Made by a program: the position numbers and the translations under genes | NCBI RefSeq assembly: GCF_038592985.1 | Contig: NZ_CP151951.1 | Location: 1,293,001-1,357,000 of the forward strand | Direction of reading: 5' to 3' | Source of the DNA: Paenibacillus sp. FSL R10-2782 | GTDB taxonomy: Bacteria > Bacillota > Bacilli > Paenibacillales > Paenibacillaceae | DNA length: 64,000 bases | Shown: in pieces, positions 1 through 64,000 of the stretch | How the letters are laid out: every line of letters starts with the position of its first letter | How positions within the stretch are numbered: position 1 is the stretch's first letter | Notes under the pieces: model-generated | What the model was told of the DNA's origin: nothing | Databases searched by the model: none | The model's input: only the letters and a program-made list of their open reading frames with translations

Positions 1-3
1 ACT

Positions 4-975
4 GTGCATAAAATGAAACCCTTTAAGCGCATCATCATCGTCAATACGATTGATTATTTGTATGGTCACGCTTTGCTCAAGCTGCTAAATGTGCAGCGGG
101 AATACGAACAATCGCCGGAGCTGGGCATCGTCGTTATTGTGCAAAAATCGTTGGAGTGGATGGTTCCCGCATGTGTGGCTGAAATCTGGACAGTCGATGT
201 GCCGTTCAGCAAGGCCCGCAACTTTTATCCGGTGCTGCATCATCGGATGATAGAGGAACTGGTACGTTTTGATGAGGTCCATGTCAGTCCGGCGTATTCA
301 CACCCTAGTCAGTTCGATATTGAGCAGTTTACGGGTATCCCGCGTTATGAGGATGGTCGTGAGTCGGAGCCGCGAATTACCTTCGTATGGAGGGAAGACC
401 GCTTGTGGAGCGGCAGCCATCATATCGCACGGGCAGTGCAGAAATTTCCGCAGCTCAAACGTTGGCTTAAACCGCTGATTTATCATCAGCGCCGCAAAAT
501 CATTCGGTTGTTCCGCAGGTTGCGGGAATCCTTTCCAGATTACCGTTTTACGGTTGCCGGATTGGGTCGCACCGGGAGCTTCCCGGCATGGATTACGGAC
601 GAACGTGTCGCACGCTTCGACCGGGAAAGTGAGCTGCGAGTATGCGAGGTGTATGCTGCCAGCCGATTAGTGATCGGCATTCACGGCTCCAATATGCTGC
701 TGCCCTCCGCCCATGCGGGCATGACGATTGACTTGATGCCCAAGGATCGTTGGGGCAACTACGCGCAGGATATTTTATTTCACGAAACGGACCATCGGCT
801 TACGGCCTACAAATACCGCTTTGTCCCGATGGAGTCGAGCGTGACCTTGGTGGCAGATATGGCGGCTGCCCAGCTTAAAGGAGCAGATCATTTTAATATG
901 CAGATGATGGAAGAAAAACAGCGGCAGGGGGAAAGTTCGGTTTGGAGGGGAGAGGCCGCTTCGGGACGGATTTGA
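4..975 (+). CDS. Glycosyltransferase-like protein of polysaccharide cluster (possibly 5'-partial)
   Basis: The 323-residue protein lacks membrane segments. A C-terminal stretch around residues 222-245 contains IGIHGSNMLLPSAHAG followed by an acidic TIDLMP segment. This resembles the nucleotide-sugar binding end of GT61-like or related polysaccharide glycosyltransferases. It lies upstream of two GT4 enzymes, a WecG/TagA enzyme, a UDP-glucose dehydrogenase and an LCP protein, so a role in building a cell-surface polysaccharide is inferred. The frame is open to the left edge of the window. GTG at 4 and ATG at 13 are both possible starts and the true start may lie outside the window. The family assignment is tentative. 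Confidence 0.6.
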   Translation: MHKMKPFKRIIIVNTIDYLYGHALLKLLNVQREYEQSPELGIVVIVQKSLEWMVPACVAEIWTVDVPFSKARNFYPVLHHRMIEELVRFDEVHVSPAYSHPSQFDIEQFTGIPRYEDGRESEPRITFVWREDRLWSGSHHIARAVQKFPQLKRWLKPLIYHQRRKIIRLFRRLRESFPDYRFTVAGLGRTGSFPAWITDERVARFDRESELRVCEVYAASRLVIGIHGSNMLLPSAHAGMTIDLMPKDRWGNYAQDILFHETDHRLTAYKYRFVPMESSVTLVADMAAAQLKGADHFNMQMMEEKQRQGESSVWRGEAASGRI

Positions 976-1017
976 TCTCCTAGCTACGACTGTCGGTGTA
1001 AGGCGCTTCGAGTAGCA

Positions 1018-1580
1018 TTTGATCTTCCGATCGCTGTTGCTGTGGGATTCCTTGGATTAAATAAGCCCCATAGGGGCGGAATCCCACAGGGGTATGCTTC
1101 CGAAGCGAGCTTTCCTACGGAAAGCTTTGAGGCGAACGCTGACGCTTCTCCAGATTCAAATCCTACCCTCCGCTACTTCCCGCCGCCGCCAAAAAGAATT
1201 CCCCCTGCCCATAGGATGGGTGGTGAGGTAAGAGCCGCCCGGCGATAGCTTCGCCCTATCGCCGTGAACATCTCGTCGGGCACGCATCCCAGCGATAGCG
1301 CCCATGCTTGTTCAATCGCTTGCCGCTATTGCACCAGCATACAAACCAGCGTAGTCAACGCCTGCGTGCATCCGCCCGCGTAACCCGCGCAGCGGGGGCA
1401 CTTCATGCCCTAAGTTCCCTTTTTTTAAATTAGGGTGACTTTATGGACACGGCGGTCAGCAGCGAAGCGGTCCATTTGAATCTGAAGAAGCGCTAGCGTT
1501 CGCCTTTGCAGTGGGATTCTTACCTTGGAATGTTTTATATCATCCAAGAATCCCACTGCAACAGCGATCGGAAGATCAAA
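1018..1580. repeat. 560-bp palindromic, highly structured non-coding element
   Basis: The region between two glycosyltransferase genes has matching inverted ends. The left end begins GATCTTCCGATCGCTGTTG near 1021 and its reverse complement ends near 1577. A second pair matches inside it: AGGCGAACGCT near 1132 with AGCGTTCGCCT near 1495, flanked by the shared ATTTGAATCTG-type sequence (about 1153-1163 and 1473-1484). Each arm also holds its own hairpin: CTGTGGGATTCC/GGAATCCCACAG at about 1039-1090, and TGCAGTGGGATTCTT/AAGAATCCCACTGCA at about 1507-1560. The centre has more stem-loops, for example GGCGATAG/CTATCGCC at 1241-1263 and CCCTAA/TTAGGG at 1408-1435. It could be a MITE-like mobile element or a large structured RNA. 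No convincing coding sequence is present. Confidence 0.7.
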
Positions 1581-1651
1581 TGGAGTGCGCAGCGGTCTCT
1601 AAACCCTCGCACCCCATAACTCACCCAATATGAAATGGCAGGAGCATAATG

Positions 1652-2881
1652 ATGATTCAAAAAATATTGTATCTTCGCAATTTTGCCAGCAAGGTGAACG
1701 GGGACTCATACAATTTGCAGGAAGTCGGCTTGGGCAAGGCACTCGTTCGGAAAGGCTTCGATTGCGACATTGTCTACTACAACGACCACAAGGAAACTCA
1801 TCTGGAGCAGGTATACCGTCACGAAGGCTGCACATTGCGCATCATATGGCTCCACGGATTGAAGTTCCTGAGCAACAGCATCTACAGGGATGTCCTCAAG
1901 GATTCGTTTTTGGCTGCTTATGATTGGGTCATCTCCACAGAATACAACCAGATCATGACTTATCTGCTTTCCCGCAAATGTCCGGAAAAGCTGGTGCTGT
2001 ATCACGGCCCATACCGCGATAATACACATGCGCTGATCCGAAGATTGTACGATACCCTGCTACTGTCGAAGGTGGCAAAGTCTCTACGCTGTACCTTTGT
2101 CAAATCCGAACTGGCCAAGCGCTATCTGGAGGATAAAGGCTTTCACAACGTCGTCACCCTTGGAGTCGGACTGGACCGCAGCAAGGTGGAGGGAACGTTC
2201 AACAATGACAACAGCGGCAATGACACAAGCGAAGATCGTGAGAAAAACCGCGAGGTTGCGGATGAGCTGAGACGGCTCGGGGATCGTCCGGTGCTACTGT
2301 ATGTTGGTGTGCTGGAGGAGCGTAGAAATATACGTTTTATGCTGGGCGTGTTCAAAAAGGTACTTCAAAAGCACCCCTGTTGCCTTTTGATCATCGTAGG
2401 GGATGGACGTAAGGCGGATACGGATCGCTATTGGGCCTATGCCCATGAGCTTGGGCTGACGGACAGTATTTTGCATTTTCCAAGAGTGGAGCAGCGGCAT
2501 CTGTGGCAGGTTTACGGAGCAGCGGATGCGATGCTGTTTCCGACTCATTACGATATTTTCGGTATGGTGCTGCTGGAAAGTATGCTGTTTCGCGTCCCTA
2601 TTATCTCTTCGATAAATGGCGGCTCGGTTACCTTGATCGAGGACGGTGTGAGCGGAGTGATCCTGAGAAGCTTTTCGGAGAAGGAATGGGTGAGTCGAGT
2701 CTCTGAATTGTTGGACAATGCTGAGCTGAGACAAAGGATGGCGGAGCAGGCGTTTCTTACAGTCGAGCGTATGTCGTGGGATCGGATTGCGGAAGAAATG
2801 CTAAGCCACTCACGGATACAACCGATGCAGCCCATGCACCATCCCATGCAATCTACGCAGGAACGAGGGACGGCCACGTGA
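1652..2881 (+). CDS. GT4-family glycosyltransferase
   Basis: This 409-residue cytoplasmic glycosyltransferase has the two-Rossmann (GT-B) layout. The C-terminal donor-binding half reads PVLLYVGVLEERRNIRFML, then LLIIVGDGRKADTDRY, then GAADAMLFPTHYDIFGMVLLE with the conserved acidic region that binds the nucleotide sugar. It should transfer a sugar to a lipid-linked acceptor during exopolysaccharide or teichuronic-acid-like polymer synthesis; donor and acceptor cannot be read from the sequence. ATG codons at 1649 and 1652 are both possible. The second has better spacing from the AGGAG at 1640. Its stop codon overlaps the start of the next glycosyltransferase as GTGA, indicating one operon. Confidence 0.85.
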   Translation: MIQKILYLRNFASKVNGDSYNLQEVGLGKALVRKGFDCDIVYYNDHKETHLEQVYRHEGCTLRIIWLHGLKFLSNSIYRDVLKDSFLAAYDWVISTEYNQIMTYLLSRKCPEKLVLYHGPYRDNTHALIRRLYDTLLLSKVAKSLRCTFVKSELAKRYLEDKGFHNVVTLGVGLDRSKVEGTFNNDNSGNDTSEDREKNREVADELRRLGDRPVLLYVGVLEERRNIRFMLGVFKKVLQKHPCCLLIIVGDGRKADTDRYWAYAHELGLTDSILHFPRVEQRHLWQVYGAADAMLFPTHYDIFGMVLLESMLFRVPIISSINGGSVTLIEDGVSGVILRSFSEKEWVSRVSELLDNAELRQRMAEQAFLTVERMSWDRIAEEMLSHSRIQPMQPMHHPMQSTQERGTAT

Positions 2882-4242
2882 GCAAACAGATCAACATACA
2901 GACAGGGCCTCCAGTACATCTACAGGTTTCAAACCCAGACCATCATCATGTTCAGGGGGAGGTCCCTCAGTCTGACATATCATCACCATCGGATACAGCA
3001 AACCCTGTTCATCCACGTGAATATAACAAAAACACAGTGGGTAAGGTGCTGATCATCCACAACTTTTATCAGCAAAGCGGTGGAGAAGACAAGGTTGTCG
3101 AGCAGGAATTGGTTTTGCTGCGCTCCAGAGGGATAGAGACGGAGCATTATTATGTTCATAACGACAGCATCCAAAGCAAAGGGCTGGCTAACATGGCGAA
3201 GCTGGCGGTGGAGGCGACTTGGTCCCTGCCCGAGTTCAAAAGGATCAAAAAGCTGCTTTTGCGGGTGAAACCGGATGTGGTGCATGTGCATAACTTTTTT
3301 CCGGTTATTTCTCCTTCCGTCTATCATGCCTGTGAACGGCTGGGGATTCCGGTCGTCCAGACGCTGCATAATTACAGGCTGATTTGTCCGGCGGCGACTT
3401 TTATGCGGGGGAATGAGGTTTGTGAAAAATGCCTGCACGGCACTTTGCTGCATTCCATCCGCCACGGGTGCTACCGGGGCTCACAGCTACAGACGATTCC
3501 GGTGGCGGCGATGATCAAGTTCAACAATCTGATCGGTACATGGCAACACAAAGTAAGTCGATATATTGCGCTAACCGAGTTTGCGCGGGAGAAATTTGCT
3601 GAAAGTGGCATTCCACCGGATCGTATCGTGGTGAAGCCAAATTTCATCCAACGTAAAGAGGTGGAAGCCGTGTATGACCCGGCTGATCGATACTTGTTGT
3701 TTGTAGGGCGGATCTCGGCTGAAAAAGGGGTGCGTAATCTGCTGCAAGCCTGGACACAGGTGGAAGATCGGGGCGACTTGAGACTGGTCATCATCGGGGA
3801 TGGCCCGGAAAAGGCTGAATTGGCTGCCGCGTATCCGCAGGAGGACATCCGTTTTCTGGGCAAGCAGGATGGAGACACGGTGCTGGATTGCATGAGCCGA
3901 GCCATGTATGTCATGGTCCCTTCCATTTGGTATGAAGGCTTTCCCATGACCATCGTAGAGTCCTATTCCGTGGGAACCCCGGTGTTGTGCAGCCGAATCG
4001 GGGCGCTGGAGGAAGTGGTGGAGGATGGAGTGACCGGGTTTCATTTTCAACATGATGATATGGAACATATCAGTGCCGTAATCCGTCGTGCGACAGCCTA
4101 TGAAAACTATCCAGCCATGAGAGAGAAGGTATCGGAAATATATGCTGCTCGGTACACGGAAGAAGTGAATTACAAGCAACTGATGGACATATACAACGAG
4201 GCGATAGAGGAGCGTGCTTATGAAGCAACTGCCCCAGTATAG
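2878..4242 (+). CDS. GT4-family glycosyltransferase
   Basis: This second GT-B glycosyltransferase has about 454 residues. After a low-complexity, histidine-rich N-terminal extension of some 50 residues, the N-domain begins KVLIIHNFYQQSGGEDKVVE and contains VHVHNFFP. The C-domain has LLFVGRISAEKGVRNLL, LVIIGDGPEK and YEGFPMTIVESYSVGTPVL, the EX7E region typical of GT4 enzymes. The frame extends back to an ATG at 2776 inside the previous gene. GTG at 2878 is preferred because it overlaps the upstream stop as GTGA and follows an AGGAACGAGGG-type ribosome site. Cysteines around residues 170-210 may bind metal. The role in surface polysaccharide assembly is inferred from the neighbours. Confidence 0.85.
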   Translation: MSKQINIQTGPPVHLQVSNPDHHHVQGEVPQSDISSPSDTANPVHPREYNKNTVGKVLIIHNFYQQSGGEDKVVEQELVLLRSRGIETEHYYVHNDSIQSKGLANMAKLAVEATWSLPEFKRIKKLLLRVKPDVVHVHNFFPVISPSVYHACERLGIPVVQTLHNYRLICPAATFMRGNEVCEKCLHGTLLHSIRHGCYRGSQLQTIPVAAMIKFNNLIGTWQHKVSRYIALTEFAREKFAESGIPPDRIVVKPNFIQRKEVEAVYDPADRYLLFVGRISAEKGVRNLLQAWTQVEDRGDLRLVIIGDGPEKAELAAAYPQEDIRFLGKQDGDTVLDCMSRAMYVMVPSIWYEGFPMTIVESYSVGTPVLCSRIGALEEVVEDGVTGFHFQHDDMEHISAVIRRATAYENYPAMREKVSEIYAARYTEEVNYKQLMDIYNEAIEERAYEATAPV

Positions 4243-5029
4243 AGTCGGAAGGATTGCGGACGCAGATATTGCGGCGCTTACGTTTCAGGAAACCGTACAC
4301 ACGGTGGAGCAATGGGCGGTCGGACGCAAGGACAGCTATGTATGTATCTGTAACACGCATTCTATTGTTACAGCCGGAAATCAATCCGAGTTCCATGATG
4401 CACTTGCGCGTGCAGATTTGTGTACCCCGGATGGTATGCCGCTGGTATGGGCGCTCAAGCTGTACGGATTTGAGCGTCAGGACCGGGTGGACGGACCCAG
4501 TCTGATGCTCAAGCTGTGCGAACGCGCGCCGCAGACCGGGTTAAGTATCTATTTTTACGGCAGCACGCCGGATGCACTGGACAGCTTGAAGGAAAGAATG
4601 GAGCAGGACTACCCAGGAATCCGAATTGCGGGTGGCTTTTCACCGCCATTTCGGGAGCTTCGGCCCGATGAGGAGGAGCAGATTGTTCATGACATCAATG
4701 CGTCAGGCGCGCATATCATCTTCGTCAGCTTGGGCTGTCCGAAGCAGGAAATATGGATGTATCGTAACAAAGACCGCATCCGTGGCGTGATGATTGGTGT
4801 AGGAGCGGCCTTTGACTATATCACCGGAAAGGTTCGCAGACCGCCGCTAATGATACAAAGGCTGGGGCTGGAGTGGCTGTACCGCCTGATCAGCGAACCG
4901 AAACGGTTATGGAAGAGATATGCCTATAACAATCCGGTGTATGTATACCGATTTCTCAAATCCTATCGGCGGAACAAACGGCTTACGCTCCATCATAATC
5001 GGCATGCAGGGAGAGGCGTAGAGAAGTGA
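4220..5029 (+). CDS. WecG/TagA/CpsF-family glycosyltransferase
   Basis: This 269-residue enzyme carries the WecG/TagA/CpsF signature. It has CNTHSIVTA near residue 45, DGMPLVWALKLYG near 70, and the C-terminal stretch SLGCPKQEIWMY, GVGAAFDYITGKVRRPP and LGLEWLYRLISEPKRLWKRY. Members transfer N-acetylmannosamine, mannosaminuronic acid or related sugars to an undecaprenyl-linked primer, as TagA does in wall teichoic acid synthesis. Here it probably adds an early sugar of the secreted polymer. ATG at 4220 follows GAGGAG with seven bases of spacing and overlaps the previous gene by 23 bp. A GTG six bases further upstream is less likely. Confidence 0.88.
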   Translation: MKQLPQYRVGRIADADIAALTFQETVHTVEQWAVGRKDSYVCICNTHSIVTAGNQSEFHDALARADLCTPDGMPLVWALKLYGFERQDRVDGPSLMLKLCERAPQTGLSIYFYGSTPDALDSLKERMEQDYPGIRIAGGFSPPFRELRPDEEEQIVHDINASGAHIIFVSLGCPKQEIWMYRNKDRIRGVMIGVGAAFDYITGKVRRPPLMIQRLGLEWLYRLISEPKRLWKRYAYNNPVYVYRFLKSYRRNKRLTLHHNRHAGRGVEK

Positions 5030-5080
5030 AACTGGTAAAAGCGTAATTCAGCGAGACAGTATGTAAAAGGGGGAGCCGTT

Positions 5081-6421
5081 TTGAAGCTATGTGTAATTGG
5101 TGCGGGGTATGTCGGACTGGTATCGGGAGTCTGTTTTGCCGCGCTCGGGAATACGGTCGTCTGTGTCGACCAGAATGAGGACAAAATTAGCCAGCTTCAT
5201 GAAGGAAAAGTACCGATTTATGAGCCGGGCTTAAAAGGCTTGATCCAGGATAATGTCGAGCAGGGCCGACTGACCTTTACAACAGATACTGCATCTGCGG
5301 TAGAGGGAGCGGAGATTGTTATTTTGGCGGTTGGAACGCCTTCGTTGCCGGGCGGGGAAGCGAACCTGTCCTATATTGAGGGAGCCGCACGCGAGGTGGC
5401 AGACGCCATGAACGGCTACAAAGTGATTGTCACCAAAAGCACAGTGCCTGTCGGAACCAATGATCGTATTCACAGCCTGATCGCGAGCCGCACGAACTAC
5501 TCTTTTGGCGTGGCTTCGGTTCCTGAATTTTTACGCGAAGGCTCGGCGGTAGCAGATACGCTCCAGCCGGACCGGATCGTGATCGGAGCATCCGACCCTC
5601 ATGTCGCCGCTGTGCTGTGTACGCTGCATGAGCCGCTGACGACAAATATTTTGACCACAGATATCCGTTCGGCGGAGATGATCAAGTACGCGTCGAACGC
5701 TTTTTTGGCGACTAAAATTTCGTTTATTAATGAGATTGCGAATATCTGTGAAAAAGTGGGTGCAGACGTTACGCGTGTGGCACACGGCATGGGGCTGGAT
5801 CAGCGGATCGGTTCCTCTTTTCTGTCCGCAGGCATCGGCTATGGCGGCTCTTGTTTTCCCAAGGATACACAGGCGCTGATCCAGATTGCGGGCAATGTGG
5901 ACTATGAATTCAAGCTGCTGAAATCCGTGGTGGAAGTGAATCAGGGGCAGCGCTTTAATGTGATTCGCAAGCTGGAAGAAGCCTTAGGTGATCTGGAAGG
6001 AGCTACTATTGGGATATGGGGGCTGGCATTCAAGCCGAATACAGATGATGTAAGAGATGCTCCAGCGCTGGATATTATGCAGTCGCTTCTGGAAGCGGGT
6101 GCGCAAATACGTGCATATGACCCGGTCGCCACCGCCAACTTCCGCAGATTGCTGGACAGCTCGGAAGTGACATGGGCCGATAGCGCACGAGAAGCGGCGG
6201 AAGGATGCGACGCGCTGTGTCTGCTGACGGAGTGGGAGGAATTTGGTGAGGTGGGGCTGGGTGAGCTGAACGAGCTTATGAAGCATCCCATTATGATCGA
6301 CGGACGCAATGTGTACCGTGAGGAGCAAATCAGACAGTCTGCCTTTGCATACTATTCTGTCGGCAGGCCGCAGATGAACAATATGGATATGGATCGTCAT
6401 CGGTCTGTAATGAACCCGTAA
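5081..6421 (+). CDS. ugd: UDP-glucose 6-dehydrogenase
   Basis: This 446-residue enzyme oxidises UDP-glucose to UDP-glucuronate with two NAD+. The N-terminal Rossmann motif is GAGYVGLVSGVCFAALG. The central domain has VPEFLREGSAVADTL and the catalytic cysteine in GIGYGGSCFPKDT (Cys near residue 259). The C-terminal domain has GLAFKPNTDDVRDAPA. Length and layout fit the TuaD/Ugd family. It starts with TTG preceded by GGGGGAG. With the adjacent glycosyltransferases and the LCP protein it implies a glucuronate-containing polymer, such as an exopolysaccharide or a teichuronic-acid-like wall polymer. Confidence 0.95.
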   Translation: MKLCVIGAGYVGLVSGVCFAALGNTVVCVDQNEDKISQLHEGKVPIYEPGLKGLIQDNVEQGRLTFTTDTASAVEGAEIVILAVGTPSLPGGEANLSYIEGAAREVADAMNGYKVIVTKSTVPVGTNDRIHSLIASRTNYSFGVASVPEFLREGSAVADTLQPDRIVIGASDPHVAAVLCTLHEPLTTNILTTDIRSAEMIKYASNAFLATKISFINEIANICEKVGADVTRVAHGMGLDQRIGSSFLSAGIGYGGSCFPKDTQALIQIAGNVDYEFKLLKSVVEVNQGQRFNVIRKLEEALGDLEGATIGIWGLAFKPNTDDVRDAPALDIMQSLLEAGAQIRAYDPVATANFRRLLDSSEVTWADSAREAAEGCDALCLLTEWEEFGEVGLGELNELMKHPIMIDGRNVYREEQIRQSAFAYYSVGRPQMNNMDMDRHRSVMNP

Positions 6422-6436
6422 AGGGGGAGGCTCTGT

Positions 6437-7414
6437 ATGAAGCGATGGCTGAAAATAACATTAGGGGCCGCTGCATTATTGATGTTAGGTGCTGGTGCTT
6501 ACACCGCTTATGTATATCATTCCGTTCAAACGGCGGCAAATGCTATGTATCATCCACGCAGTATCGTGCAGCCCGCCGCGATTTCTACCCTTGCAACAGG
6601 CGGAGCGGGACGCCCGGCAGTCACAAGCGCCGGATCGGGAACACCCAATCCGGCGGCCATATCCCAATTCAAGCCGTTCACCGTGCTAGTGTTGGGGGTG
6701 GACCAGCGTCCCCATGATCGGGGGCGTTCGGATACAATGATGGTCCTGTCCGTTAATCCCGCCGAAGGCTCTGTATTGATGTTCAACATCCCGCGCGATA
6801 CGCGAACGGAGCTGATCGGCAGGGGACGTGAGGACAAAATCAATCATGCCTTTGCCTTTGGCGGCGTGGACATGTCGATCCGTACGGTAGAGCATTTCTT
6901 GAATCATCCGATGGATTACTATGTGCAGATGAACATGGAAGGGTTTGCGAAAATGGTTGATCTTTTGGGGGGAGTCACGGTTAACAATCCCCTCGATTTT
7001 CAATATGAGGGCCATCATTTTGCACAGGGCAGCTTGAAGCTGAACGGGACTGAAGCGTTGGCTTATGCCCGGATGCGTTTTGATGATCCGCGTGGGGACC
7101 TCGGAAGAAATGCCCGCCAGCGGGAGCTGCTCAAGCAAATTCTCGCACAGGCGATCAGCAAGGAAGGGCTGTTAAAGGTAAAACCGATATTGAAGGCAGC
7201 GGGGGAGCAGATCCGTACGGATATTACCTTTAACGATATGACGACCTTTCTGACCCGGATCGGCCCATCTCTACGGCAGACAGATATGGTTGAGTTGAAG
7301 GGTCATGGAACCAAAATCAACGGAGTGTATTATTACATCGTGGATAATCAGGAACGCCAGCGTATCCGTGGACTGATGGAGCAGCATTTGCTCACCACAA
7401 CCATATCACCTTAG
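6437..7414 (+). CDS. LytR-CpsA-Psr (LCP) family wall-polymer ligase
   Basis: This 325-residue protein has an N-terminal membrane anchor (about residues 8-28), a low-complexity linker and an extracytoplasmic LCP domain. Recognisable blocks are VLVLGVDQRPHDRGRSDTMM, FNIPRDTRTELIGRG, DKINHAFAFGG, MVDLLGGVTVNNPLDF and YARMRFDDPRGDLGRNARQR; the arginines bind polyprenyl pyrophosphate. LCP enzymes transfer finished polymers from the undecaprenyl carrier to peptidoglycan or a related acceptor. The gene follows ugd by 16 bp with a good GGGGGAGG site, so it is probably the last gene of the polysaccharide operon. A weak hairpin lies at about 7430-7458. Confidence 0.92.
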   Translation: MKRWLKITLGAAALLMLGAGAYTAYVYHSVQTAANAMYHPRSIVQPAAISTLATGGAGRPAVTSAGSGTPNPAAISQFKPFTVLVLGVDQRPHDRGRSDTMMVLSVNPAEGSVLMFNIPRDTRTELIGRGREDKINHAFAFGGVDMSIRTVEHFLNHPMDYYVQMNMEGFAKMVDLLGGVTVNNPLDFQYEGHHFAQGSLKLNGTEALAYARMRFDDPRGDLGRNARQRELLKQILAQAISKEGLLKVKPILKAAGEQIRTDITFNDMTTFLTRIGPSLRQTDMVELKGHGTKINGVYYYIVDNQERQRIRGLMEQHLLTTTISP

Positions 7415-7547
7415 GTTTGCCTTATGCAATCGGGTGGCTTGTAAGGAGGTCACCCGTCATTCTCTTTCATTCTCTTCTAAACTAGGCCTGTCCCACATAC
7501 ATCTTAGAGTATCCAGTAGGATGTCCAACTGAGGGGAGGGGCGATTT

Positions 7548-8039
7548 GTGCTGTTCAGAAGAAGAGCGGCTTCCACGTTCGTCCGTAAACTGCTGTATTT
7601 TGCAATGATATGTGGGCTATTATGGCTGCTGTGGCTGGGTCTGTGCGGGGTCATGTCTACGGGGGAAGGCGATCAGGCGGTCGAAGCGCTGAATGAGTTC
7701 TATACGATGGAGCAGTCAGGTAATTTCGGAGGCTCCTGGGAGCTTTTTCATTCACAAATGAAGAAAAAATTCGAAAAATCCACGTATGTACAGCAGCGTG
7801 CGCACGTGTTCATGCAGGATATGGGGACGGATACGTTCACATTCGAGCTGGGAGAGCCGCAGGCTGAATATGATATTCGCACAGAGCAGAGTGGAGACGA
7901 GCTGGGGAAGGTTTATCGTATTATGGTTACCCAGCATTACAAGACCCGGTTTGGTCATTTTGATATCGTACAGCCTTGTTATGTGACGCAGGAAGGTGAA
8001 GAGTGGCGGGTGCTTTGGATATACAAGGATAAGGAATAA
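7548..8039 (+). CDS. Membrane-anchored hypothetical protein
   Basis: This 163-residue protein starts at GTG behind GGGAGGGG. It has a basic N-terminus, one transmembrane helix (about residues 17-37) and an extracytoplasmic domain of about 120 residues. That domain has aromatic and acidic content and ends in an EEWRVLWIYKDKE strand. The shape resembles the NTF2-like or DUF4878-like folded domains found on many anchored Gram-positive proteins, but I do not recognise the family with certainty. It stands alone between the polysaccharide operon and an ABC exporter. Confidence 0.6.
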   Translation: MLFRRRAASTFVRKLLYFAMICGLLWLLWLGLCGVMSTGEGDQAVEALNEFYTMEQSGNFGGSWELFHSQMKKKFEKSTYVQQRAHVFMQDMGTDTFTFELGEPQAEYDIRTEQSGDELGKVYRIMVTQHYKTRFGHFDIVQPCYVTQEGEEWRVLWIYKDKE

Positions 8040-8147
8040 TAGGACGCGGTGTTTCTAACAGGTTAAATATGGTACAATACTTCCAAAACCGGAAATGAAC
8101 AGCAAAATAGAATAGAGCTTCACTCCGGATGGAAGGAGTTTCATAGC

Positions 8148-9068
8148 ATGCAGCAAGCGACAGGACAGCTTCCCGTCATACGTATGGAGGGAGTGAGTAA
8201 AATCATTTCCTCAAAAGCGATTGTGGACGATCTGACGCTGGAGGTTCCAGCGGGGCAGGTATTTGGTTTCCTCGGACCGAACGGTGCGGGAAAAACAACC
8301 ACCATCCGTATGATGGTTGGCCTGATATCGATCAGCAAGGGCGATATCCATATTTGTGGAGACAGCATCAAAACCGATTTTGAAAAGGCAGTTTCCCACA
8401 TCGGTGCGATTGTGGAGAACCCCGAAATGTACAAGTTTCTGACCGGCTATCAAAATTTGCAGCATTTTGCGAGAATGTCACCGGGGGTGACGAAGGAGCG
8501 CATAGATGAAGCGATCCGCCTGGTAGGACTCGGAAACCGGATTCACGATAAAGTCAAAACCTACTCGCTCGGAATGCGGCAGAGACTCGGGGTAGCACAG
8601 GCGATCTTGCATCGGCCGAAGCTGCTTGTACTGGACGAGCCGACCAACGGATTAGACCCGCAGGGTATCCGCGAATTGCGGGATTATTTGCGGCAGTTGA
8701 GCCGGAGCGAGGGAATTACAGTATTCGTATCAAGTCACTTGTTGTCCGAAATGGAGCTGATGTGCGACCGTGTCGCTATTATCCAAAACGGACGACTGAT
8801 TGACATCAAGCAATTGAAGAGCACAGTTGAAGAGGCCCAGACGGCGGAAATTGCTTTTGAAGTGAACGATGCCCAGCATGCTTATGCGCTTGCCGGTGCA
8901 GGGCGCGTCGAAGGCGACCAACTGCTGCTGCATCTGGAGCGGGAGCAAATAGCAGAGATGAACAGTCTTCTGGCTGCAAATGGAGTCAAGGTATATGCGA
9001 TTCGCCCGGTGGCCCGTACGCTGGAAGATCAATTTTTGGAAGTGACGGGAGGCGGGTCCATTGGCTGA
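8148..9068 (+). CDS. ABC transporter ATP-binding protein (BcrA-like)
   Basis: This 306-residue nucleotide-binding subunit has Walker A GPNGAGKTT, signature YSLGMRQRLGVAQAIL, Walker B LLVLDEPTNGLDP and an H-loop histidine in VSSHLLSEM. The C-terminal extension of about 80 residues is typical of the BcrA/DrrA/NatA group that pairs with a separate membrane protein. It should power export of a lipid, peptide or antibiotic together with the permease that overlaps its end by 8 bp. The start ATG follows GGAAGGAG. TACAAT at 8073 could be a -10 element, but no good -35 is visible. Confidence 0.92.
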   Translation: MQQATGQLPVIRMEGVSKIISSKAIVDDLTLEVPAGQVFGFLGPNGAGKTTTIRMMVGLISISKGDIHICGDSIKTDFEKAVSHIGAIVENPEMYKFLTGYQNLQHFARMSPGVTKERIDEAIRLVGLGNRIHDKVKTYSLGMRQRLGVAQAILHRPKLLVLDEPTNGLDPQGIRELRDYLRQLSRSEGITVFVSSHLLSEMELMCDRVAIIQNGRLIDIKQLKSTVEEAQTAEIAFEVNDAQHAYALAGAGRVEGDQLLLHLEREQIAEMNSLLAANGVKVYAIRPVARTLEDQFLEVTGGGSIG

Positions 9069-9843
9069 CTTCTTTAGGCTGGTACATAACGAAAATCTTA
9101 AAATTTACCTGCGTGTACGAACATGGATTATGCTAGGGCTGCTTGCGGTCATTACGGCTGTGATTCCGATGCTGATTGCTCTTGTTTCCGATCAGGTCAG
9201 CGTGTGGGATGGTATCGTGTTGACGGCGATGTTTACATTTTTCCTCAATACGACGTTTACGGTCATTGTAGCGGCTGATTCGGTGGCAGGTGAATTTACA
9301 TGGGGAACCATCAAGCTGCTGCTTATCCGCCCTTGGACCCGTAGCAAAATTCTGTTGTCCAAATATATATCGGTCATTCTGTTCAGTCTGCTCGGAACGT
9401 TCATTTTAGTAGCGATGGTTACGCTGTCCTCCTGGTTGATGTTATCCAAAGATGCGCCAGCTGGTTCGATTCCACCGTTCAGTGATCCGATATCTTATGT
9501 AACGCTGAATTTCTTGTACAGTTATATTGCCTTATTCGTGACCATGGCCTTTGCTTTTATGCTGTCTGCTGTTTTTCGTTCCAGCGCCTTGGCGATCGGC
9601 TTATCTCTGTTCATGATGTTCACCAAAACAATCTACAATTCAATCGGTTTGTTTAGTACAGATCGTTATGAATGGACCAAATACGTCCTGTTTACGCATA
9701 TGGACCTGAAAAAATATCTCGATATGCCGTCGGGTACAGTAAGCTCCGGTTTGACCTTTTCGCTCACCGTTCTGGCCACCTATTATGTAGTTTTTATTGC
9801 AATTACCTGGGTGGTTTTTGTGAAAAGAGATGTTTCAACCTAA
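9061..9843 (+). CDS. ABC transporter permease (ABC-2 type)
   Basis: This 260-residue protein has six predicted transmembrane helices, at approximately residues 20-40, 55-77, 105-128, 145-170, 178-198 and 230-253. The segment GEFTWGTIKLLLIRPWTRSKIL after the second helix is typical of NatB/BcrB/YhaP-like ABC-2 permeases. It starts at TTG 9061 inside the end of the ATPase gene behind GGGAGGCGGG, so the two are translationally coupled and form one exporter. The substrate is unknown. A strong terminator follows at 9908. Confidence 0.88.
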   Translation: MADFFRLVHNENLKIYLRVRTWIMLGLLAVITAVIPMLIALVSDQVSVWDGIVLTAMFTFFLNTTFTVIVAADSVAGEFTWGTIKLLLIRPWTRSKILLSKYISVILFSLLGTFILVAMVTLSSWLMLSKDAPAGSIPPFSDPISYVTLNFLYSYIALFVTMAFAFMLSAVFRSSALAIGLSLFMMFTKTIYNSIGLFSTDRYEWTKYVLFTHMDLKKYLDMPSGTVSSGLTFSLTVLATYYVVFIAITWVVFVKRDVST

Positions 9844-9907
9844 ACCCGAGCATCTGATTTGATCTGATTTTTATAACATGAGGATATTACAATATACTGA
9901 AAGCAAC

Positions 9908-9950
9908 AAAAAGGACGTGTTAAATGGCTACCCATTTGCACGTCCTTTTT
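9908..9950 (+). terminator. Rho-independent terminator after ABC exporter
   Basis: AAAAAGGACGTG pairs with CACGTCCTTTTT around an inner AAATGG/CCATTT stem and a CTAC loop, followed by T residues. It ends the two-gene exporter operon. Confidence 0.9.
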
Positions 9951-10187
9951 GCGCTGTTTTGGAGCTGTATCATACAATTACCGCTACAGATTCTGCGTAC
10001 CGGGGTATATTGCAATCTATTTTCAGCAAGAATCAATCAATAGGGACGGTTTGCGTTTAAAGAGGTAGATAGCAGCCTGGTTGGTCAATTGAGCCAATGG
10101 CGGCACAATCAATCCTTGAGACAAGCGCTGCCTCAGGGTGAAGATTCGGTGTCACGACTGTCGGAGGATAGGATGGAGTAAATGAAG
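9951..10187. other. Intergenic region without a supported gene
   Basis: This lies between convergent units: the exporter terminator on the left and the end of the bactofilin gene on the right. A 44-codon open stretch at about 10050-10181 has coding-like composition but no start codon or ribosome site. It may be the remnant of a lost gene. Nothing else is visible. Confidence 0.4.
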
Positions 10188-10649
10188 TTATCCCGTCTCT
10201 GATTGCAGGGTTGCCTGACGGTTTTCCCTGTCTTTGCGAGTACCGGATTGTGTTTCAAGATCAGAAGCGTCAGTTGAAACAGAGGGTTCTGCGTCTTTCG
10301 TTCGGATCATTTGACTCGTACCGTCCAGAACGCCGCCTTCGGAGATGACCAGCGCGGCGGCGGCTACTTTGCCGTACAGTTCGCCCGTAGGCGTGATCGT
10401 CAGTCGTCCCTCTGTGGTGATGCTTCCGAATACCTTGCCGGCAAGGGTGACGTCTCGTGCGATGATATCCGAACGCACGACAGCAGATTCTCCGATCACA
10501 ACGGTATGAGTGCTGCAGATATCGCCCTGAAAATGGCCATCAATTCGAATATTGGCCTCAGCCTCAATCGTACCTTCAAAGCTGGTGCCGTTAGCCAACA
10601 GCGTATCGGTCACAGGTGCGGACAGCTTTTTTTTGGAGTCCTTGAACAT
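10188..10649 (-). CDS. Bactofilin (polymer-forming cytoskeletal protein)
   Basis: This 153-residue protein has the bactofilin core at about residues 10-110: LLANGTSFEGTIEAEANIRI, DGHFQGDI, VVIGESAVVRSDIIARDVTL and GELYGKVAAAALVISEGG. These repeats build a right-handed beta-helix that polymerises without nucleotides. A charged, disordered tail follows. The frame runs up to 10703, but ATG at 10649 is chosen because GGAGG precedes it by eight bases. It is the second gene after an M23 peptidase on the same strand. Bactofilin plus M23 endopeptidase is a known pairing in cell-shape and spore-form control. Confidence 0.92.
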   Translation of the reverse strand: MFKDSKKKLSAPVTDTLLANGTSFEGTIEAEANIRIDGHFQGDICSTHTVVIGESAVVRSDIIARDVTLAGKVFGSITTEGRLTITPTGELYGKVAAAALVISEGGVLDGTSQMIRTKDAEPSVSTDASDLETQSGTRKDRENRQATLQSETG

Positions 10650-10692
10650 GTTGTTTGCCTCCATTCGTTTATTGTAAGGATTTTGAAAAATA

Positions 10693-11724
10693 TCATTGTA
10701 CATACAGTAACGGATCGACAGGCTGACTATGCTTGACGATCTGAAAATGAAGATGAGGCCCCGTGCTTCTTCCCGTATTTCCCAGAAGGCCGATGGTCTG
10801 TCCTTTACGGACTCGTTCCCCCGGAGTCACCTGCATACCGCTTAGATGCATATACCAGGACTGGAATCCGTCAGGATGCTGGATGATAATGCACTTGCCC
10901 CGTGCCCCGCTGGAGGCTGCCTCCAGCACAGTGCCCGCTCCTGCCGCATAGACGGGATCACCCGTTTGTCCGGCAATATCCATGCCCGAATGGAAAGCCG
11001 ATTTGCCCGTAAACGGATCGCTGCGATAGCCGAAGCTGGAGGTCATCTGGCGTGAACTGACAGGCCAGGCCGAAGGCTTACCTTGTTCGGCAAGCGCCAG
11101 TCTGCGGGTCTGGAGCAACTGTGCGGCTTGCTTCTGCTCAAGGTTCTGCTGTACGGCGTTCGCCTGCTGAATAGAGCGGGGAACCGTGCGCTCTACCGTG
11201 TCCAGCATAGATTCGATTTCCTGAAAATCATCCTTGGCTTGACGAGTAAGCATGGCTGTATTTTCATGTACTGTAATCAATTCGCCCCCGGTATAGCCGG
11301 AGGCATCCCAGGAGAGTGGAGTCACGACCGTTTTGCTGCTACTGGTGGCAGAGGATTTTCCATATTTGCGGATAAATTGCTGCATTTGCTGCTCCAGTTC
11401 TGTTACACGCTGGAGGCGTTCGCGAATACTGGTGGCCTGATTCGTCAGCTCCATCACTTCGCGGCGCAGTCGCCCGATTGCCGCATCCTTGTCCGCTACC
11501 GTAACCTCCATCTGCAAGCTCTGGACAGCAAGATTCGTTTCCATTTGGGAGATAATATGGGAAGAACGGATCTGCAGCCCGATCACGAGTGTAGAGATGG
11601 ACGCGATCACAAGGGTCGGGACGAGAATGACAGCGGCTGTAGAGCATTGTAGCTGCTTGGGCGGTTGCTGTGCATCTCGAATGACGAGCAAGGTCATCCG
11701 GCGATTTAGGCTTCCTTTTTTCAT
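10693..11724 (-). CDS. M23-family (LytM-like) peptidoglycan endopeptidase, membrane anchored
   Basis: This 343-residue protein has one transmembrane helix (about residues 28-48), a periplasm-facing coiled coil of about 70 residues and a C-terminal LytM domain. The zinc ligands are visible in HSGMDIAGQTGDPVYAAG and in GPHLHFQIV, so the peptidase is probably active. It should cleave peptide cross-links in the wall, probably at sites organised by the bactofilin encoded immediately downstream. The start ATG follows AAAGGAG. A divergent promoter region of about 130 bp separates it from cardiolipin synthase. Confidence 0.93.
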   Translation of the reverse strand: MKKGSLNRRMTLLVIRDAQQPPKQLQCSTAAVILVPTLVIASISTLVIGLQIRSSHIISQMETNLAVQSLQMEVTVADKDAAIGRLRREVMELTNQATSIRERLQRVTELEQQMQQFIRKYGKSSATSSSKTVVTPLSWDASGYTGGELITVHENTAMLTRQAKDDFQEIESMLDTVERTVPRSIQQANAVQQNLEQKQAAQLLQTRRLALAEQGKPSAWPVSSRQMTSSFGYRSDPFTGKSAFHSGMDIAGQTGDPVYAAGAGTVLEAASSGARGKCIIIQHPDGFQSWYMHLSGMQVTPGERVRKGQTIGLLGNTGRSTGPHLHFQIVKHSQPVDPLLYVQ

Positions 11725-11851
11725 AATCGCTCCTTTCCGGACATCGCTCCTATCCTATAGTGCTTGGTTACTATCTATTCAGCTTAAGGGGCAAACATGT
11801 CAAAAAAATTGGAGCTTGGTATAAAATATAGATGTATAAGGAGGCTTAAAC

Positions 11852-13282
11852 ATGCTGTGGTTGCTGTTGGTTTTAATTGTTTTTATTTTTCAGACCGGGA
11901 CGATCCTGCTCTTTGAATTTCGCAAGCCGTCCAAGGCGGTAGCCTGGCTATTTATTTTGTTCTGTTTCCCGCTGATCGGCTTTGTCGTGTACTACTTTGT
12001 TGCACAGGATTATAAGAAGCGCAAAATGGTGCGAAAAGGGGGATCACAGCTGTTTCGTGAATTCCGCGAGCGCCTATGGTCGCAATCGAGGGTGATTGAG
12101 AATGTGGAACAAATGCATAATCCTCATTTCAAGCATCAGGAGCGTCTGTTTAACCAGCTCATCCGTATGTCGGAAAATCCGCTGACCGGCTGCAATCGCA
12201 CACGTGTGCTGACGGACGGGGAAGAGACCTTCGAGGCGATGCTGACAGCGCTGGAACAGGCACAGTCTCATATCCATGTAGAGTTTTACATATTCCGGGC
12301 GGACGACATCGGTACCCGGTTTCAGGAGGTCATGATCCGCAAGGCGCGCGAGGGTGTGAAGGTTCGATTCGTGGTGGACGGTGTGGGGAGCTACAATCTG
12401 CCCTATTCTTTTATTCATGCCTGTAATGAGGCAGGTGTAGAGTTTCATTATTTTCTGCCCCCGTTTTTCGCGACGCTGGATCGGCGGATTAACTATCGTA
12501 ACCACCGTAAAATCGTAGTGGTGGACGGATTGATCGGGTTTGTTGGAGGCATAAATGTGGGCGACGATTATCTCGGCAAGTACCCCAAGGTGGGATTTTG
12601 GCGGGACACGCATTTGCAGATGGAAGGAGATAGCGTCTATTTTCTGCAAAATACATTTCTAAGCGACTGGAAGCTGGCCTCCGGGGAACGGCTGATGGAT
12701 GAGAATTTATTTCCGCCGCATACCTGTGAAGGAGAAGAGGAGGTACAGATTTTGAGCAGCGGCCCCGATCAGGTATGGGATACGATTCAGGAAATGTGCT
12801 TTGGTGCGCTGGCGGTTGCCAAGAAGCGGATTTGGATTACCACCCCGTATTTTATTCCCGATCCGGGGATTTATGAGGCGCTTAAGCTGGCGGCAGTCAG
12901 CGGCGTAGATGTGCGAATTATTATTCCATACAAATCGGATTCAAAGCTGGTGCATCTGGCGTCCCTGTCCTATGTGCAGGAGCTGCTGGAGGCGGGCGTG
13001 GAGTTCTATCAATATCGTAAAGGATTTATTCACGCTAAAATCATCATTGTGGATGATTTGCTCGGCTCGGTCGGGACCGCCAATATGGACATGCGCAGCT
13101 TTTTCTATAATTTTGAGTTGACCGCTGTACTCTTTGCCCAGTCAGCGCTGGAGCATCTTTCGGCCGATTTTGAAGAGGATCTGTCCAACTCTTCGCACAT
13201 CGATTTAAAGGTGTTCCGCAGACGGCCACGATTACAGAAAACAGCTGAAATTCTGTCTCGCATGCTCTCTCCGCTCCTTTAA
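11852..13282 (+). CDS. cls: Cardiolipin synthase
   Basis: This 476-residue enzyme has two N-terminal transmembrane helices (residues about 2-22 and 32-52) and two phospholipase-D-type domains. The HKD motif of the first is in NYRNHRKIVVVDG (near residue 220) and of the second in FIHAKIIIVDD (near 396), each followed by the G/S-x-N pattern (GGINVGDD, GTANMDMRS). It condenses two phosphatidylglycerol molecules to cardiolipin and glycerol at the inner membrane. The start is well supported by AAGGAGG. Confidence 0.95.
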   Translation: MLWLLLVLIVFIFQTGTILLFEFRKPSKAVAWLFILFCFPLIGFVVYYFVAQDYKKRKMVRKGGSQLFREFRERLWSQSRVIENVEQMHNPHFKHQERLFNQLIRMSENPLTGCNRTRVLTDGEETFEAMLTALEQAQSHIHVEFYIFRADDIGTRFQEVMIRKAREGVKVRFVVDGVGSYNLPYSFIHACNEAGVEFHYFLPPFFATLDRRINYRNHRKIVVVDGLIGFVGGINVGDDYLGKYPKVGFWRDTHLQMEGDSVYFLQNTFLSDWKLASGERLMDENLFPPHTCEGEEEVQILSSGPDQVWDTIQEMCFGALAVAKKRIWITTPYFIPDPGIYEALKLAAVSGVDVRIIIPYKSDSKLVHLASLSYVQELLEAGVEFYQYRKGFIHAKIIIVDDLLGSVGTANMDMRSFFYNFELTAVLFAQSALEHLSADFEEDLSNSSHIDLKVFRRRPRLQKTAEILSRMLSPLL

Positions 13283-13283
13283 A

Positions 13284-13302
13284 GGCGGTTTTCGCCGTTT
13301 TT
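13284..13302 (+). terminator. Short terminator after cls
   Basis: GGCG pairs with CGCC around a GTTTT loop, directly after the cls stop codon, and is followed by GTTTTTAT. It is short but well placed. Confidence 0.55.
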
Positions 13303-13352
13303 ATCAATATAATCCGGCTTTATTGAGATTTATGTGCTTTTTGCTAACTTTT

Positions 13353-13440
13353 TTGCGCAAAATCACAGTTTTATGGTATAGTATTCATATAACACAATCG
13401 CGGTAAAGGAGAAGGGACTGCGGATCGCAGCCCCTTTTTT
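13353..13440 (+). promoter_or_regulatory. Promoter and intrinsic-terminator leader of the YitT gene
   Basis: A possible sigma-A promoter is TTGCGC (13353-13358), 18 bp, TATAGT (13377-13382). About 30 bases downstream of its expected start lies a full intrinsic terminator: GGG-A-CTGCG / CGCAG-CCC at 13414-13432, followed by CTTTTTT. It lies before the gene start at 13478, so transcription appears to be attenuated in the leader. TATGGTAT at the promoter and ATACCATA at 13449 are also complementary. Confidence 0.5.
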
Positions 13441-13477
13441 GGTCCAATATACCATAATGTAACGGGGGGATTTATAT

Positions 13478-14422
13478 ATGAGTGTAGTGAGCAAGGAAGT
13501 CCAAAATCTGTCTGAGATCACAGATGTGACCGGAGAGTTGACCAAGATCAGCAAAATTCCAGCCAATCCTAAAAATAAAGCAAAACGCCTGTTTCAGCGT
13601 GCGGCCATGATTATTTTCGGTGCCGCGCTTATGGCAGTGGGCCTCGAAATATTCTTGGTTCCTAACGGCGTTATCGACGGTGGGGTCACAGGTATTTCCA
13701 TTATGGCCTCCAAGATTACTGGCTACCCGCTCGGTATTTTCCTGACCCTGTTGAACCTTCCCTTTTTGGTTATCGGCTACAAGCAAATCGGCAAAACCTT
13801 CGCTTTATCCACATTATTCGGCATTATCGTGATGTCTATCGGAACCACGTTACTACACAGTGTAAATGCGTTGACCCCTGGCGAACCGCTGCTCGGTGCT
13901 ATTTTTGGCGGTGTCATTCTCGGCGTTGGGGTAGGTCTCGTCATTCGGTCTGGCGGCTCGCTGGATGGAACAGAGATCGTAGCTATTCTCGTCAGTGAAA
14001 AAACTCCTTTTTCGGTCGGTGAGATCGTACTTTTCGTGAACATCTTCATTCTGGGCAGCGCAGGCTTTGTATTTGGTTGGCCGAATGCCCTGTATTCCAT
14101 GATTGCTTATTATATTGCGATGAAAATGATTGATATTACCATCGAAGGTCTGGATCAGTCCAAATCGGTCTGGATTATTAGTGAAAAATACCGCGACATC
14201 GGGGATGCCCTGACGGACCGTCTTGGACGGGGCGTAACCTATCTGGAAGGTGAGGGTGGCTTTACAGGCGAAAGCAAGAAGGTCATTTTCGTCGTCATCA
14301 CCCGACTGGAGGAAGCGAAGCTGAAGAACATCGTTGAAGATTGGGACCCGCATGCCTTTGTGGCAATTGGTAACATTCACGATGTGAAGGGCGGACGCTT
14401 TAAGAAAAAAGGAATACACTAG
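13478..14422 (+). CDS. YitT-family membrane protein with C-terminal DUF2179 domain
   Basis: This 314-residue protein has five or six transmembrane helices between about residues 45 and 215. A cytoplasmic C-terminal domain of about 80 residues follows, with VWIISEKYRDIGDALTDRLG and GRGVTYLEGEGGFTGESKK, the DUF2179 signature. The membrane domain contains the family motif PNGVIDGGVTGISIM near residue 65. YitT-family proteins are widespread in Firmicutes and poorly characterised; transport has been suggested. The N-terminus has an unusual extension of about 40 hydrophilic residues. Confidence 0.9.
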   Translation: MSVVSKEVQNLSEITDVTGELTKISKIPANPKNKAKRLFQRAAMIIFGAALMAVGLEIFLVPNGVIDGGVTGISIMASKITGYPLGIFLTLLNLPFLVIGYKQIGKTFALSTLFGIIVMSIGTTLLHSVNALTPGEPLLGAIFGGVILGVGVGLVIRSGGSLDGTEIVAILVSEKTPFSVGEIVLFVNIFILGSAGFVFGWPNALYSMIAYYIAMKMIDITIEGLDQSKSVWIISEKYRDIGDALTDRLGRGVTYLEGEGGFTGESKKVIFVVITRLEEAKLKNIVEDWDPHAFVAIGNIHDVKGGRFKKKGIH

Positions 14423-14424
14423 CG

Positions 14425-14478
14425 CAAGGGGACAATTCCTCGGCCGATTTTACGGCTGTGGAGTTCGTCCCCTTTTTT
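14425..14478 (+). terminator. Terminator between YitT gene and convergent ligD
   Basis: AAGGGGAC pairs with GTCCCCTT, enclosing an imperfect inner stem (CGGCCG/CGGCTG), and is followed by a T run. It probably serves the YitT gene and lies at the very end of the convergent ligD gene. Confidence 0.8.
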
Positions 14479-15367
14479 ATTTGGCGCGCATATGCTTTAG
14501 AACATCTTCGATGGGCTGTGGAGGGACCTTGGAAATCAAGTCGCCTACCTGATTTAGCCGTTCCTCAATATTCAGCAAATGATAGTCAAGCGGTGAAACG
14601 TCTTGTCGTACCTCGTCCCATGTCAGTGGGGTGGACACCGTAGCGCCAGGGCGTGCCCGCGGGGTATAGGGAGCGGCCAGGGTTTTTCCTTGATAATGCT
14701 GCAAATAATCAAAATAGATAGCGGTTCCCCGATCCTTTTTTAAACGTTCCAGCGTGAACAGGTGCGGGTGCTTTTCGGTCACAAACTGTCCCACCAGCAG
14801 ACCGATGCTGCGAAGCTCGTCGAAGGTTATGCCTGTGCGGATTGGGACGATAATTTGTACACCCGTGGCCCCGGACGTTTTGGGTACGGATTCCAAACCA
14901 AGCGAAGCCAGCACTTCACCGACGATGAATGCCGCTTCCATAATGCGTGGCTCCACTTCTCTGGACGGATCAAGGTCAATCATCCATTCGCAGGGCAGCG
15001 TGCTTCCGGCTTGATGCAGCGATGGGTGAAATTCCAGCGCCGCCTGATTGCCGAGCCATAGCAGTTGCGGTAGCGTACCAAGCACCATATATTCAATGCC
15101 GTCATGCAGGAAAGTCTCGATATAGCCTGGACGAGGCTGCGGGGCATTTTTCTGGTAGAAAAAATCCCCGTGAATACCGTGCGGCCAACGGATGACGGTC
15201 AGCAAACGGTTGTGGCTATATTTGAGCAGAAAAGGGGCCAGCACTGCAAGCTTGCGAAGATACAGCGCTTTGGTGATGCCAGCTTCGGGCCATAGCGGTT
15301 TATCCGGGTTGGTGATAGGAATTTCCAGACCTTCGATGGTAATGATGCCTTTAACAGCTTGTCCCAT
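14477..15367 (-). CDS. ligD: NHEJ DNA polymerase (stand-alone LigD polymerase/primase domain)
   Basis: This 296-residue protein corresponds only to the polymerase domain of bacterial LigD; no ligase or phosphoesterase domain is present. Motifs are WMIDLDPS with the catalytic Asp pair (near residue 128), KTSGATGVQIIVPI, FDYLQHYQGKTLAAPYTPRA and ATVSTPLTWDEV. It adds ribo- or deoxyribonucleotides at broken ends during non-homologous end joining with Ku and an ATP-dependent ligase. The matching ku gene lies on the same strand 8.7 kb away, on the other side of the lasso operon. The start follows GAAGGAG. Confidence 0.92.
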   Translation of the reverse strand: MGQAVKGIITIEGLEIPITNPDKPLWPEAGITKALYLRKLAVLAPFLLKYSHNRLLTVIRWPHGIHGDFFYQKNAPQPRPGYIETFLHDGIEYMVLGTLPQLLWLGNQAALEFHPSLHQAGSTLPCEWMIDLDPSREVEPRIMEAAFIVGEVLASLGLESVPKTSGATGVQIIVPIRTGITFDELRSIGLLVGQFVTEKHPHLFTLERLKKDRGTAIYFDYLQHYQGKTLAAPYTPRARPGATVSTPLTWDEVRQDVSPLDYHLLNIEERLNQVGDLISKVPPQPIEDVLKHMRAK

Positions 15368-15510
15368 AACGTCTACGCTCCTTCTTTTAACCTGTGATAA
15401 GCTGAACTCGAAAAAATGTACATGGAAACGGAGTAGACGGAATGATGCACCTCTAGATGTAGTTATGGATTAACATGAGCGTCATGTACAGAAATTATCC
15501 GTCAAAGGGA

Positions 15511-15539
15511 TTGACAAGATACAATATGTATCATAAATT
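15511..15539 (+). promoter_or_regulatory. Probable sigma-A promoter of the lasso peptide operon
   Basis: TTGACA (15511-15516) is followed after exactly 17 bp by TAAATT (15534-15539). It lies 60 bp upstream of the chosen start of the first gene. A transcript from here would exclude the upstream ATG at 15475, which supports the TTG start at 15601. Confidence 0.65.
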
Positions 15540-15600
15540 TATAATAAAATACGTAGTGTATCTATTAAATGTCTTGAGCAGAGGTAGAGGAGGAGTTTCC

Positions 15601-16869
15601 TTGATTGATAAGCAAGGCGAGGGACTGGTTTTCCTGCTTAGTGTCCCCCGAAGTGGAAGCTCGCTAGTGACTACCATTTTGCAAAACCACTCCCGCCTGT
15701 TTGCCACGCAGGAAATGTGGTTCCTGCTCAGCCTACATGATCTTCCCCAGTCGCAAACACGTCCCTATGGGGGAACTGGAATCATCCGGCAATTTTTTAA
15801 CGGTATGGTTCCTCCGCACGTATTGGAACAGGCTTCCCGATCGTATGCACTTGAGATCTATAACGGTTTGCTTGAAGGGACTAACGCAAATATGGTTATC
15901 GACAAATCCCCGCGTTACTATACGGTGCTGGAATTTATAGACCGTCTTTTCCCGGCAGCCCGCAGGGTATGGCTTATCCGTAATCCCTTATCTATTGCGG
16001 CTTCATTCAAAAAAGTTAATCAAATGCGTGGCGAACGTTTTCATCTGCTGGAGGAGCTGGAAAGCCCGCATTTTAATATGAAGATGACGGATATTACGGT
16101 CGGTTTGTTCCGTTATGCACATTATTTTGCCACACCTCATCCGCTTGCATACCCGCTTGTGTATGAACAACTTGTAGCCAATCCGGCGGTGGAGGTCGGG
16201 AGGCTGTGCGATTTTCTGGGTGTCGATTATGAACCGGGCATGGAAAAGTACGGGGATTTTGTGGATACACCTAAATCCAGTCTTTTTTACAGCATGGGAG
16301 CCGGGGATCCGTTCGTGGGGGAGCATGAACAGACGCATCAGGATTCGGTACATAGCTGGCAACATCTGTTGAACAAAAAGGAAATCGAGCTGTATTGCAG
16401 AAGCATCGGAGCTCGTATGTTTACACACCTCGGCTACGGGGAAGCACTGGAGCAGGCCGAGCATATCACCGGGGTAAGGTTTGAAGAGGAAGCCGATGTG
16501 GAGTTACTAAGTCGGCGTACGAGCCAGTTTCTCCAGCAAAGCGGCTTTGAGTGGAAGAACGCTTATCGGATGCTGGAAAAGCAGGATGCGGATAACAGGG
16601 GATTTATAATAAAAGCAGGACAGCATCCTGTACTTCAAGATTCTCGACAGAATGATGCTGTACAGGTTGTAAATGATAGACGGCTCCAATCGCTGGAAAA
16701 CAGGCTGGCACATAGCTATGAGGAGCGGAATCGTCTGATCGCACAGCTCCAAACCTACCAACGCAGAAATCAACGGCTCCGATCTCGTATCCCCTTTGCT
16801 CGTCATTTGGGGCGCTGGGCGTCTGTAGCGCTATCAGTTATGGAAAAAGAAAAAGGGGGGAAAACGTGA
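15601..16869 (+). CDS. Sulfotransferase-family protein, first gene of lasso peptide operon
   Basis: This 422-residue protein has an N-terminal sulfotransferase fold. LLSVPRSGSSLVTTILQNHS (near residue 12) is the P-loop-like site for the 5'-phosphate of PAPS, and WLIRNPLSIAASFKKV (near 125) carries the Arg/Ser of the 3'-phosphate site. After residue 300 comes a long charged, coiled-coil-like region. It probably transfers sulfate from PAPS to a hydroxyl or amine. TTG at 15601 is chosen because AGAGGAGGAG precedes it and a promoter lies between it and the upstream ATG. Its end overlaps the cyclase start as GTGA, so it is translationally tied to the lasso genes and may modify the peptide. Confidence 0.82.
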   Translation: MIDKQGEGLVFLLSVPRSGSSLVTTILQNHSRLFATQEMWFLLSLHDLPQSQTRPYGGTGIIRQFFNGMVPPHVLEQASRSYALEIYNGLLEGTNANMVIDKSPRYYTVLEFIDRLFPAARRVWLIRNPLSIAASFKKVNQMRGERFHLLEELESPHFNMKMTDITVGLFRYAHYFATPHPLAYPLVYEQLVANPAVEVGRLCDFLGVDYEPGMEKYGDFVDTPKSSLFYSMGAGDPFVGEHEQTHQDSVHSWQHLLNKKEIELYCRSIGARMFTHLGYGEALEQAEHITGVRFEEEADVELLSRRTSQFLQQSGFEWKNAYRMLEKQDADNRGFIIKAGQHPVLQDSRQNDAVQVVNDRRLQSLENRLAHSYEERNRLIAQLQTYQRRNQRLRSRIPFARHLGRWASVALSVMEKEKGGKT

Positions 16870-18791
16870 GTGCGATTGCAGGAATATACAGCTTCGGACA
16901 TAAGCCCGTCTGCACCGAAGAAGGCGGTAAAATGATGCAAGCTCTGCGAAAATATCCCGCCGACCGCGTTTGCGCCTGGTGTGAGGGTTCTATATTCTTG
17001 GGCTGCCACGCGCAGCATGTGACACCGGAATCCGTCCATGAGCGTCTCCCTTTCTATGACGAGGAACGGAATTTGGCAATTACGGCGGATGCGATTATTG
17101 ACAATCGATCCGAGCTGTTTGAACGGCTGGGGGTGGGACAGGAACGGCGGCAAGACATCACGGACAGCGAGTTAATTTTGCTGGCATACGACAAATGGGC
17201 GCTCGACGCGGCTCGCTATCTGATAGGCGATTTTGCCTTTGTCATTTGGGATGCCGGGCTGCACAGGTTATATGGCGCTCGTGATATGGCAGGAAGCCGC
17301 ACGCTGTATACATACGAACATGACCGAGGGTTTGCATTCAGTACAGTAGTAGCCCCTCTTCTGACGTTGCCTTCCCTGCGAAAAGAATTGCATGAGCCGT
17401 GGCTGGCGGAATTTCTGTCGATCCGCGCCATGCAGGAATCCGTCGATATTGGGACAACTGGCTACAAGCATATAAACCAGCTCCCGCCCGCCCATTGGTT
17501 CACCATGGAGGAGGGAAAGTCAACCCTCCATAAATATGCATCTCTGGATGATGTGGAGCCGTTGCGGCTCAAAACCGGTGGCGAGTACGTGGAGGCTTTT
17601 CGCGAGGTATTCTCACAGGCGGTGAATGCCAGATTGCGCACGCATCGTGGGGTGGGAGCGGCCTTGAGTGGCGGTCTGGATTCCGGTGCGGTTGCCAGCT
17701 TTGCCGCGCCGTCGCTGCGATTGCAGCAAAAGCCTCTTCATGCGTACAGCTATGTGCCCGTACAGGATTTTACGGATTGGACACCATCGACACTGCTGGC
17801 GAATGAACGGGCTTATATCCAATCCACGGCTCGATATGTGGGCAACATCCACGAAAATTACCTGGATTTTGAGGGGAAAAGCCCATTTTCAGAAATTGAT
17901 ATCTGGCTGGAATTGATGGAAGCTCCCTATAAATATTTTGAAAATTCGTTCTGGATCAGAGGCTTTTATGAAAAAGCACAGGAACAAAATGTGGGTGTGC
18001 TGTTAACCGGAGCGCGAGGTAATTTTACCATTTCGTGGGGGCCTGCGCTGGACTATTATGCCCGTCAGCTTCGTCGTTTGCACTGGCTGCAATCTTTTCA
18101 GGGATTGTGGCAGTACAGCAAGCTGACCGGAAGGCGAGTATCGCATTTATTACCCGTGATGCTGAAGAAAGCGACCTCGCTCGATTCTCGTTCCTGGTTA
18201 CGCGGCGGTAATCGGAGTCCGGTTCCTTCGCTCATTCACCCGGAGTTTGCCAAGCGGATGAATGTGGAGGACATTCCGACTTTGAGTGGAACCGGGTGGA
18301 TGAAGAATGCAGATCAGGCGAGAAAAGAGAAGTTCACGAATTTGGCGATTGCGAACAAAAATGGTGTGGTTGCGACCAAGCTGTCGCTGCGTTACGGACT
18401 GTGGGAACGTGATCCGACCGGAGACAGCCGGGTGATCCGCTTTTGCCTGTCGGTGCCCTTTGAGCAATACGTGCAAAACGGCCGGGATCGCGCACTTATT
18501 CGCGGAGCCATGCGGGATTATTTGCCCGATGATGTCCGGTTAAACCAGCGTGTACGCGGTGTCCAGCCTGCGGATTGGCTGCACCGTATGCTCCCCTGCT
18601 GGGAAACGTTTATGGGGGAACTTCAACTGCTGTGCCATGATTTACATGCCGCCGAATTTCTGAATATCGATGTCATTAAAACGGCTATGGCGAAGTTTCG
18701 TCAACCGCGACCAGAGCAGGCGTCCGATCCCAACCTACGATTGTTGATGCACAGTCTGATTGTGTACCGCTTTATACGCGGATTTAACTGA
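16866..18791 (+). CDS. Lasso peptide cyclase (asparagine-synthetase-like, C protein)
   Basis: This 641-residue protein has an N-terminal glutamine-amidotransferase-like domain and a C-terminal asparagine-synthetase-like domain with the ATP-binding PP-loop SGGLDSGAVASFA (near residue 268). The N-terminus reads MSAIAGIY without the catalytic Cys2 of true asparagine synthetase, as in lasso cyclases. The enzyme should adenylate the side chain of core Asp9 so that the free N-terminal amine of Ala1 closes the macrolactam ring. It starts at GTG after AAGGGGGG, overlapping the sulfotransferase stop, and lies 53 bp upstream of the precursor gene. Confidence 0.93.
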   Translation: MSAIAGIYSFGHKPVCTEEGGKMMQALRKYPADRVCAWCEGSIFLGCHAQHVTPESVHERLPFYDEERNLAITADAIIDNRSELFERLGVGQERRQDITDSELILLAYDKWALDAARYLIGDFAFVIWDAGLHRLYGARDMAGSRTLYTYEHDRGFAFSTVVAPLLTLPSLRKELHEPWLAEFLSIRAMQESVDIGTTGYKHINQLPPAHWFTMEEGKSTLHKYASLDDVEPLRLKTGGEYVEAFREVFSQAVNARLRTHRGVGAALSGGLDSGAVASFAAPSLRLQQKPLHAYSYVPVQDFTDWTPSTLLANERAYIQSTARYVGNIHENYLDFEGKSPFSEIDIWLELMEAPYKYFENSFWIRGFYEKAQEQNVGVLLTGARGNFTISWGPALDYYARQLRRLHWLQSFQGLWQYSKLTGRRVSHLLPVMLKKATSLDSRSWLRGGNRSPVPSLIHPEFAKRMNVEDIPTLSGTGWMKNADQARKEKFTNLAIANKNGVVATKLSLRYGLWERDPTGDSRVIRFCLSVPFEQYVQNGRDRALIRGAMRDYLPDDVRLNQRVRGVQPADWLHRMLPCWETFMGELQLLCHDLHAAEFLNIDVIKTAMAKFRQPRPEQASDPNLRLLMHSLIVYRFIRGFN

Positions 18792-18844
18792 TGCGGTCTA
18801 TCCGGTAGGACAGATACGTCGCTCGTTGGAGGGGAGGTGATGAC

Positions 18845-18973
18845 ATGAGTAAAAAAGAATGGCAAGAGCCAACCATAGAGGTGCTGGATATTAACCAGAC
18901 GATGGCAGGTAAGGGCTGGAAACAGATTGACTGGGTATCTGACCATGATGCCGATCTGTATAATCCAAGCTAG
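18845..18973 (+). CDS. Lasso peptide precursor (A protein)
   Basis: This 42-codon gene sits behind a strong GGAGGGGAGGTGA site, between the cyclase and kinase genes. The predicted leader has 20 residues and ends ..DINQTM, with the Thr at -2 that lasso leader peptidases need. The predicted core has 22 residues. Its ring segment is AGKGWKQID, giving an Ala1-Asp9 macrolactam, and its tail is WVSDHDADLYNPS, acidic and ending in Ser. From memory, paeninodin has the same pattern (A-G-x-G, Asp9, acidic tail, C-terminal Ser). The terminal Ser is the likely phosphorylation site of the kinase encoded downstream. Confidence 0.93.
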   Translation: MSKKEWQEPTIEVLDINQTMAGKGWKQIDWVSDHDADLYNPS

Positions 18974-18997
18974 AGAGTGGCAATTATTCAATACACA

Positions 18998-19055
18998 GCC
19001 GTCTTTATTTCTTGGGGTTTGAAGGTTTTGCTCGAAGAAATAAAGGCGGGATTTT
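18998..19055 (+). terminator. Internal terminator directly after the precursor gene
   Basis: GCCGTCTTTATTTCTT pairs with AAGAAATAAAGGCGGG (about 14 of 16 positions) around a 21-base loop, followed by ATTTTT. It stands 25 bp after the precursor stop and just before the kinase gene. Partial readthrough would give more precursor than enzyme mRNA. Confidence 0.75.
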
Positions 19056-19082
19056 TAAAGGGCAGAGGGAGTGAGTCCTATC

Positions 19083-20144
19083 GTGCATGACAGGAGTACC
19101 AATGTTAACCTGACGATGTATACAGCCTTTGGACTCAAACTTGCCAGCGAGCTGTATCTGCCTGAATTGATACCCGCAGCACCGGGAGCGGTGGAGGATG
19201 TGGTCATTCGTCAGACTGATTTGACAGCATGGAGCGATCAGTTGGAGCAGGCTAATTTTGTGATGCAGGGTGAGCGCTTTATGTTCCATATACCGGACAC
19301 AGCCATTTACGCCGTCAGGAGAGGCAGGGAAATTGAAGTATGTTCTTACTCCGGTGCTGATCCGGACACGGTAAGGTTGTTTGTGCTGGGCACATGTATG
19401 GGTGTCCTGCTGATGCAGAGAGGGATAGTGCCTATTCACGGGAGTGCGGTAGTTATCCGAGGTAGAGCCTATGCTTTTGTAGGCGAATCGGGAGCAGGTA
19501 AATCGACGCTGGCTGCTGCTTTTACCCAGGCAGGGTATCGGATAGTCAGTGATGATGTTATTGCTATGCAAGCTACGGCTTCCAAAACCATAGTCTATCC
19601 GGCTTACCCACAGCAAAAGTTGGGTCTGGAAAGCTTGCTCCAACTGGAGGCTTCACAGGGTAATAGGCATGCACACAAAAGCAATCACGGGCTTGTTTTA
19701 ATGGACGGCAATCCTGCGATGCTCAAATATGGACATTTGCGTAAGCTTACAGGTGAACTGAATAAATATGCCGTGCCGAGAGTGGACTACTTCTACAACA
19801 AACCGCTTCCCTTGGGAGGTGTATTCGAGCTGGTGGCGGAGTCTCCAAATCGTGAGTTCCAATGTGAAGGGAAGTTGCCGGCGGTTATGAAACAACCTTT
19901 GAACATGCTGGAGTGCTTGCATACGTTATTGCTTCATACATATCGCAGGGTGATCATTCCGCGAATGAGTCTGGGTGAATGGCATTTTGGAACGGTAGCC
20001 CAGGTGGCCCGGCAGGTGGAGGGCTGGCGACTACTGAGGGATAGCTCTGCTTTTACCGCGTCCGAGGTTGTACACCGGGTACTTGATATCATTTGTAAGG
20101 AGGAAAACAGCTGTGGCAGCTACTCATTCCATGAAGGATCATGA
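19083..20144 (+). CDS. HPr-kinase-like lasso peptide kinase (K protein)
   Basis: This protein of about 353 residues has a C-terminal HPr kinase-like domain. The P-loop AFVGESGAGKSTLAAAF lies near residue 145, preceded by IVPIHGSAVV and followed by YRIVSDDVIAM. The layout matches the kinases of paeninodin-type clusters, which phosphorylate the C-terminal Ser of the precursor. The product here ends in Ser, consistent with that role. GTG at 19083 has better spacing from GAGGGAG than the in-frame GTG at 19071. The 3' end overlaps the B1 gene by 32 bp. Confidence 0.88.
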   Translation: MHDRSTNVNLTMYTAFGLKLASELYLPELIPAAPGAVEDVVIRQTDLTAWSDQLEQANFVMQGERFMFHIPDTAIYAVRRGREIEVCSYSGADPDTVRLFVLGTCMGVLLMQRGIVPIHGSAVVIRGRAYAFVGESGAGKSTLAAAFTQAGYRIVSDDVIAMQATASKTIVYPAYPQQKLGLESLLQLEASQGNRHAHKSNHGLVLMDGNPAMLKYGHLRKLTGELNKYAVPRVDYFYNKPLPLGGVFELVAESPNREFQCEGKLPAVMKQPLNMLECLHTLLLHTYRRVIIPRMSLGEWHFGTVAQVARQVEGWRLLRDSSAFTASEVVHRVLDIICKEENSCGSYSFHEGS

Positions 20145-20415
20145 CCGTGTCATTCACGGTGAGGAAGTCTATGTCAGTGACATGGACGGGGAAAAGGTCA
20201 TGATGAGCATCAACACAGGAAAATATTATAATCTCGGCTTCACGGGAGGACGAATCTGGGAACTGGCGGAATCCGGCCCTTCACTGGGGGAGATCGTAGC
20301 TGCTCTGACGGATGAATATGAAGTGGACGAAGAACGGTGCAGACAGCAGGTACATACCTTTGTGGCTGAACTGGAACGGGAAGGACTGCTAAAGCTTCTG
20401 AGGGAGACGGTTTAA
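20113..20415 (+). CDS. Lasso peptide B1 protein (PqqD-like leader recognition element)
   Basis: This 100-residue PqqD-like protein contains EKVMMSINTGKYYNLGFTGG and IWELAESGPSLGEIVAALTD, the fold that binds RiPP leader peptides. It should hold the precursor leader and present it to the leader peptidase B2. The open frame begins at 20068, but GTG at 20113 is chosen because AAGGAGG lies directly before it. It overlaps the kinase end by 32 bp and ends two bases before the next start, so kinase, B1 and B2 are one translational block. Confidence 0.92.
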   Translation: MAATHSMKDHDRVIHGEEVYVSDMDGEKVMMSINTGKYYNLGFTGGRIWELAESGPSLGEIVAALTDEYEVDEERCRQQVHTFVAELEREGLLKLLRETV

Positions 20416-20416
20416 A

Positions 20417-22081
20417 ATGTGGATTCAACGCCTTCGGCGTCTATCCCCGGAGATCAGGAGACTGCTGCCGGAAGCCTGGATGCAACTCGGATGGGCGCGT
20501 CTTCACCAGCATCGTCCATTTGAAGATTATGCACGCGGTTGGGGAATACGTATGGAAGAAACCTCTTGGGAGTGTGATGCCCGGCAGAAGCAGGCTGCTC
20601 GGCATATTTCACATGCGGTGGAGCTGGCAAGCCGTTATACCCCTTGGCACAGTAGCTGTCTTGTGCAGGCTGCTGCCGCAATGACGTTGCTGGGTCGCAG
20701 AAAACTGGACTGCACGCTGTATCTTGGCACAGCCAAGAATGCTGCGGGACGTTTGGCGGCACATGCCTGGGTGCGGAGCGGACCGATTTATGTTACGGGC
20801 GAACGAGAGATGGGGGCGTTTACCGTAGTGGGTACCTTCGGCAGGCGTGCTGTGACGGACCCCAATACGAAGATTGCTGAAAGCATGTCCACCCATACAG
20901 CTCTGAAATCTGACCGCTGGAATGAGGATCAGGAATTAACGCTGCTGCTCTTTTTACTGCGAAAAGATGCCACTTCAAGGCTGGATACAATCGATGCTGG
21001 TGATCTGCATGGATTGGATTGGGCCCGCTTGCTGCGGCTGGCAGAACACCATCGGGTGGTACCTGCGGTATATCTTCGGTTGAAAAGAATAAATCATCCG
21101 GCCATCCCCGCTGAATTGCTGCGCAACCTTCAGGCTCAATATCACCGGAACACCCTGCGTATGTTGCACCTGCAAGCGGAAGCCGGGCGTGTGACTGGGC
21201 TGCTCATGAATCATGGCATCCGTGTACTTATGCTCAAGGGTCCTGCCTTGGCGCAGCAATTGTACGGGGATGTTTCCCTGCGTACCTCCAAGGACGTAGA
21301 CTTACTCATTGCTCCGGGCGACATGGATATGGCGGAGCAATGGATGCAGGAAGCCGGGTATGTACCCAAAAGCGGAGAAGCGCGTGTCCTGGGCAGTTGG
21401 AAATGGAAGGACCATCATGCATCCTTTCTTCATCCGCATAAGCGGGTAGAGATAGAGCTGCATTGGCGGCTCCACCCGGATGCAGGCGGAGAACCTTCTT
21501 TTGAGGACCTGTGGAAACACAGGCAAACCGATGAAGTCACAGCCACAGGAGTACCCTGTATGTACACGCTTGGCAGCGAGCACCAGTTTCTGTACCTTAG
21601 CGCACACGGGGCGCGTCACGGCTGGTTCAGGCTGCGCTGGCTGGTGGACATCGACAGGCTTGCGGTACGCGCCGTCGATTGGGAGGCGCTTCTGCCGATG
21701 ATGCGCCGATATGGGGGACTGCCTGCGGGCGGGCAGGCTTGGGCGCTCGCCGCTGCGCTGCTGGGCACCTCGATACCGGAGCCGCTGCGTCAGGTAGCGG
21801 CTACACGGCTGGCGCACAGGCTCGCGCTGAGCGCGCTGGACTTCATTCAGGCCAGTGTACCGGCGGCGTACCCGGTAGCCGAACCATCGATCCAACAGCC
21901 AACCAGTCGATCCTATTTGCTCTCCCTAAAGGAGCCGAGCCACCGATTGCTGTACCTGATCAGCCGTTTGCTTCCTTCTACGGGCGATCCGGCCGTTTTA
22001 CCGCTGCCTCGCCAGCTGCATTTTCTGTACATTCCTTTACGTCCATTTCTCTGGCTAAAACGGCGATTCTCGAAGCACTGA
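20417..22081 (+). CDS. Fusion of lasso leader peptidase (B2) and nucleotidyltransferase
   Basis: This 554-residue protein has two domains. Residues about 1-145 are the transglutaminase-like B2 leader peptidase, with the catalytic Cys in WHSSCLVQAAAAM, the His in AAHAWVRSG and the family segment FTVVGTFG. Residues about 165-500 resemble the nucleotidyltransferase family PF14907, with GIRVLMLKGPALAQQLYGD and SLRTSKDVDLLIAP carrying the DxD metal site. B2 cuts the leader after TM. From memory, a nucleotidyltransferase-like enzyme in the pseudomycoidin pathway decorates the phosphorylated C-terminus with hexoses. A similar step is possible here but is inference. Confidence 0.88.
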   Translation: MWIQRLRRLSPEIRRLLPEAWMQLGWARLHQHRPFEDYARGWGIRMEETSWECDARQKQAARHISHAVELASRYTPWHSSCLVQAAAAMTLLGRRKLDCTLYLGTAKNAAGRLAAHAWVRSGPIYVTGEREMGAFTVVGTFGRRAVTDPNTKIAESMSTHTALKSDRWNEDQELTLLLFLLRKDATSRLDTIDAGDLHGLDWARLLRLAEHHRVVPAVYLRLKRINHPAIPAELLRNLQAQYHRNTLRMLHLQAEAGRVTGLLMNHGIRVLMLKGPALAQQLYGDVSLRTSKDVDLLIAPGDMDMAEQWMQEAGYVPKSGEARVLGSWKWKDHHASFLHPHKRVEIELHWRLHPDAGGEPSFEDLWKHRQTDEVTATGVPCMYTLGSEHQFLYLSAHGARHGWFRLRWLVDIDRLAVRAVDWEALLPMMRRYGGLPAGGQAWALAAALLGTSIPEPLRQVAATRLAHRLALSALDFIQASVPAAYPVAEPSIQQPTSRSYLLSLKEPSHRLLYLISRLLPSTGDPAVLPLPRQLHFLYIPLRPFLWLKRRFSKH

Positions 22082-22101
22082 CCTGATAAGGAGCGTGCAA
22101 T

Positions 22102-23976
22102 ATGTACCACCTGCGATTATATATGACCAAGCTGTATGCCGTGAACGGCGGTGCGTTATTTCTCAATATTGGATGTATGATCATCGTCAGCTTGCTGGAG
22201 GGGCTGGGTATTTACATGCTTGTTCCCATGCTGGCGGCTATCGGTATATTTGGCGGTCATGCAGGGATGGCCATCCTGTCAGGCGGATTGGATCATTTCT
22301 TGTCAAACATCCCTAAAAGCTGGCTGTTGCCGGGAATGCTGTTGCTTTTTGTGTTGCTGCTCATAGGGCAGGCTCTGCTTCAGCGTTACCAGTCCATTCT
22401 GAATTCACGGATTCAGCAACGATTCATGCGTTCCCTTCGAATAGATGTATATACCTCCTTTATGAAGGCCCAATGGACTTTTTATTTGCGTCAGCGGAAG
22501 TCTGATTTCAGCCATGTGATGACAACCGAGCTGGCGCGTGTCAGTCAGGGAACCAATTTGCTCCTTCAGCTCACCACAGCCGTTATTTTTACGCTGATCC
22601 AGATTGCGCTGGCTTTTTGGCTGTCTCCTTCTTTAACCGGACTGGTGTTTCTGTGCGGATTGGGGCTGTTTGTCGTGTTTCGCAGATCCATTCAAAACGC
22701 TAAACAACTGGGCGACCGTACCACCGAGCTGTCGCAGGTTTATTTTGCCGGAATTACCGACCATATGAACGGGATGAAGGATATTAAAAGCAATCTGCTG
22801 GAAGCCGCGAATATAGACTGGTTTCGCTCCTTGACCCAACGGATGGAGGACAATACAACCCAGTTTGTACGGCAGAACGCAACCACACAATTTTTTCATC
22901 GCACAGCCGCTGCTGTATTTGTTGCTTGCATTATGTTTGTATCACTGCAATGGCTACATGTCTCTCCTGAAAAGTTGATTGTGCTCATCCTTATATTTTC
23001 CCGCTTATGGCCAAGGTTTGCCCTTATTCAAGCGAGCCTGGAATATATCATGTCCATGCTGTCTGCCTTTGAAAGTGTGACCAAGGTACAGCAGGAATGC
23101 GAAGCTTTCTCAGATCCGTCGCTAACGGCACTTACAACCTTTGAGACTCGCGTTTCAAGCGTTCTATCGGCAACCCATCAATCTGTATCAGCATCTACAA
23201 CTTCATCTGTACGCCAACCCTTGTATCTACGTACGGGCATTGAATGCAGTGGTCTGGATTATCGGTATGAGGGTACAGCAGCGCTTGCATTACACCAAAT
23301 AAATCTGTTCATCCCTGCTCGGGGAATGACGGCTATTGTGGGGAAATCGGGCGCAGGCAAAAGTACAATGGTTGACGTTCTGATGGGATTTTTACGACCA
23401 ACTCAGGGCCAGATTAAAATAGACGGACATATACTGGACGACGAGTTGTTGCCACAGTGGCGGCAATCGTTTGGCTATGTGTCGCAGGACCCTTTTTTAT
23501 TCCATGCCACCGTCCGTGAAAATTTGAAGCTGGCTGATGCAGATGCGAGCGAGGAGCAGTTATGGGAAGCGTTACATTTTGCATCCGCAGACGGGTTTGT
23601 TGCCAGATTGCCCGAAGGACTGGACACGGTAATCGGGGATCGCGGCATTCGTCTGTCAGGAGGGGAACGTCAGCGGCTAGTGTTGGCAAGAGCTGTCCTG
23701 CATCGTCCTCCGGTACTCATTCTGGATGAGGCGACAAGTGCGCTGGATGGAGAGCATGAAGCCGATATTCAGGCGGCGCTGGAGCGGATGAAAGGTCAAA
23801 TGACGCTGATCGTCATTGCCCATCGACTGTCGACCATCCGTCATGCCGATCAGATTGTCGTTCTGGAGCAGGGAGAGATTATACAGCAGGGGAATTACCG
23901 TCAATTGGTGCAGGAGGAGCGGGGGGCGTTCAGTCAACTGCTGTCTTACCAAAGCAGTGTGTTCTCCACCCCTTAG
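22102..23976 (+). CDS. ABC exporter of the lasso peptide (D protein)
   Basis: This 624-residue half-transporter has an N-terminal six-helix membrane domain and a C-terminal ATPase: Walker A VGKSGAGKSTMVDVLMGF (near residue 413), signature IRLSGGERQRLVLARAV, Walker B PVLILDEATSALD and the H-loop histidine in IVIAHRLSTIRHA. There is no N-terminal C39 peptidase domain, as expected when B2 removes the leader. It should export the mature lasso peptide and give self-protection. A low-complexity Ser/Thr linker of about 35 residues separates the domains. It is the last gene of the operon. Confidence 0.93.
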   Translation: MYHLRLYMTKLYAVNGGALFLNIGCMIIVSLLEGLGIYMLVPMLAAIGIFGGHAGMAILSGGLDHFLSNIPKSWLLPGMLLLFVLLLIGQALLQRYQSILNSRIQQRFMRSLRIDVYTSFMKAQWTFYLRQRKSDFSHVMTTELARVSQGTNLLLQLTTAVIFTLIQIALAFWLSPSLTGLVFLCGLGLFVVFRRSIQNAKQLGDRTTELSQVYFAGITDHMNGMKDIKSNLLEAANIDWFRSLTQRMEDNTTQFVRQNATTQFFHRTAAAVFVACIMFVSLQWLHVSPEKLIVLILIFSRLWPRFALIQASLEYIMSMLSAFESVTKVQQECEAFSDPSLTALTTFETRVSSVLSATHQSVSASTTSSVRQPLYLRTGIECSGLDYRYEGTAALALHQINLFIPARGMTAIVGKSGAGKSTMVDVLMGFLRPTQGQIKIDGHILDDELLPQWRQSFGYVSQDPFLFHATVRENLKLADADASEEQLWEALHFASADGFVARLPEGLDTVIGDRGIRLSGGERQRLVLARAVLHRPPVLILDEATSALDGEHEADIQAALERMKGQMTLIVIAHRLSTIRHADQIVVLEQGEIIQQGNYRQLVQEERGAFSQLLSYQSSVFSTP

Positions 23977-24032
23977 CTGCCTGTTCTGTTGACAATGCTT
24001 AACTCCCCACTGGATATGGAATGGGCACAGCT

Positions 24033-24947
24033 TCAGGTTTCCTTGTGTTTGGCTGTGCTCCTTTTCTTTTTGATCGGAGTTGGAGAAACGGCATCTCCTG
24101 CCACTGCTTGTTGTGTTGTTGTGGTTGCTGCTTTACGCGCAGGACGTTTTTTCACGTCAGGGCCGGGATCGGTAACAACAGGCTTCACTGCCTCGATGCT
24201 GGCCTGGAGTGCAGCCATCAAGTCCACAACATTAGCCTGTGGCTGGGACGGGGCGATTCGGATCTCTTCTCCAGCCACTTTATGCTGAATGAGATCCAGC
24301 AGCCGCTCGCGGTACTGGTCCGTGTATTTTGCTGCATCAAAAGGTGTAGATAGCTGCTCAATGAGCATTTTTGCCATGGTCAGTTCCTTCTCTTTAACTT
24401 CCTCCTGCCCTGGCAGATTAGGAACCTGGGACACTGGGCGAATTTCATCCGGGTAAAACATCGTCTCCACCGCCAAGCATTCATCCAGTACACGAATAGC
24501 CGCCAGACTGCTTTTGGATCGTATCGAGATTTGAGCAATGCCAATTTTTCCGGTATCCTTCATCGCATTCATAAGAAGCTTGTAAGCATTGGAGCCTGCC
24601 TGATCCGGGGACAAATAATACGTTTTTTGAAAATAAATCGGATCAATCTCCTGCAAGTCCACAAAATCCAAAATAACGATATTTTTATCCGCTTGTCCGC
24701 TGATTTGCTCCAGTTCCTCCTTATCGAACATGACAAACTTCCCTTTTTCGTATTCATAGCCTTTTCCAATTTCCTCCCATTCGACCTCCTTGTCACAAAC
24801 GGGACACTTTCGTACATAACTGAGCGGACTTCCGCATTCCTTGTGAATATAACGCATGGAAATATCCTTATCCTCTGTCGCCGAAAACATCTTAACAGGC
24901 ACATGAACCAGCCCAAAGCTGATCGCGCCTTTCCAGACCGTATGCAT
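24033..24947 (-). CDS. ku: Ku protein (NHEJ end-binding)
   Basis: This 304-residue Ku homodimer subunit begins MHTVWKGAISFGLVHVPVKM, the classic bacterial Ku start, and contains CPVCDKEVEWEEIGKGYEY, FVDLQEIDPIYFQKTYYLSP and ELTMAKMLIEQL. A lysine-rich C-terminal tail (about residues 265-304) is likely to bind DNA and recruit the ligase. The frame extends 27 codons upstream, but ATG at 24947 is preceded by AAAGGAGG. It works with the LigD polymerase at 14.5-15.4 kb; the lasso operon lies between them. Confidence 0.95.
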   Translation of the reverse strand: MHTVWKGAISFGLVHVPVKMFSATEDKDISMRYIHKECGSPLSYVRKCPVCDKEVEWEEIGKGYEYEKGKFVMFDKEELEQISGQADKNIVILDFVDLQEIDPIYFQKTYYLSPDQAGSNAYKLLMNAMKDTGKIGIAQISIRSKSSLAAIRVLDECLAVETMFYPDEIRPVSQVPNLPGQEEVKEKELTMAKMLIEQLSTPFDAAKYTDQYRERLLDLIQHKVAGEEIRIAPSQPQANVVDLMAALQASIEAVKPVVTDPGPDVKKRPARKAATTTTQQAVAGDAVSPTPIKKKRSTAKHKET

Positions 24948-25299
24948 ACCGCCAGTCCTCCTTTTCTTTAATCCGCATGTTGTATCCTTCGATTCCAACG
25001 CTTGGCTGTGAGCATATTCATTTTTCACTTAGTATGCTTCGGAGAGCTATATCGCATAACACAATGATTTGAGGTTGTTAAGTTACATGGGTTATATTAA
25101 GATAAGGAATAATAAATAATCTTGCCATTTTATAAGGAAGGAGTGTTCATGTCATGAAGAAAAGATCATTAAACTTTATATCTTTTGGATATGGATACTC
25201 TACTGCTGTTTTTTTCTAAAATCATTTTTATGGGTGGAGTCTGCCTAAAAATGGTTAGAAGAAACGGTAGAAAAATTTTAAAATGACGAGGTCGATTAA
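24948..25299. other. AT-rich intergenic region between ku and RidA-like gene
   Basis: This divergent region must hold the ku promoter and the promoter of the next gene. A 22-codon ORF at about 25154-25219 (beginning MKKRSLNFISF) follows GGAAGGAG and could be a tiny peptide or a remnant. No other supported feature is visible. Confidence 0.35.
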
Positions 25300-25698
25300 A
25301 TGAAAAATGAAAAAATAACTAGAAAAAACCCGGCAGGTATGCCGAAACCAGTAGGGAATTACACACATATAACTAAAATTCCCAGAAATTCAGAGCTATT
25401 CGTGACTTCAGGTCAAATTGGAGTAGATCAGAATGGCCAATTCCCAGAAAGCTTTAACCTACAAATCAGCAATACTTTTAATAACATTAAATCAGTTTTG
25501 GACGCCGAACAATTAACCGCTGACAATATTATTAAAGTAAATGTTTGGGCAACTGAGCAGATAGATTGGGATTACATGTATTCCCAATGGGAAAAGTTAT
25601 TCGGTAATGATTATCCTGCAATGACGATCGGCTACCTTACTGCTCTAGGATTGCCTGAAATAAAAATTGAAATTGAAATTTGGGCAGCTAAGGCATAA
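25300..25698 (+). CDS. RidA-family (YjgF/YER057c) protein
   Basis: This 132-residue protein matches the Rid family: LFVTSGQIGVDQNGQFPESF near residue 40, QISNTFNNIKSVLDAE, and the C-terminal block AMTIGYLTALGLPEIKIEIE. The usual final Arg of true RidA enzymes (R105) is not obvious because the motif reads TIGYLTA, so it may belong to a non-deaminase Rid subgroup. Rid proteins hydrolyse reactive enamine or imine intermediates. The gene is AT-richer than its neighbours, followed by its own terminator, and probably monocistronic. Confidence 0.85.
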   Translation: MKNEKITRKNPAGMPKPVGNYTHITKIPRNSELFVTSGQIGVDQNGQFPESFNLQISNTFNNIKSVLDAEQLTADNIIKVNVWATEQIDWDYMYSQWEKLFGNDYPAMTIGYLTALGLPEIKIEIEIWAAKA

Positions 25699-25733
25699 AA
25701 ATAATAACTCATTTATAGGATGGAATCATAGAT

Positions 25734-25765
25734 AGCCCCGGTCTTCGTGAGAAGCTGGGGCTTTT
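25734..25765 (+). terminator. Terminator after RidA-like gene
   Basis: AGCCCC pairs with GGGGCT around an inner TCTTC/GAGAA segment and is followed by TTTT. Confidence 0.7.
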
Positions 25766-25857
25766 GATGTTTAAGCTCACGAAAAATCCGCTTGCGCATG
25801 GTTACAGCTTTTTTGGTGCATAGTAAGGTATATCCGATTCAAAAGGAGGTACAATTT

Positions 25858-26097
25858 ATGCCCGGAAAATCCTATCCTCGGCAAATCAGACATCGTGTGG
25901 GTCAAAGCCATATCGCCTTTCGGGGACCGGCCGGAGGCGAACAGGATGCATTGCCACCCGAGTTTGCCCTTTCCCATGGAATCCAGCCGCCTTTTCCTGT
26001 AGCTGTGGGTCATGTGGATTTGGAGGCTGTGGTTTCAACCTCGCCTTCTCATAGCATCCCTTCATTGGACGTTGAACGGATTATAGATGAGGACTAG
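25858..26097 (+). CDS. Small hypothetical protein
   Basis: This 79-residue protein has a start supported by AAAAGGAGGT eight bases upstream. The sequence is basic at the N-terminus, rich in Pro, Gly and His, and ends acidic (VERIIDED). It has no membrane helix or signal peptide. I do not recognise the family. It lies 57 bp upstream of an H-type spore protein gene, so a sporulation role is possible. Confidence 0.6.
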   Translation: MPGKSYPRQIRHRVGQSHIAFRGPAGGEQDALPPEFALSHGIQPPFPVAVGHVDLEAVVSTSPSHSIPSLDVERIIDED

Positions 26098-26154
26098 GTG
26101 AACCTGTATTTCTGAATACATGGATACAAAACAAATCATCAGGAGGAGATCAGC

Positions 26155-26334
26155 ATGAACGTGGAACGAGCAAAAGCGATTTACAATTCATCCGAAAACA
26201 TTGCCGTGCAATTAGAGGGCAAACCGATCTGGATCGAGCATGTAGATGAAGCAAACGGTATGGCTACCGTACAGGTGGGAAGCAACCCCGGTAATACTCA
26301 AACCGTTCGGGTGGATCGTCTGGAAGAGCGATAG
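26155..26334 (+). CDS. sspH: H-type small acid-soluble spore protein
   Basis: This 59-residue protein, not 5'-truncated, begins MNVERAKAIYNSSENIAVQL and continues with GKPIWIEHVDEANGMATVQV, the SspH family pattern. Such proteins are made in the forespore and are minor components of the spore core. The start ATG follows AGGAGGAGA. It is likely to be transcribed by the forespore sigma factor sigma-G, but I cannot point to a clear promoter. Confidence 0.93.
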   Translation: MNVERAKAIYNSSENIAVQLEGKPIWIEHVDEANGMATVQVGSNPGNTQTVRVDRLEER

Positions 26335-26426
26335 GAGATGGGCACAAGGTTAATGATTGGCTGACACTGGGTATCTGTTGGACGAGCCAGCTCCGGGAGA
26401 ATGCTGCTTGAATGGTCCACTCCAAC

Positions 26427-26463
26427 AAAAAAGGCTCGCAATTGCTCAATGAGCAATTAGCGA
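26427..26463 (-). terminator. Terminator of the acetone-type operon
   Basis: Read on the minus strand, CGCTAATTGCTC pairs with GAGCAATTGCG around an ATT loop, followed by AGCCTTTTTTG. It lies just beyond the end of the CoA-transferase subunit B gene. Confidence 0.8.
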
Positions 26464-26482
26464 ACCCTACTTGTAAAAATGT

Positions 26483-27139
26483 TTACACTGCAATAGCCTT
26501 CAAATGTGGTGAAACCATCAGTTTAGCCTCTGTTGCCATTTGAACGTCTTCTACCGACAAACCCGGAGCAATTTCCTTCAGCATCAGCCCTTTACCCGGA
26601 ATAACATCGATGACAGCCTTTTCGGTTACTATGGTCTTTACAACATTTACAGCGGTCAGGGGCAGCTTGCATTGTTTCAGTATTTTCGGCGCCCCATTTT
26701 TGTTTACATGCTCCATGGCTATAATCACTCTCTTGGCTCCGACCACCAAATCCATGGCTCCCCCCATACCGGGTACCTTTTTCCCAGGGATCATCCAGCT
26801 TGCAAGGTTGCCTTTCTCATCGACCTCCAAGGCGCCCAAAACGGTGATATCCACATGTCCTCCGCGGATGATAGAAAATGAAAGCGCACTGTCAAAAAAG
26901 GAAGCTCCTTTTACAGATGTAACGTAGTTTCCACCTGAATCGATACAATCGAGTCTTTCTTTTCCCTGAGCCGCTTTGGGACCTACACCGAGGATTCCGT
27001 TCTCTGCCTGTAGCATAATATGGATGTTTTCGGGGATATAGTCCACCACCATTGTAGGCATTCCAACACCAAGGTTGACAACTTCGCCATCTTTGAATTC
27101 CTGGGCTATTCTTCGAACAATCAATTCTCTGTTATTCAT
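26483..27139 (-). CDS. atoA: Acetoacetate/3-oxoacid CoA-transferase subunit B
   Basis: This 218-residue beta subunit of a family I CoA-transferase has the catalytic glutamate in MLQAENGILGVGP (near residue 47). It also has the family blocks NLGVGMPTMVVDYIP, GGHVDITVLGALEVDEKGNL and GKKVPGMGGAMDLVVGAKRV. With subunit A it moves CoA between acetoacetyl-CoA and a carboxylic acid such as acetate, butyrate or succinate, releasing acetoacetate. The start ATG overlaps the stop of subunit A as ATGA. It is the last gene of the operon. Confidence 0.95.
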   Translation of the reverse strand: MNNRELIVRRIAQEFKDGEVVNLGVGMPTMVVDYIPENIHIMLQAENGILGVGPKAAQGKERLDCIDSGGNYVTSVKGASFFDSALSFSIIRGGHVDITVLGALEVDEKGNLASWMIPGKKVPGMGGAMDLVVGAKRVIIAMEHVNKNGAPKILKQCKLPLTAVNVVKTIVTEKAVIDVIPGKGLMLKEIAPGLSVEDVQMATEAKLMVSPHLKAIAV

Positions 27140-27801
27140 GCGTGTCCACCCACCTTTACAATCGCGTCCACAAATATGCTGGGAACGTTGACATGATTGG
27201 GGTCAATTTCCCCCGCCTTTACGTATTCGTCTGCCTGAGCAACTACATACTCTGCTGCTGTAGCCATAACCAAATTAAAGTTGCGTGAAGAGCCGTTAAT
27301 GACCAGATTCCCCTCTTCATCAGCCTTATGGGCTCTGATTAACGCCACATCCGCTTTGAGCGGCAGTTCGAGCAAATATTCCCTTTCGTCAATTTCTATT
27401 TTCTTTTTTCCTTCCTCTACCATGGTGCCTACACCTACAGGTGTTAAAACACCGCCCAAACCGGCTCCCCCTGCGCGTATTTTTTCAGCGAGCGTTCCTT
27501 GCGGGAAGAGCTGGACCTCCGCTTCTTTCGTCATAAGGAGCCTTCCCGTTTCCGGATTGGAGCCGATATAGGATGCAAAAATCTTTTTTACTCTGCCGCT
27601 TTTTACCAGGTTATAGATAGATAATTCCGGCGTGCCTGTATCATTCGAAATAATTGTTAGATTACTGGCGGAATTTGTGTCGACAAGCGCACGTACCAGA
27701 TCCTCCGGGAAACCTCCTGCCAGAAAACCTCCGACCATCACCGTGTCTCCGTCTTTGACCTTCTTAACTGCTTCTTCAGCGGAGATTACTTTGTTATTCA
27801 T
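27136..27801 (-). CDS. atoD: Acetoacetate/3-oxoacid CoA-transferase subunit A
   Basis: This 221-residue alpha subunit contains DGDTVMVGGFLAGGFPEDLV near residue 18, the CoA-transferase family I pattern, and VLTPVGVGTMVEEGKK and KADVALIRAHKADEEGNLVI further on. It pairs with the overlapping downstream subunit B. AAGGAG precedes the ATG. Placement after acetoacetate decarboxylase matches the clostridial acetone pathway (ctfA-ctfB) as well as ketone-body use. Confidence 0.95.
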   Translation of the reverse strand: MNNKVISAEEAVKKVKDGDTVMVGGFLAGGFPEDLVRALVDTNSASNLTIISNDTGTPELSIYNLVKSGRVKKIFASYIGSNPETGRLLMTKEAEVQLFPQGTLAEKIRAGGAGLGGVLTPVGVGTMVEEGKKKIEIDEREYLLELPLKADVALIRAHKADEEGNLVINGSSRNFNLVMATAAEYVVAQADEYVKAGEIDPNHVNVPSIFVDAIVKVGGHA

Positions 27802-27842
27802 GGTTCCTTCTCCTTATATATATATTTTTAGGAAAGCAAACT

Positions 27843-28583
27843 TTATTGGAGATAATCGTAGAGGACTCTTCCATATGGAAGCGTTAAATCGGCAATAAAA
27901 TGTTTTCCGCCAACATAAGCTTGAACCGGCAAATCTGCCACAGGAGCATTGACATGGGGGACCAGGCTTAATCTGGCAGGCCCTGACCAGGCGCCTTTTA
28001 CAGTGATGGCTTCGAGATTATACGCTACTAACTGAGCAATTTTGGGGGTACCATCAACATCAGGAATTAATTTCAAATTAACTTGTGTTTTTGCGATCGC
28101 TTTAGCCGTTTCCTGTTCATCAAGAATATTATATTTGAAAGGCATGGTTCCCATGGCCACCAGGACGTGATTATAATGCAATGTACCCGTCAGCGTCTCC
28201 GTATCCTCAACGATCAGGCGAGGCTTCGCCCATTTTTTCGGAAATCCCCAGATTTCACGTCCCCCAAGAATAGCAGGCGCGTTATCCAAATACATTTGGG
28301 CAACAAAATTACAGGGTTCTCCTTGAAAAGTACACGGAATGACAATACCGCTTTCCTCATAGCTTCCTAAGCCGGATGAATCGGGCATCTTGATCCATTC
28401 ATAGGAAACAGTATTGCTTCCATCCGGCTGAAGAGGTTCCGGGACCGCTTGTCTAATCGCAGCGGGGTCGGATTCATAGGTAATAATAAAAAATTCCCGG
28501 TTGATGAAGCGGCATGGCGGGCGCCCATAACTGCCGCTGGCCGCAGGCATGGATTGAAGTGAAAGTACATCTTTTTGATTCAT
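27843..28583 (-). CDS. adc: Acetoacetate decarboxylase
   Basis: This 246-residue enzyme converts acetoacetate to acetone and CO2. The Schiff-base lysine region is GGREIWGFPKKWAKP (near residue 115). The family blocks YEWIKMPDSSGLGSYEESG and NFVAQMYLDNAPAILGG precede it. The frame extends upstream, but ATG at 28583 after GGGAG is chosen. With thiolase upstream and CoA-transferase downstream on the same strand, it completes the route from acetyl-CoA to acetone. Confidence 0.93.
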   Translation of the reverse strand: MNQKDVLSLQSMPAASGSYGRPPCRFINREFFIITYESDPAAIRQAVPEPLQPDGSNTVSYEWIKMPDSSGLGSYEESGIVIPCTFQGEPCNFVAQMYLDNAPAILGGREIWGFPKKWAKPRLIVEDTETLTGTLHYNHVLVAMGTMPFKYNILDEQETAKAIAKTQVNLKLIPDVDGTPKIAQLVAYNLEAITVKGAWSGPARLSLVPHVNAPVADLPVQAYVGGKHFIADLTLPYGRVLYDYLQ

Positions 28584-28642
28584 AGCGATTCTCCCTTCCT
28601 TATTAAGAGGTAGTTCCAAAAGTCATCTTTTGAACACGCATT

Positions 28643-29827
28643 TTAAATGAGTGCATTTTCAACCAGCATCGCTATTCCCATTCCCGTTCCGATACATAAC
28701 GATGCTATGCCGTAACGTGAAGATCTTCGCACCATTTCATGAACCAACGTAACCAATATCCTGGCACCGCTTGCTCCGACAGGATGCCCGATCGCGATCG
28801 CGCCGCCATTGACATTCACCTTCTCCGGACTGACCCCAAGCTCTTTCAATACCGCTAATGCTTGTGCGGCGAACGCTTCATTAATTTCAAAAAGATCAAT
28901 GTCCTTGATGGATATTCCCTGTTGCTTAAGAAGTGACGAAATGGCTTTCACCGGTCCCATTCCCATATATGCAGGATCAACGCCAACAAGTGAATAACCC
29001 TTGATATATGCCAACGGCTTTAATGCATGTTCCTTACATTTGTCTTCCGATACTACAAGCATAGCTGCCGCGCCATCATTGATCCCCGAAGCATTTCCGG
29101 CGGTAACCGTTCCGTTCTCCTTAAACGCAGTTTTTAAATGAGAAAGTTTTTCTTTCGTTGTATTTCCTCTTATGTGTTCATCCTCCGTGAAATAAATAGT
29201 TTCTTTTTTGGTTTTGATCATGACCGGAACAATCTGTTCTTCAAAAATCTTGTTGTTTTTTGCTTCCAAAGCCTTTATCTGGCTTTGATAGGCAAATTCA
29301 TCCTGATCAAGTCTTGAAATTCCATATTTATCGGCAACATTTTCTGCGGTAATTCCCATATGGTAATGGTTGATCGGGCATGTAAGGCCGTCGGTCACCA
29401 GGGAGTCTACCAATTCACCGTTGCCAAGCTTGTAGCCGTTTCTTGCATTCCTTAGCAGATAAGGAGCGTTCGACATGCTCTCCATGCCTCCTGCCAAGAC
29501 GATATTGCCTTGTTCCGCTAATATTGAATTGTAGGCTAAACCGACGGCATGAAGTCCTGACCCGCAAACCGTGTTTATCGTTGATTCGGGTACATCAATG
29601 GGGATACCGGCTTTTAGTGCCGCCTGTCTAGCAGGATTTTGGCCATTGCCTGCCTGAAGAACATTTCCCAAATAAATCTGATCAATTAAAGCAGGCTCTA
29701 ATTTACTTTGCTGAAGGCATGCTGTCATCACAGTTGCTCCCAATTCAGGAGCGCTTAGGGGCGCAAGGGTTTTGTTAAAAGAGCCGACCGCTGTTCTCAA
29801 CGGGCTTACTAAAGCTACTTTTTTCAT
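28643..29827 (-). CDS. thl: Acetyl-CoA C-acetyltransferase (thiolase)
   Basis: This 394-residue biosynthetic-type thiolase has the acyl-binding Cys in INTVCGSGLHAVGLAYN (near residue 88), INEAFAAQALAVLKELG, the His in GGAIAIGHPVGASGARI (near 350) and the second Cys in ASLCIGTGMGIAMLVE. It condenses two acetyl-CoA to acetoacetyl-CoA. It is the first gene of a four-gene operon with adc, atoD and atoA. The ATG follows AAGGAATG. Confidence 0.95.
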   Translation of the reverse strand: MKKVALVSPLRTAVGSFNKTLAPLSAPELGATVMTACLQQSKLEPALIDQIYLGNVLQAGNGQNPARQAALKAGIPIDVPESTINTVCGSGLHAVGLAYNSILAEQGNIVLAGGMESMSNAPYLLRNARNGYKLGNGELVDSLVTDGLTCPINHYHMGITAENVADKYGISRLDQDEFAYQSQIKALEAKNNKIFEEQIVPVMIKTKKETIYFTEDEHIRGNTTKEKLSHLKTAFKENGTVTAGNASGINDGAAAMLVVSEDKCKEHALKPLAYIKGYSLVGVDPAYMGMGPVKAISSLLKQQGISIKDIDLFEINEAFAAQALAVLKELGVSPEKVNVNGGAIAIGHPVGASGARILVTLVHEMVRRSSRYGIASLCIGTGMGIAMLVENALI

Positions 29828-30570
29828 AAAAAATTCACATTCCTTTCGCTGTGTTCAAGACACAATACATCCATGACTGCAATTCAATTCGTAAATTCCG
29901 CTTTTACCTTACGAAGCGCAGCGACTGCAAGCTACATTTACATGCGGGCATATCATGGTGCCTAAGACAGTGAGTGTGACGGTTCGATCGCCTTCTTTCT
30001 TTCGTTGGAAATTAAAACCAGTTTCATCATAGTTCTAATGCAAATTTTGCTCAATGTTCAAATATTTACATATATCTAAGTACAGATGTTTATAAAGCCA
30101 TATACTCCAAAATAGATAGGTCATTCTAATGTTTTCTGTTAATTTCTCTATTTTTCTGAAAATAATGATCATAAAATGAATTTTCTGTTAAAAATGAAAT
30201 TTCTAATCAACACGTGAAAAAACGAGGCCAATCGTTGAGTTTGCACACCTTCCTCTTAATCCGCCCCTCCTTTTCTTCGCAAATAGCACCTAACTTATCG
30301 CTGGGAAAAAAAGCCCTTCAGAATTTTCTGAAGACGGCTTTGCCATTAAATATTCATGATCTTCGTCATAATTGTGCCAGCTTGCTTCTTGTTAACGGTG
30401 TCACCCCAATTACACAAAAAGCTCCTGAATCTCCACAGAAGGCAATTCAAGAGCTCTTTCATTGCTAAGTTGATGTGGCCTGAATAAGTGCCCGAAAAGG
30501 CGCTTTTTATATTGTTTAATCCAGGAAACAGGGTGTATAGTATGGTTAATCTTTGAGGGAGGTGAGACAT
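29828..30570. other. AT-rich intergenic region with integrase scrap
   Basis: The left part must contain the promoter of the minus-strand thiolase operon. The centre (about 30030-30220) is very AT-rich with no gene. The right part holds a fragment of a tyrosine recombinase and a hairpin. No clear sigma-54 promoter was found. Confidence 0.5.
30214..30468 (+). pseudogene. Tyrosine recombinase (integrase) remnant
   Basis: Within an 84-codon open stretch, only the segment LPLNIHDLRHNCASLLLVNG (about 30340-30402) resembles a known protein. It is the HxLRH catalytic box of phage-type integrases. The rest of the domain, including the catalytic Tyr, is gone. The stretch has no convincing start site. 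It runs into a terminator-like hairpin (AAAAGCTCCTGAAT / ATTCAAGAGCTCTTT, about 30417-30463). This is a relic of an old integration. Confidence 0.65.
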
Positions 30571-31158
30571 ATGGACTTTAACATATGCTTGTTTGATGAT
30601 TTTGAAACACTGGATGTATTCGGACCCGTTGAGATTTTTGGCCGCCTGCCAGAAGAGTATGACTTAAAATATTTCTCTATGAACGGGGGAATTATTGAGA
30701 GTCGGCAAAAAACCAAGATTGTTACAGAACCTATTGCACAAGCAAAGCCCGATGGCATATTCATGATCCCGGGCGGACAGGGGACAAGAAGTTTAATCCA
30801 TGATGATCAATTTATGAAACAGGTCAAAGATTTTGCGGAACAGTCCTGTTTTTGTATAACCGTCTGTACAGGTTCTGCGCTGCTTGCCAAAACAGGCTTG
30901 TTAAAAAACAGGCACGCCACATCCAATAAATTAGCCTTTGATTGGGTGAAATCCATCGACACAGAGGTTGAGTGGATTCCAAAGGCAAGATGGGTAGTAG
31001 ATGGAAAGTTCTATACTTCATCGGGTGTATCCGCTGGAATAGATATGTCCTTAGGCTTTGTTTCTGACCAGCTTGGTCTTGAAAAAGCTCAACAGGTTGC
31101 CAATCAAATTGAATACATCTGGAATTCCGATAAACATGATGATCCTTTTGCGAGATAA
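30571..31158 (+). CDS. DJ-1/PfpI-family protein
   Basis: This 195-residue protein has the DJ-1/PfpI fold. The nucleophile-elbow cysteine is in FCITVCTGSALLAKTGLL (near residue 95), preceded by GIFMIPGGQGTRSL. The C-terminal TSSGVSAGIDMSLGFVSDQL matches GATase1-like members related to isonitrile hydratases and AraC N-terminal domains. Members have varied roles, including chaperone, deglycase-like and hydratase activity, so the substrate is open. ATG at 30571 follows GAGGGAGGTGA. A terminator follows at 31179. Confidence 0.88.
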   Translation: MDFNICLFDDFETLDVFGPVEIFGRLPEEYDLKYFSMNGGIIESRQKTKIVTEPIAQAKPDGIFMIPGGQGTRSLIHDDQFMKQVKDFAEQSCFCITVCTGSALLAKTGLLKNRHATSNKLAFDWVKSIDTEVEWIPKARWVVDGKFYTSSGVSAGIDMSLGFVSDQLGLEKAQQVANQIEYIWNSDKHDDPFAR

Positions 31159-31178
31159 GTATATTGTAAAATTGACAT

Positions 31179-31206
31179 GGACCGTTACTATTAACGGTCT
31201 TTTTTA
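31179..31206 (+). terminator. Terminator after DJ-1/PfpI gene
   Basis: GACCGTTA pairs with TAACGGTC around CTAT and is followed by TTTTTT. Confidence 0.85.
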
Positions 31207-31298
31207 CATAATATGCTGAGCTGAGTAAACATTTAAGGAGCTGAACTAAGAAAATGCGCAGTGGCAATAGTAACTTTTAAGTTTAGTTTATACAGGTA

Positions 31299-31328
31299 AA
31301 AAAGCCGACTGCTTGAAAGCAATCGACC
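31299..31328 (-). terminator. Terminator after isochorismatase-like gene
   Basis: On the minus strand, GTCGATTGCTT pairs with AAGCAGTCGGC around TC and is followed by TTTTTT. Confidence 0.75.
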
Positions 31329-31343
31329 TCAAATGGTTTCATA

Positions 31344-31871
31344 TTAAAAATGTACAGCCTCCGTTGCAAGCAAACGTACAAAACGATTACCGAGCATCTC
31401 ATTGTGGTGTGCAACGATTTGTTCGCCACTCAGCACTTTACTATTAAATGTACTGTGCGCATCCGACACAAGCACATTATTCTGGTACCCCAGACTGTAG
31501 GCGTTCCGACAGGTCATGTCGAGGCAGAACTCGGTTTGCATCCCCGCAATGATGAGCCGATCAGCTCCCAGTTCCTTGAGCACATTGTCCAATTCAGTTT
31601 GGTAAAAGCTGTCCCAGGACGTTTTACGGACAATCCGCTCATGGGGGAGGGGACGCACTACATCTGCTATGGCCCAGCCCACACTGTTTTCCCGGAAATC
31701 CTCATCCGCTTCATCGGTATGCTGAACAAAAATCACCGGTGTACCTGCTGCTCTGGCTTTGGTCAAAAGCTGCTGCAAATGCTCTACAACTTCCTGCTCT
31801 CGATACAGCTTCTCTTCATACATAAACATAGCCTGCTGCACGTCAATCATGAGTAAAACGTTTTGTCCCAT
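31344..31871 (-). CDS. Isochorismatase-like cysteine hydrolase
   Basis: This 175-residue enzyme of the isochorismatase/nicotinamidase superfamily has the full catalytic triad. Asp is in LLMIDVQQAMF (near residue 9), Lys in IVRKTSWDSFY (near 85) and Cys in IAGMQTEFCLDMTCRNA (near 118). Members cleave amides or vinyl ethers; the exact substrate cannot be read. The frame extends upstream, but ATG at 31871 follows GGGAGGGAAG. The gene is a single unit on the minus strand, divergent from tsaE. Confidence 0.88.
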   Translation of the reverse strand: MGQNVLLMIDVQQAMFMYEEKLYREQEVVEHLQQLLTKARAAGTPVIFVQHTDEADEDFRENSVGWAIADVVRPLPHERIVRKTSWDSFYQTELDNVLKELGADRLIIAGMQTEFCLDMTCRNAYSLGYQNNVLVSDAHSTFNSKVLSGEQIVAHHNEMLGNRFVRLLATEAVHF

Positions 31872-32006
31872 CGTTTCGCTTCCCTCCCTGTATGTTACAC
31901 CTATCTTACCATAGCATGTCTTCATGTCTTGCGGCGACATAAGGTGAACTATATAATAAAGGACAAGTTGGAACGGTCCGATTCGGACGAAAGGTGATTA
32001 AAATAT

Positions 32007-32486
32007 ATGACAATTTCGCAGGAACAGTTAACGTTCCGTTCTGCCGGGGAGGCGCAGACCGGGGCTTTGGCAGGTTTTTTGGCAGCCAAAGCGGTACCCG
32101 GAACGGTGATCGTGCTGGATGGAGATCTGGGAGCGGGCAAAACCGCTTTTTCGAAAGCCTTTGCCAGTCATCTGGGTGTCCCGGGTATCGTAAACAGCCC
32201 CACCTTTACGCTCATTAAGGAGTATGAAGGCCGATTGCCCTTGTACCATATGGATGTGTACCGTATTACACAGGATGAGGCAGAGGATCTTGGGCTGGAC
32301 GAATATTTTTACGGGACAGGCGTATGTCTGGTCGAATGGGGCAGTACTATACCAGATATGTTGCCGGAGCAGCGGCTTCACATGTATATAGAAACAACGG
32401 ATGTGGAGGAGCGCTTGATTCACCTTACCGGGTACGGCGAGCCTTATGAACAATGGTGCCGCAGTTTGCGGGAGAATGGAGTTTGA
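32007..32486 (+). CDS. tsaE: tRNA threonylcarbamoyladenosine biosynthesis ATPase TsaE
   Basis: This 159-residue protein has Walker A LDGDLGAGKTAFSKAFA (near residue 37) and the conserved NSPTFTLIKEYEG, LYHMDVYRI and VEWGSTIPDMLPE blocks of TsaE (YdiB in Bacillus). It binds and hydrolyses ATP in the TsaB-TsaD-TsaE complex that makes the t6A37 modification of ANN-decoding tRNAs. It starts the tsaE-tsaB-rimI-tsaD operon; the next gene begins four bases after its stop. Confidence 0.96.
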   Translation: MTISQEQLTFRSAGEAQTGALAGFLAAKAVPGTVIVLDGDLGAGKTAFSKAFASHLGVPGIVNSPTFTLIKEYEGRLPLYHMDVYRITQDEAEDLGLDEYFYGTGVCLVEWGSTIPDMLPEQRLHMYIETTDVEERLIHLTGYGEPYEQWCRSLRENGV

Positions 32487-32489
32487 AGC

Positions 32490-33326
32490 ATGCAAAGAGA
32501 GCATACAGATGAGAAGGTAAAGCCGCGTGAGCGGTTTTTGGCGTTAGATACAGCGACGACCGTGATGGCGGCCGCCCTGATGAACGGTAAAGAGTTACTG
32601 GGAGAAAGCAATGTCTATGGCGAACGCAATCACTCGGTGCACGTGATTTCCGAATTGGAACGGCTTCTGAATGAAGACGGGCTGACACGGGATGATGTAG
32701 ACGGCATTGCGGTGGGTGTCGGACCGGGGTCTTACACAGGTATTCGCATTGCCGTGACCGCAGCGAAAACACTTGCTTGGGCCTGGGGCGTTCCGGTGAC
32801 ATCCGTATCCACTTTGCAGGCGCTGGCCTGGGGCGGTTGGAGCCGTGGTACCGAATCGCAGGAGCAAGAAGCTGGAAATGAATCAGCAAGGAACCACTCA
32901 GATGGAGAGCGGGCGACAGACTGGATCGTTCCAGTGCTGGATGCCCGGCGTGGGCAGGTTTACACAGGCTTGTTCGCTGTGAATATGGACGGCGATAGAG
33001 GGATTCCGCAGTGTCTGGAGCCGGATGCGATCCGATTGATGGCCACTTGGACCGAGGACCTTCTGCAACGGCTGGAGGCTTTGCCGTCCGAACAGCGCCC
33101 AGCGGTCATTTGGCTGGTTGGTGAAACGGCGGTTCACGCAGAAACAGCCGAGCGCCTGCGTGCATGGAGCGAGCTTCGTATCGTACCGTATGAGCTGGAA
33201 GGAAGATGGGTTGGCCGTCTTGGGGCGGATAAGCTGCTTTGTCAGGAACATGACGAGTTACATACGCTGGTTCCAAACTATACCCAGTTGGCGGAGGCGG
33301 AAGCCAATCTGCTTCGTCAGCGCTGA
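32490..33326 (+). CDS. tsaB: TsaB, partner subunit for t6A synthesis
   Basis: This 278-residue protein begins with the ASKHA-type segment FLALDTATTVMAAALM, followed by NHSVHVISELERLL and GIAVGVGPGSYTGIRI, all typical of TsaB (YdiC/YeaZ). It dimerises with TsaD and is a scaffold for t6A formation rather than an enzyme itself. It is about 40 residues longer than many homologues owing to a charged insertion near residue 120. It lies between tsaE and rimI in the same operon. Confidence 0.95.
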   Translation: MQREHTDEKVKPRERFLALDTATTVMAAALMNGKELLGESNVYGERNHSVHVISELERLLNEDGLTRDDVDGIAVGVGPGSYTGIRIAVTAAKTLAWAWGVPVTSVSTLQALAWGGWSRGTESQEQEAGNESARNHSDGERATDWIVPVLDARRGQVYTGLFAVNMDGDRGIPQCLEPDAIRLMATWTEDLLQRLEALPSEQRPAVIWLVGETAVHAETAERLRAWSELRIVPYELEGRWVGRLGADKLLCQEHDELHTLVPNYTQLAEAEANLLRQR

Positions 33327-33343
33327 AGAGAGCGGTGAACAAC

Positions 33344-33859
33344 ATGGCAAAGAACATACAACGGGAAGAAAAGCTGGAGTTTCGACTGATGCAGTTGGAT
33401 GATATTCCCGATGTGCTGGCGATTGAGCATGAAGCGTTCACGCTACCGTGGACGGAAGAAGCGTTCCGCAATGAATTGACGATGAATCATTTTGCTAAAT
33501 ATATGATTATGGAGCTGAACGGACAGGCCATCGGCTACGCAGGGATGTGGACGATTATGGACGAGGCCCATATTACGAATATAGCCGTTCGTGAGGCCTA
33601 TCGCGGGCGCAAGCTTGGAGATAAGCTGCTGGACGAGCTAATGCAAACTGCCTCTTATCTGGGGATGGAACGCATGACGCTGGAGGTACGGGTGACGAAT
33701 CGGATTGCTCAGGGCTTATATGAGAAAAAGGGCTTTAAGCCAGCGGGTGTCCGCAAGGGCTATTATTCGGATAATAACGAGGATGCTGTGATCATGTGGG
33801 CGGATCTTCCCGCACATGGGCCATCCGGTGAACAGGAAGGAAGCGTGCAGAAGCAATGA
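33344..33859 (+). CDS. rimI: Ribosomal-protein-alanine N-acetyltransferase RimI
   Basis: This GNAT acetyltransferase of about 171 residues has [20 protein letters not shown] (acetyl-CoA site motif A) and [19 protein letters not shown]. This is the RimI pattern for N-terminal acetylation of ribosomal protein S18 and possibly other proteins. ATG at 33344 and GTG at 33335 are both possible starts. Its stop overlaps the tsaD start as ATGA. Clustering with tsa genes is the usual Firmicutes arrangement. Confidence 0.93.
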
Positions 33860-34920
33860 CGCAGGAGGAAAAAGCAGGTACAGGCGCCGCCTCTGGCGAG
33901 CCTTGCTATATACTGGCAGTGGAAACGAGTTGTGACGAGACAGCTGTGTCCGTCGTGAAAAATGGCACCGAGGTGCTTTCTAACCTGATTTCCAGTCAGA
34001 TTGAAACACATAAAGCCTTTGGCGGAGTTGTGCCGGAGGTAGCATCCCGCAAGCATGTGGAGAGCATTACCTACATGCTGGACGAGGCCATGCAAGCATC
34101 GGGAATTACGCCCCGCGAGCTTTCGGCGGTTGCCGTGACGCAAGGGCCGGGACTGGTTGGTGCGTTGCTGGTGGGCATTGTTGCTGCCAAGAGCGCTGCC
34201 ATGGCGTTCGGCAAGCCGTTGATTGGAACACATCATATCGCAGGACATATTTATGCAAATCAGTTGGAGCATAAAATCGTATATCCGTGCATCGCACTGG
34301 TCGTGTCGGGAGGACACACGGAGCTGGTATGGATGGAGTCTGAGGGTCATTTTCACCTGATTGGGCGCACGCGGGATGATGCGGTTGGGGAAGCCTATGA
34401 CAAGGTAGCCCGGGCTATTGGATTTCCGTATCCCGGCGGTCCGCACGTAGATCGAACGGCTCATGAATCCGAGGAAGCTATCACCTTGCCCCGTGCATGG
34501 TTGGAGCCGGATTCTTATGATTTTAGCTTCAGCGGCTTGAAATCGGCGGTATTGAATGTGATCAACCAGACGAAAATGCGTGGAGAAACTGTTCATGCCG
34601 GAGCTATCGCAAGAGGCTTTCAAGAGTCGGTCGTGGAGGTGCTGGTAGAAAAAGCGATTCGTGCTATGCGTGAATACGGCGCGAAGCAACTGCTGCTATG
34701 CGGCGGTGTTGCCGCCAATCGCGGACTGCGGACGGCACTTCACGAACGTTGTGAGCGTGAAAGTATCGAGTTACTTGTGCCATCTATGAAATATTGTACG
34801 GATAATGCAGCTATGATTGGTGCGGCTGCTTACGCCAAGTGGAAGCGTGGCGAATTCACCTCACTGGACATGAAAGCTGATCCCGGGCTGTCTCTGGAAG
34901 AGTGGTCCGTTCAATCTTAA
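33856..34920 (+). CDS. tsaD: tRNA N6-threonylcarbamoyltransferase TsaD
   Basis: This 354-residue catalytic subunit has [16 protein letters not shown], the metal-binding histidines in [14 protein letters not shown] (near residue 118), [32 protein letters not shown] and [11 protein letters not shown]. It transfers the threonylcarbamoyl group to A37 of tRNAs. It closes the tsa operon, is followed by a terminator at 34980, and then by the DnaA-box region. Confidence 0.97.
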
Positions 34921-34979
34921 TTGAAGAGGCATTAGGCGAGTGAGCAGAAGGTAAGTGAAAAAAGTAGAAAGTATATTGG

Positions 34980-35007
34980 GACATGACTCGTTTGGGTCGT
35001 GTCTTTT
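34980..35007 (+). terminator. Terminator of the tsa operon
   Basis: GACATGAC pairs with GTCGTGTC (one mismatch) around TCGTTTGG and is followed by TTTTT. Confidence 0.8.
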
Positions 35008-35344
35008 TATGTTTCATATAAGCTGAACTCGAAAAATGCTTATACAGATGAACCCATTTCATAATACCCTCAGTAGCTTTAATAAAGAGTACATATAGAT
35101 CAAAGTGCTTTAGATTGTCTATATGTAGTATACATTTCGTTGACTTAATCATTTATGAAATGGATTCAGATCTATATATAAAATTCAAGAGGTATAAATA
35201 CAGGATTTTGAGCAGGTGAATTTCCGTGTCTAATTTCCCCGCAGCGTTCGTCATGATGTTGCACGGTTTTTCAGCATTCATCAAAAAAACCTGAAATTTA
35301 ATACTCCCCGAACAATGATATGATTTGTCAAGTTGTGAACAAAG

Positions 35345-35593
35345 TTATCCACATATCCTATCAAAAATGTGGATAATCAAGCTCAAAGCAAGCGGATTAA
35401 GACTTTTTTAGGATACAAGAACAGGGGACATTTTGTATCTTTAGGTTTTGTGAAATCTGTGGATAATGTGGATAAAAGAGTGGATAAATTTGGTTTTCAT
35501 ATGAAAATGGCTTTTTATCAATAAAAAAATGGCCCCAAAGGCCATTTTTCAATACATTTCATGCACATATTCTGTGGATATCTTTGTGTATAA
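35345..35593. promoter_or_regulatory. DnaA-box cluster between tsaD and ABC-F gene
   Basis: Four perfect 9-mers TTATCCACA or its complement TGTGGATAA lie at 35345-35353, 35368-35376, 35458-35466 and 35467-35475; the last two are directly adjacent. One-mismatch boxes lie at 35479-35487 (AGTGGATAA), 35573-35581 (TGTGGATAT) and 35585-35593 (TGTGTATAA). Seven boxes within 250 bp of gene-free AT-rich DNA are far more than chance. From memory, Bacillus subtilis has a DnaA-box cluster in the orthologous gcp-ydiF gap that titrates DnaA and restrains replication initiation. Confidence 0.88.
35525..35549 (-). terminator. Bidirectional hairpin downstream of the ABC-F gene
   Basis: AAAAATGGCC pairs with GGCCATTTTT around CCAAA, giving T runs in both directions. 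It is probably the terminator of the minus-strand ABC-F gene and lies inside the DnaA-box region. Confidence 0.7.
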
Positions 35594-35646
35594 AAAGACG
35601 GATGGAGCAAATGTGAAATTTTTAAGTCCATGTTTTAAAGCATGCC

Positions 35647-37605
35647 TTAATCTTCTAACAGTTCCTCCCATGATGCGTAGGTTGCTGTCAATTCATGCTT
35701 GCGTGCGTCAAGCTGCGCCTGAATATCCTGAAGCGCTGTGTAATCCTGATAAACTTCCGGTAGAGTCATTTGCACCTCCAACCCGGTAATTTGCTCTTCC
35801 AGCTCTTTGATTTGATTTTCTAGTGTCTCCAGCTTGCGCTGGCGACTACGTTCCTCGCTCTTGGCCTGTTTGTCTGCGGCATAGGCTGCTGCACCTGTTT
35901 TGGGTGTTGTCTCATCCGTTGCGGATACAGTAGATGCTTTGCTGCGTGTTGCCTGACTGGCCTCCAGCGCTTCCTGCGCAATCTCCTCCAGCTCCTGCTT
36001 TTTGTCTACATAGTCATCATAATTCCCCAGGAAATGTTTTATCCCTTCAGGATGAAGCTCAATGACACGTTCCGCCATTTTGTTAAGGAAGTAACGGTCA
36101 TGGGAGATGAACAGCAGCGTGCCGTCATAATCGATTAGGGCAGCCTCCAGCACTTCTCTACTGAACAGGTCGAGATGGTTGGTAGGCTCATCGAGAATCA
36201 GCACATTGGCTTCGCGCAGCATTAGCTTGGCGAGAGAGACACGGGCTTTTTCACCGCCGCTTAGTGTGGCTACCTTTTTGAGCACATCGTCACCGCTGAA
36301 CAGGAAGTTGCCCAGCACTGTGCGGATCCGCGCTTCCTCCATATGGGGGTATTCGCTCCATAGCTCCTCCAGCACTGTATTGGCCGGGTTCAGGTTCGTT
36401 TGCTCCTGATCATACAGGCCGATTTTGATTTTTGTGCCCCAGTGAATCGACCCGGCAGCAGGCTTTAACGTTCCGGTCAGGCATTTGAGCAGCGTTGATT
36501 TTCCGATTCCGTTCGGACCAATCAGCGCAACGGTATCGCCGCGTTTTAAGTCGAAGGATGCATGCTGAAATAGCGGTTTTTTACCTTCATAGGCGACGGA
36601 GAGGTCACGTACCTCCAGTACTTCCTTTCCCGACATATAAGCTGTTTCAAAGGAAAAATGGGCTTTTTTCAGATCCCCCATCGGCCGATCCATTCGATCC
36701 ATTTTATCCAGCTGCTTGCGGCGGCTCTGGGCGCGTTTGGTCGTGGAAGCCCGTACGATATTGCGTTGTACGAATGCCTCCAGACGGGCAATTTCCCCTT
36801 GCTGCTTCTCATAGTGCTTGAGATTGGTTTCGTACTCGGCAGCTTTCAGCTCCATATATCGACTGTAGTTACCTGTATACCGGGTCGAACGATGACGCTC
36901 GATTTCGATAATGGTCGTCACCAGTCGATCGAGAAAATAACGATCATGGGATACGACCAGCAGCGAGCCGGAATAGCCGCGCAAATAATCTTCCAGCCAG
37001 GTCAGTGTTTGAATGTCCAGATAGTTGGTCGGCTCATCCAGCATGAGTACGTCAGGAGCGAGCAGCAGGATGCGAGCCAGCGCGAGACGTGTTTTCTGTC
37101 CACCGCTCAGTGTGGATACAGGCGTTTCCGGTGCAAACGAGCCAAAGCCCATACCATGAAGCACACTGCGAATGCGTGTCTCCATTTCATAGCCGCCGTG
37201 ATCCTTGAACCAGTCCGACCTTCTCGCATATCTTTCCAGCAGGTCTGCATAGCGCTTCTCGTTCTGCGCATTAGCCGGGTCAGCGATTTCCTGCTCCATC
37301 TTCCGCAGTTCCCGCTCTGCTTCGATCAGCGGAGTGAACACCAGCATCATTTCTGCCCATATGGATCGGTCGGAGTTCAAGCCGCTGTTTTGTGCCAGAT
37401 AACCAATACTGGTTTCCTTCGCCTTGAAAATTTGCCCACCGTCATAGGATATTTCACCAGCGATGATTTTGAGCAATGTTGATTTGCCCGCGCCGTTCAC
37501 ACCTACCAGTCCAATACGTTCACGTTCCAATATTTGAAGGTTAATCCCGTCCAGAACGGGCTCAATTCCATAGGATTTCATAATTCCGGTTACTTGCAAT
37601 AGCAT
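35647..37605 (-). CDS. ABC-F family ATP-binding protein (YdiF-like)
   Basis: This 652-residue soluble protein has two ABC ATPase domains and no membrane segments. Domain 1 has GVNGAGKSTLLKIIAGE, LSGGQKTRLALARILL and LMLDEPTNYLDI. The linker of about 80 basic residues includes RASTTKRAQSRRKQLDKMDR. Domain 2 has GPNGIGKSTLLKCLTG and LSGGEKARVSLAKLML. The C-terminal 90 residues are coiled coil. ABC-F proteins act on the ribosome E site, in translation rescue or antibiotic protection. ATG at 37605 follows GGAGG. Its place after tsaD matches ydiF in Bacillus. Confidence 0.94.
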   Translation of the reverse strand: MLLQVTGIMKSYGIEPVLDGINLQILERERIGLVGVNGAGKSTLLKIIAGEISYDGGQIFKAKETSIGYLAQNSGLNSDRSIWAEMMLVFTPLIEAERELRKMEQEIADPANAQNEKRYADLLERYARRSDWFKDHGGYEMETRIRSVLHGMGFGSFAPETPVSTLSGGQKTRLALARILLLAPDVLMLDEPTNYLDIQTLTWLEDYLRGYSGSLLVVSHDRYFLDRLVTTIIEIERHRSTRYTGNYSRYMELKAAEYETNLKHYEKQQGEIARLEAFVQRNIVRASTTKRAQSRRKQLDKMDRMDRPMGDLKKAHFSFETAYMSGKEVLEVRDLSVAYEGKKPLFQHASFDLKRGDTVALIGPNGIGKSTLLKCLTGTLKPAAGSIHWGTKIKIGLYDQEQTNLNPANTVLEELWSEYPHMEEARIRTVLGNFLFSGDDVLKKVATLSGGEKARVSLAKLMLREANVLILDEPTNHLDLFSREVLEAALIDYDGTLLFISHDRYFLNKMAERVIELHPEGIKHFLGNYDDYVDKKQELEEIAQEALEASQATRSKASTVSATDETTPKTGAAAYAADKQAKSEERSRQRKLETLENQIKELEEQITGLEVQMTLPEVYQDYTALQDIQAQLDARKHELTATYASWEELLED

Positions 37606-37879
37606 CGCGTATCGTTCCTCCATTACATTATGCACAGTTTTCCCCGCTTTCTCCGCAGGGCGTCTGCCTTCCAGTTTACATGAAAATACCCACTATTGCA
37701 CTGCTATCACCCAGTAAACCCTTGAGCCGCGTGTAGTCAATTTGTATAAACAATGATAAACTTAAACGAGAACTGAAAAAAAATGAAAAAAGCTTGCAAG
37801 GTACAAGATTTACTGACAATTGAACAAATAGTAACGTTTTAAAGCATTATCGACGATTGTGCGGGAGGACGGATATTTT

Positions 37880-38539
37880 TTGAATGTCTGTAGTGTGAAG
37901 AACGCGCTGCGCTTGCAGCAACGGGAGGCGCGGGATTCCCTGGACCGGCTGACGCGGCAGGAGGCATCGGCTGTGGCCAGTCGGCATGCAATTGAGGCAT
38001 GGGAGCAGCTTAGAATAGACAGAAACGGAGATAGGCTGACGGTATTTAGCTATCTTTCTTTTGGCAGCGAGATTTCTACGACTCCCTTTATCGAGCATTG
38101 CTGGTCACGGGGGGACCGTGTGCTGGCTCCGAGAGTGGACCCGGTGACCCGGACCATGGAGCTGAGGCAGATGGGTCAGCACGGCGATATCGTGCCCGGC
38201 ATGTGGAACATTCCTGAGCCTGCGCCCACATGCGAGAAATGGGTGCCTGAAATGTGGTCGGAAATCGACTGGGTTGTCGTGCCGGGTTTGGCTTTTGACC
38301 GTCATGGTGGCAGAATCGGCTACGGCGGGGGCTACTATGATCGTTTCACCGTACAGGTAGAGGCGCAGAAGTGTGACAACGGCAATGCAGGTCCGCTTTA
38401 TGTTTCGCTGCTGCTGCCGGGACAATTGCAGGAGCAGGTACCCATGGAGCCGGGAGATTTGAGGGTGGATGTGCTTTTTACCCCGGAAGGTCCCATACAT
38501 TGCGATATTACAAAGTCAGAAAAAACAAACGATGAATGA
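37880..38539 (+). CDS. fau: 5-formyltetrahydrofolate cyclo-ligase
   Basis: This protein of about 219 residues converts 5-formyl-THF to 5,10-methenyl-THF with ATP. It shows [26 protein letters not shown] near residue 80 and the family signature [24 protein letters not shown] (quoted in part) near 140. The start is uncertain. TTG at 37880 lies 11 bases after GGGAGGA; GTG at 37859 and 37898 are alternatives. It is divergent from the ABC-F gene and ends overlapping the frame of the moaC gene. Confidence 0.92.
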
Positions 38540-38577
38540 AGCGAAGTATGGCGTGTGAAAGGAGCTGTGAGGGAGTC

Positions 38578-39066
38578 GTGGATTCCTTTACTCATTTTAA
38601 CGAACAGGGACGAGCTCGTATGGTGGATATTTCGGGCAAAGCATCCACGGTTCGTACAGCAGTCGCCGTGTCGCGGATTACGATGAATCCGGCTACGCTC
38701 ACGGCTGTGAAAGAAGGAAGGATTGGCAAGGGCGATGTTCTTGCTGTGGCCCAGGTCGCCGGGATTCAAGGCGCGAAAAAAACGTCGGACTGGATTCCGA
38801 TGTGCCATCCGCTGGCCCTGACGGGCGTGAATATTACGTTTTCTGATAACGGACATGATGTGCTTCATATTGAAGCCGAAGTGAAGACTGAGGGCAAGAC
38901 AGGTGTGGAAATGGAAGCTTTGACAGCGGCTTCAGCCGCAGCGTTAACCGTGTATGATATGTGCAAGGCGCTGCAAAAAGACATGATCATCGGCCCTACC
39001 ATGCTGCAATCGAAAACAGGTGGCAAGCATGGGGATTTTCAAAGGGAGGACCACCGGGAGCCTTGA
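38578..39066 (+). CDS. moaC: Cyclic pyranopterin monophosphate synthase MoaC
   Basis: This 162-residue enzyme of molybdenum cofactor synthesis begins [19 protein letters not shown] (GTG start). It contains [20 protein letters not shown], with the conserved Cys-His pair, and [20 protein letters not shown]. It converts the GTP-derived cyclohydro-intermediate to cPMP. The frame extends upstream to 38536, but GTG at 38578 behind GAGGGA gives the usual family length. mogA follows 113 bp downstream. Confidence 0.95.
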
Positions 39067-39179
39067 CATAGCCATACATGTCGCCTAGAGGGTACTGTGA
39101 TGTGATGGAGGATGCAGCGTGGCTGTTTCTGATTTTCAGAAGAGAAAGTATTCTTTCATGATAGGAGAAGGGTGATCTT

Positions 39180-39662
39180 ATGGTGTGGAAAACGGCGATC
39201 CTGACAGCCAGTGATAAAGGGGCGAGGGGAGAGCGGGAGGATACAAGCGCACAGGTCATCCGGGAACTCATCGAAGAAGAACTGGGCGGAGAGATTGTGG
39301 AGTACCGGATCGTTCCCGATGAACCGGATGAAATTATTGCGGCTTTAATCGAAATGACCGATTATTTTCATGCAGACCTGGTGCTGACGACGGGTGGAAC
39401 CGAACTGGCGATCCGTGATGTGACACCCGAGGCGACTCGGCGGGTCGTGGAACGGGAAGTACCCGGCATGGCAGAGGCGATGCGTATGATTGTGATGCAG
39501 AAAAATCCGGCGGCCATGCTTTTTCGTGGCATCGTAGGGATCCGGGGGCGTACGCTGATCGTGAATTTGCCGGGAACGCCCAAGGGTGTGCATGAAAATT
39601 TGGCGGCTATTATGGATCAGTTGCCAGAGGCGCTTCTCATGGTGACAGGCCAGTTCCGGTAG
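39180..39662 (+). CDS. mogA: MogA/MoaB-family molybdopterin adenylyltransferase
   Basis: This 160-residue protein has TAILTASDKGARGEREDTSA, DLVLTTGGTELAIRDVTPEA with the conserved GGTG-like loop, and RGIVGIRGRTLIVNLPGTPKG. It activates molybdopterin by adenylation before molybdate insertion. It starts at ATG after GGAGAAGGG and sits next to moaC, forming a small molybdenum cofactor unit. Confidence 0.93.
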   Translation: MVWKTAILTASDKGARGEREDTSAQVIRELIEEELGGEIVEYRIVPDEPDEIIAALIEMTDYFHADLVLTTGGTELAIRDVTPEATRRVVEREVPGMAEAMRMIVMQKNPAAMLFRGIVGIRGRTLIVNLPGTPKGVHENLAAIMDQLPEALLMVTGQFR

Positions 39663-39835
39663 AAGGCAGTATACTGAGTGTGATATGATATCCGTAAGAA
39701 TTTACATGACTGTATGCGAGCAAACCATACAAGAAACATACAACGGACAAGTAGGGTACCCATAGTTGCGTCTGTGTACCAGATGCTGGTTCTTGTTTGT
39801 AGTTTTTGCCCGTCAATATAAGGAGGATAACACTC

Positions 39836-40087
39836 ATGCCTAATATCGGAGCACCGGGTTATATCTTGTTAATCATTCTGGCGCTGCTGCTATTCGGACC
39901 GAACAAGCTGCCTGAGTTGGGTCGCGCTGTAGGGCGTACATTCCGTGAGTTTAAAAACGGAGCACGTGATATTTTGTCTGAAGACCAACGGGCTGAACAC
40001 AAAGACAGTAAGGACAGCGTAGTCAAGGCATCCCAGACAGCAGCTCCAGAAGTGCAGCCCCAGCCAGAGGATAAACGGTTGTCTTAG
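39836..40087 (+). CDS. tatA: Twin-arginine translocase subunit TatA
   Basis: This 83-residue protein has one N-terminal transmembrane helix (residues about 5-20, ILLIILALLLFGPNKLPELG) with the FGP hinge, an amphipathic helix (RAVGRTFREFKNGARDIL) and a charged tail. It forms the pore-like component of the Tat pathway with TatC, encoded 105 bp downstream. ATG at 39836 follows AAGGAGGATAA. Confidence 0.96.
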   Translation: MPNIGAPGYILLIILALLLFGPNKLPELGRAVGRTFREFKNGARDILSEDQRAEHKDSKDSVVKASQTAAPEVQPQPEDKRLS

Positions 40088-40125
40088 GTTAGTTTCATTG
40101 TTAATGCTTTTACAATTTCAAGAAG

Positions 40126-40158
40126 AGCCTCTTCTCCAGGGAAGGGCTTTATTTTTTA
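40126..40158 (+). terminator. Imperfect hairpin between tatA and tatC
   Basis: AGCC-TTC-CC pairs with GG-GAA-GGCT, with mismatches, and is followed by TTTATTTTTT. It may lower tatC expression relative to tatA, as the 1:many TatC:TatA ratio would need. Confidence 0.5.
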
Positions 40159-40192
40159 GGAGGCGCATCTGCGTCCAATCAAGGAAGGAGGA

Positions 40193-40969
40193 ATGAGTGT
40201 GATCCCGCCAGAGCATGAAATGCCGCTCATGGAGCATCTAGGCGAGCTACGCCGTAGGATCATTTATGTGCTGAGTGTATTTGTTCTGGCACTGGCTGGT
40301 GGTTTGTTCGCCGCAGGTCCTGTCTATGACTGGCTTATTCGCTCCGGTTCGGCGCAGGCTTTTCAGCTGAATGCATTTTCCTTCTGGGACGGAATAGGCA
40401 TCTACATGAAGATCGCCATGCTGATCGGAATTGCGGTTGCACTGCCGTTTGCATGCTACCAGCTGTGGAAGTTTGTTAGTCCCGGCTTGCGACCGCAAGA
40501 ACGGAATGCGACTTTGCGGTATGTGCCTTATGTGCTGCTGCTGTTTGTGATTGGTGCAGCTTTTGCCTATTTTATTGTTTTCCCGATGGCGATTCAGTTT
40601 ACCTCGTCTGTCACTAAAAGCATGGGACTGCATGAAACGTACGGTATTGCTCAATATTTCACCTTCATGTTTAATATTGTGCTGCCTGTGGCTTTATTGT
40701 TTGAACTACCGCTGCTCATCATGTTCCTGACAGGTATTCGGGTACTCACTCCGATGAGGCTTCGCAAATGGCGGAAAATTTCTTATTTTCTGCTTGTTTT
40801 TGTTGCTGTCGTCATAACTCCCCCGGATTTTATCTCCGACTTTCTGGTGGCGATCCCGTTACTGGTACTGTATGAAGTGAGTGTGTACATGTCGGCAGTG
40901 GTATATCGCAGACAGTTGCGCGCTGACGAGGAACGGGAGGCACAATTGCGTATAGCGCCAGAGCGATAA
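40193..40969 (+). CDS. tatC: Twin-arginine translocase subunit TatC
   Basis: This 258-residue protein has six transmembrane helices and the TatC signatures MPLMEHLGELRRRIIYVLSV near the N-terminus and PYVLLLFVIGAAFAYFIVFP. The conserved glutamate in the membrane face (FELPLLI) is also present. TatC binds the twin-arginine signal peptide and recruits TatA. The start follows AAGGAGGAATGAG. Confidence 0.96.
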   Translation: MSVIPPEHEMPLMEHLGELRRRIIYVLSVFVLALAGGLFAAGPVYDWLIRSGSAQAFQLNAFSFWDGIGIYMKIAMLIGIAVALPFACYQLWKFVSPGLRPQERNATLRYVPYVLLLFVIGAAFAYFIVFPMAIQFTSSVTKSMGLHETYGIAQYFTFMFNIVLPVALLFELPLLIMFLTGIRVLTPMRLRKWRKISYFLLVFVAVVITPPDFISDFLVAIPLLVLYEVSVYMSAVVYRRQLRADEEREAQLRIAPER

Positions 40970-41126
40970 TGGGCAGGAACCCGAATTTCCGTGCAAAACG
41001 GTATTTTAGGGTTCTGGAGCTGCATGGCAAGTTGCAGAACATGAAGATCAGGGATCAGCAGATCATTAAAAGCAGCAGCTTGGCTGACTTGAAAACAGCT
41101 CATAAAAGATAGCAGCTTCGTTGCAT

Positions 41127-41162
41127 AAAAATAACCATTAGCCTGAGGTAACGGTTATTTTT
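41127..41162 (+). terminator. Terminator after tatC
   Basis: AAAAATAACC pairs with GGTTATTTTT around an ATTAGCCTGAGGTAAC inner loop with further TTA/TAA pairing. Confidence 0.85.
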
Positions 41163-41227
41163 ATGACGGATGGATATAATCGAGAAGGGCCGTCCATAAA
41201 AATTCCCATAAAAAATACATAAGGGAC

Positions 41228-41256
41228 TTGAAATTCAATCTCAAGTTGAGTATCAT
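41228..41256 (+). promoter_or_regulatory. Sigma-A promoter of groESL
   Basis: TTGAAA (41228-41233), exactly 17 bp, then TATCAT (41251-41256). It is followed directly by the CIRCE operator. Confidence 0.85.
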
Positions 41257-41267
41257 AAAGTTGGTTG

Positions 41268-41294
41268 TTAGCACTGACGAGTGTCGAGTGCTAA
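41268..41294. promoter_or_regulatory. CIRCE operator (HrcA binding site)
   Basis: TTAGCACTG, 9 bp, GAGTGCTAA. This is the CIRCE inverted repeat with a single mismatch in the left half (last base G instead of C). HrcA bound here represses groESL at normal temperature. Confidence 0.95.
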
Positions 41295-41354
41295 CACATA
41301 CAGCATAACAACCGTATAACGGAATAAAACACTTAATAAGGAGGCTATTTTTTC

Positions 41355-41636
41355 ATGATCAAACCTTTGGGTGAACGCGTATTGGTGGAGGCAATTGAGC
41401 AAGAGACAACGACTTCCTTCGGAATCGTACTTCCTGACTCTGCTAAGGAAAAGCCGCAAGAAGGCAAAATTATCGCGGTTGGCGCAGGCGCATTGAAAGA
41501 CGGTGCCCGCATTCCTCTGGAAGTAAAAGAAGGCGACCGTGTAATCTTCTCTAAATACGCTGGAACGGAAATCAAATATGAAGGTAAAGAATATTTGATT
41601 ATGAAAGAAAGCGATATCCACGCGATCATTGGTTAA
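41355..41636 (+). CDS. groES: Co-chaperonin GroES
   Basis: This 93-residue protein begins [20 protein letters not shown]. It has the mobile loop around residues 17-34, GKIIAVGAG and the C-terminal [20 protein letters not shown]. It forms the heptameric lid on GroEL. It starts after AAGGAGG, under the CIRCE-controlled promoter, 71 bp upstream of groEL. Confidence 0.98.
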
Positions 41637-41707
41637 CCGGAATCCGGACAAGACCTGAATATAGGAATCGAACAAATCATTCATAATCCATGGGAGGTTT
41701 ATCGTAA

Positions 41708-43336
<1,629 letters not shown>

Positions 43337-43371
43337 GTAAAAGGCTAAAAAGCCTGTAATACCGCTATTTA

Positions 43372-43395
43372 AAAGGCTCCCGAGAGGGAGCCTTT
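43372..43395 (+). terminator. Terminator of groESL
   Basis: AAAGGCTCCC pairs perfectly with GGGAGCCTTT around GAGA. Confidence 0.92.
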
Positions 43396-43416
43396 CTTCA
43401 TTAAATCACGAAAAAA

Positions 43417-44638
43417 TCACATTTCTTGCAAAGAGAGATGATCTTTCGTGAAATTGAAGTTCAATATATTTGCAAAGTGAATTCTTATTTTCTCATTTGC
43501 GTCCTTTTTCATCTTATCTGTGACGTGTGTGTAGATCTTTAGAGTTGTTTCCAGGTCATCATGTCCCACACGCTTCATAATCGTTTTTAGGTCTACTCCA
43601 GCCTCTGAGAGCATGCTTATATGGGTGTGTCTGAAGATATGGGGAGTACTTCTTTTTTGATTGATGTTTTCTTTAAGATTCTATCCATTCTAATCAAGAT
43701 GTTTTTTTGGATGAATGGATATCCATTGTCACGACAGAATACGAAATCCTTGTCATGATAATCAGGGTACATTTTTCTGTTTTCCTGAACTATTTTTTGC
43801 TGTCTATTTCTATAATCGGCAAGCAAGTTCATAATGGTTTCGTCCAAGTCGAAAGTGCGGATAGACCCTTTAGTTTTAGGCGGAGTGAGTTTATATAGCT
43901 TCATATTGTTTTGCTCATTATATAGAGTCTTGGTCACTCGTATTTCATTCGTTTCAAAATTAATATCCGTCCATTTTAAGGAACATAGTTCCCCTGAACG
44001 CATGCCTGAAAAGGCGAGAAGATAAAAACGCTCTAAATCCATTGGTAGGCCATGCAGGTATACTGCCTGAAGGAACTCCGTTATTTCAGGCTTTTCTAAA
44101 AATTCGTCTTCAATGGTCGTATTTTCAATTTCTTCTACAGTCAGCATTTTGGCTGGTATGACTGCACCGGTGCAAGGATTATCCAATCGCATTTTATTTT
44201 TTATCGCATATTTCATAATCATATTCGCAGTGACATGTACCCCTTCAATTGTGGTTCGGGCATATTTTTTATCATCGAGATCATTGAGTATGTTTTGGTA
44301 TTGCTTATGCGTTACCTTGTCAATATTTACTTTGGGAATGTATCTCACCAAAATTTTAATTTCTTTGCTTCTTACTCTGACGGTGCTTTCTTTAACCTTT
44401 CCTTCAGAGTAGGTTTTAAGCCAATCCCATGCAACTTCCTCGAAAGGGAGCTTTTTTACTTTCTTGGCATCCACGCCATGTTTAACAAGATCATCTAGAA
44501 CTTTTTGAGCACGAGCAAGAGCTTCCTTCGAGGTATCTGCTTGCGCTTCCCCGTCACAGGATCAGGAGGGCCCTCCAACGTACATATCCATTTATATCCC
44601 TGTTTGTTATTGGCCTTAATTTTAGTATAAGATGCCAT
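43417..44638 (-). pseudogene. Phage-type tyrosine integrase with two frameshifts
   Basis: Read together, three frames rebuild a full integrase of about 400 residues. It has an N-terminal arm-binding part (44638 to about 44545, MASYTKIKANNKQGYKWICT), a SAM-like core and catalytic domain (to 43617) with LLAFSGMRSGELCSLKWTDI, and a C-terminal part (43417-43660) with RSTPHIFRHTHISMLSEAG, GHDDLETTL and the catalytic YTHV Tyr. Frames break near 44541-44550 and at a run of six T on the plus strand (43653-43658). All catalytic residues survive, so decay is recent or the breaks are sequencing errors. It lies just behind groEL. Confidence 0.88.
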
Positions 44639-44689
44639 GCAGTCTATCTCCTTATACATAAGTACAAATGTTCGGTTTAATGGTGAAAA

Positions 44690-44708
44690 GAAAAGCCCTT
44701 GCGGGCTT
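44690..44708 (-). terminator. Terminator of the small coiled-coil gene
   Basis: On the minus strand, AAGCCC pairs with GGGCTT around GCAA and is followed by TTCTTTTC. It overlaps the gene's stop codon. Confidence 0.75.
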
Positions 44709-44997
44709 AGCGGTTTTTGAGCTTCTCAATGTCAGCTTCCAAACGAAGCTGACGACGATTCAATATATCTATGCTGTGTTCATGCGTATTTAGATCAGTG
44801 GCAGCCTTTCGCTCGAAGCTGCTCTGAGAGGAATCAATTTGCTTGGTGATCGTCAGGGTTTCCAGCACCGCTTGCTTGATCAGAGGGATATCTTTCGTTT
44901 GTTCCTCGATTTTGGTTAGGCGTTTATTTGTGTTCTCTTGACTTTCTTTAATGGATTTAAGCTCAGCTAGAATTTGATTCAATATTTGTTCGCTCAT
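44707..44997 (-). CDS. Small coiled-coil protein of the integrated element
   Basis: This 96-residue protein begins MSEQILNQILAELKSIKESQ after AGGAGG. It is almost entirely heptad-rich helix (LTKIEEQTKDI, LETLTITKQI, LRLEADIEKLKN). It has no membrane segment. Similar short coiled-coil proteins accompany Paenibacillus and Bacillus phages, but I cannot name a function. It is transcribed on the same strand as the integrase remnant. Confidence 0.7.
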   Translation of the reverse strand: MSEQILNQILAELKSIKESQENTNKRLTKIEEQTKDIPLIKQAVLETLTITKQIDSSQSSFERKAATDLNTHEHSIDILNRRQLRLEADIEKLKNR

Positions 44998-45077
44998 GAA
45001 GCGTTCCTCCTTTAAGTGAATCACTGTAATTATTGTACCATTTCAGAAGGGGATAGAAATTTCTACTTTCAGGAATT

Positions 45078-45812
45078 TTACTTTGCTGCTTTTATGCCGA
45101 ACGTAGCCATATTGTCATCCTGAATTTTAAATCTATATTTCACTTTGTTTCTATCAGTGGCTCCCTCAAAGTCTTGTAGATTGACATCGTTCGCTAAAAG
45201 TCCTATATCTTTCAGGACATCTTGTGCATCATTATAACTGTAATTACTATTTGTTGTCATTATTAACGTGATGATGGCTGTCATTAAATTTCCACCAGTC
45301 TCCTCTTTGAAACCTCCATTTGCTATAAACATAACTTCCTGTAATTTTTGATTGGAATCGATTGTACCTACCATGCTTAAATCGTCATTAAAAGTGTATT
45401 GAAATGTCTTGGAATCTATTTTCAATCTGGATATGTGCAAATAATCCAACTTATATTTTTCAACAACGGCATTGAATGCTTCCGTAAATTCCTCGGCGCT
45501 CATACCAAACACATACATACCTGAATCTGAAGGCGAAGTCGGGAGAACCTCGCTAGTCTCAAACACTTTTGGTGTTTCAAAGGGTGCTTGGGTATCTACT
45601 GTAGTAACAGTAGTTTGCTGAGATTCATCTTTTGGGGATGAGCCCACTTCATAGAGTCCTACCAAACTTGCGACTAAACAAATAGCTGCGGTTCCGAACT
45701 GCTTTGGAGCTTTTCCATTCTTCTTTTTTAAGGATAGAATAGCAATCGGAATGTAAACAATAAAAGCTATTAGCCCTCCAATAGCTGCAATCGTACTTAT
45801 AACGTCTCTCAT
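45078..45812 (-). CDS. Membrane-anchored hypothetical protein of the integrated element
   Basis: This 244-residue protein has two N-terminal transmembrane helices (about residues 5-27 and 41-57). A Thr/Pro/Ser-rich linker follows, then an extracytoplasmic domain of about 150 residues (from GMYVFGMSAEEFTEAFNAV) with no recognisable family. Two anchored helices plus an external domain resemble superinfection-exclusion or accessory proteins of phages, but that is a guess. The gene is AT-rich compared with the core genome. Confidence 0.65.
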   Translation of the reverse strand: MRDVISTIAAIGGLIAFIVYIPIAILSLKKKNGKAPKQFGTAAICLVASLVGLYEVGSSPKDESQQTTVTTVDTQAPFETPKVFETSEVLPTSPSDSGMYVFGMSAEEFTEAFNAVVEKYKLDYLHISRLKIDSKTFQYTFNDDLSMVGTIDSNQKLQEVMFIANGGFKEETGGNLMTAIITLIMTTNSNYSYNDAQDVLKDIGLLANDVNLQDFEGATDRNKVKYRFKIQDDNMATFGIKAAK

Positions 45813-45981
45813 AAAACTCTTCCCTTTTATAACCCCATCGGTTGGGGGAGTTGCTCATTTCGTCTTGCTAAAATTATTATCGAATAATAATTTTAATTAT
45901 GTAATACTTTGTAAGTTTTTACATAATGATAATAAACTATGGCTGTTCTATCATGAAGTAAAAACAACAGGAGTAGTCAGC

Positions 45982-46311
45982 ATGATAGTAACGTGCGTAA
46001 AAATCCATGATCGGGATGGGACAGACTCGGATTTTGTCGAAATTTCGCTATACGATGTGAATTACATTGATTTGTGGCAGCCAACCAAGAGTAAGGAGTC
46101 ATGTCCTGCCTACCATACCTCAACAGGCTCATACATAGGTTTGAGAACGCTAAAGGACGTCTCAAGGGCTTATGCTAAGTATGGCTTCAAATCCTATGAT
46201 CGCTCAACGGTTGTGAACGAGAACATGATTAAGCGTACTGAAACGGATGCTCATGGTAGTAAAATATTCTTTGATGATGGTAGTTTTGTAGGAATAAGAA
46301 CAAAACTATAG
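45982..46311 (+). CDS. Stand-alone LytTR-like DNA-binding domain protein
   Basis: This 109-residue protein starts at ATG 45982 behind ACAGGAG. The C-terminal half reads RTLKDVSRAYAKYGFKSYDR, then STVVNENMIKRTE, then GSKIFFDDGSFVGI. This matches the LytTR pattern of a helix, an R-S-x-x-VN-x-x-I turn and a terminal strand that contacts DNA. There is no receiver or membrane domain, so it would be a small transcription regulator, perhaps for element genes. The family call rests on pattern only. Confidence 0.6.
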   Translation: MIVTCVKIHDRDGTDSDFVEISLYDVNYIDLWQPTKSKESCPAYHTSTGSYIGLRTLKDVSRAYAKYGFKSYDRSTVVNENMIKRTETDAHGSKIFFDDGSFVGIRTKL

Positions 46312-46494
46312 GCTTGTCAATCCCCCTTAAACATGGTTTAACCCCCCTGAAATTGGCCCTTGAAGCCGCGTATTTCGACAGACTCCGACCACCGAGCGAT
46401 GCTAAAGTTAATCCTGCAAATGGTTGTACAACATATTCACCAGCAATTCGACAATGAACGAATATATATGAACCTGTGGGGAAGATCGGCATAA

Positions 46495-46550
46495 GTAGTT
46501 CGCGGTATAGCGAACTATTACCCGGTCGGAGTGACGTAGTGTCACTCAGT
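46495..46550. repeat. Two tandem palindromes downstream of the XRE gene
   Basis: TAGTTCGC/GCGAACTA with a GGTATA loop (46495-46516) is followed by AGTGAC/GTCACT with a GTAGT loop (46531-46548). They lie just behind the minus-strand XRE gene and may form its 3' end or be protein-binding sites. No long T run follows. Confidence 0.5.
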
Positions 46551-46766
46551 GCTGCTGAATTCGATTCGCTCATAAAGATCATCCATATGGCACCCGATAG
46601 CTGCTGCAATGTTCATAGCAGTTGTTAGAGACATCAAGCGTCTATTATTGGCGTACTCAGAGATTTGAGACTTGGTAATCCCAGTCACTTCACTCAGCCA
46701 TTGTTGATCTTTTCGTATTTCACGCAATCTTTGCTTCAGCAGGCAACGACCAGGTTTTATGGCCAT
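46542..46766 (-). CDS. XRE-family (Cro/CI-like) transcription regulator
   Basis: This 74-residue helix-turn-helix protein reads LLKQRLREIRKDQQWLSEVT, GITKSQISEYANNRRLMSLT, AAAIGCHMDDLYERIEF. This is a complete HTH_3 domain and nothing more, as in phage-type repressors. ATG at 46766 lies eight bases after GAGG; the frame extends upstream without a ribosome site. It is probably a regulator of the integrated element. Confidence 0.85.
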   Translation of the reverse strand: MAIKPGRCLLKQRLREIRKDQQWLSEVTGITKSQISEYANNRRLMSLTTAMNIAAAIGCHMDDLYERIEFSSTE

Positions 46767-46992
46767 GATCATGCCTCGCAGAGCCTCGACGATCCTGCAA
46801 GGGGATAGAGGGACATACTGCTCAGTGCGCGCAAGGGGAAGCCCAAATATGTGGCCGCGAACAAGGATAGATCCTTGCATTCATTAGGGGCACCCGTAAC
46901 GCACAGCGGTAGATCGGTAGCGGTATGCAGGCTGCGGTTAAACGGTAAGTCATTCCATGCGGGTGAGAGTGGACCCCGCCCACATTTTACAT

Positions 46993-47083
46993 GGCACGTG
47001 CAGGCAGTAAGGAACCAGTTAACCAGAGGAAACATTAACAGCCTGGTCAGAACCCTTGTGCGGTTCAATTCCGCAGCGTGCCA
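46993..47083 (+). ncRNA. tRNA-like structure (perfect acceptor and T arms, atypical middle)
   Basis: GGCACGT (46993-46999) pairs over seven positions with GCGTGCC (47076-47082), followed by a discriminator-like A. Directly inside the 3' strand is a standard T arm, TGCGG-TTCAATT-CCGCA (47059-47075). The 59 bases between do not give a normal D and anticodon arm. Instead CAGGC/GCCTG and GTTAA/TTAAC stems are possible. No CCA is encoded and base 8 is not U. It could be a degenerate phage tRNA or a tRNA mimic. Confidence 0.4.
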
Positions 47084-47117
47084 TATTAGGATAATGGAAT
47101 CATTGTCCAATTTTTTG

Positions 47118-47146
47118 TTGAACAATTACAATAAAAGACTTATAAT
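47118..47146 (+). promoter_or_regulatory. Strong sigma-A promoter for the secreted protein gene
   Basis: TTGAAC (47118-47123), exactly 17 bp, TATAAT (47141-47146). The -10 element is perfect. The leader to the start codon at 47262 is about 110 bases. Confidence 0.8.
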
Positions 47147-47261
47147 GTAAATGTATATAACTACCTGTAAAAAACTTTATTGATCATGATACTCTAATAG
47201 TTTCTATACATACTGGTTGATTGATAAAGCATGCAGGAAAAAAATCAAAGAAAGTGGGCTT

Positions 47262-47783
47262 ATGAGTATGAAAAACATTAAAAAAGCTTCATTATTATCT
47301 GTTTTGTCTTTAGCTGTTGCAATTCCATTAACTGCTTCTGCCGCAGCCACTACGGAAGTTACACCAGCTACAACTGATTCAGCAGCAGTTTCCCAATCTG
47401 CAAACGAAACGACCGATGTGAATACACCAAAAGAGGGGGATCATGTTATTACTCCTCAAGCCACTGATCTTAGAATTGATAATGCAAAACTAGAGGGTAC
47501 AGAAATGTCTAAGTCTTTCAGCATTCCTGCAGGATACGGGTATGTAAAAGTATGGGTGAATAATACTGGCGACCAACCGATTAAGATAACAGTAACCCAA
47601 GGCTCAGGTTCAGGTACAGTAAAACTTAGCGGAACCGCAGATGCACATAATCAATGGAGTTCTCCTGTTAACAGTAATGCTTGGTCTACTGGTACATTCT
47701 ATGTTAACCTCACCAGTGGTAAAGCTGATATGTCGGGTAAACTTTCAGTTCGTGTAAGTAGTACAAAGGGAGAATTGGAATAA
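47262..47783 (+). CDS. Secreted hypothetical protein
   Basis: This 173-residue protein has a clear signal peptide (MSMKNIKKASLLSVLSLAVA, with cleavage likely after TASAAA). A Thr/Ser/Ala-rich low-complexity segment follows, then a domain of about 95 residues rich in beta strands (SFSIPAGYGYVKVWVNNTGD, TFYVNLTSGKADMSGKLSVR). The domain looks like an extracellular beta-sandwich of unknown family. It has a strong promoter of its own and a terminator at 47807, so it is probably well expressed as a single gene. Confidence 0.8.
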   Translation: MSMKNIKKASLLSVLSLAVAIPLTASAAATTEVTPATTDSAAVSQSANETTDVNTPKEGDHVITPQATDLRIDNAKLEGTEMSKSFSIPAGYGYVKVWVNNTGDQPIKITVTQGSGSGTVKLSGTADAHNQWSSPVNSNAWSTGTFYVNLTSGKADMSGKLSVRVSSTKGELE

Positions 47784-47806
47784 TCAGTTTTTTTATGATT
47801 ATTGAT

Positions 47807-47834
47807 AAGGTCGACCAATGGGTCGGCCTTTTTA
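47807..47834 (+). terminator. Terminator after the secreted protein gene
   Basis: AAGGTCGACC pairs with GGGTCGGCCTT around AAT and is followed by TTT. Confidence 0.85.
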
Positions 47835-47881
47835 TATTAAGGAGGGAGCTGCTTTGTTCCACGATCAGGAGACAGGAAAAA

Positions 47882-48025
47882 ATGAAGGTATCCATAGAAG
47901 GTCTCTGCATTCATTGTGACAAACCATCAACGCATGTTTCATTGGGTATTCGGTTCTGTACTGTATGTGTCCAGGCTATGAAAAACGGTGAGGATATGGA
48001 CAAGCGTACTGTTTGGGACGAGTGA
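47882..48025 (+). CDS. Small zinc-ribbon-like protein
   Basis: This 47-residue protein begins MKVSIEGLCIHCDKPSTHVS and contains FCTVCVQAM. The two CxxC pairs separated by about 17 residues could bind one zinc ion. The start follows AGGAGACAGG. Small proteins of this kind are frequent in phage early regions. No specific function is recognised. Confidence 0.6.
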   Translation: MKVSIEGLCIHCDKPSTHVSLGIRFCTVCVQAMKNGEDMDKRTVWDE

Positions 48026-48331
48026 TATCGAGAAAGTGAGCAAAAGCCAGCTTATTAGGGCTTAATCCTTCATTTTCCGATATTGTCCGGTTTTTGTTCT
48101 TTGACGACCATTTTCGGTAATCAGTAAAATGGTCTTCTTCTTTAGTTACTAAGTACAATTGCTTTTATGCAACAGCGCAGCGTTTTGCATCCCGCTTGCG
48201 GGAATAGATCCTATCGCTGTTTATTTTTTCGGGTTTTAAATAAGCATTGCTTTGGTGCTGTAAATACATAGGCAGATACAAGTCACTCATTTGGGTGGCT
48301 TTTTTTATTGCCTTTTGAAAGGATTTTAGTC
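48026..48331. other. Gene-free region in the decayed element
   Basis: No ORF with a ribosome site is visible on either strand. The segment includes AT-rich DNA and reads as decayed phage sequence. Confidence 0.4.
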
Positions 48332-48484
48332 TTGAAGAAGAAGCAGAAGAAAGGAATTTTGCTCCCGTTGAAAGGACCACCAAAACAGCCGAAGAAATGT
48401 AAAGGTTGTGTATGGGGTGCATGGGATGGAGTTAAACAGTTTTGTTTTTGGTCTGACTGTGTGAAAAAGGATAAGCCGTCTTAA
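48332..48484 (+). CDS. Small cysteine-rich phage-like protein
   Basis: This 50-codon ORF starts at TTG behind GAAAGGA. It is strongly basic at the N-terminus and has two closely matching halves of cysteine pairs, KKCKGCVWGAWDGVKQ and FCFWSDCVKK, probably a small metal-binding knuckle. Such CxxC-W-...-C-x-W-x-x-C proteins are common in Paenibacillus and Brevibacillus phages. The function is unknown. Confidence 0.6.
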   Translation: MKKKQKKGILLPLKGPPKQPKKCKGCVWGAWDGVKQFCFWSDCVKKDKPS

Positions 48485-48529
48485 TTGTCGAATCTTGGAA
48501 TTAGGCAAAATTTTAAGGAGGCATACTAT

Positions 48530-48727
48530 TTGAATGTTTTAAAAGGAGCAGACGTTGATTTGTGGGGTACTGTAGGAGGGAACAAATTGCTATTACTTTT
48601 GACTATGATAATAGCTTTGGTTCTAATGTTTAAGGTTTTCTTTAGACCTTTCAACAGAAAAACTGTAATTTCCGCTTTAGGAATCTTAGCCCTTATAGGC
48701 ATTTGGGTTACGTTTTTCCTTGATTAA
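48530..48727 (+). CDS. Small two-helix membrane protein, possibly holin-like
   Basis: This 65-residue protein starts at TTG 48530, seven bases behind AAGGAGG. Two transmembrane helices (about residues 18-35 and 43-63) are joined by a basic turn (FFRPFNRKT). Size and topology fit small phage holins but also many unrelated peptides. A terminator at 48729 follows directly. Confidence 0.6.
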   Translation: MNVLKGADVDLWGTVGGNKLLLLLTMIIALVLMFKVFFRPFNRKTVISALGILALIGIWVTFFLD

Positions 48728-48728
48728 G

Positions 48729-48756
48729 AGGCACCCATTGTGGTGCTTTTTCTTTT
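48729..48756 (+). terminator. Terminator after the two-helix protein gene
   Basis: GGCACC pairs with GGTGCT around CATTGT and is followed by TTTTCTTTT. Confidence 0.75.
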
Positions 48757-48926
48757 GCCCTCATACGACAAAATATGAGCCGTTTTGAGCTTTCTTCCTT
48801 TGCTCAGGAAAATGCCGGAAGGAGTACAACAAAGAGCAGAGAGAGGGCATACACACGCTCTGACAGCCTATCAACCTGCTACCCGAATAGCGGAAACCAA
48901 CTCAACTCAAACAGGGGGTTACTCAG

Positions 48927-49064
48927 ATGGATTTTGAACCGAAAGACCAAAAGGATATACGCGTCACCGATGCTGATGGAAATGAGATTTTGTTCGTAGG
49001 TGAACTGACATTCCGCAGGCCGTTGGAGGTTGCTTATTTTAGTTATCAGGTGGTGGAAGACTAA
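48927..49064 (+). CDS. Small hypothetical phage-like protein
   Basis: This 45-residue acidic protein begins MDFEPKDQKDIRVTDADGNE and ends AYFSYQVVED. It has an acceptable site (CAGGGGG) upstream. Its stop overlaps the start of the truncated ParB-like gene as TAATG, so both belong to one former phage operon. The family is unknown. Confidence 0.55.
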   Translation: MDFEPKDQKDIRVTDADGNEILFVGELTFRRPLEVAYFSYQVVED

Positions 49065-49201
49065 TGGAAATCAGAGTCCTACCAATAGAGAAAATCAACG
49101 CAGCGGCATACAACCCGCGAGTCGATTTACAGCCCGGTGATGCCGAATACGAAAAGCTAAAGCAGTCCATTGAAACATTTGGCTACATTGAAAGGTCATG
49201 A
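49064..49201 (+). pseudogene. Truncated ParB-like/phage methylase N-terminus
   Basis: The 45-codon frame begins MEIRVLPIEKINAAAYNPRV and runs through AEYEKLKQSIETFGYIE. This is the start of phage ParB-like nuclease or adenine methylase proteins. Homologues continue with several hundred residues, but here the similarity stops at YIE and the frame ends four codons later. The break at about 49192 is therefore the right-hand edge of the decayed element. Confidence 0.75.
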
Positions 49202-49218
49202 TTTCTCTCCCTTATGCA

Positions 49219-49247
49219 TTGACTAAATGACAAGCAATATGTATGAT
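49219..49247 (+). promoter_or_regulatory. Sigma-A promoter of the MATE-deoR unit
   Basis: TTGACT (49219-49224), exactly 17 bp, TATGAT (49242-49247). The A-rich motif with AAAACAACA lies directly downstream. Confidence 0.75.
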
Positions 49248-49256
49248 GAGTAAGGC

Positions 49257-49284
49257 AACATAAAAGCAACTAAAACAACAATTA
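49257..49284. promoter_or_regulatory. Putative DeoR operator 1
   Basis: This A-rich stretch contains ATAAAAGCAA (49260-49269) and AAAACAACA (49272-49280), just downstream of a -10 box. Both sequences recur at the promoter of the PHP/phosphonate genes and AAAACAACA also before the ABC importer. Repeated AACAA-type motifs are typical of DeoR-family operators. The assignment is inference. Confidence 0.5.
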
Positions 49285-49373
49285 TACTATAGTTAAACAA
49301 ACAGAACGAAGTGAAAAACATGCGAGGTATCGTACAATTTGAATGTGAATGAGGGATATGCTTGGGAGAGGGT

Positions 49374-50753
49374 ATGATCAGAAAGTCTGGGTTTACTTGG
49401 GAGATGAAAGGGTTAGTTATTCCTTCTGTGCTACAAATGCTTGTTGCTAATTCATTTTCGTTAGTGAATATGCTAATGATGACCAATCTAGGTGATGGGG
49501 CGGTGGCTGTTACTGCTGCTGTGGGCAGAATCAGCTTTATTTTATCGATGATCCTTACGGCAGTCTACGGGATGACCGCGTACATAACCCAGTACCATGG
49601 AAAACAGCAGCATACGCTTATGCGAGCAACATTCGGTTTTATGCTGTTGACGGGAATTTGCATCAGTCTTTTGTCATTTGTTGTAGTATGGATTTGGAAG
49701 GAGCCGATTCTTTCTCTATTTATTAAGGACGATGAGCTACTGCCGCTTGGTATTCAATATGTCACGATTATGGTTTTTGTTTTTGTAATCAGTGCGATTA
49801 GAGATGCTTATGCCCAAGCGCTGGGATCTTTGGGGAAGGTTAAGATAACGTTATATGTCGGTTTATGTGCAATGGCGATTAATATTACACTCGACTATGG
49901 GCTGATTTACGGGAAGTTGGGTTTACCCAACCTGGGTGTTGCAGGAGCGGCATGGGGAACGTTGATAGCTTCAGGTACGAGTCTTCTGTTTTTGTTTGTT
50001 TTCATTTATTGCAAATCGTATTATTTAAATATTCGATTCCAAGAGCTGTTCAGTTTACCTCTGATACTACGCAAGCAGGTGGTGAAAACGATAACCCCAC
50101 TAGTGTTTCATGAAGGAATGTGGTCGATCGGAAATATGCTGTATGCCGTAGCTTTTGGATCATTAAGCATCGCGGCATTGACTACATTCCAGCTTGCGAA
50201 TACGCTACAAGGGTATTTTATGATGGGGATTCACGGATTTGCCTACGCGGCAAAAGTGATGATCGGACAAAAGCTGGGACAGGACAAGCAGGAGCAAGCG
50301 CTGGATTATGCTCGCAGATTTACTCGGATTTCGGTCATTGCGGGTATAATCGTTAGTGTTGTCATGATGATGGTTTCGCCGTTTGTGTCCTTTATTTTTC
50401 CTTACTTAAGTGAGGAGGTTCACACTTCTTTAGGAAATATCCTTCTGCTGCAGGCTGTGGCAATGACCGCATTTTTCTTGAATAATGTATGGATTGTCGG
50501 TATGTTTAGAGCAGGTGGAGATAATTTGTTTACGATGAGCATGATTTTAATTACAACATGGGCCATTGCATTACCGGCAGTATTTGTTGGGGCATATGTG
50601 CTCCGTCTGTCGCCGGAATGGGTGTATGCATTATTTTTGTGTGAAGAGATAAGTAAGGCCTTCATAGGGTATAAACGTTATCGCTCCCAGAAATGGATGC
50701 GGAATTTGGTTAAGAATGTCCCTGAGACGCCTTCCTCGGCGTTATCTTTATAA
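49374..50753 (+). CDS. MATE-family efflux transporter
   Basis: This 459-residue protein has twelve predicted transmembrane helices in two similar halves, with the MATE patterns IPSVLQMLVANSFSLVNMLM and TPLVFHEGMWSIGNMLYAVA at the start of each. Such transporters export organic cations or drugs with Na+ or H+ antiport. ATG at 49374 follows GGGAGAGGG. It is the first gene of the island right of the phage junction and lies 60 bp upstream of a DeoR regulator. Its link to phosphonate metabolism is unclear. Confidence 0.9.
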   Translation: MIRKSGFTWEMKGLVIPSVLQMLVANSFSLVNMLMMTNLGDGAVAVTAAVGRISFILSMILTAVYGMTAYITQYHGKQQHTLMRATFGFMLLTGICISLLSFVVVWIWKEPILSLFIKDDELLPLGIQYVTIMVFVFVISAIRDAYAQALGSLGKVKITLYVGLCAMAINITLDYGLIYGKLGLPNLGVAGAAWGTLIASGTSLLFLFVFIYCKSYYLNIRFQELFSLPLILRKQVVKTITPLVFHEGMWSIGNMLYAVAFGSLSIAALTTFQLANTLQGYFMMGIHGFAYAAKVMIGQKLGQDKQEQALDYARRFTRISVIAGIIVSVVMMMVSPFVSFIFPYLSEEVHTSLGNILLLQAVAMTAFFLNNVWIVGMFRAGGDNLFTMSMILITTWAIALPAVFVGAYVLRLSPEWVYALFLCEEISKAFIGYKRYRSQKWMRNLVKNVPETPSSALSL

Positions 50754-50813
50754 TGTCCAAGTGAGTGTCTAAATGCGTGGGAATAGTAGCTAGGAAGAAT
50801 AGGAGGATTTGCA

Positions 50814-51608
50814 ATGTCTCTTGCGGGTGAAGAAAGAAAGCTAAGTATTATGAACATGCTGAACGAGCATGGGAAGGTCATTGCGGGCGACCTGGCACGC
50901 ATGTTCGAGGTTACAACAGAAACGATTCGTAGAGATTTGGATGAGCTGGAGAAGGAGAATAAGCTCAAGAAGGTGTATGGCGGTGCGATCAAGCTGAAGG
51001 TAGAGGTAGAGCCAGCATTGTTTGAAAGAGCCTGTATTAACCAAGAGGCGAAGGAGAAAATTGGATATCTTGCTTTTACACTAATTGATGATCATGACGT
51101 TATCTTTATAGATGAAGGCACGACACCGCTTCAGATTATCCCGTATCTATCTCAGAAGCAGCAGGTTACCGTTCTAACGAGCTCGATCTCTGCCATGATG
51201 TCCTTGATCGAGCTCAAGAAACGAGAGCAATTCGATGGCCGAATTATTATGCTTGGCGGCGAAGTGAGCGTGAAGCATCTCCGTGTATCAGGTGCTATTG
51301 CAGAAGCAAATATGTCGGATTTTTTTGTGAATAAGGCATTTGTAACTGTAGATGCCTTATCGATGGAGCATGGATTTACAAGCTATGACTATGAAAAAGC
51401 AACGTTAACTCGCAAATGGATTCAGCAGTCGGAAACGTCTATTGTTCTGGCGGATTCATCAAAATGGTACAAACGATCGATGGTTAAGATATGCGACTTC
51501 GAGAATGTCGATGTGGTTATTTCGGAACTGGAGCCTCCATCAGAATGGAAGGCCCAACTGGAAGACTCCAATACAAAATGGATGATGCCGAGTGAATCAT
51601 ATACGTGA
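50814..51608 (+). CDS. DeoR/GlpR-family transcription repressor
   Basis: This 264-residue regulator has an N-terminal winged helix (IMNMLNEHGKVIAGDLARMF, then EVTTETIRRDLDELE) and a C-terminal DeoR sensor domain with DEGTTPLQIIPYL and GGEVSVKHLRVSGAIAEANM. DeoR sensors bind phosphorylated metabolites. Here a sugar phosphate or a phosphonate such as phosphonoacetaldehyde is possible. ATG follows ATAGGAGG. It stands between the MATE gene and the catabolic genes, and candidate operators lie at three promoters of the island. Confidence 0.93.
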   Translation: MSLAGEERKLSIMNMLNEHGKVIAGDLARMFEVTTETIRRDLDELEKENKLKKVYGGAIKLKVEVEPALFERACINQEAKEKIGYLAFTLIDDHDVIFIDEGTTPLQIIPYLSQKQQVTVLTSSISAMMSLIELKKREQFDGRIIMLGGEVSVKHLRVSGAIAEANMSDFFVNKAFVTVDALSMEHGFTSYDYEKATLTRKWIQQSETSIVLADSSKWYKRSMVKICDFENVDVVISELEPPSEWKAQLEDSNTKWMMPSESYT

Positions 51609-51624
51609 GGCTTGATTCAGGCGT

Positions 51625-51666
51625 AAAGCTAGTAGAGAAGAAATTCCTTCTCTACTAGCTTTTTTT
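51625..51666 (+). terminator. Terminator of the deoR unit
   Basis: AAAGCTAGTAGAGAAG pairs perfectly with CTTCTCTACTAGCTTT around AAATTC and is followed by TTTT. Confidence 0.95.
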
Positions 51667-51784
51667 GTGTTGTTTGTTGTTGTGTTAAATTTGTAATCTC
51701 TATGTTAAATATTTGGGATCGCATTGTATTGATTGTTTTTTAGCAGTAGAATAATAAAAACAACATAAATAAAAATAAAAGCAA
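51666..51784. promoter_or_regulatory. Promoter with candidate DeoR operators for the phosphonate operon
   Basis: TTGTAT (51724-51729), 17 bp, TAGAAT (51747-51752) is a plausible sigma-A promoter. Upstream lies a TGTTG-repeat (51666-51686), the complement of AACAACA-type sequence. Just downstream of the -10 box are AAAACAACA (51757-51765) and ATAAAAGCAA (51775-51784), identical to the motifs before the MATE gene. A repressor bound there would block transcription. Confidence 0.55.
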
Positions 51785-51873
51785 TAAAAAGCATTTTTTT
51801 ATTGATGTTCATGATTTTGTGCTTCAGCAGGTTCCTAAGTAAACGGATGACTACAATAACAGGAGTGGTGACG

Positions 51874-52854
51874 ATGAGAGACGCAGTGTATTTAGACAAA
51901 AGCAAACGAAAGTACAAAGGGAATTTGCACTTACACACAACATGGTCAGATGGATCGCAAGAGGCGCTGGATGTTGTCGCTGCGTTCAAGGATAAGGGCT
52001 ACGACTTTATCAGTATAACGGATCATGATGTATTCGTTCGTACGGCTGAATATGATACGGATTCTTTCATCGTGCTGCCAGGCATGGAAAGAGGAGGTTT
52101 GAATCACGTGCCGGATAAAGACTCTGGCTACCACTTTGGAGTGCTGGGTGATCCGACAATAGAGTCGGAGAAGGAACAATTTCATCATTTGCAATCGTTT
52201 GAGATTCCCATTCCTTGGGAGGGATCACAATCTCCGCAGAAGCTAATTGATGAAATGAGGGCTCATGGAAATCTCGTCATTTTCAATCACCCGGAATGGC
52301 ATTTGACACGTTTCGAGGATATGGTTCAGTACGATGGATTTTTTGCGATTGAAATATACAATCATGCCACGGAATGGACGCCAAGTTCGTCTTATGGGGC
52401 GGCCTACTGGGATCATGCGCTTCAAAATGGCAAGCGTGTGTTTGGGATCGCTGCTGATGACTCGCACAATCATGACCCAAACAGCAAAATTGCTGAGTAT
52501 GGGGGCGGCTGGATTTCTGTCGAGGCGGAGGAGCTTTCGCAGCAAGGGATTATAGATGCACTAAAGAAGGGACAGTTTTATTCCAGTTCTGGACCTGAGA
52601 TCCTGGATTATCGTGTAGAGGATGGGTTCGTCAACGTTGAGTGTTCGCCCTGCCAATATATTATGTTTAAAGCATTTCCACAACGCGGGCCGTTCCTCGT
52701 GCAATACGAGACAGGTGAGCTGATGACCTCTGGAAGCATGATGATTCAGAAGGACATGCAATATATTCGGGTCGAATGTGTGGACGAGAAGGGCAGAGTG
52801 GCATGGTCTAATCCGATCTTTGTGGGAGATTTGGCGGAGGAGGAACAACAATGA
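51874..52854 (+). CDS. PHP-domain (CehA/McbA-like) metallohydrolase 1
   Basis: This 326-residue PHP-superfamily hydrolase has the metal-binding motifs GNLHLHTTWSDGS (near residue 18), ISITDHD, VIFNHPEWH and ADDSHN (near 200). The C-terminal beta domain ends YIRVECVDEKGRVAWSNPIF, as in CehA/McbA-like proteins, which cleave esters, carbamates or phosphoesters. ATG at 51874 follows AGGAGTGG. Its stop overlaps the next PHP gene as ATGA. The two paralogues share the whole architecture. Position before phnW suggests it releases an aminophosphonate from an ester. Confidence 0.85.
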   Translation: MRDAVYLDKSKRKYKGNLHLHTTWSDGSQEALDVVAAFKDKGYDFISITDHDVFVRTAEYDTDSFIVLPGMERGGLNHVPDKDSGYHFGVLGDPTIESEKEQFHHLQSFEIPIPWEGSQSPQKLIDEMRAHGNLVIFNHPEWHLTRFEDMVQYDGFFAIEIYNHATEWTPSSSYGAAYWDHALQNGKRVFGIAADDSHNHDPNSKIAEYGGGWISVEAEELSQQGIIDALKKGQFYSSSGPEILDYRVEDGFVNVECSPCQYIMFKAFPQRGPFLVQYETGELMTSGSMMIQKDMQYIRVECVDEKGRVAWSNPIFVGDLAEEEQQ

Positions 52855-53825
52855 GAGATGCTGTTCTTTTGGATGCTGTCTGTCAAAAGTATAAAGGAAA
52901 CATTCATGCACACTCTGTTCGCAGTGATGGCGAGTATACCGTAGAGCAAATGATAGAAGCCTATCGCTCTAAGGGCTATGATTTTATGTGCTTGAGTGAC
53001 CATGAGATCTATTTTCATAGCGATGCGTATGACACGGAAACGTTTATTATGCTGGACGGCTATGAAATGGCTTGCGAGATGGAACGTAATACGACCGGTC
53101 AGCAGTATCATCTGCATGGACTTTTGGATCGCTCATTGTTGGCAGAGAAGCCTTTTCAGCATGATGAGGAACATGCAAAGCCGGATTATGAGAGCTTGGA
53201 TACCATTCAGCAATTGATTGATGAAATGAGGAGCAAAGGAAATCTTGTCATTATGAATCATCCCGAATGGTCTAAAAATCGGGAAGAGGATTTGCTTAAA
53301 CTTGAGGGCTATGCAGCGATCGAAATCTATAATCACCAATCCGAAATCCAAGAGGCGGTAGGTTATGGTGTATCCTACTGGGACTATGTACTTAAGCGAG
53401 GCAAGCAGGTAAACGCAATCGCCTCAGATGATGCTCACGGGGGGCCGACTGATATGGTGGTATCGGAATTTTATGGAGGTTGGATAGCTGTAGAGACCGA
53501 TCAATTAGAGCAGCAGGCGATTATCGAGGCCATAAAAGCAGGTCATTATTATAGCTCCAATGGTCCCATGATCCATGATCTTCGCATTGAGAACGACAGG
53601 TTTAAAGTCAAATGCTCTCCTGTACGAAGCATTCGTTTTATTACTTTCCCGGACAATGGCTTGGCTGAAATGGACCCGACGAGCCAATGCATCACCGAAG
53701 CCGAATATCTCATTCAAAATAATGAGCAATATGTGCGCGTGGAATGTGTCGATGCATCGGGCAAAGTAGCGTGGAGCAATCCAATCTACCCGAAATCTGA
53801 GCGGCAGTTATTGGAGGAGCTATGA
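52851..53825 (+). CDS. PHP-domain (CehA/McbA-like) metallohydrolase 2
   Basis: This 324-residue paralogue of the preceding gene has all metal-site motifs: GNIHAHSVRSDGE, MCLSDHE, LVIMNHPEWSKN and ASDDAHGG. The same C-terminal domain ends YVRVECVDASGKVAWSNPIY. The copies are clearly diverged, so the duplication is old and the two probably have different specificities or form a heteromer. The stop overlaps the phnW start by four bases. No signal peptide is present, so substrates must be imported first. Confidence 0.85.
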   Translation: MRDAVLLDAVCQKYKGNIHAHSVRSDGEYTVEQMIEAYRSKGYDFMCLSDHEIYFHSDAYDTETFIMLDGYEMACEMERNTTGQQYHLHGLLDRSLLAEKPFQHDEEHAKPDYESLDTIQQLIDEMRSKGNLVIMNHPEWSKNREEDLLKLEGYAAIEIYNHQSEIQEAVGYGVSYWDYVLKRGKQVNAIASDDAHGGPTDMVVSEFYGGWIAVETDQLEQQAIIEAIKAGHYYSSNGPMIHDLRIENDRFKVKCSPVRSIRFITFPDNGLAEMDPTSQCITEAEYLIQNNEQYVRVECVDASGKVAWSNPIYPKSERQLLEEL

Positions 53826-54931
53826 GCAATCCGTATTTATTATTAACACCGGGTCCCTTATCCACAACCTCAACGGTCAAAGAGGCGATGCTAAAGGATT
53901 GGTGTACTTGGGATCATGAGTATAAGGCGATTGTCGAGCAGATTCGTCTGCAACTATTAGAGGTTGGCCGCACTTCTAACGAGCACTATGCCGCTCTGTT
54001 CATGCAGGGCAGTGGCACCTTCGGTATTGAAGCGACGCTTGGATCTGTCATCCCGAGTGACGGCAAGCTGTTAATTTTGCAAAATGGCGCGTATGGGAAG
54101 CGCATCGAGGAAATCGCAAAGGTGCTCAAAATTCCCCATCTATCTCTTGTATTTGAAGCTAATACGCAGGTAGATCCACAAGCAGTGGAGAGGAAACTGG
54201 TTGAGGATGAAGCTATTACACATGTGGCCATGGTCCATTGTGAGACGACAACAGGTATTCTGAACCCGCTTGAAGCGGTGATGGACGTAATTAAGCGAAA
54301 TAATCGAATTGCAGTCATCGATGCAATGAGCAGCTTTGGTGGCATTCCGATTGATGTCGAGGAGTTGCAAATCGACTTTATAATAAGCAGTTCAAATAAA
54401 TGCATTCAGGGCGTTCCAGGCTTTAGCTTTATTCTATGTAAAAGGGATGAACTCATAAAATGCAAAGGAAGAGCGCGGTCGTTATCGCTTGATTTGTATG
54501 ACCAGTGGGAGACGATGGAGAAGGATGCTGGCAAATGGCGCTTTACTTCGCCAACGCATGTCGTGCACGCGTTTGCGCAGGCGCTAAAGGAGCTAGATGA
54601 AGAGGGCGGCGTGGAAGCCCGTCATACGCGATATCGGACCAACCAGCAAATCGTCTTGGAAGGGTTGACTCAAGCTGGCATTACGGCCTACTTGCCAAGG
54701 GAGCTACAGTCTCCCATTATTACAACCTTCTTGTACCCAACACATATCCCTTTTGCATTTGAACATTTTTATAACTTCTTGAAGTCGGCTGGTTTTGTCA
54801 TTTACCCTGGCAAATTAACAGATGCTAATGTATTTCGAATCGGGAATATAGGGGATGTGCATGCCAAGGATATGGAGCGATTAAGTGAGCAAATATTACG
54901 TTATGTTGGAGTGACCAAATATGAAAATTGA
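53822..54931 (+). CDS. phnW: 2-aminoethylphosphonate:pyruvate aminotransferase
   Basis: This 369-residue PLP enzyme of the class V aminotransferase fold matches PhnW. It begins NPYLLLTPGPLSTTSTVKEA and contains DWCTWDHEY, QGSGTFGIEATLGS, IDAMSSFGGIPIDVEELQID and the PLP lysine in SSSNKCIQGVPGFSF (near residue 195). It converts 2-aminoethylphosphonate plus pyruvate to phosphonoacetaldehyde plus alanine. Its end overlaps phnX by 11 bp, and phnX supplies the next step. Confidence 0.96.
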   Translation: MSNPYLLLTPGPLSTTSTVKEAMLKDWCTWDHEYKAIVEQIRLQLLEVGRTSNEHYAALFMQGSGTFGIEATLGSVIPSDGKLLILQNGAYGKRIEEIAKVLKIPHLSLVFEANTQVDPQAVERKLVEDEAITHVAMVHCETTTGILNPLEAVMDVIKRNNRIAVIDAMSSFGGIPIDVEELQIDFIISSSNKCIQGVPGFSFILCKRDELIKCKGRARSLSLDLYDQWETMEKDAGKWRFTSPTHVVHAFAQALKELDEEGGVEARHTRYRTNQQIVLEGLTQAGITAYLPRELQSPIITTFLYPTHIPFAFEHFYNFLKSAGFVIYPGKLTDANVFRIGNIGDVHAKDMERLSEQILRYVGVTKYEN

Positions 54932-55742
54932 AGGCATTATTTTAGATTGGGCAGGGACGACAGTTGATTATGGCTGCTTTGCACCAGTGCAGGTATTTAT
55001 GGATATTTTCAAGGAAATGGGCATCCCATTAACAATGGAAGAGGTTCGGGTTCCAATGGGGCAACTGAAGCGGGATCATATTCGATCGTTGCTCCAAATG
55101 CCAAGAATAGAAGCTTCTTTTCAGGTGAAATTTGGCCGTAGTTATACGGAGGCGGATATTGATGAGCTGCATGATCGATTTGAACCTAGACTGCTGTCTA
55201 TTCTCCCGCAATATGGGAAGCCAAATCCACATGTTGTAGAGACTGTACATCAATTGAGACAGCAAGGCTTAAAAATTGGAGCAACGACAGGCTATACTTC
55301 GACTATGCTTTCCATAGTGGTGAAAGCAGCGAAGAAATATGGCTATGAACCCGATCATTGGGTAACTCCTGACCAAGTTATGGATAAAGGCAGACCTTAT
55401 CCGTATATGATCTATGAGAATATGAAACAGCTTGGCCTGTGTCATCATGCTCAAGTGGTTAAGGTCGGAGATACGATTTCTGACATTCAAGAGGCGAATA
55501 GTGCTGGTGTATGGGCGATTGGCATTGTGAAAGGCAGCTCTATGCTTGGTCTTACGGAAGCTGAGGTAGAGCATTTGTCTCCAGAGGAAGAAGGCCAGAT
55601 TATTGCTGGTGTGCGTAAGAACTATATGGAAGCGGGAGCGCATGCCGTTATTAAGGACATGTCCCAATTGCCTCTAATGATTGAGCAAATCAATGAACGA
55701 TTGATGAATAAGGAGCTGCCTTATGCTAATCCGCATCAATAG
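54921..55742 (+). CDS. phnX: Phosphonoacetaldehyde hydrolase (phosphonatase)
   Basis: This 273-residue HAD-superfamily enzyme matches PhnX. It has the nucleophile Asp in LDWAGTTVDYGCFAPVQVF, the Schiff-base lysine in VPMGQLKRDHIRSLL (near residue 53), GATTGYTSTML and KVGDTISDIQEANSAGVWAI. It cleaves the C-P bond of phosphonoacetaldehyde to acetaldehyde and phosphate. It overlaps phnW upstream and the lyase downstream, so the three are co-translated. Confidence 0.96.
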   Translation: MKIEGIILDWAGTTVDYGCFAPVQVFMDIFKEMGIPLTMEEVRVPMGQLKRDHIRSLLQMPRIEASFQVKFGRSYTEADIDELHDRFEPRLLSILPQYGKPNPHVVETVHQLRQQGLKIGATTGYTSTMLSIVVKAAKKYGYEPDHWVTPDQVMDKGRPYPYMIYENMKQLGLCHHAQVVKVGDTISDIQEANSAGVWAIGIVKGSSMLGLTEAEVEHLSPEEEGQIIAGVRKNYMEAGAHAVIKDMSQLPLMIEQINERLMNKELPYANPHQ

Positions 55743-57102
55743 TCGTATAGAAGGAGATATCAATGGAACGGATGAACGTCAAGCTTGGCAAGATGAGCAT
55801 CTAAGTGAAGAGACGCTTGCTGTCTTGGACCAGGATAGCAAGCTCTTTCTTCATCAGTCGATGTCCACGCCATGTTTAAATGCCATTGTAAGTGCAGAGG
55901 GAATATACATTGAGGATGTGGATGGACGCAGAGTAATGGACTTTCATGGAAATAGCGTTCATCAGGTGGGTTACAAAAATGAGCATGTAATGAATGCCAT
56001 CATTAAACAGATGCAGCAACTGCCATTTCTGCCCCGCCGATATACGAGCCAGGTTGCGATTGATCTGGCACAGAAGCTGACCGAGCTTGCACCGGGAGAT
56101 TTGAACAAGGTGCTATTTGCACCCGGAGGTACAAGTGCTATTGGAATAGCACTAAAGCTTGCACGCAGAGCAACTGGTAAGCACAAAACCATTTCGACGT
56201 GGGATTCCTTTCATGGCGCAAGCCTGGATGCAATATCGGTTGGTGGCGAAGCTGTATTCAGGAGTGGGATTGGACCGTTGATGACTGGAACAGAGCATAT
56301 GATGCCTTATAACAGCTATCGTTCAATCTTTGGTGAAGGAGAAACGGCTGCTGCCAAAAATCTGGACTACCTATCCTATATGTTGGAACGAGAAGTTGAT
56401 GTGTGCGCTGTCATGCTTGAGCCCATTCGCAGCACGGATGTACAGATTCCAAGCGTTGCCTATATGCAACGACTTCGTCAAATCTGCGATGATTATGGCG
56501 TGTTGCTCATATTGGATGAAATACCGACGGCATTAGGTCGTACAGGCAAAATGTTCGTTCACGAGCATTATGATATTGTTCCAGATATCGTTGTCATTGG
56601 TAAAGGTTTTGGAGGCGGGATTTTTCCGATGGCGGGCATCGTTGCGAGAGAGTATTTGGATATTGCGGGCGACATTTCACTCGGACATTATACCCATGAG
56701 AAAAGCGCTGTAGGCTGTGCGGCAGCTTTGGCTACCATTGAATACATCGAAAAGGAAAACCTGCTTGACCATGCGCAAAGTATGGAGAAATGGCTGCTTT
56801 TTCATCTTGGGGAGTTGCAGAAGAAGTATGCCGTAATAGGTGATGTTCGGGTTAAAGGCATGCTTGCGGCAATAGAACTCGTATCTGATCGCGAGACAAA
56901 AGAGAAGGAAGTGACAGGCGCTGAGAAAGTTCTCTATGAATGCTTGTCCCGAGGACTAAGCTTCAAGGTATCCAGCGGAAATGTCATTACGCTTGTCCCC
57001 CCACTAATTACCAGTATTACACAAATGGAGGAAGCTATTTTGATTTTGGATCAATCGCTGGAGCAAGTGTTCACAAAAGGAAAACAGATTAATAACTCTT
57101 AA
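55723..57102 (+). CDS. pbfA: Class III aminotransferase-fold lyase, probable (R)-1-hydroxy-2-aminoethylphosphonate ammonia-lyase
   Basis: This 459-residue PLP enzyme has DFHGNSVHQVGYKNEHVMNA near residue 74, LFAPGGTSAIGIALKLARRA, LLILDEIPTALGRTGKMF and the PLP lysine in IVVIGKGFGGGIFP (near 290). Direct coupling to phnW and phnX identifies it with PbfA-type enzymes, which convert (R)-1-hydroxy-2-aminoethylphosphonate to phosphonoacetaldehyde and ammonia. ATG at 55723 has a perfect AAGGAG seven bases upstream and overlaps phnX by 20 bp. An out-of-frame ATG at 55763 also has a ribosome site but gives only 13 codons. Confidence 0.85.
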   Translation: MLIRINSRIEGDINGTDERQAWQDEHLSEETLAVLDQDSKLFLHQSMSTPCLNAIVSAEGIYIEDVDGRRVMDFHGNSVHQVGYKNEHVMNAIIKQMQQLPFLPRRYTSQVAIDLAQKLTELAPGDLNKVLFAPGGTSAIGIALKLARRATGKHKTISTWDSFHGASLDAISVGGEAVFRSGIGPLMTGTEHMMPYNSYRSIFGEGETAAAKNLDYLSYMLEREVDVCAVMLEPIRSTDVQIPSVAYMQRLRQICDDYGVLLILDEIPTALGRTGKMFVHEHYDIVPDIVVIGKGFGGGIFPMAGIVAREYLDIAGDISLGHYTHEKSAVGCAAALATIEYIEKENLLDHAQSMEKWLLFHLGELQKKYAVIGDVRVKGMLAAIELVSDRETKEKEVTGAEKVLYECLSRGLSFKVSSGNVITLVPPLITSITQMEEAILILDQSLEQVFTKGKQINNS

Positions 57103-57160
57103 AAACAACATGAATACAATTAAAAATAAAATAAAACAAATAATTGATGTGTAATTGACA
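57102..57160. promoter_or_regulatory. Regulatory region before the ABC importer, with putative DeoR motif
   Basis: AAAACAACA (57102-57110) begins within the stop region of the lyase gene and is followed by A-rich repeats (AAATAAAATAAAACAAATAA). TTGACA at 57155-57160 could be a -35 box, but the best -10 match (TATAGT, 57181) stands 20 bp away, so the promoter is uncertain. The shared motif suggests the importer belongs to the same regulon. Confidence 0.45.
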
Positions 57161-57231
57161 CGGTTTTTACAATTCTCCGTTATAGTTTAGTTATGCCAGT
57201 GATAGCTGGAAAACGAGGAGGGTTTAGAAGC

Positions 57232-58599
57232 ATGAAGAGGCTTGCACTTGGATTAGTTAGTATAATTACAAGTATTACATTGTTAGCGGGATGTAGTACA
57301 GGCTCAAATTCTGGTTCGGTTACAGAGTCTTCTAGCAATGATGGGAATATGAAAGAGATCGTGATCTCCGTTCGCGAGAACACATGGGGAGCGCGTAAGG
57401 ACAATTTTATAGAAGCAGAAAAGCGTTTGAACGAAGAATTGAAGTCAGAAAATGTACAGATCAAAATAGACTGGTGGCCTGGCGTTGGCGATGATGAGCT
57501 GATTTTGCAAGCGCAAGCCAAAAAAGTAGCAGATGTGTTTATTAACTCCAGCGTAGATATTGGGTGGCAGTTGAACGCCGGTCTAATCCGCGATGTGGAT
57601 TGGGTTGGGACATCAGATGTGTTCAAAAACATGCCAAAATCCTACGATAACATTATGAAGTACCAAAACCACTATTATGGCGTTATTCAGGATATGGACG
57701 CTTCTCCCGTATTCATTAGCCGAAAGGCACTGGAAGGCTTGGGCTGGACAGCCGCGCAAATCGATGAGCTGAAGGCTCGCGTTGATGCCGGCAGTTTTAC
57801 ATTCGGTGAGCTTGTTGATCTTGCAGATGCGGCTGTTAAGCAAAAGCGTGTTAAGGTAGGCTTTGGAGTTGAGGATACCCGATTTGAGGGCTGGAATTAT
57901 ACATTCGGCAACTTCAATTATAATGCGGAACAGAACAAGATGGTGCTGTCGCCAAATACGCAGAAGGTCTATGAGTTTTGGTATGACGCACTTCAGCGCG
58001 GCGTAGTCACGGAGGGGATTGCTGATATTGATACGGACAAGGCTGCGGAGCTGTTCATTAAGGGCCAGCTATTCGCTGAATTTGCCCGTACTGAATTTTA
58101 TCAAGTCATGCGTAAGCAACTTGGCATGGATGATGACTTGGCTGGCTATGAAAAATGGTTTAAGGAAAATGCCATCTGGATTCCGGTTCCGTCAGTTCAA
58201 CAGGGAGGAAAGCCTGTATCCTACAGCAATCCTGCGATGATCTATGTAGGAGCTAATGTGGATGATGAAAAGATGCCTTATGTTCAAAGGCTGATTGAGC
58301 ATGTGCTGGATGCAGATTTGCAGATTAATCATACGCTTAAGAGCGGCAAGCTGCCTGTAACGGCGGCAGCACAGGAGGATCCGCGCTTCCAAAAAATGAG
58401 CTTCTACAAAGATCATGCTTATTTAATCAATTTTACGAAAACTCGCCCGGCTCAAATGGATTATGCGGTCTATATGAAATCTTTTACGCTTGGAATTGAT
58501 GCTATTCTGACAAAAGGTCAAACAGCATCTCAAGCCTATGAGCTATTCAAAAAGGATGTACAACAAAATGTACCAGCGGACAGTCTCATTGTAGAATAA
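57232..58599 (+). CDS. Solute-binding lipoprotein of CUT1-type ABC importer
   Basis: This 455-residue protein has a lipoprotein signal peptide (MKRLALGLVSIITSITLLAGC, modified Cys near residue 21) and a family 1 extracellular solute-binding fold. It contains VDWVGTSDVFKNMPKSYDNI, a FINSSVDIGW hinge region and KAAELFIKGQLFAEFARTEF. It captures the substrate outside the cell for the two permeases and ATPase downstream. Family 1 proteins bind sugars, glycerophosphate-type esters or phosphonates. The start follows GAGGAGG. The name of its ligand cannot be read from sequence. Confidence 0.9.
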   Translation: MKRLALGLVSIITSITLLAGCSTGSNSGSVTESSSNDGNMKEIVISVRENTWGARKDNFIEAEKRLNEELKSENVQIKIDWWPGVGDDELILQAQAKKVADVFINSSVDIGWQLNAGLIRDVDWVGTSDVFKNMPKSYDNIMKYQNHYYGVIQDMDASPVFISRKALEGLGWTAAQIDELKARVDAGSFTFGELVDLADAAVKQKRVKVGFGVEDTRFEGWNYTFGNFNYNAEQNKMVLSPNTQKVYEFWYDALQRGVVTEGIADIDTDKAAELFIKGQLFAEFARTEFYQVMRKQLGMDDDLAGYEKWFKENAIWIPVPSVQQGGKPVSYSNPAMIYVGANVDDEKMPYVQRLIEHVLDADLQINHTLKSGKLPVTAAAQEDPRFQKMSFYKDHAYLINFTKTRPAQMDYAVYMKSFTLGIDAILTKGQTASQAYELFKKDVQQNVPADSLIVE

Positions 58600-58606
58600 C
58601 GATGAT

Positions 58607-58645
58607 ACAGAAAAGGTGCTCTGCTTGCATGAGCACCTTTTCTGT
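58607..58645 (+). terminator. Intercistronic stem-loop after the binding-protein gene
   Basis: ACAGAAAAGGTGCTC pairs perfectly over 15 bp with GAGCACCTTTTCTGT around a nine-base loop. With only ATATTTTC after it, it is a weak terminator or mRNA-stabilising hairpin, which would make binding protein more abundant than permease. Confidence 0.75.
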
Positions 58646-58681
58646 ATATTTTCTTTATAGGAAGCAGGTGCAGATCTCATT

Positions 58682-59620
58682 ATGGAGATCCCAGTGGCTT
58701 TGGCCAAGACGGCTTACAAGAAGCCTTTTACCAAGAAAGTGTACCCATATTTATTCATTATGCCCTTTGCTCTTCTGGTGCTAGTCTTTTTTATTCTTCC
58801 GGCTATTGCGACCATTATCATGTCCTTCACGAATTTGAATGCATCAATGAAAATCAACTTTGTTGGTTTGGACAATTTCAAGCGAATATTTTCCGATTAC
58901 AGCATGCCTCAAATTTTATGGAACACCTTCATATTTGCAGTTGTTACGCTCGTGTTCTCTTTGTTCTTTGGTTTATTTATATCGATTGCGACCCAGTACT
59001 TCTTAAAAGGTAAATTTACGGCAGTCATTTATCGTGTCCTTTGGTTAATTCCGAGCATCATTCCTGCTGTTGTATATGTTACGTTCTGGAAATATTTATT
59101 TGATCCTACGGATGAGGGGTTTATCAATAAGGTTCTGCTCTTATTCCAGCCAGATGGCGATCCCATTTCGTGGTTTACGAAAATCGCTATGGCTGTCGTG
59201 ATCATTGCTACCATTGTATCTACAACTTCAGGCGGCATGATTCTGTTATCGGCTGCAATTAGCTCCATACCTGAAGATTTGTATAAGGCTGCCAAAGTAG
59301 ATGGAGCAAGTGAAAAATCGGTCATCACTAAAATTATCCTTCCTTCATTAAAATGGCCGCTAATGTATATTACGATATCCGACCTTATCGGTTTTGTGTC
59401 CTCCTATTTCTTCATCTTACTACTGACCAATGGCGGGCCTATGCGAGATACGACAACGTTATCTTTATATGCGTATCAGCAGGCCTTTAATTTAAAATAT
59501 TATGGCTACGGTGCCGCTCTTTCTCTTGTGGTAGTTCTGATCTCGCTTATTTTGACATTATGGCTGCTGAGGCTGTTTGATTTCGATGAAATGATCAAGC
59601 CATCACGCATTGAAGATTAG
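58682..59620 (+). CDS. ABC importer permease 1 (CUT1/MalF type)
   Basis: This 312-residue membrane protein has six transmembrane helices, with the EAA-type loop AAKVDGASEKSVITKIILPS near residue 203 that docks on the ATPase. The N-terminal YLFIMPFALLVLVFFILPAI is typical of MalF/UgpA permeases. It pairs with the second permease, whose gene starts 10 bases after its stop. The ribosome site (GGAAGCAGG) is somewhat distant from the ATG, so a slightly later start is possible. Confidence 0.9.
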   Translation: MEIPVALAKTAYKKPFTKKVYPYLFIMPFALLVLVFFILPAIATIIMSFTNLNASMKINFVGLDNFKRIFSDYSMPQILWNTFIFAVVTLVFSLFFGLFISIATQYFLKGKFTAVIYRVLWLIPSIIPAVVYVTFWKYLFDPTDEGFINKVLLLFQPDGDPISWFTKIAMAVVIIATIVSTTSGGMILLSAAISSIPEDLYKAAKVDGASEKSVITKIILPSLKWPLMYITISDLIGFVSSYFFILLLTNGGPMRDTTTLSLYAYQQAFNLKYYGYGAALSLVVVLISLILTLWLLRLFDFDEMIKPSRIED

Positions 59621-59630
59621 GAGGGCCAAG

Positions 59631-60461
59631 ATGTCGACAACTACTGTAAAAAAGCTGCTTGTGCACACATATCTGCTGTTATTCACCATGCCTATCGTTG
59701 GAATGATTATATGGTATTTTCTCTCGGCAACCTTTAATAGCACGACGGGCCAATTCTCACTGGAGAACTTCAATTTTGTCAAAGAACCTGTCGAGTATGC
59801 GGGGGTTAACCTGCCGGCGATTTGGCCTATTGTTCTAAATACATTAGTCTATTCGTTTCTTATTGTAGTGATTGAAATTTTTATTGCCGTACCTGCCGCA
59901 TATGCATTCTCCAGGCTTGATTTCAAAGGAAAGCTGGGCGCAATGAAGTTCCTGTTCCTGATGCGCTCATTTCCAGGCATTACGCTCATTATCGCTACCT
60001 TTTTCATCCTTGTTCAAATGAATCTGGTGAACACGTACTTAGGCGTTATTCTTGTTGCGATATCAGGATCATTGCCAGGCAGAGTGTATATTATGAAAGG
60101 TTTCTTCGACGAGGTACCGTGGGATTTGGAATGGGCGGCTATGGTCGATGGATGTACGAGATTTAGAGCCCTCATGAAGGTGCTCGTTCCGTATGTATTG
60201 CCAGGCATCGGGGCGATTGCAGTGTTCGCCTTCTTAGGCGCCTACGGTGAATGGTTTCTATTCAAGCTTTTCATATTCGATGATAATATGCTGACGCTGG
60301 CTGGCTATCTGTCTCGTCTGGTAACGAAGGAAAATGTCATTATGAACTATGGATTGATCACGGCGATTGGTTTGTTTTACACGATTCCGCTAGTTGTGTT
60401 CTATATCTTTACTCAAAAAGTATTCCTGAAGGTCAATTTGGGAGGAGCAAAGCAGGTATGA
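59631..60461 (+). CDS. ABC importer permease 2 (CUT1/MalG type)
   Basis: This 276-residue permease has six transmembrane helices and the MalG-like EAA loop AAMVDGCTRFRALMKVLVPY near residue 180. ATG at 59631 follows TAGGAGGG; the frame begins 21 bases earlier inside the previous gene. The stop overlaps the ATPase start as ATGA. It completes the transmembrane part of the importer. Confidence 0.92.
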   Translation: MSTTTVKKLLVHTYLLLFTMPIVGMIIWYFLSATFNSTTGQFSLENFNFVKEPVEYAGVNLPAIWPIVLNTLVYSFLIVVIEIFIAVPAAYAFSRLDFKGKLGAMKFLFLMRSFPGITLIIATFFILVQMNLVNTYLGVILVAISGSLPGRVYIMKGFFDEVPWDLEWAAMVDGCTRFRALMKVLVPYVLPGIGAIAVFAFLGAYGEWFLFKLFIFDDNMLTLAGYLSRLVTKENVIMNYGLITAIGLFYTIPLVVFYIFTQKVFLKVNLGGAKQV

Positions 60462-61573
60462 TTTCTCTTGTAAATATCGTAAAAAACTATGATGGTAAGC
60501 AAAACGAAAGCCGTGCAGTTGACGGGTTGAATCTTGAAATTGAAAAAGGTGAATTTGTTGCGCTGCTAGGTCCTTCAGGCTGCGGGAAAACGACTACACT
60601 TATGATGCTGGCTGGGTTACTGAAGCCAACTTCCGGGGAAATTTATTTTAAGGATAAGCTTGTTAATCATGTGGATCCGAAGGATCGAAATATTGGTATG
60701 GTGTTCCAGTCCTATGCGCTTTATCCTCATTTGACGGTTCGTGACAACATCGCGTTTCCGCTTCGCGAGCGGAAAATGTCTAAGAAGGATGCGTACGAGC
60801 GTGCTCTGCAAACGAGTAAAATTTTGCAAATCGATCATCTGCTCGATCGCAAGCCTTCGCAGCTATCAGGCGGCCAGCAGCAGCGTGTCGCCATGGCGCG
60901 AGCATTGTCCAAGGACCCGGAAATTTTACTACTGGATGAGCCGATGTCCAATTTGGATGCGCGATTAAAATTGGATGTACGAGATGAAATTCGGAAAATC
61001 CAACGCAAATTAGGAGTAACGACGATTATTGTCACGCATGACCAAGAGGAAGCTTTAGCCATCTCTGATCGGGTAGCTATTCTGAACGGCGGAAAAATTC
61101 AGCAATACGCACCCCCGAATGAACTATTCCATCATCCGTCTAACCTGTTCGTTGCAAGCTTTCTAGGCAATCCGCCTATGAATTTGATTGATGGAACAGT
61201 GGAGCTGAGAGAGAACCGACAGTGGGTGAAGACGAAATTGTTCGAATTGGAGATCCCTCCGGCACGCAGGATTGAGGAGCAGCACATAGGGAAAGCGGTT
61301 AAGCTGGGCGTACGTCCTCATGATTTGTTCTTTCCGGAGCAGCCCCATGAAGCATCTATTATGCTAGAAATTGATCTTATTGAGCATTTAGGTAATGGGC
61401 AATTAGTTAAAATGACGGATCCAGCTGGACAGTCCGATATTATGATTCGTTTACTGACCGATAACGAGAAACTGCTAAAGGAGCGCGAGACGGTCTGGAT
61501 CGGCATTAGGCCAAATAAATTCCATCTTTTCGATATGACAGACGAAGGGCGTAATCTTTTGCAGTTTCAATAG
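60458..61573 (+). CDS. ABC importer ATPase (MalK/UgpC type)
   Basis: This 371-residue ATPase has Walker A GPSGCGKTTTLMMLAGLL, signature QLSGGQQQRVAMARAL, Walker B ILLLDEPMSNLDA and VTHDQEEALAISDRVA. A C-terminal TOBE/MalK-type regulatory domain of about 130 residues (GVRPHDLFFPEQ) follows. In CUT1 systems this ATPase couples to carbohydrate or glycerol-3-phosphate (Ugp) import. It is encoded with its own permeases, so it serves the phosphonate-island importer. A hexanucleotide repeat begins at its stop codon. Confidence 0.94.
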   Translation: MISLVNIVKNYDGKQNESRAVDGLNLEIEKGEFVALLGPSGCGKTTTLMMLAGLLKPTSGEIYFKDKLVNHVDPKDRNIGMVFQSYALYPHLTVRDNIAFPLRERKMSKKDAYERALQTSKILQIDHLLDRKPSQLSGGQQQRVAMARALSKDPEILLLDEPMSNLDARLKLDVRDEIRKIQRKLGVTTIIVTHDQEEALAISDRVAILNGGKIQQYAPPNELFHHPSNLFVASFLGNPPMNLIDGTVELRENRQWVKTKLFELEIPPARRIEEQHIGKAVKLGVRPHDLFFPEQPHEASIMLEIDLIEHLGNGQLVKMTDPAGQSDIMIRLLTDNEKLLKERETVWIGIRPNKFHLFDMTDEGRNLLQFQ

Positions 61574-61606
61574 AAATAGAAATAGAAATAGAAATAGAAA
61601 TAGAAG
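61571..61606 (+). repeat. Hexanucleotide tandem repeat (TAGAAA)n
   Basis: Five perfect copies of TAGAAA and one near copy start exactly at the TAG stop of the ATPase gene and end at the GGAG of the next gene's ribosome site. The array supplies extra in-frame stops and sets the spacing between the genes. Copy number may vary between strains. Confidence 0.9.
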
Positions 61607-61615
61607 GAGTAAAGG

Positions 61616-62419
61616 ATGACAATACCCAATCTCTTAATCGATCAGCATGTGCATTCCTCCTATTCGCCTGACTCCAACTCAACGCTGGAGGAGCTTGTGC
61701 GATATGCGCTCGCACTGGGGAAGCCTGCTATCGTTACGACAGACCATTTAGAGTATGATTGCAAATATTTCAAGCAGGATGTTCATATTGATTGGAAGAG
61801 CTACCATAGAGAAGTGGAAGAGCTATTACTGTGTTATCCTATAGAGATTCGCAAAGGCATCGAGGTTGGCTTTCGAAGCGACTATAAAGACGTCATAAAC
61901 GAATATTTGGCTCAGCGCGAGTTTGACGTCATTTTGCTTTCTGCGCATAATGATGGTTACCTTGATTTTTCCGAAAAGGCTTATCATGATCTGCCCATGC
62001 AACAAAGGCTTAAACACTATTTTATGCAGGTAAGAGAGGCTGTCGACCAGATGGATAATTATGATATCGTTGCCCATTTGGATTATGTTACGAGATATAC
62101 GACTTATCCAGTTGATGAAGAAGATATTGTGGCTTGCAAACCTGTTTTGTATGATATTTTGAAGCTAATCATCGAGAAGGGAAAGGTGCTTGAGCTGAAT
62201 ACGACAGGACTATATCGACAAGGCTGGATTCACCCTCATCCGTATATTCTCGACATGTATGTGAATTTAGGCGGCAGAGCGGTATCCATTGGTTCGGATG
62301 CACATCAAGTAGGGGATGTTGAGCAAGGCTTTGCGGAAGCGGTAGAGCTGCTGCATGGCCTAGGCATTCAAGAGGTTGTGCAATTTAAGAGAAGAGCGCC
62401 GTATTTGGTGTCCATATAG
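61616..62419 (+). CDS. PHP-domain phosphatase (HisJ-like)
   Basis: This 267-residue PHP protein resembles histidinol-phosphate phosphatase HisJ. It has LIDQHVHSSYSPDSNSTLEE (metal histidines), IVTTDHLEYDC, IEVGFRSDYKD, SAHNDGYL, VAHLDYVTRY and SIGSDAHQVGDVEQGF. It lacks the long inserts of the two CehA-like PHP proteins of the same island, so it is a distinct subfamily and probably a phosphomonoesterase. It follows the importer genes by 43 bp, is the last gene of the unit, and has GAAGGAG before the ATG. Confidence 0.85.
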   Translation: MTIPNLLIDQHVHSSYSPDSNSTLEELVRYALALGKPAIVTTDHLEYDCKYFKQDVHIDWKSYHREVEELLLCYPIEIRKGIEVGFRSDYKDVINEYLAQREFDVILLSAHNDGYLDFSEKAYHDLPMQQRLKHYFMQVREAVDQMDNYDIVAHLDYVTRYTTYPVDEEDIVACKPVLYDILKLIIEKGKVLELNTTGLYRQGWIHPHPYILDMYVNLGGRAVSIGSDAHQVGDVEQGFAEAVELLHGLGIQEVVQFKRRAPYLVSI

Positions 62420-62424
62420 TAATG

Positions 62425-62457
62425 ACAACCACTGTCAATGTTAATGGCAGTGGTTGT
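62425..62457 (+). terminator. Terminator at the end of the phosphonate island
   Basis: ACAACCACTG pairs with CAGTGGTTGT with an inner CAAT/AATG stretch. It stands five bases after the last stop codon. Few T residues follow, so efficiency is uncertain. Confidence 0.65.
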
Positions 62458-62594
62458 TGTTAGGATGGACAGAAGAAAGAGCATAAACCGAATTTAATTG
62501 ATGGCCTGAAAGAAGTGAAGATGTGCAAGTGTAAAGGATTCAAAAATCCTGTAATTGGGTTACTGTGGAAAGGGGCACTAAGGGGAGGCCTTCC

Positions 62595-64000
62595 CTACTC
62601 TTCGAAAACATTCTTTAATCGTACTTTCAAATACAGAGTACACCAGAAGCAGTAATGTAATACCTCCACAATCATATGAACTGTTTCTGGCAAACCCAAT
62701 GAGGATAACGCTTTGGAACACAGCGTACCAACGATAAGAATGGCTTCAAAAACGAAAATGTCCACCAACAGCACCATGGCTGTACGGGATTTGGCTCGTT
62801 GGAAGAGCTTTAGCGTTTTGAAATTCCAGCCTGTAGCGATCAGCTCCAGTGTTATGATTCCCAGGGACATGCCGGTATACCCGAGCTCGGGAATAGCAAG
62901 TATGGAGTAAAGAAGGATGAAATTAGAAAGTACACCTGCGCAAAGGCCAATAAAGGGAGTTTTCTTTCGATTTTGTGCCCATAACACGCTGGTTGTGATT
63001 TCCCGCAATCCGACGAGTAGGGGTAACATAGCCAATGATTTAATGGGGATTTCGGCATTTTGTATACCAAAAACAAACAGGGAGATTTCTGAGGCATATT
63101 CAAAAATGAAAAAACCTGAGGCTAATCCCCAGACCCATGCTACCTGAATGGCGGTATGGCTTTTTTTGTAGAATGAGTTATATTTCTTATTTTGCCAGTC
63201 TGCGGTTATTTTCATCGTGAGCGTATGTGTTAATGCACCTGTAATCAAAGTAGGCATATAAGCGACGACCAGGGCGATACCCGTGACAATACCGAACATC
63301 TCCGCTGCTTCTTTGGAAGAAACCCCGGCAACCTGTAATCGTTGGGGGATAATGATCGCATCCATAAAGTCGGAAGCAGGGATAAGCAAGCGTGTAAGCG
63401 CAATAGCAAAGGAAGCTTGTACCACTAAAGGTAAATCTGCTCGACTTGATGGGGGGGATAAAGCTACAGAGGGACGGTTGTACATGAAAAAAGCAGTAAG
63501 CACAGCAAAGGCTAACAACGCGCCTGTAAAAGTTCCCAGTACCGCTCCGCCTACAGCAAACTCGATGCCGGATTGAATAAATAGTGGCACTAGCCACATT
63601 AAAGTACCGATCCTGGCGGTTTGTTCTATGATTTCCGAAAGGGCAATTGTGGTGTATCTTTCAAGCCCTTGCAAATATCCGCGCAGCAGACTTAGCAAGG
63701 GAACGGCCAGTATAGCAGGGGAGAGGCAACGAATTACAAAATCGAGCTGTGGATAGCCGAGCAAAATTGCGATCGGCTTTGATAGCCAAAAGGTTAAGAT
63801 ACTGCATGACAATCCTGTGAGAATCAGGAATATTGCAAAAACTTTAAACAACCGCCAGCCTCTTGCTGTATGCTTAGCTGTAAACATACCCAAAGCTGTT
63901 GGCAATCCCCCTGAAATAATCATCAGTATTAGGCTATAGAAGGAATAGGCTAGCTGATACAGGCCCATTCCTTCAGCTCCAACAAGTCGCGTCATAAATA
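62595..64000 (-). CDS. spoVB: SpoVB-like polysaccharide flippase (partial)
   Basis: The visible 466 residues form about twelve transmembrane helices of the MurJ/Wzx/MATE-like MOP family. They begin in TRLVGAEGMGLYQLAYSFYS, the second helix of SpoVB proteins, so the N-terminus with the first helix lies beyond the right edge of the window. Motifs such as SFAIALTRLLIPASDFMDAI are typical. SpoVB is needed for spore cortex formation and probably flips lipid-linked wall precursors. It is convergent with the phosphonate island and marks the return to core genome. Confidence 0.88.
   Translation of the reverse strand, partial: FMTRLVGAEGMGLYQLAYSFYSLILMIISGGLPTALGMFTAKHTARGWRLFKVFAIFLILTGLSCSILTFWLSKPIAILLGYPQLDFVIRCLSPAILAVPLLSLLRGYLQGLERYTTIALSEIIEQTARIGTLMWLVPLFIQSGIEFAVGGAVLGTFTGALLAFAVLTAFFMYNRPSVALSPPSSRADLPLVVQASFAIALTRLLIPASDFMDAIIIPQRLQVAGVSSKEAAEMFGIVTGIALVVAYMPTLITGALTHTLTMKITADWQNKKYNSFYKKSHTAIQVAWVWGLASGFFIFEYASEISLFVFGIQNAEIPIKSLAMLPLLVGLREITTSVLWAQNRKKTPFIGLCAGVLSNFILLYSILAIPELGYTGMSLGIITLELIATGWNFKTLKLFQRAKSRTAMVLLVDIFVFEAILIVGTLCSKALSSLGLPETVHMIVEVLHYCFWCTLYLKVRLKNVFEE

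What the first reader, a model, noticed from the sequence alone, without database searches (positions are those of the whole stretch)
15601..23976. Lasso peptide operon with three candidate tailoring enzymes
One operon combines precursor, cyclase, B1, B2 and exporter with a kinase, a nucleotidyltransferase domain and a sulfotransferase. This predicts a lasso peptide that is phosphorylated, further substituted and perhaps sulfated. From memory the closest type is paeninodin, but the sulfotransferase leader gene and the fused B2 make this arrangement unusual.
Basis: partly seen in the sequence, partly recalled or inferred. Interest (0 to 1): 0.82.

Follow-up and report, generated by a model that had tools for sequence, protein, structure and literature searches.

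The report
Lasso peptide operon with sulfotransferase
A Paenibacillus gene cluster for a knotted (lasso) peptide carries the known phosphate- and sugar-adding enzymes plus a sulfotransferase of untested function; the arrangement is already published and common, but comparison of relatives suggests which residue the sulfate might go on.

Summary
In detail: 15601-23976 (+) is one operon: sulfotransferase (ST), cyclase, 42-aa precursor, HprK-like kinase, B1, B2 fused to a nucleotidyltransferase (N), ABC exporter. The precursor passes the paeninodin-family model (61 bits, cut-off 27). The arrangement is not new: PMC8498205 credits Zhu et al. 2016 with an ST at the start of such clusters and with B2-N fusions, and PMC11381294 reports ST and nucleotidyltransferase genes in P. 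polymyxa CR1. Here 104 of 394 family genomes match the ST (102 as near-full orthologs). Relatives of kinase and N were tested by others (phosphate on the C-terminal Ser, hexose on it); I found no functional test of the ST. Its model resembles tyrosylprotein sulfotransferases. All 83 ST+ loci have a core with Ser/Thr three residues after the ring Asp (Ser12 here), against 6 of 50 ST-less loci, all six sister to ST+ clusters; three ST+ loci have no Tyr. Ser/Thr12 sulfation is my leading, unproven reading; sulfation of the added hexose is the main rival. The association was found after the fact and is not significant once relatedness is counted (4 independent contrasts). Ordinary cluster type, one new testable prediction.

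The parts
15601..16869 (+). PAPS-dependent sulfotransferase (ST), Sulfotransfer_3 family, 422 aa, TTG start
   Evidence: PF13469 6e-25; start and ribosome-binding site; P16, R17, S18, G19, R127, S135, E38 and K102 invariant in 15 orthologs; model nearest tyrosylprotein sulfotransferases
16866..18791 (+). lasso macrolactam cyclase C (asparagine-synthetase-like)
   Evidence: PF00733 and PF13537; lass_lactam_cya NF033535 343 bits, below its cut-off of 525
18845..18973 (+). lasso precursor A, 42 aa
   Evidence: NF033524 paeninodin family, 61.3 bits, cut-off 27
18905..18970 (+). predicted core AGKGWKQIDWVSDHDADLYNPS (ring Ala1-Asp9; Ser12; Tyr19; C-terminal Ser22)
   Evidence: Thr at leader -2; a core with Asp9 in 82 of 83 ST+ loci
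19071..20144 (+). HprK-like lasso peptide kinase K
   Evidence: Hpr_kinase_C 30.3 bits (cut-off 33.3); H123, K144, D161, D162 invariant in 16 kinases, matching the His-Lys-Asp-Asp set described in PMC9266682
20131..20415 (+). B1, PqqD-like leader recognition protein
   Evidence: NF033536 111.7 bits, cut-off 80; solved relatives 9x90, TbiB1
20417..22081 (+). B2-N fusion protein, 554 aa
   Evidence: NF033537 102 bits, cut-off 33 and PF14907 226 bits, cut-off 31
20456..20839 (+). B2 leader peptidase domain
   Evidence: aa 14-141 by NF033537
21014..21766 (+). N nucleotidyltransferase-fold domain
   Evidence: aa 200-450 by PF14907; RTSxDxD and E-x-H-W invariant in 17 sequences; model weakly matches nucleotidyltransferase folds incl. 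MenT1, LnuA, FKRP
22102..23976 (+). D, ABC exporter
   Evidence: PF00664 and PF00005

Best explanation
The operon makes and exports a 22-residue paeninodin-family lasso peptide. B1 binds the leader, B2 removes it, C closes a ring between Ala1 and Asp9, and D exports the product. Before folding, K phosphorylates the C-terminal Ser22 and N adds hexose to that phosphate (both inferred from tested relatives). The ST, fed by PAPS, adds sulfate to the same product; the most likely acceptor is the hydroxyl at ring Asp+3 (Ser12), read in an acidic setting (D15, D17). Shown here: genes, domains, conserved catalytic residues, pathway membership of the ST, and the residue association. Inferred: every enzymatic step. 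My split: ST belongs to this pathway 0.95; the product is sulfated in vivo 0.7; acceptor Ser/Thr12 0.4, hexose 0.28, Tyr19 0.1, other 0.22.
For: Family assignments. Kinase and N catalytic residues kept. PAPS-binding residues kept and an APS kinase in the genome; this ST is the genome's only PF13469 hit. All 83 ST+ loci mapped hold the ST among lasso genes. A core with Ser/Thr at ring Asp+3: 83 of 83 ST+ loci, 6 of 50 ST-less loci with a parsed core. Four ST-less genomes of one clade (L213, L243, L244, L245) keep D15, D17 and T19 but carry Lys at position 12. L122, an ST+ cluster placed (support 84-90, not starred) in an otherwise ST-less group, has TVHDPD at the same register. The ST model is closest to TPSTs, with OLS and CurM nearly as close, which fits a peptide or acyl hydroxyl. 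Three ST+ loci have no Tyr in any core (L003, L122, L140), nor does the core of Paenibacillus sp. APC 4171, reported identical to P. polymyxa CR1 (His at 19, ST in operon; PMC11381294).
Against: The residue-12 link was found by inspection, not set in advance, and relatedness is heavy: of 4 independent contrasts on supported branches ST and Ser/Thr12 go together in 2.0, opposite in 0, no difference in 2.0; not significant. In one search, with fewer ST-less loci and L140 set to 'present' by hand, it was 3, 0, 1. The count is per locus: about a dozen ST+ loci also carry a second core (GGPNGVxPDKNGKG type) with Gly at position 12. Six ST-less loci keep Ser/Thr12: L208 and L209 (ST lost) and four g17 genomes with four precursors each (L206, L210-L212), so the residue may serve the peptide itself. 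Raw association with N is also strong (76 of 78 complete ST+ clusters against 14 of 38 ST-less, p 5e-13), which favours the sugar. The best-named model is NoeE (15 of 15 orthologs, far below its cut-off); NoeE is a sugar sulfotransferase (recalled). Ser/Thr O-sulfation of peptides is rare (recalled).
Confidence: 0.4

Rival explanations
1. The ST sulfates a hydroxyl of the hexose that N places on the phosphorylated C-terminal Ser, giving a sulfo-hexosyl-phospho lasso peptide.
For: 76 of 78 complete ST+ clusters hold an N of at least 300 matched residues, against 14 of 38 ST-less ones; the genomes of the two exceptions (L081 = G308, L119 = G126) have an intact N elsewhere, as has G309, whose cluster L075 has only an N remnant. 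L122 and L140, placed apart from the main ST+ group, hold ST and N together and no Tyr. Best NCBIfam model is NoeE. A core ending in Ser is present in all 124 loci (83 ST+, 41 ST-less).
Against: Tree-corrected contrasts: ST and N go together in 1.0, opposite 0.1, no difference 2.8 of 4. N occurs without ST. It does not explain why Ser/Thr12 tracks the ST.
Confidence: 0.28
2. The ST sulfates Tyr19 in the acidic DADLY stretch, as TPSTs and the bacterial RaxST do on their peptides (RaxST recalled).
For: Model closest to TPSTs; TPST chains align over PRSG, the E of ATQE/GEE and the K of DKSP/NKDP; Tyr or Thr at Asp+10 in 79 of 83 ST+ loci against 10 of 50; Tyr anywhere in 80 of 83 against 35 of 50. 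L209, which lost the ST, has Phe there.
Against: Thr replaces Tyr at 19 in a group of ST+ clusters (e.g. L073, L075-L078, L085, L121); Val in P. maysiensis L003 with an open ST frame from the proposed start; His in APC 4171 / CR1; L122 and L140 have no Tyr. DxDxY also occurs in ST-less cores. Independent contrasts for Tyr: 0.5 together, 0.5 opposite, 3.0 none.
Confidence: 0.1
3. The [ST]xxDxD stretch is a property of this branch of peptides (folding, metal binding or target binding) and the ST either acts on something else or is an optional addition; the association is shared ancestry.
For: Four g17 genomes keep the stretch in all 16 precursors found, without an ST (no ST at E 1e-3); ST has decayed or gone in G097, G091 and G086 while the rest of the cluster stays. 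Few independent contrasts.
Against: Lys12 with retained DxD in the four ST-less g16 genomes separates residue 12 from the rest; 83 of 83 in ST+ loci.
Confidence: 0.22

Closest known systems
Paenibacillus polymyxa CR1 / Paenibacillus sp. APC 4171 lasso cluster (Zhu 2016, seen only as cited; PMC11381294, passages)
   Same: ST and nucleotidyltransferase genes in the lasso operon; APC 4171 precursor differs from the window's by one residue (Y19H)
   Different: No difference of substance seen; whether B2 and N are fused there was not read
Paeninodin, P. dendritiformis C454
   Same: Precursor family, C, K, B1, B2, D; C-terminal Ser
   Different: ST and N are not mentioned for it in the passages read (PMC8498205, PMC9266682); different loop and tail sequence (recalled)
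Pseudomycoidin, Bacillus pseudomycoides DSM 12442
   Same: Kinase plus N giving phospho-Ser and hexose
   Different: N gene named on its own (psmN); no ST mentioned in the passages read
Tyrosylprotein sulfotransferases (TPST1/2); CurM and OLS sulfotransferase domains
   Same: Fold and PAPS-binding stretches of the ST
   Different: 16-22% identity in the fold search; the TPST CGEETR stretch is ATQEMW here
NoeE, Nod-factor sulfotransferase
   Same: Best NCBIfam match for all 15 orthologs scanned
   Different: 129 bits against a cut-off of 500

Membership tests
Paeninodin-family lasso peptide cluster | Precursor passes NF033524 | tested here: met
   61.3 bits, cut-off 27
Paeninodin-family lasso peptide cluster | Separate B1 and B2 passing NF033536 / NF033537 | tested here: met
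   111.7 vs 80; 102 vs 33; B2 is fused to N
Paeninodin-family lasso peptide cluster | Lasso cyclase passing NF033535 | tested here: inconclusive
   343 bits, best model, but cut-off 525
Paeninodin-family lasso peptide cluster | HprK-like kinase with His-Lys-Asp-Asp, and C-terminal Ser in the core | tested here: met
   the Pfam score itself is just under its cut-off (30.3 vs 33.3)
Paeninodin-family lasso peptide cluster | Threaded product | not testable with these tools
   needs the peptide
Phosphoglycosylated lasso peptides (pseudomycoidin type) | N domain with intact nucleotidyltransferase residues beside K | tested here: met
   PF14907 226 bits; D113, D115, E167 of A2 invariant
Phosphoglycosylated lasso peptides (pseudomycoidin type) | Hexose found on phospho-Ser | not testable with these tools
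   mass spectrometry needed
PAPS sulfotransferase | PAPS-binding stretches and fold | tested here: met
Tyrosylprotein sulfotransferase | Tyr acceptor in every partner peptide | tested here: not met
   Tyr-less cores in L003, L122, L140, 3 of 83 ST+ loci
NoeE | NF052394 cut-off | tested here: not met
   129 of 500 bits

The most novel reading that the evidence does not exclude
The ST is a TPST-like enzyme that has switched to aliphatic hydroxyls and O-sulfates the Ser/Thr three residues after the macrolactam Asp, in a [ST]xxDxD setting, so that about a quarter of the species held in this family (102 of 394 genomes with a near-full ortholog) could make lasso peptides that are phosphorylated, hexosylated and sulfated on separate residues. 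No report of a sulfated lasso peptide was seen in the listings of six full-text searches; only some of the listed papers were opened.
Probability: 0.35. Interest if true: 0.62.

Novelty: new member of a known kind. Interest (0 to 1): 0.36.

Why it matters
Phosphorylated and hexosylated lasso peptides are known; a sulfated one was not seen in the searches made. If the ST works on the core, one operon would yield a peptide with three different charged or polar groups, and the acceptor prediction turns an open question (what the ST in these clusters does) into a single-residue experiment. PMC13381572 (passages) says the biological role of paeninodins is unknown; an optional ST that close relatives have lost may be a handle on it.

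Tried and rejected
ST-needs-N as proof of sugar sulfation: raw counts look overwhelming, but the tree leaves too few independent contrasts, so it is kept only as a rival.

Tyr sulfation as the default reading: rejected as leading because of Tyr-less ST+ cores.

ST-cyclase fusion as a general feature: in the gene maps only L067 has it; the long open frames that one search printed for G316, G318, G303 and others were not fused in the maps (L093, L104, L112).

ST outside the family: an even draw of 398 genomes of the class gave 18 with ST, all in the window's own family.

Promoter and terminator scan: nothing above shuffles.

Structure of N: the model matched nucleotidyltransferase folds only weakly (one match at E 1e-3 or better; FKRP at 3e-3); it does not settle whether N moves a nucleotide or a sugar.

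Original papers PMC4919450 and PMC6993621 are not held; what I say of them comes from PMC8498205 and PMC9266682.

Sampling: of the ST hits, 78 were fetched by handle (one, L141, is decayed) and five more are named records; the other hits, mostly of the window's genus, were not. 'ST+' means at least 300 matched ST residues; in L139 they lie in two frames. Of the ST-less loci, 62 were chosen from the printed list of best B1 matches, and nine more were added because their precursors resembled ST+ ones, so they are not a random sample. Left out: L141 from ST+/ST- tallies; the L186 precursor, not parsed; ST-less loci without a parsed precursor from the core counts (50 used); 24 ST-less and 5 ST+ loci incomplete in the stretch, from the ST-N count. 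Core counts are per locus, any core counting. Eight or so ST-less cores have their Asp at position 10; the script read them at position 12, and by eye the residue at Asp+3 is Tyr.
Full report
WHAT IS THERE. In order on the + strand: sulfotransferase (ST), cyclase C, precursor A, HprK-like kinase K, B1, B2 fused to a nucleotidyltransferase domain N, exporter D. The ST frame opens at 15475, but one search aligns most distant orthologs only from about residue 35-42 on, and a TTG at 15601 follows AGGAGG, so the start at 15601 is the likely one.

WHAT EACH PART DOES. The precursor leader carries WQEP and ends in Thr-Met; the core is AGKGWKQIDWVSDHDADLYNPS. K keeps H123, K144, D161 and D162, invariant in 16 kinases; PMC9266682 (passages) describes a His-Lys-Asp-Asp set essential in tested relatives, which phosphorylate the C-terminal Ser of the linear precursor, and reports that PsmN of pseudomycoidin installs one or two hexoses on the phospho-Ser, while nucleotidylation followed by a host enzyme was not excluded. 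N here keeps D113, D115 and E167 of the 17-sequence alignment and its model (mean pLDDT 84.5) has weak matches to nucleotidyltransferase folds. The ST keeps PRSG, R127/S135, E38 and K102 in all 15 sequences aligned; an APS kinase is encoded 1.5 Mb away.

HOW COMMON. B1 of this type matches in 283 of 394 family genomes (248 over the cut-off). The ST matches in 104 of 394 at E 1e-10; of these G284 is a distant match (28% identity) and G097 holds only pieces, which leaves 102 with a near-full ortholog of at least 41% identity (in a few, such as G154, broken into two matches). In an even draw of 398 genomes of the class, 18 have it, all in the same family. I fetched 78 ST loci by handle (77 with at least 300 ST residues) besides L001-L005 and the window, 83 in all: in each the ST lies among lasso genes, nearly always first. 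The published record matches: PMC8498205 section 8 (read whole) credits Zhu 2016 with an ST at the start of the cluster and N between B2 and D, and mentions B2-N fusions; PMC11381294 (passages) reports ST and nucleotidyltransferase in Paenibacillus sp. APC 4171 and, from Zhu 2016, in P. polymyxa CR1; PMC4289311 (passage) noted an ST in some lasso clusters in 2014. So the cluster type is known.

WHAT DOES THE ST SULFATE? No functional test was seen in the listings and passages of the held library. I compared clusters. (a) N: 76 of 78 complete ST+ clusters have an N in the cluster, 14 of 38 complete ST-less ones do (p 5e-13); the exceptions L081 and L119 belong to genomes with an intact N elsewhere. 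(b) Tyr: three of 83 ST+ loci have no Tyr in any core (L003, L122, L140); the APC 4171 core has His at 19. (c) Position 12: all 83 ST+ loci have a core with Ser or Thr at ring Asp+3, 6 of 50 ST-less loci do (82 of 83 and 1 of 41 by strict position 12, before L140's shorter ring was allowed for and nine ST-less loci were added). Second cores of the GGPNGVxPDKNGKG type, in about a dozen ST+ loci, have Gly there. D15 is 82 of 83 against 10 of 50, D17 81 against 16, Tyr/Thr19 79 against 10, Tyr anywhere 80 against 35. The six ST-less loci with Ser/Thr12 are L208 and L209, sister to ST+ clusters, and four g17 genomes, also sister to ST+ ones; none of these six genomes has an ST at E 1e-3 (that empty answer had no positive control in the call, but the same profile found the ST). 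L208 keeps ST scraps of 16 and 11 residues. Four ST-less g16 genomes have Lys12 with D15, D17 and Thr19 kept.

HOW STRONG. The raw counts are inflated by relatedness. On a tree of cyclase, B1 and B2 (123 rows) only 4 contrasts are independent on supported branches: position 12 agrees in 2.0, disagrees in 0, no difference in 2.0; D15 1.3, 0, 2.7; D17 0.9, 0.2, 2.8; Tyr/Thr19 1.2, 0, 2.8; N 1.0, 0.1, 2.8; Tyr 0.5, 0.5, 3.0. None can reach significance; position 12 is simply the best. The tree is a quick one with long branches (L140, L081), and L122's place is not starred. The residue was chosen after looking. I therefore give Ser/Thr12 0.4 and the hexose 0.28.

STRUCTURE. The ST model (mean pLDDT 78) is nearest human TPST2 (E 6.6e-11; TM to target up to 0.73 for TPST1), with OLS (1.3e-10) and CurM (2.1e-10) nearly as close and heparan 3-O-sulfotransferases further off (about 1e-5); by sequence profile CurM is first (3.6e-28), TPSTs next (1.3e-13 to 6.7e-12). 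TPSTs take peptides in acidic settings (recalled), in line with the DxD beside the proposed site, but this does not choose between hydroxyls.

VERDICT. A new member of a known kind. Among the 146 loci mapped the fused B2-N is confined to the window's closest relatives, the ST is an accessory that has decayed or gone in G097, G091 and G086, and the one new thing is the acceptor prediction.

Noticed in passing
window 14477-15367 (-) and 24033-25028 (-): The operon sits between a LigD primase-polymerase gene and a ku gene, as if inserted into the end-joining repair pair; both flanks are found around the cluster in 14 of 147 other loci searched (many stretches may be too short to show them).
   Followed up: partly
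L214-L227: Orphan precursors of the same core type with no cyclase, kinase, B1 or B2 in the stretch fetched, in genomes that have the ST cluster elsewhere; three (L217, L223, L226) have Glu at position 12. L214 stops at a contig end. They may be matured in trans.
   Followed up: partly
L093, L099, L104, L107, L108, L110, L112-L115, L145: Clusters with a second cyclase-precursor-kinase set between N and D; the second core is of the GGPNGVxPDKNGKG type.
   Followed up: no
L142, L151, L153, L156, L158-L160, L162, L166 and others: N-B1-B2-D groups with no cyclase, precursor or kinase found in the 15 kb fetched.
   Followed up: no
L067 2489-5815: ST and cyclase read as one open frame of 1109 aa.
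   Followed up: no
L140: Divergent cluster with N and D in one frame and a 15-residue predicted core HGAGGGFDGTTISAS.
   Followed up: no
L141, L208, L209: ST decayed or missing in three close relatives while the rest of the cluster is kept.
   Followed up: partly
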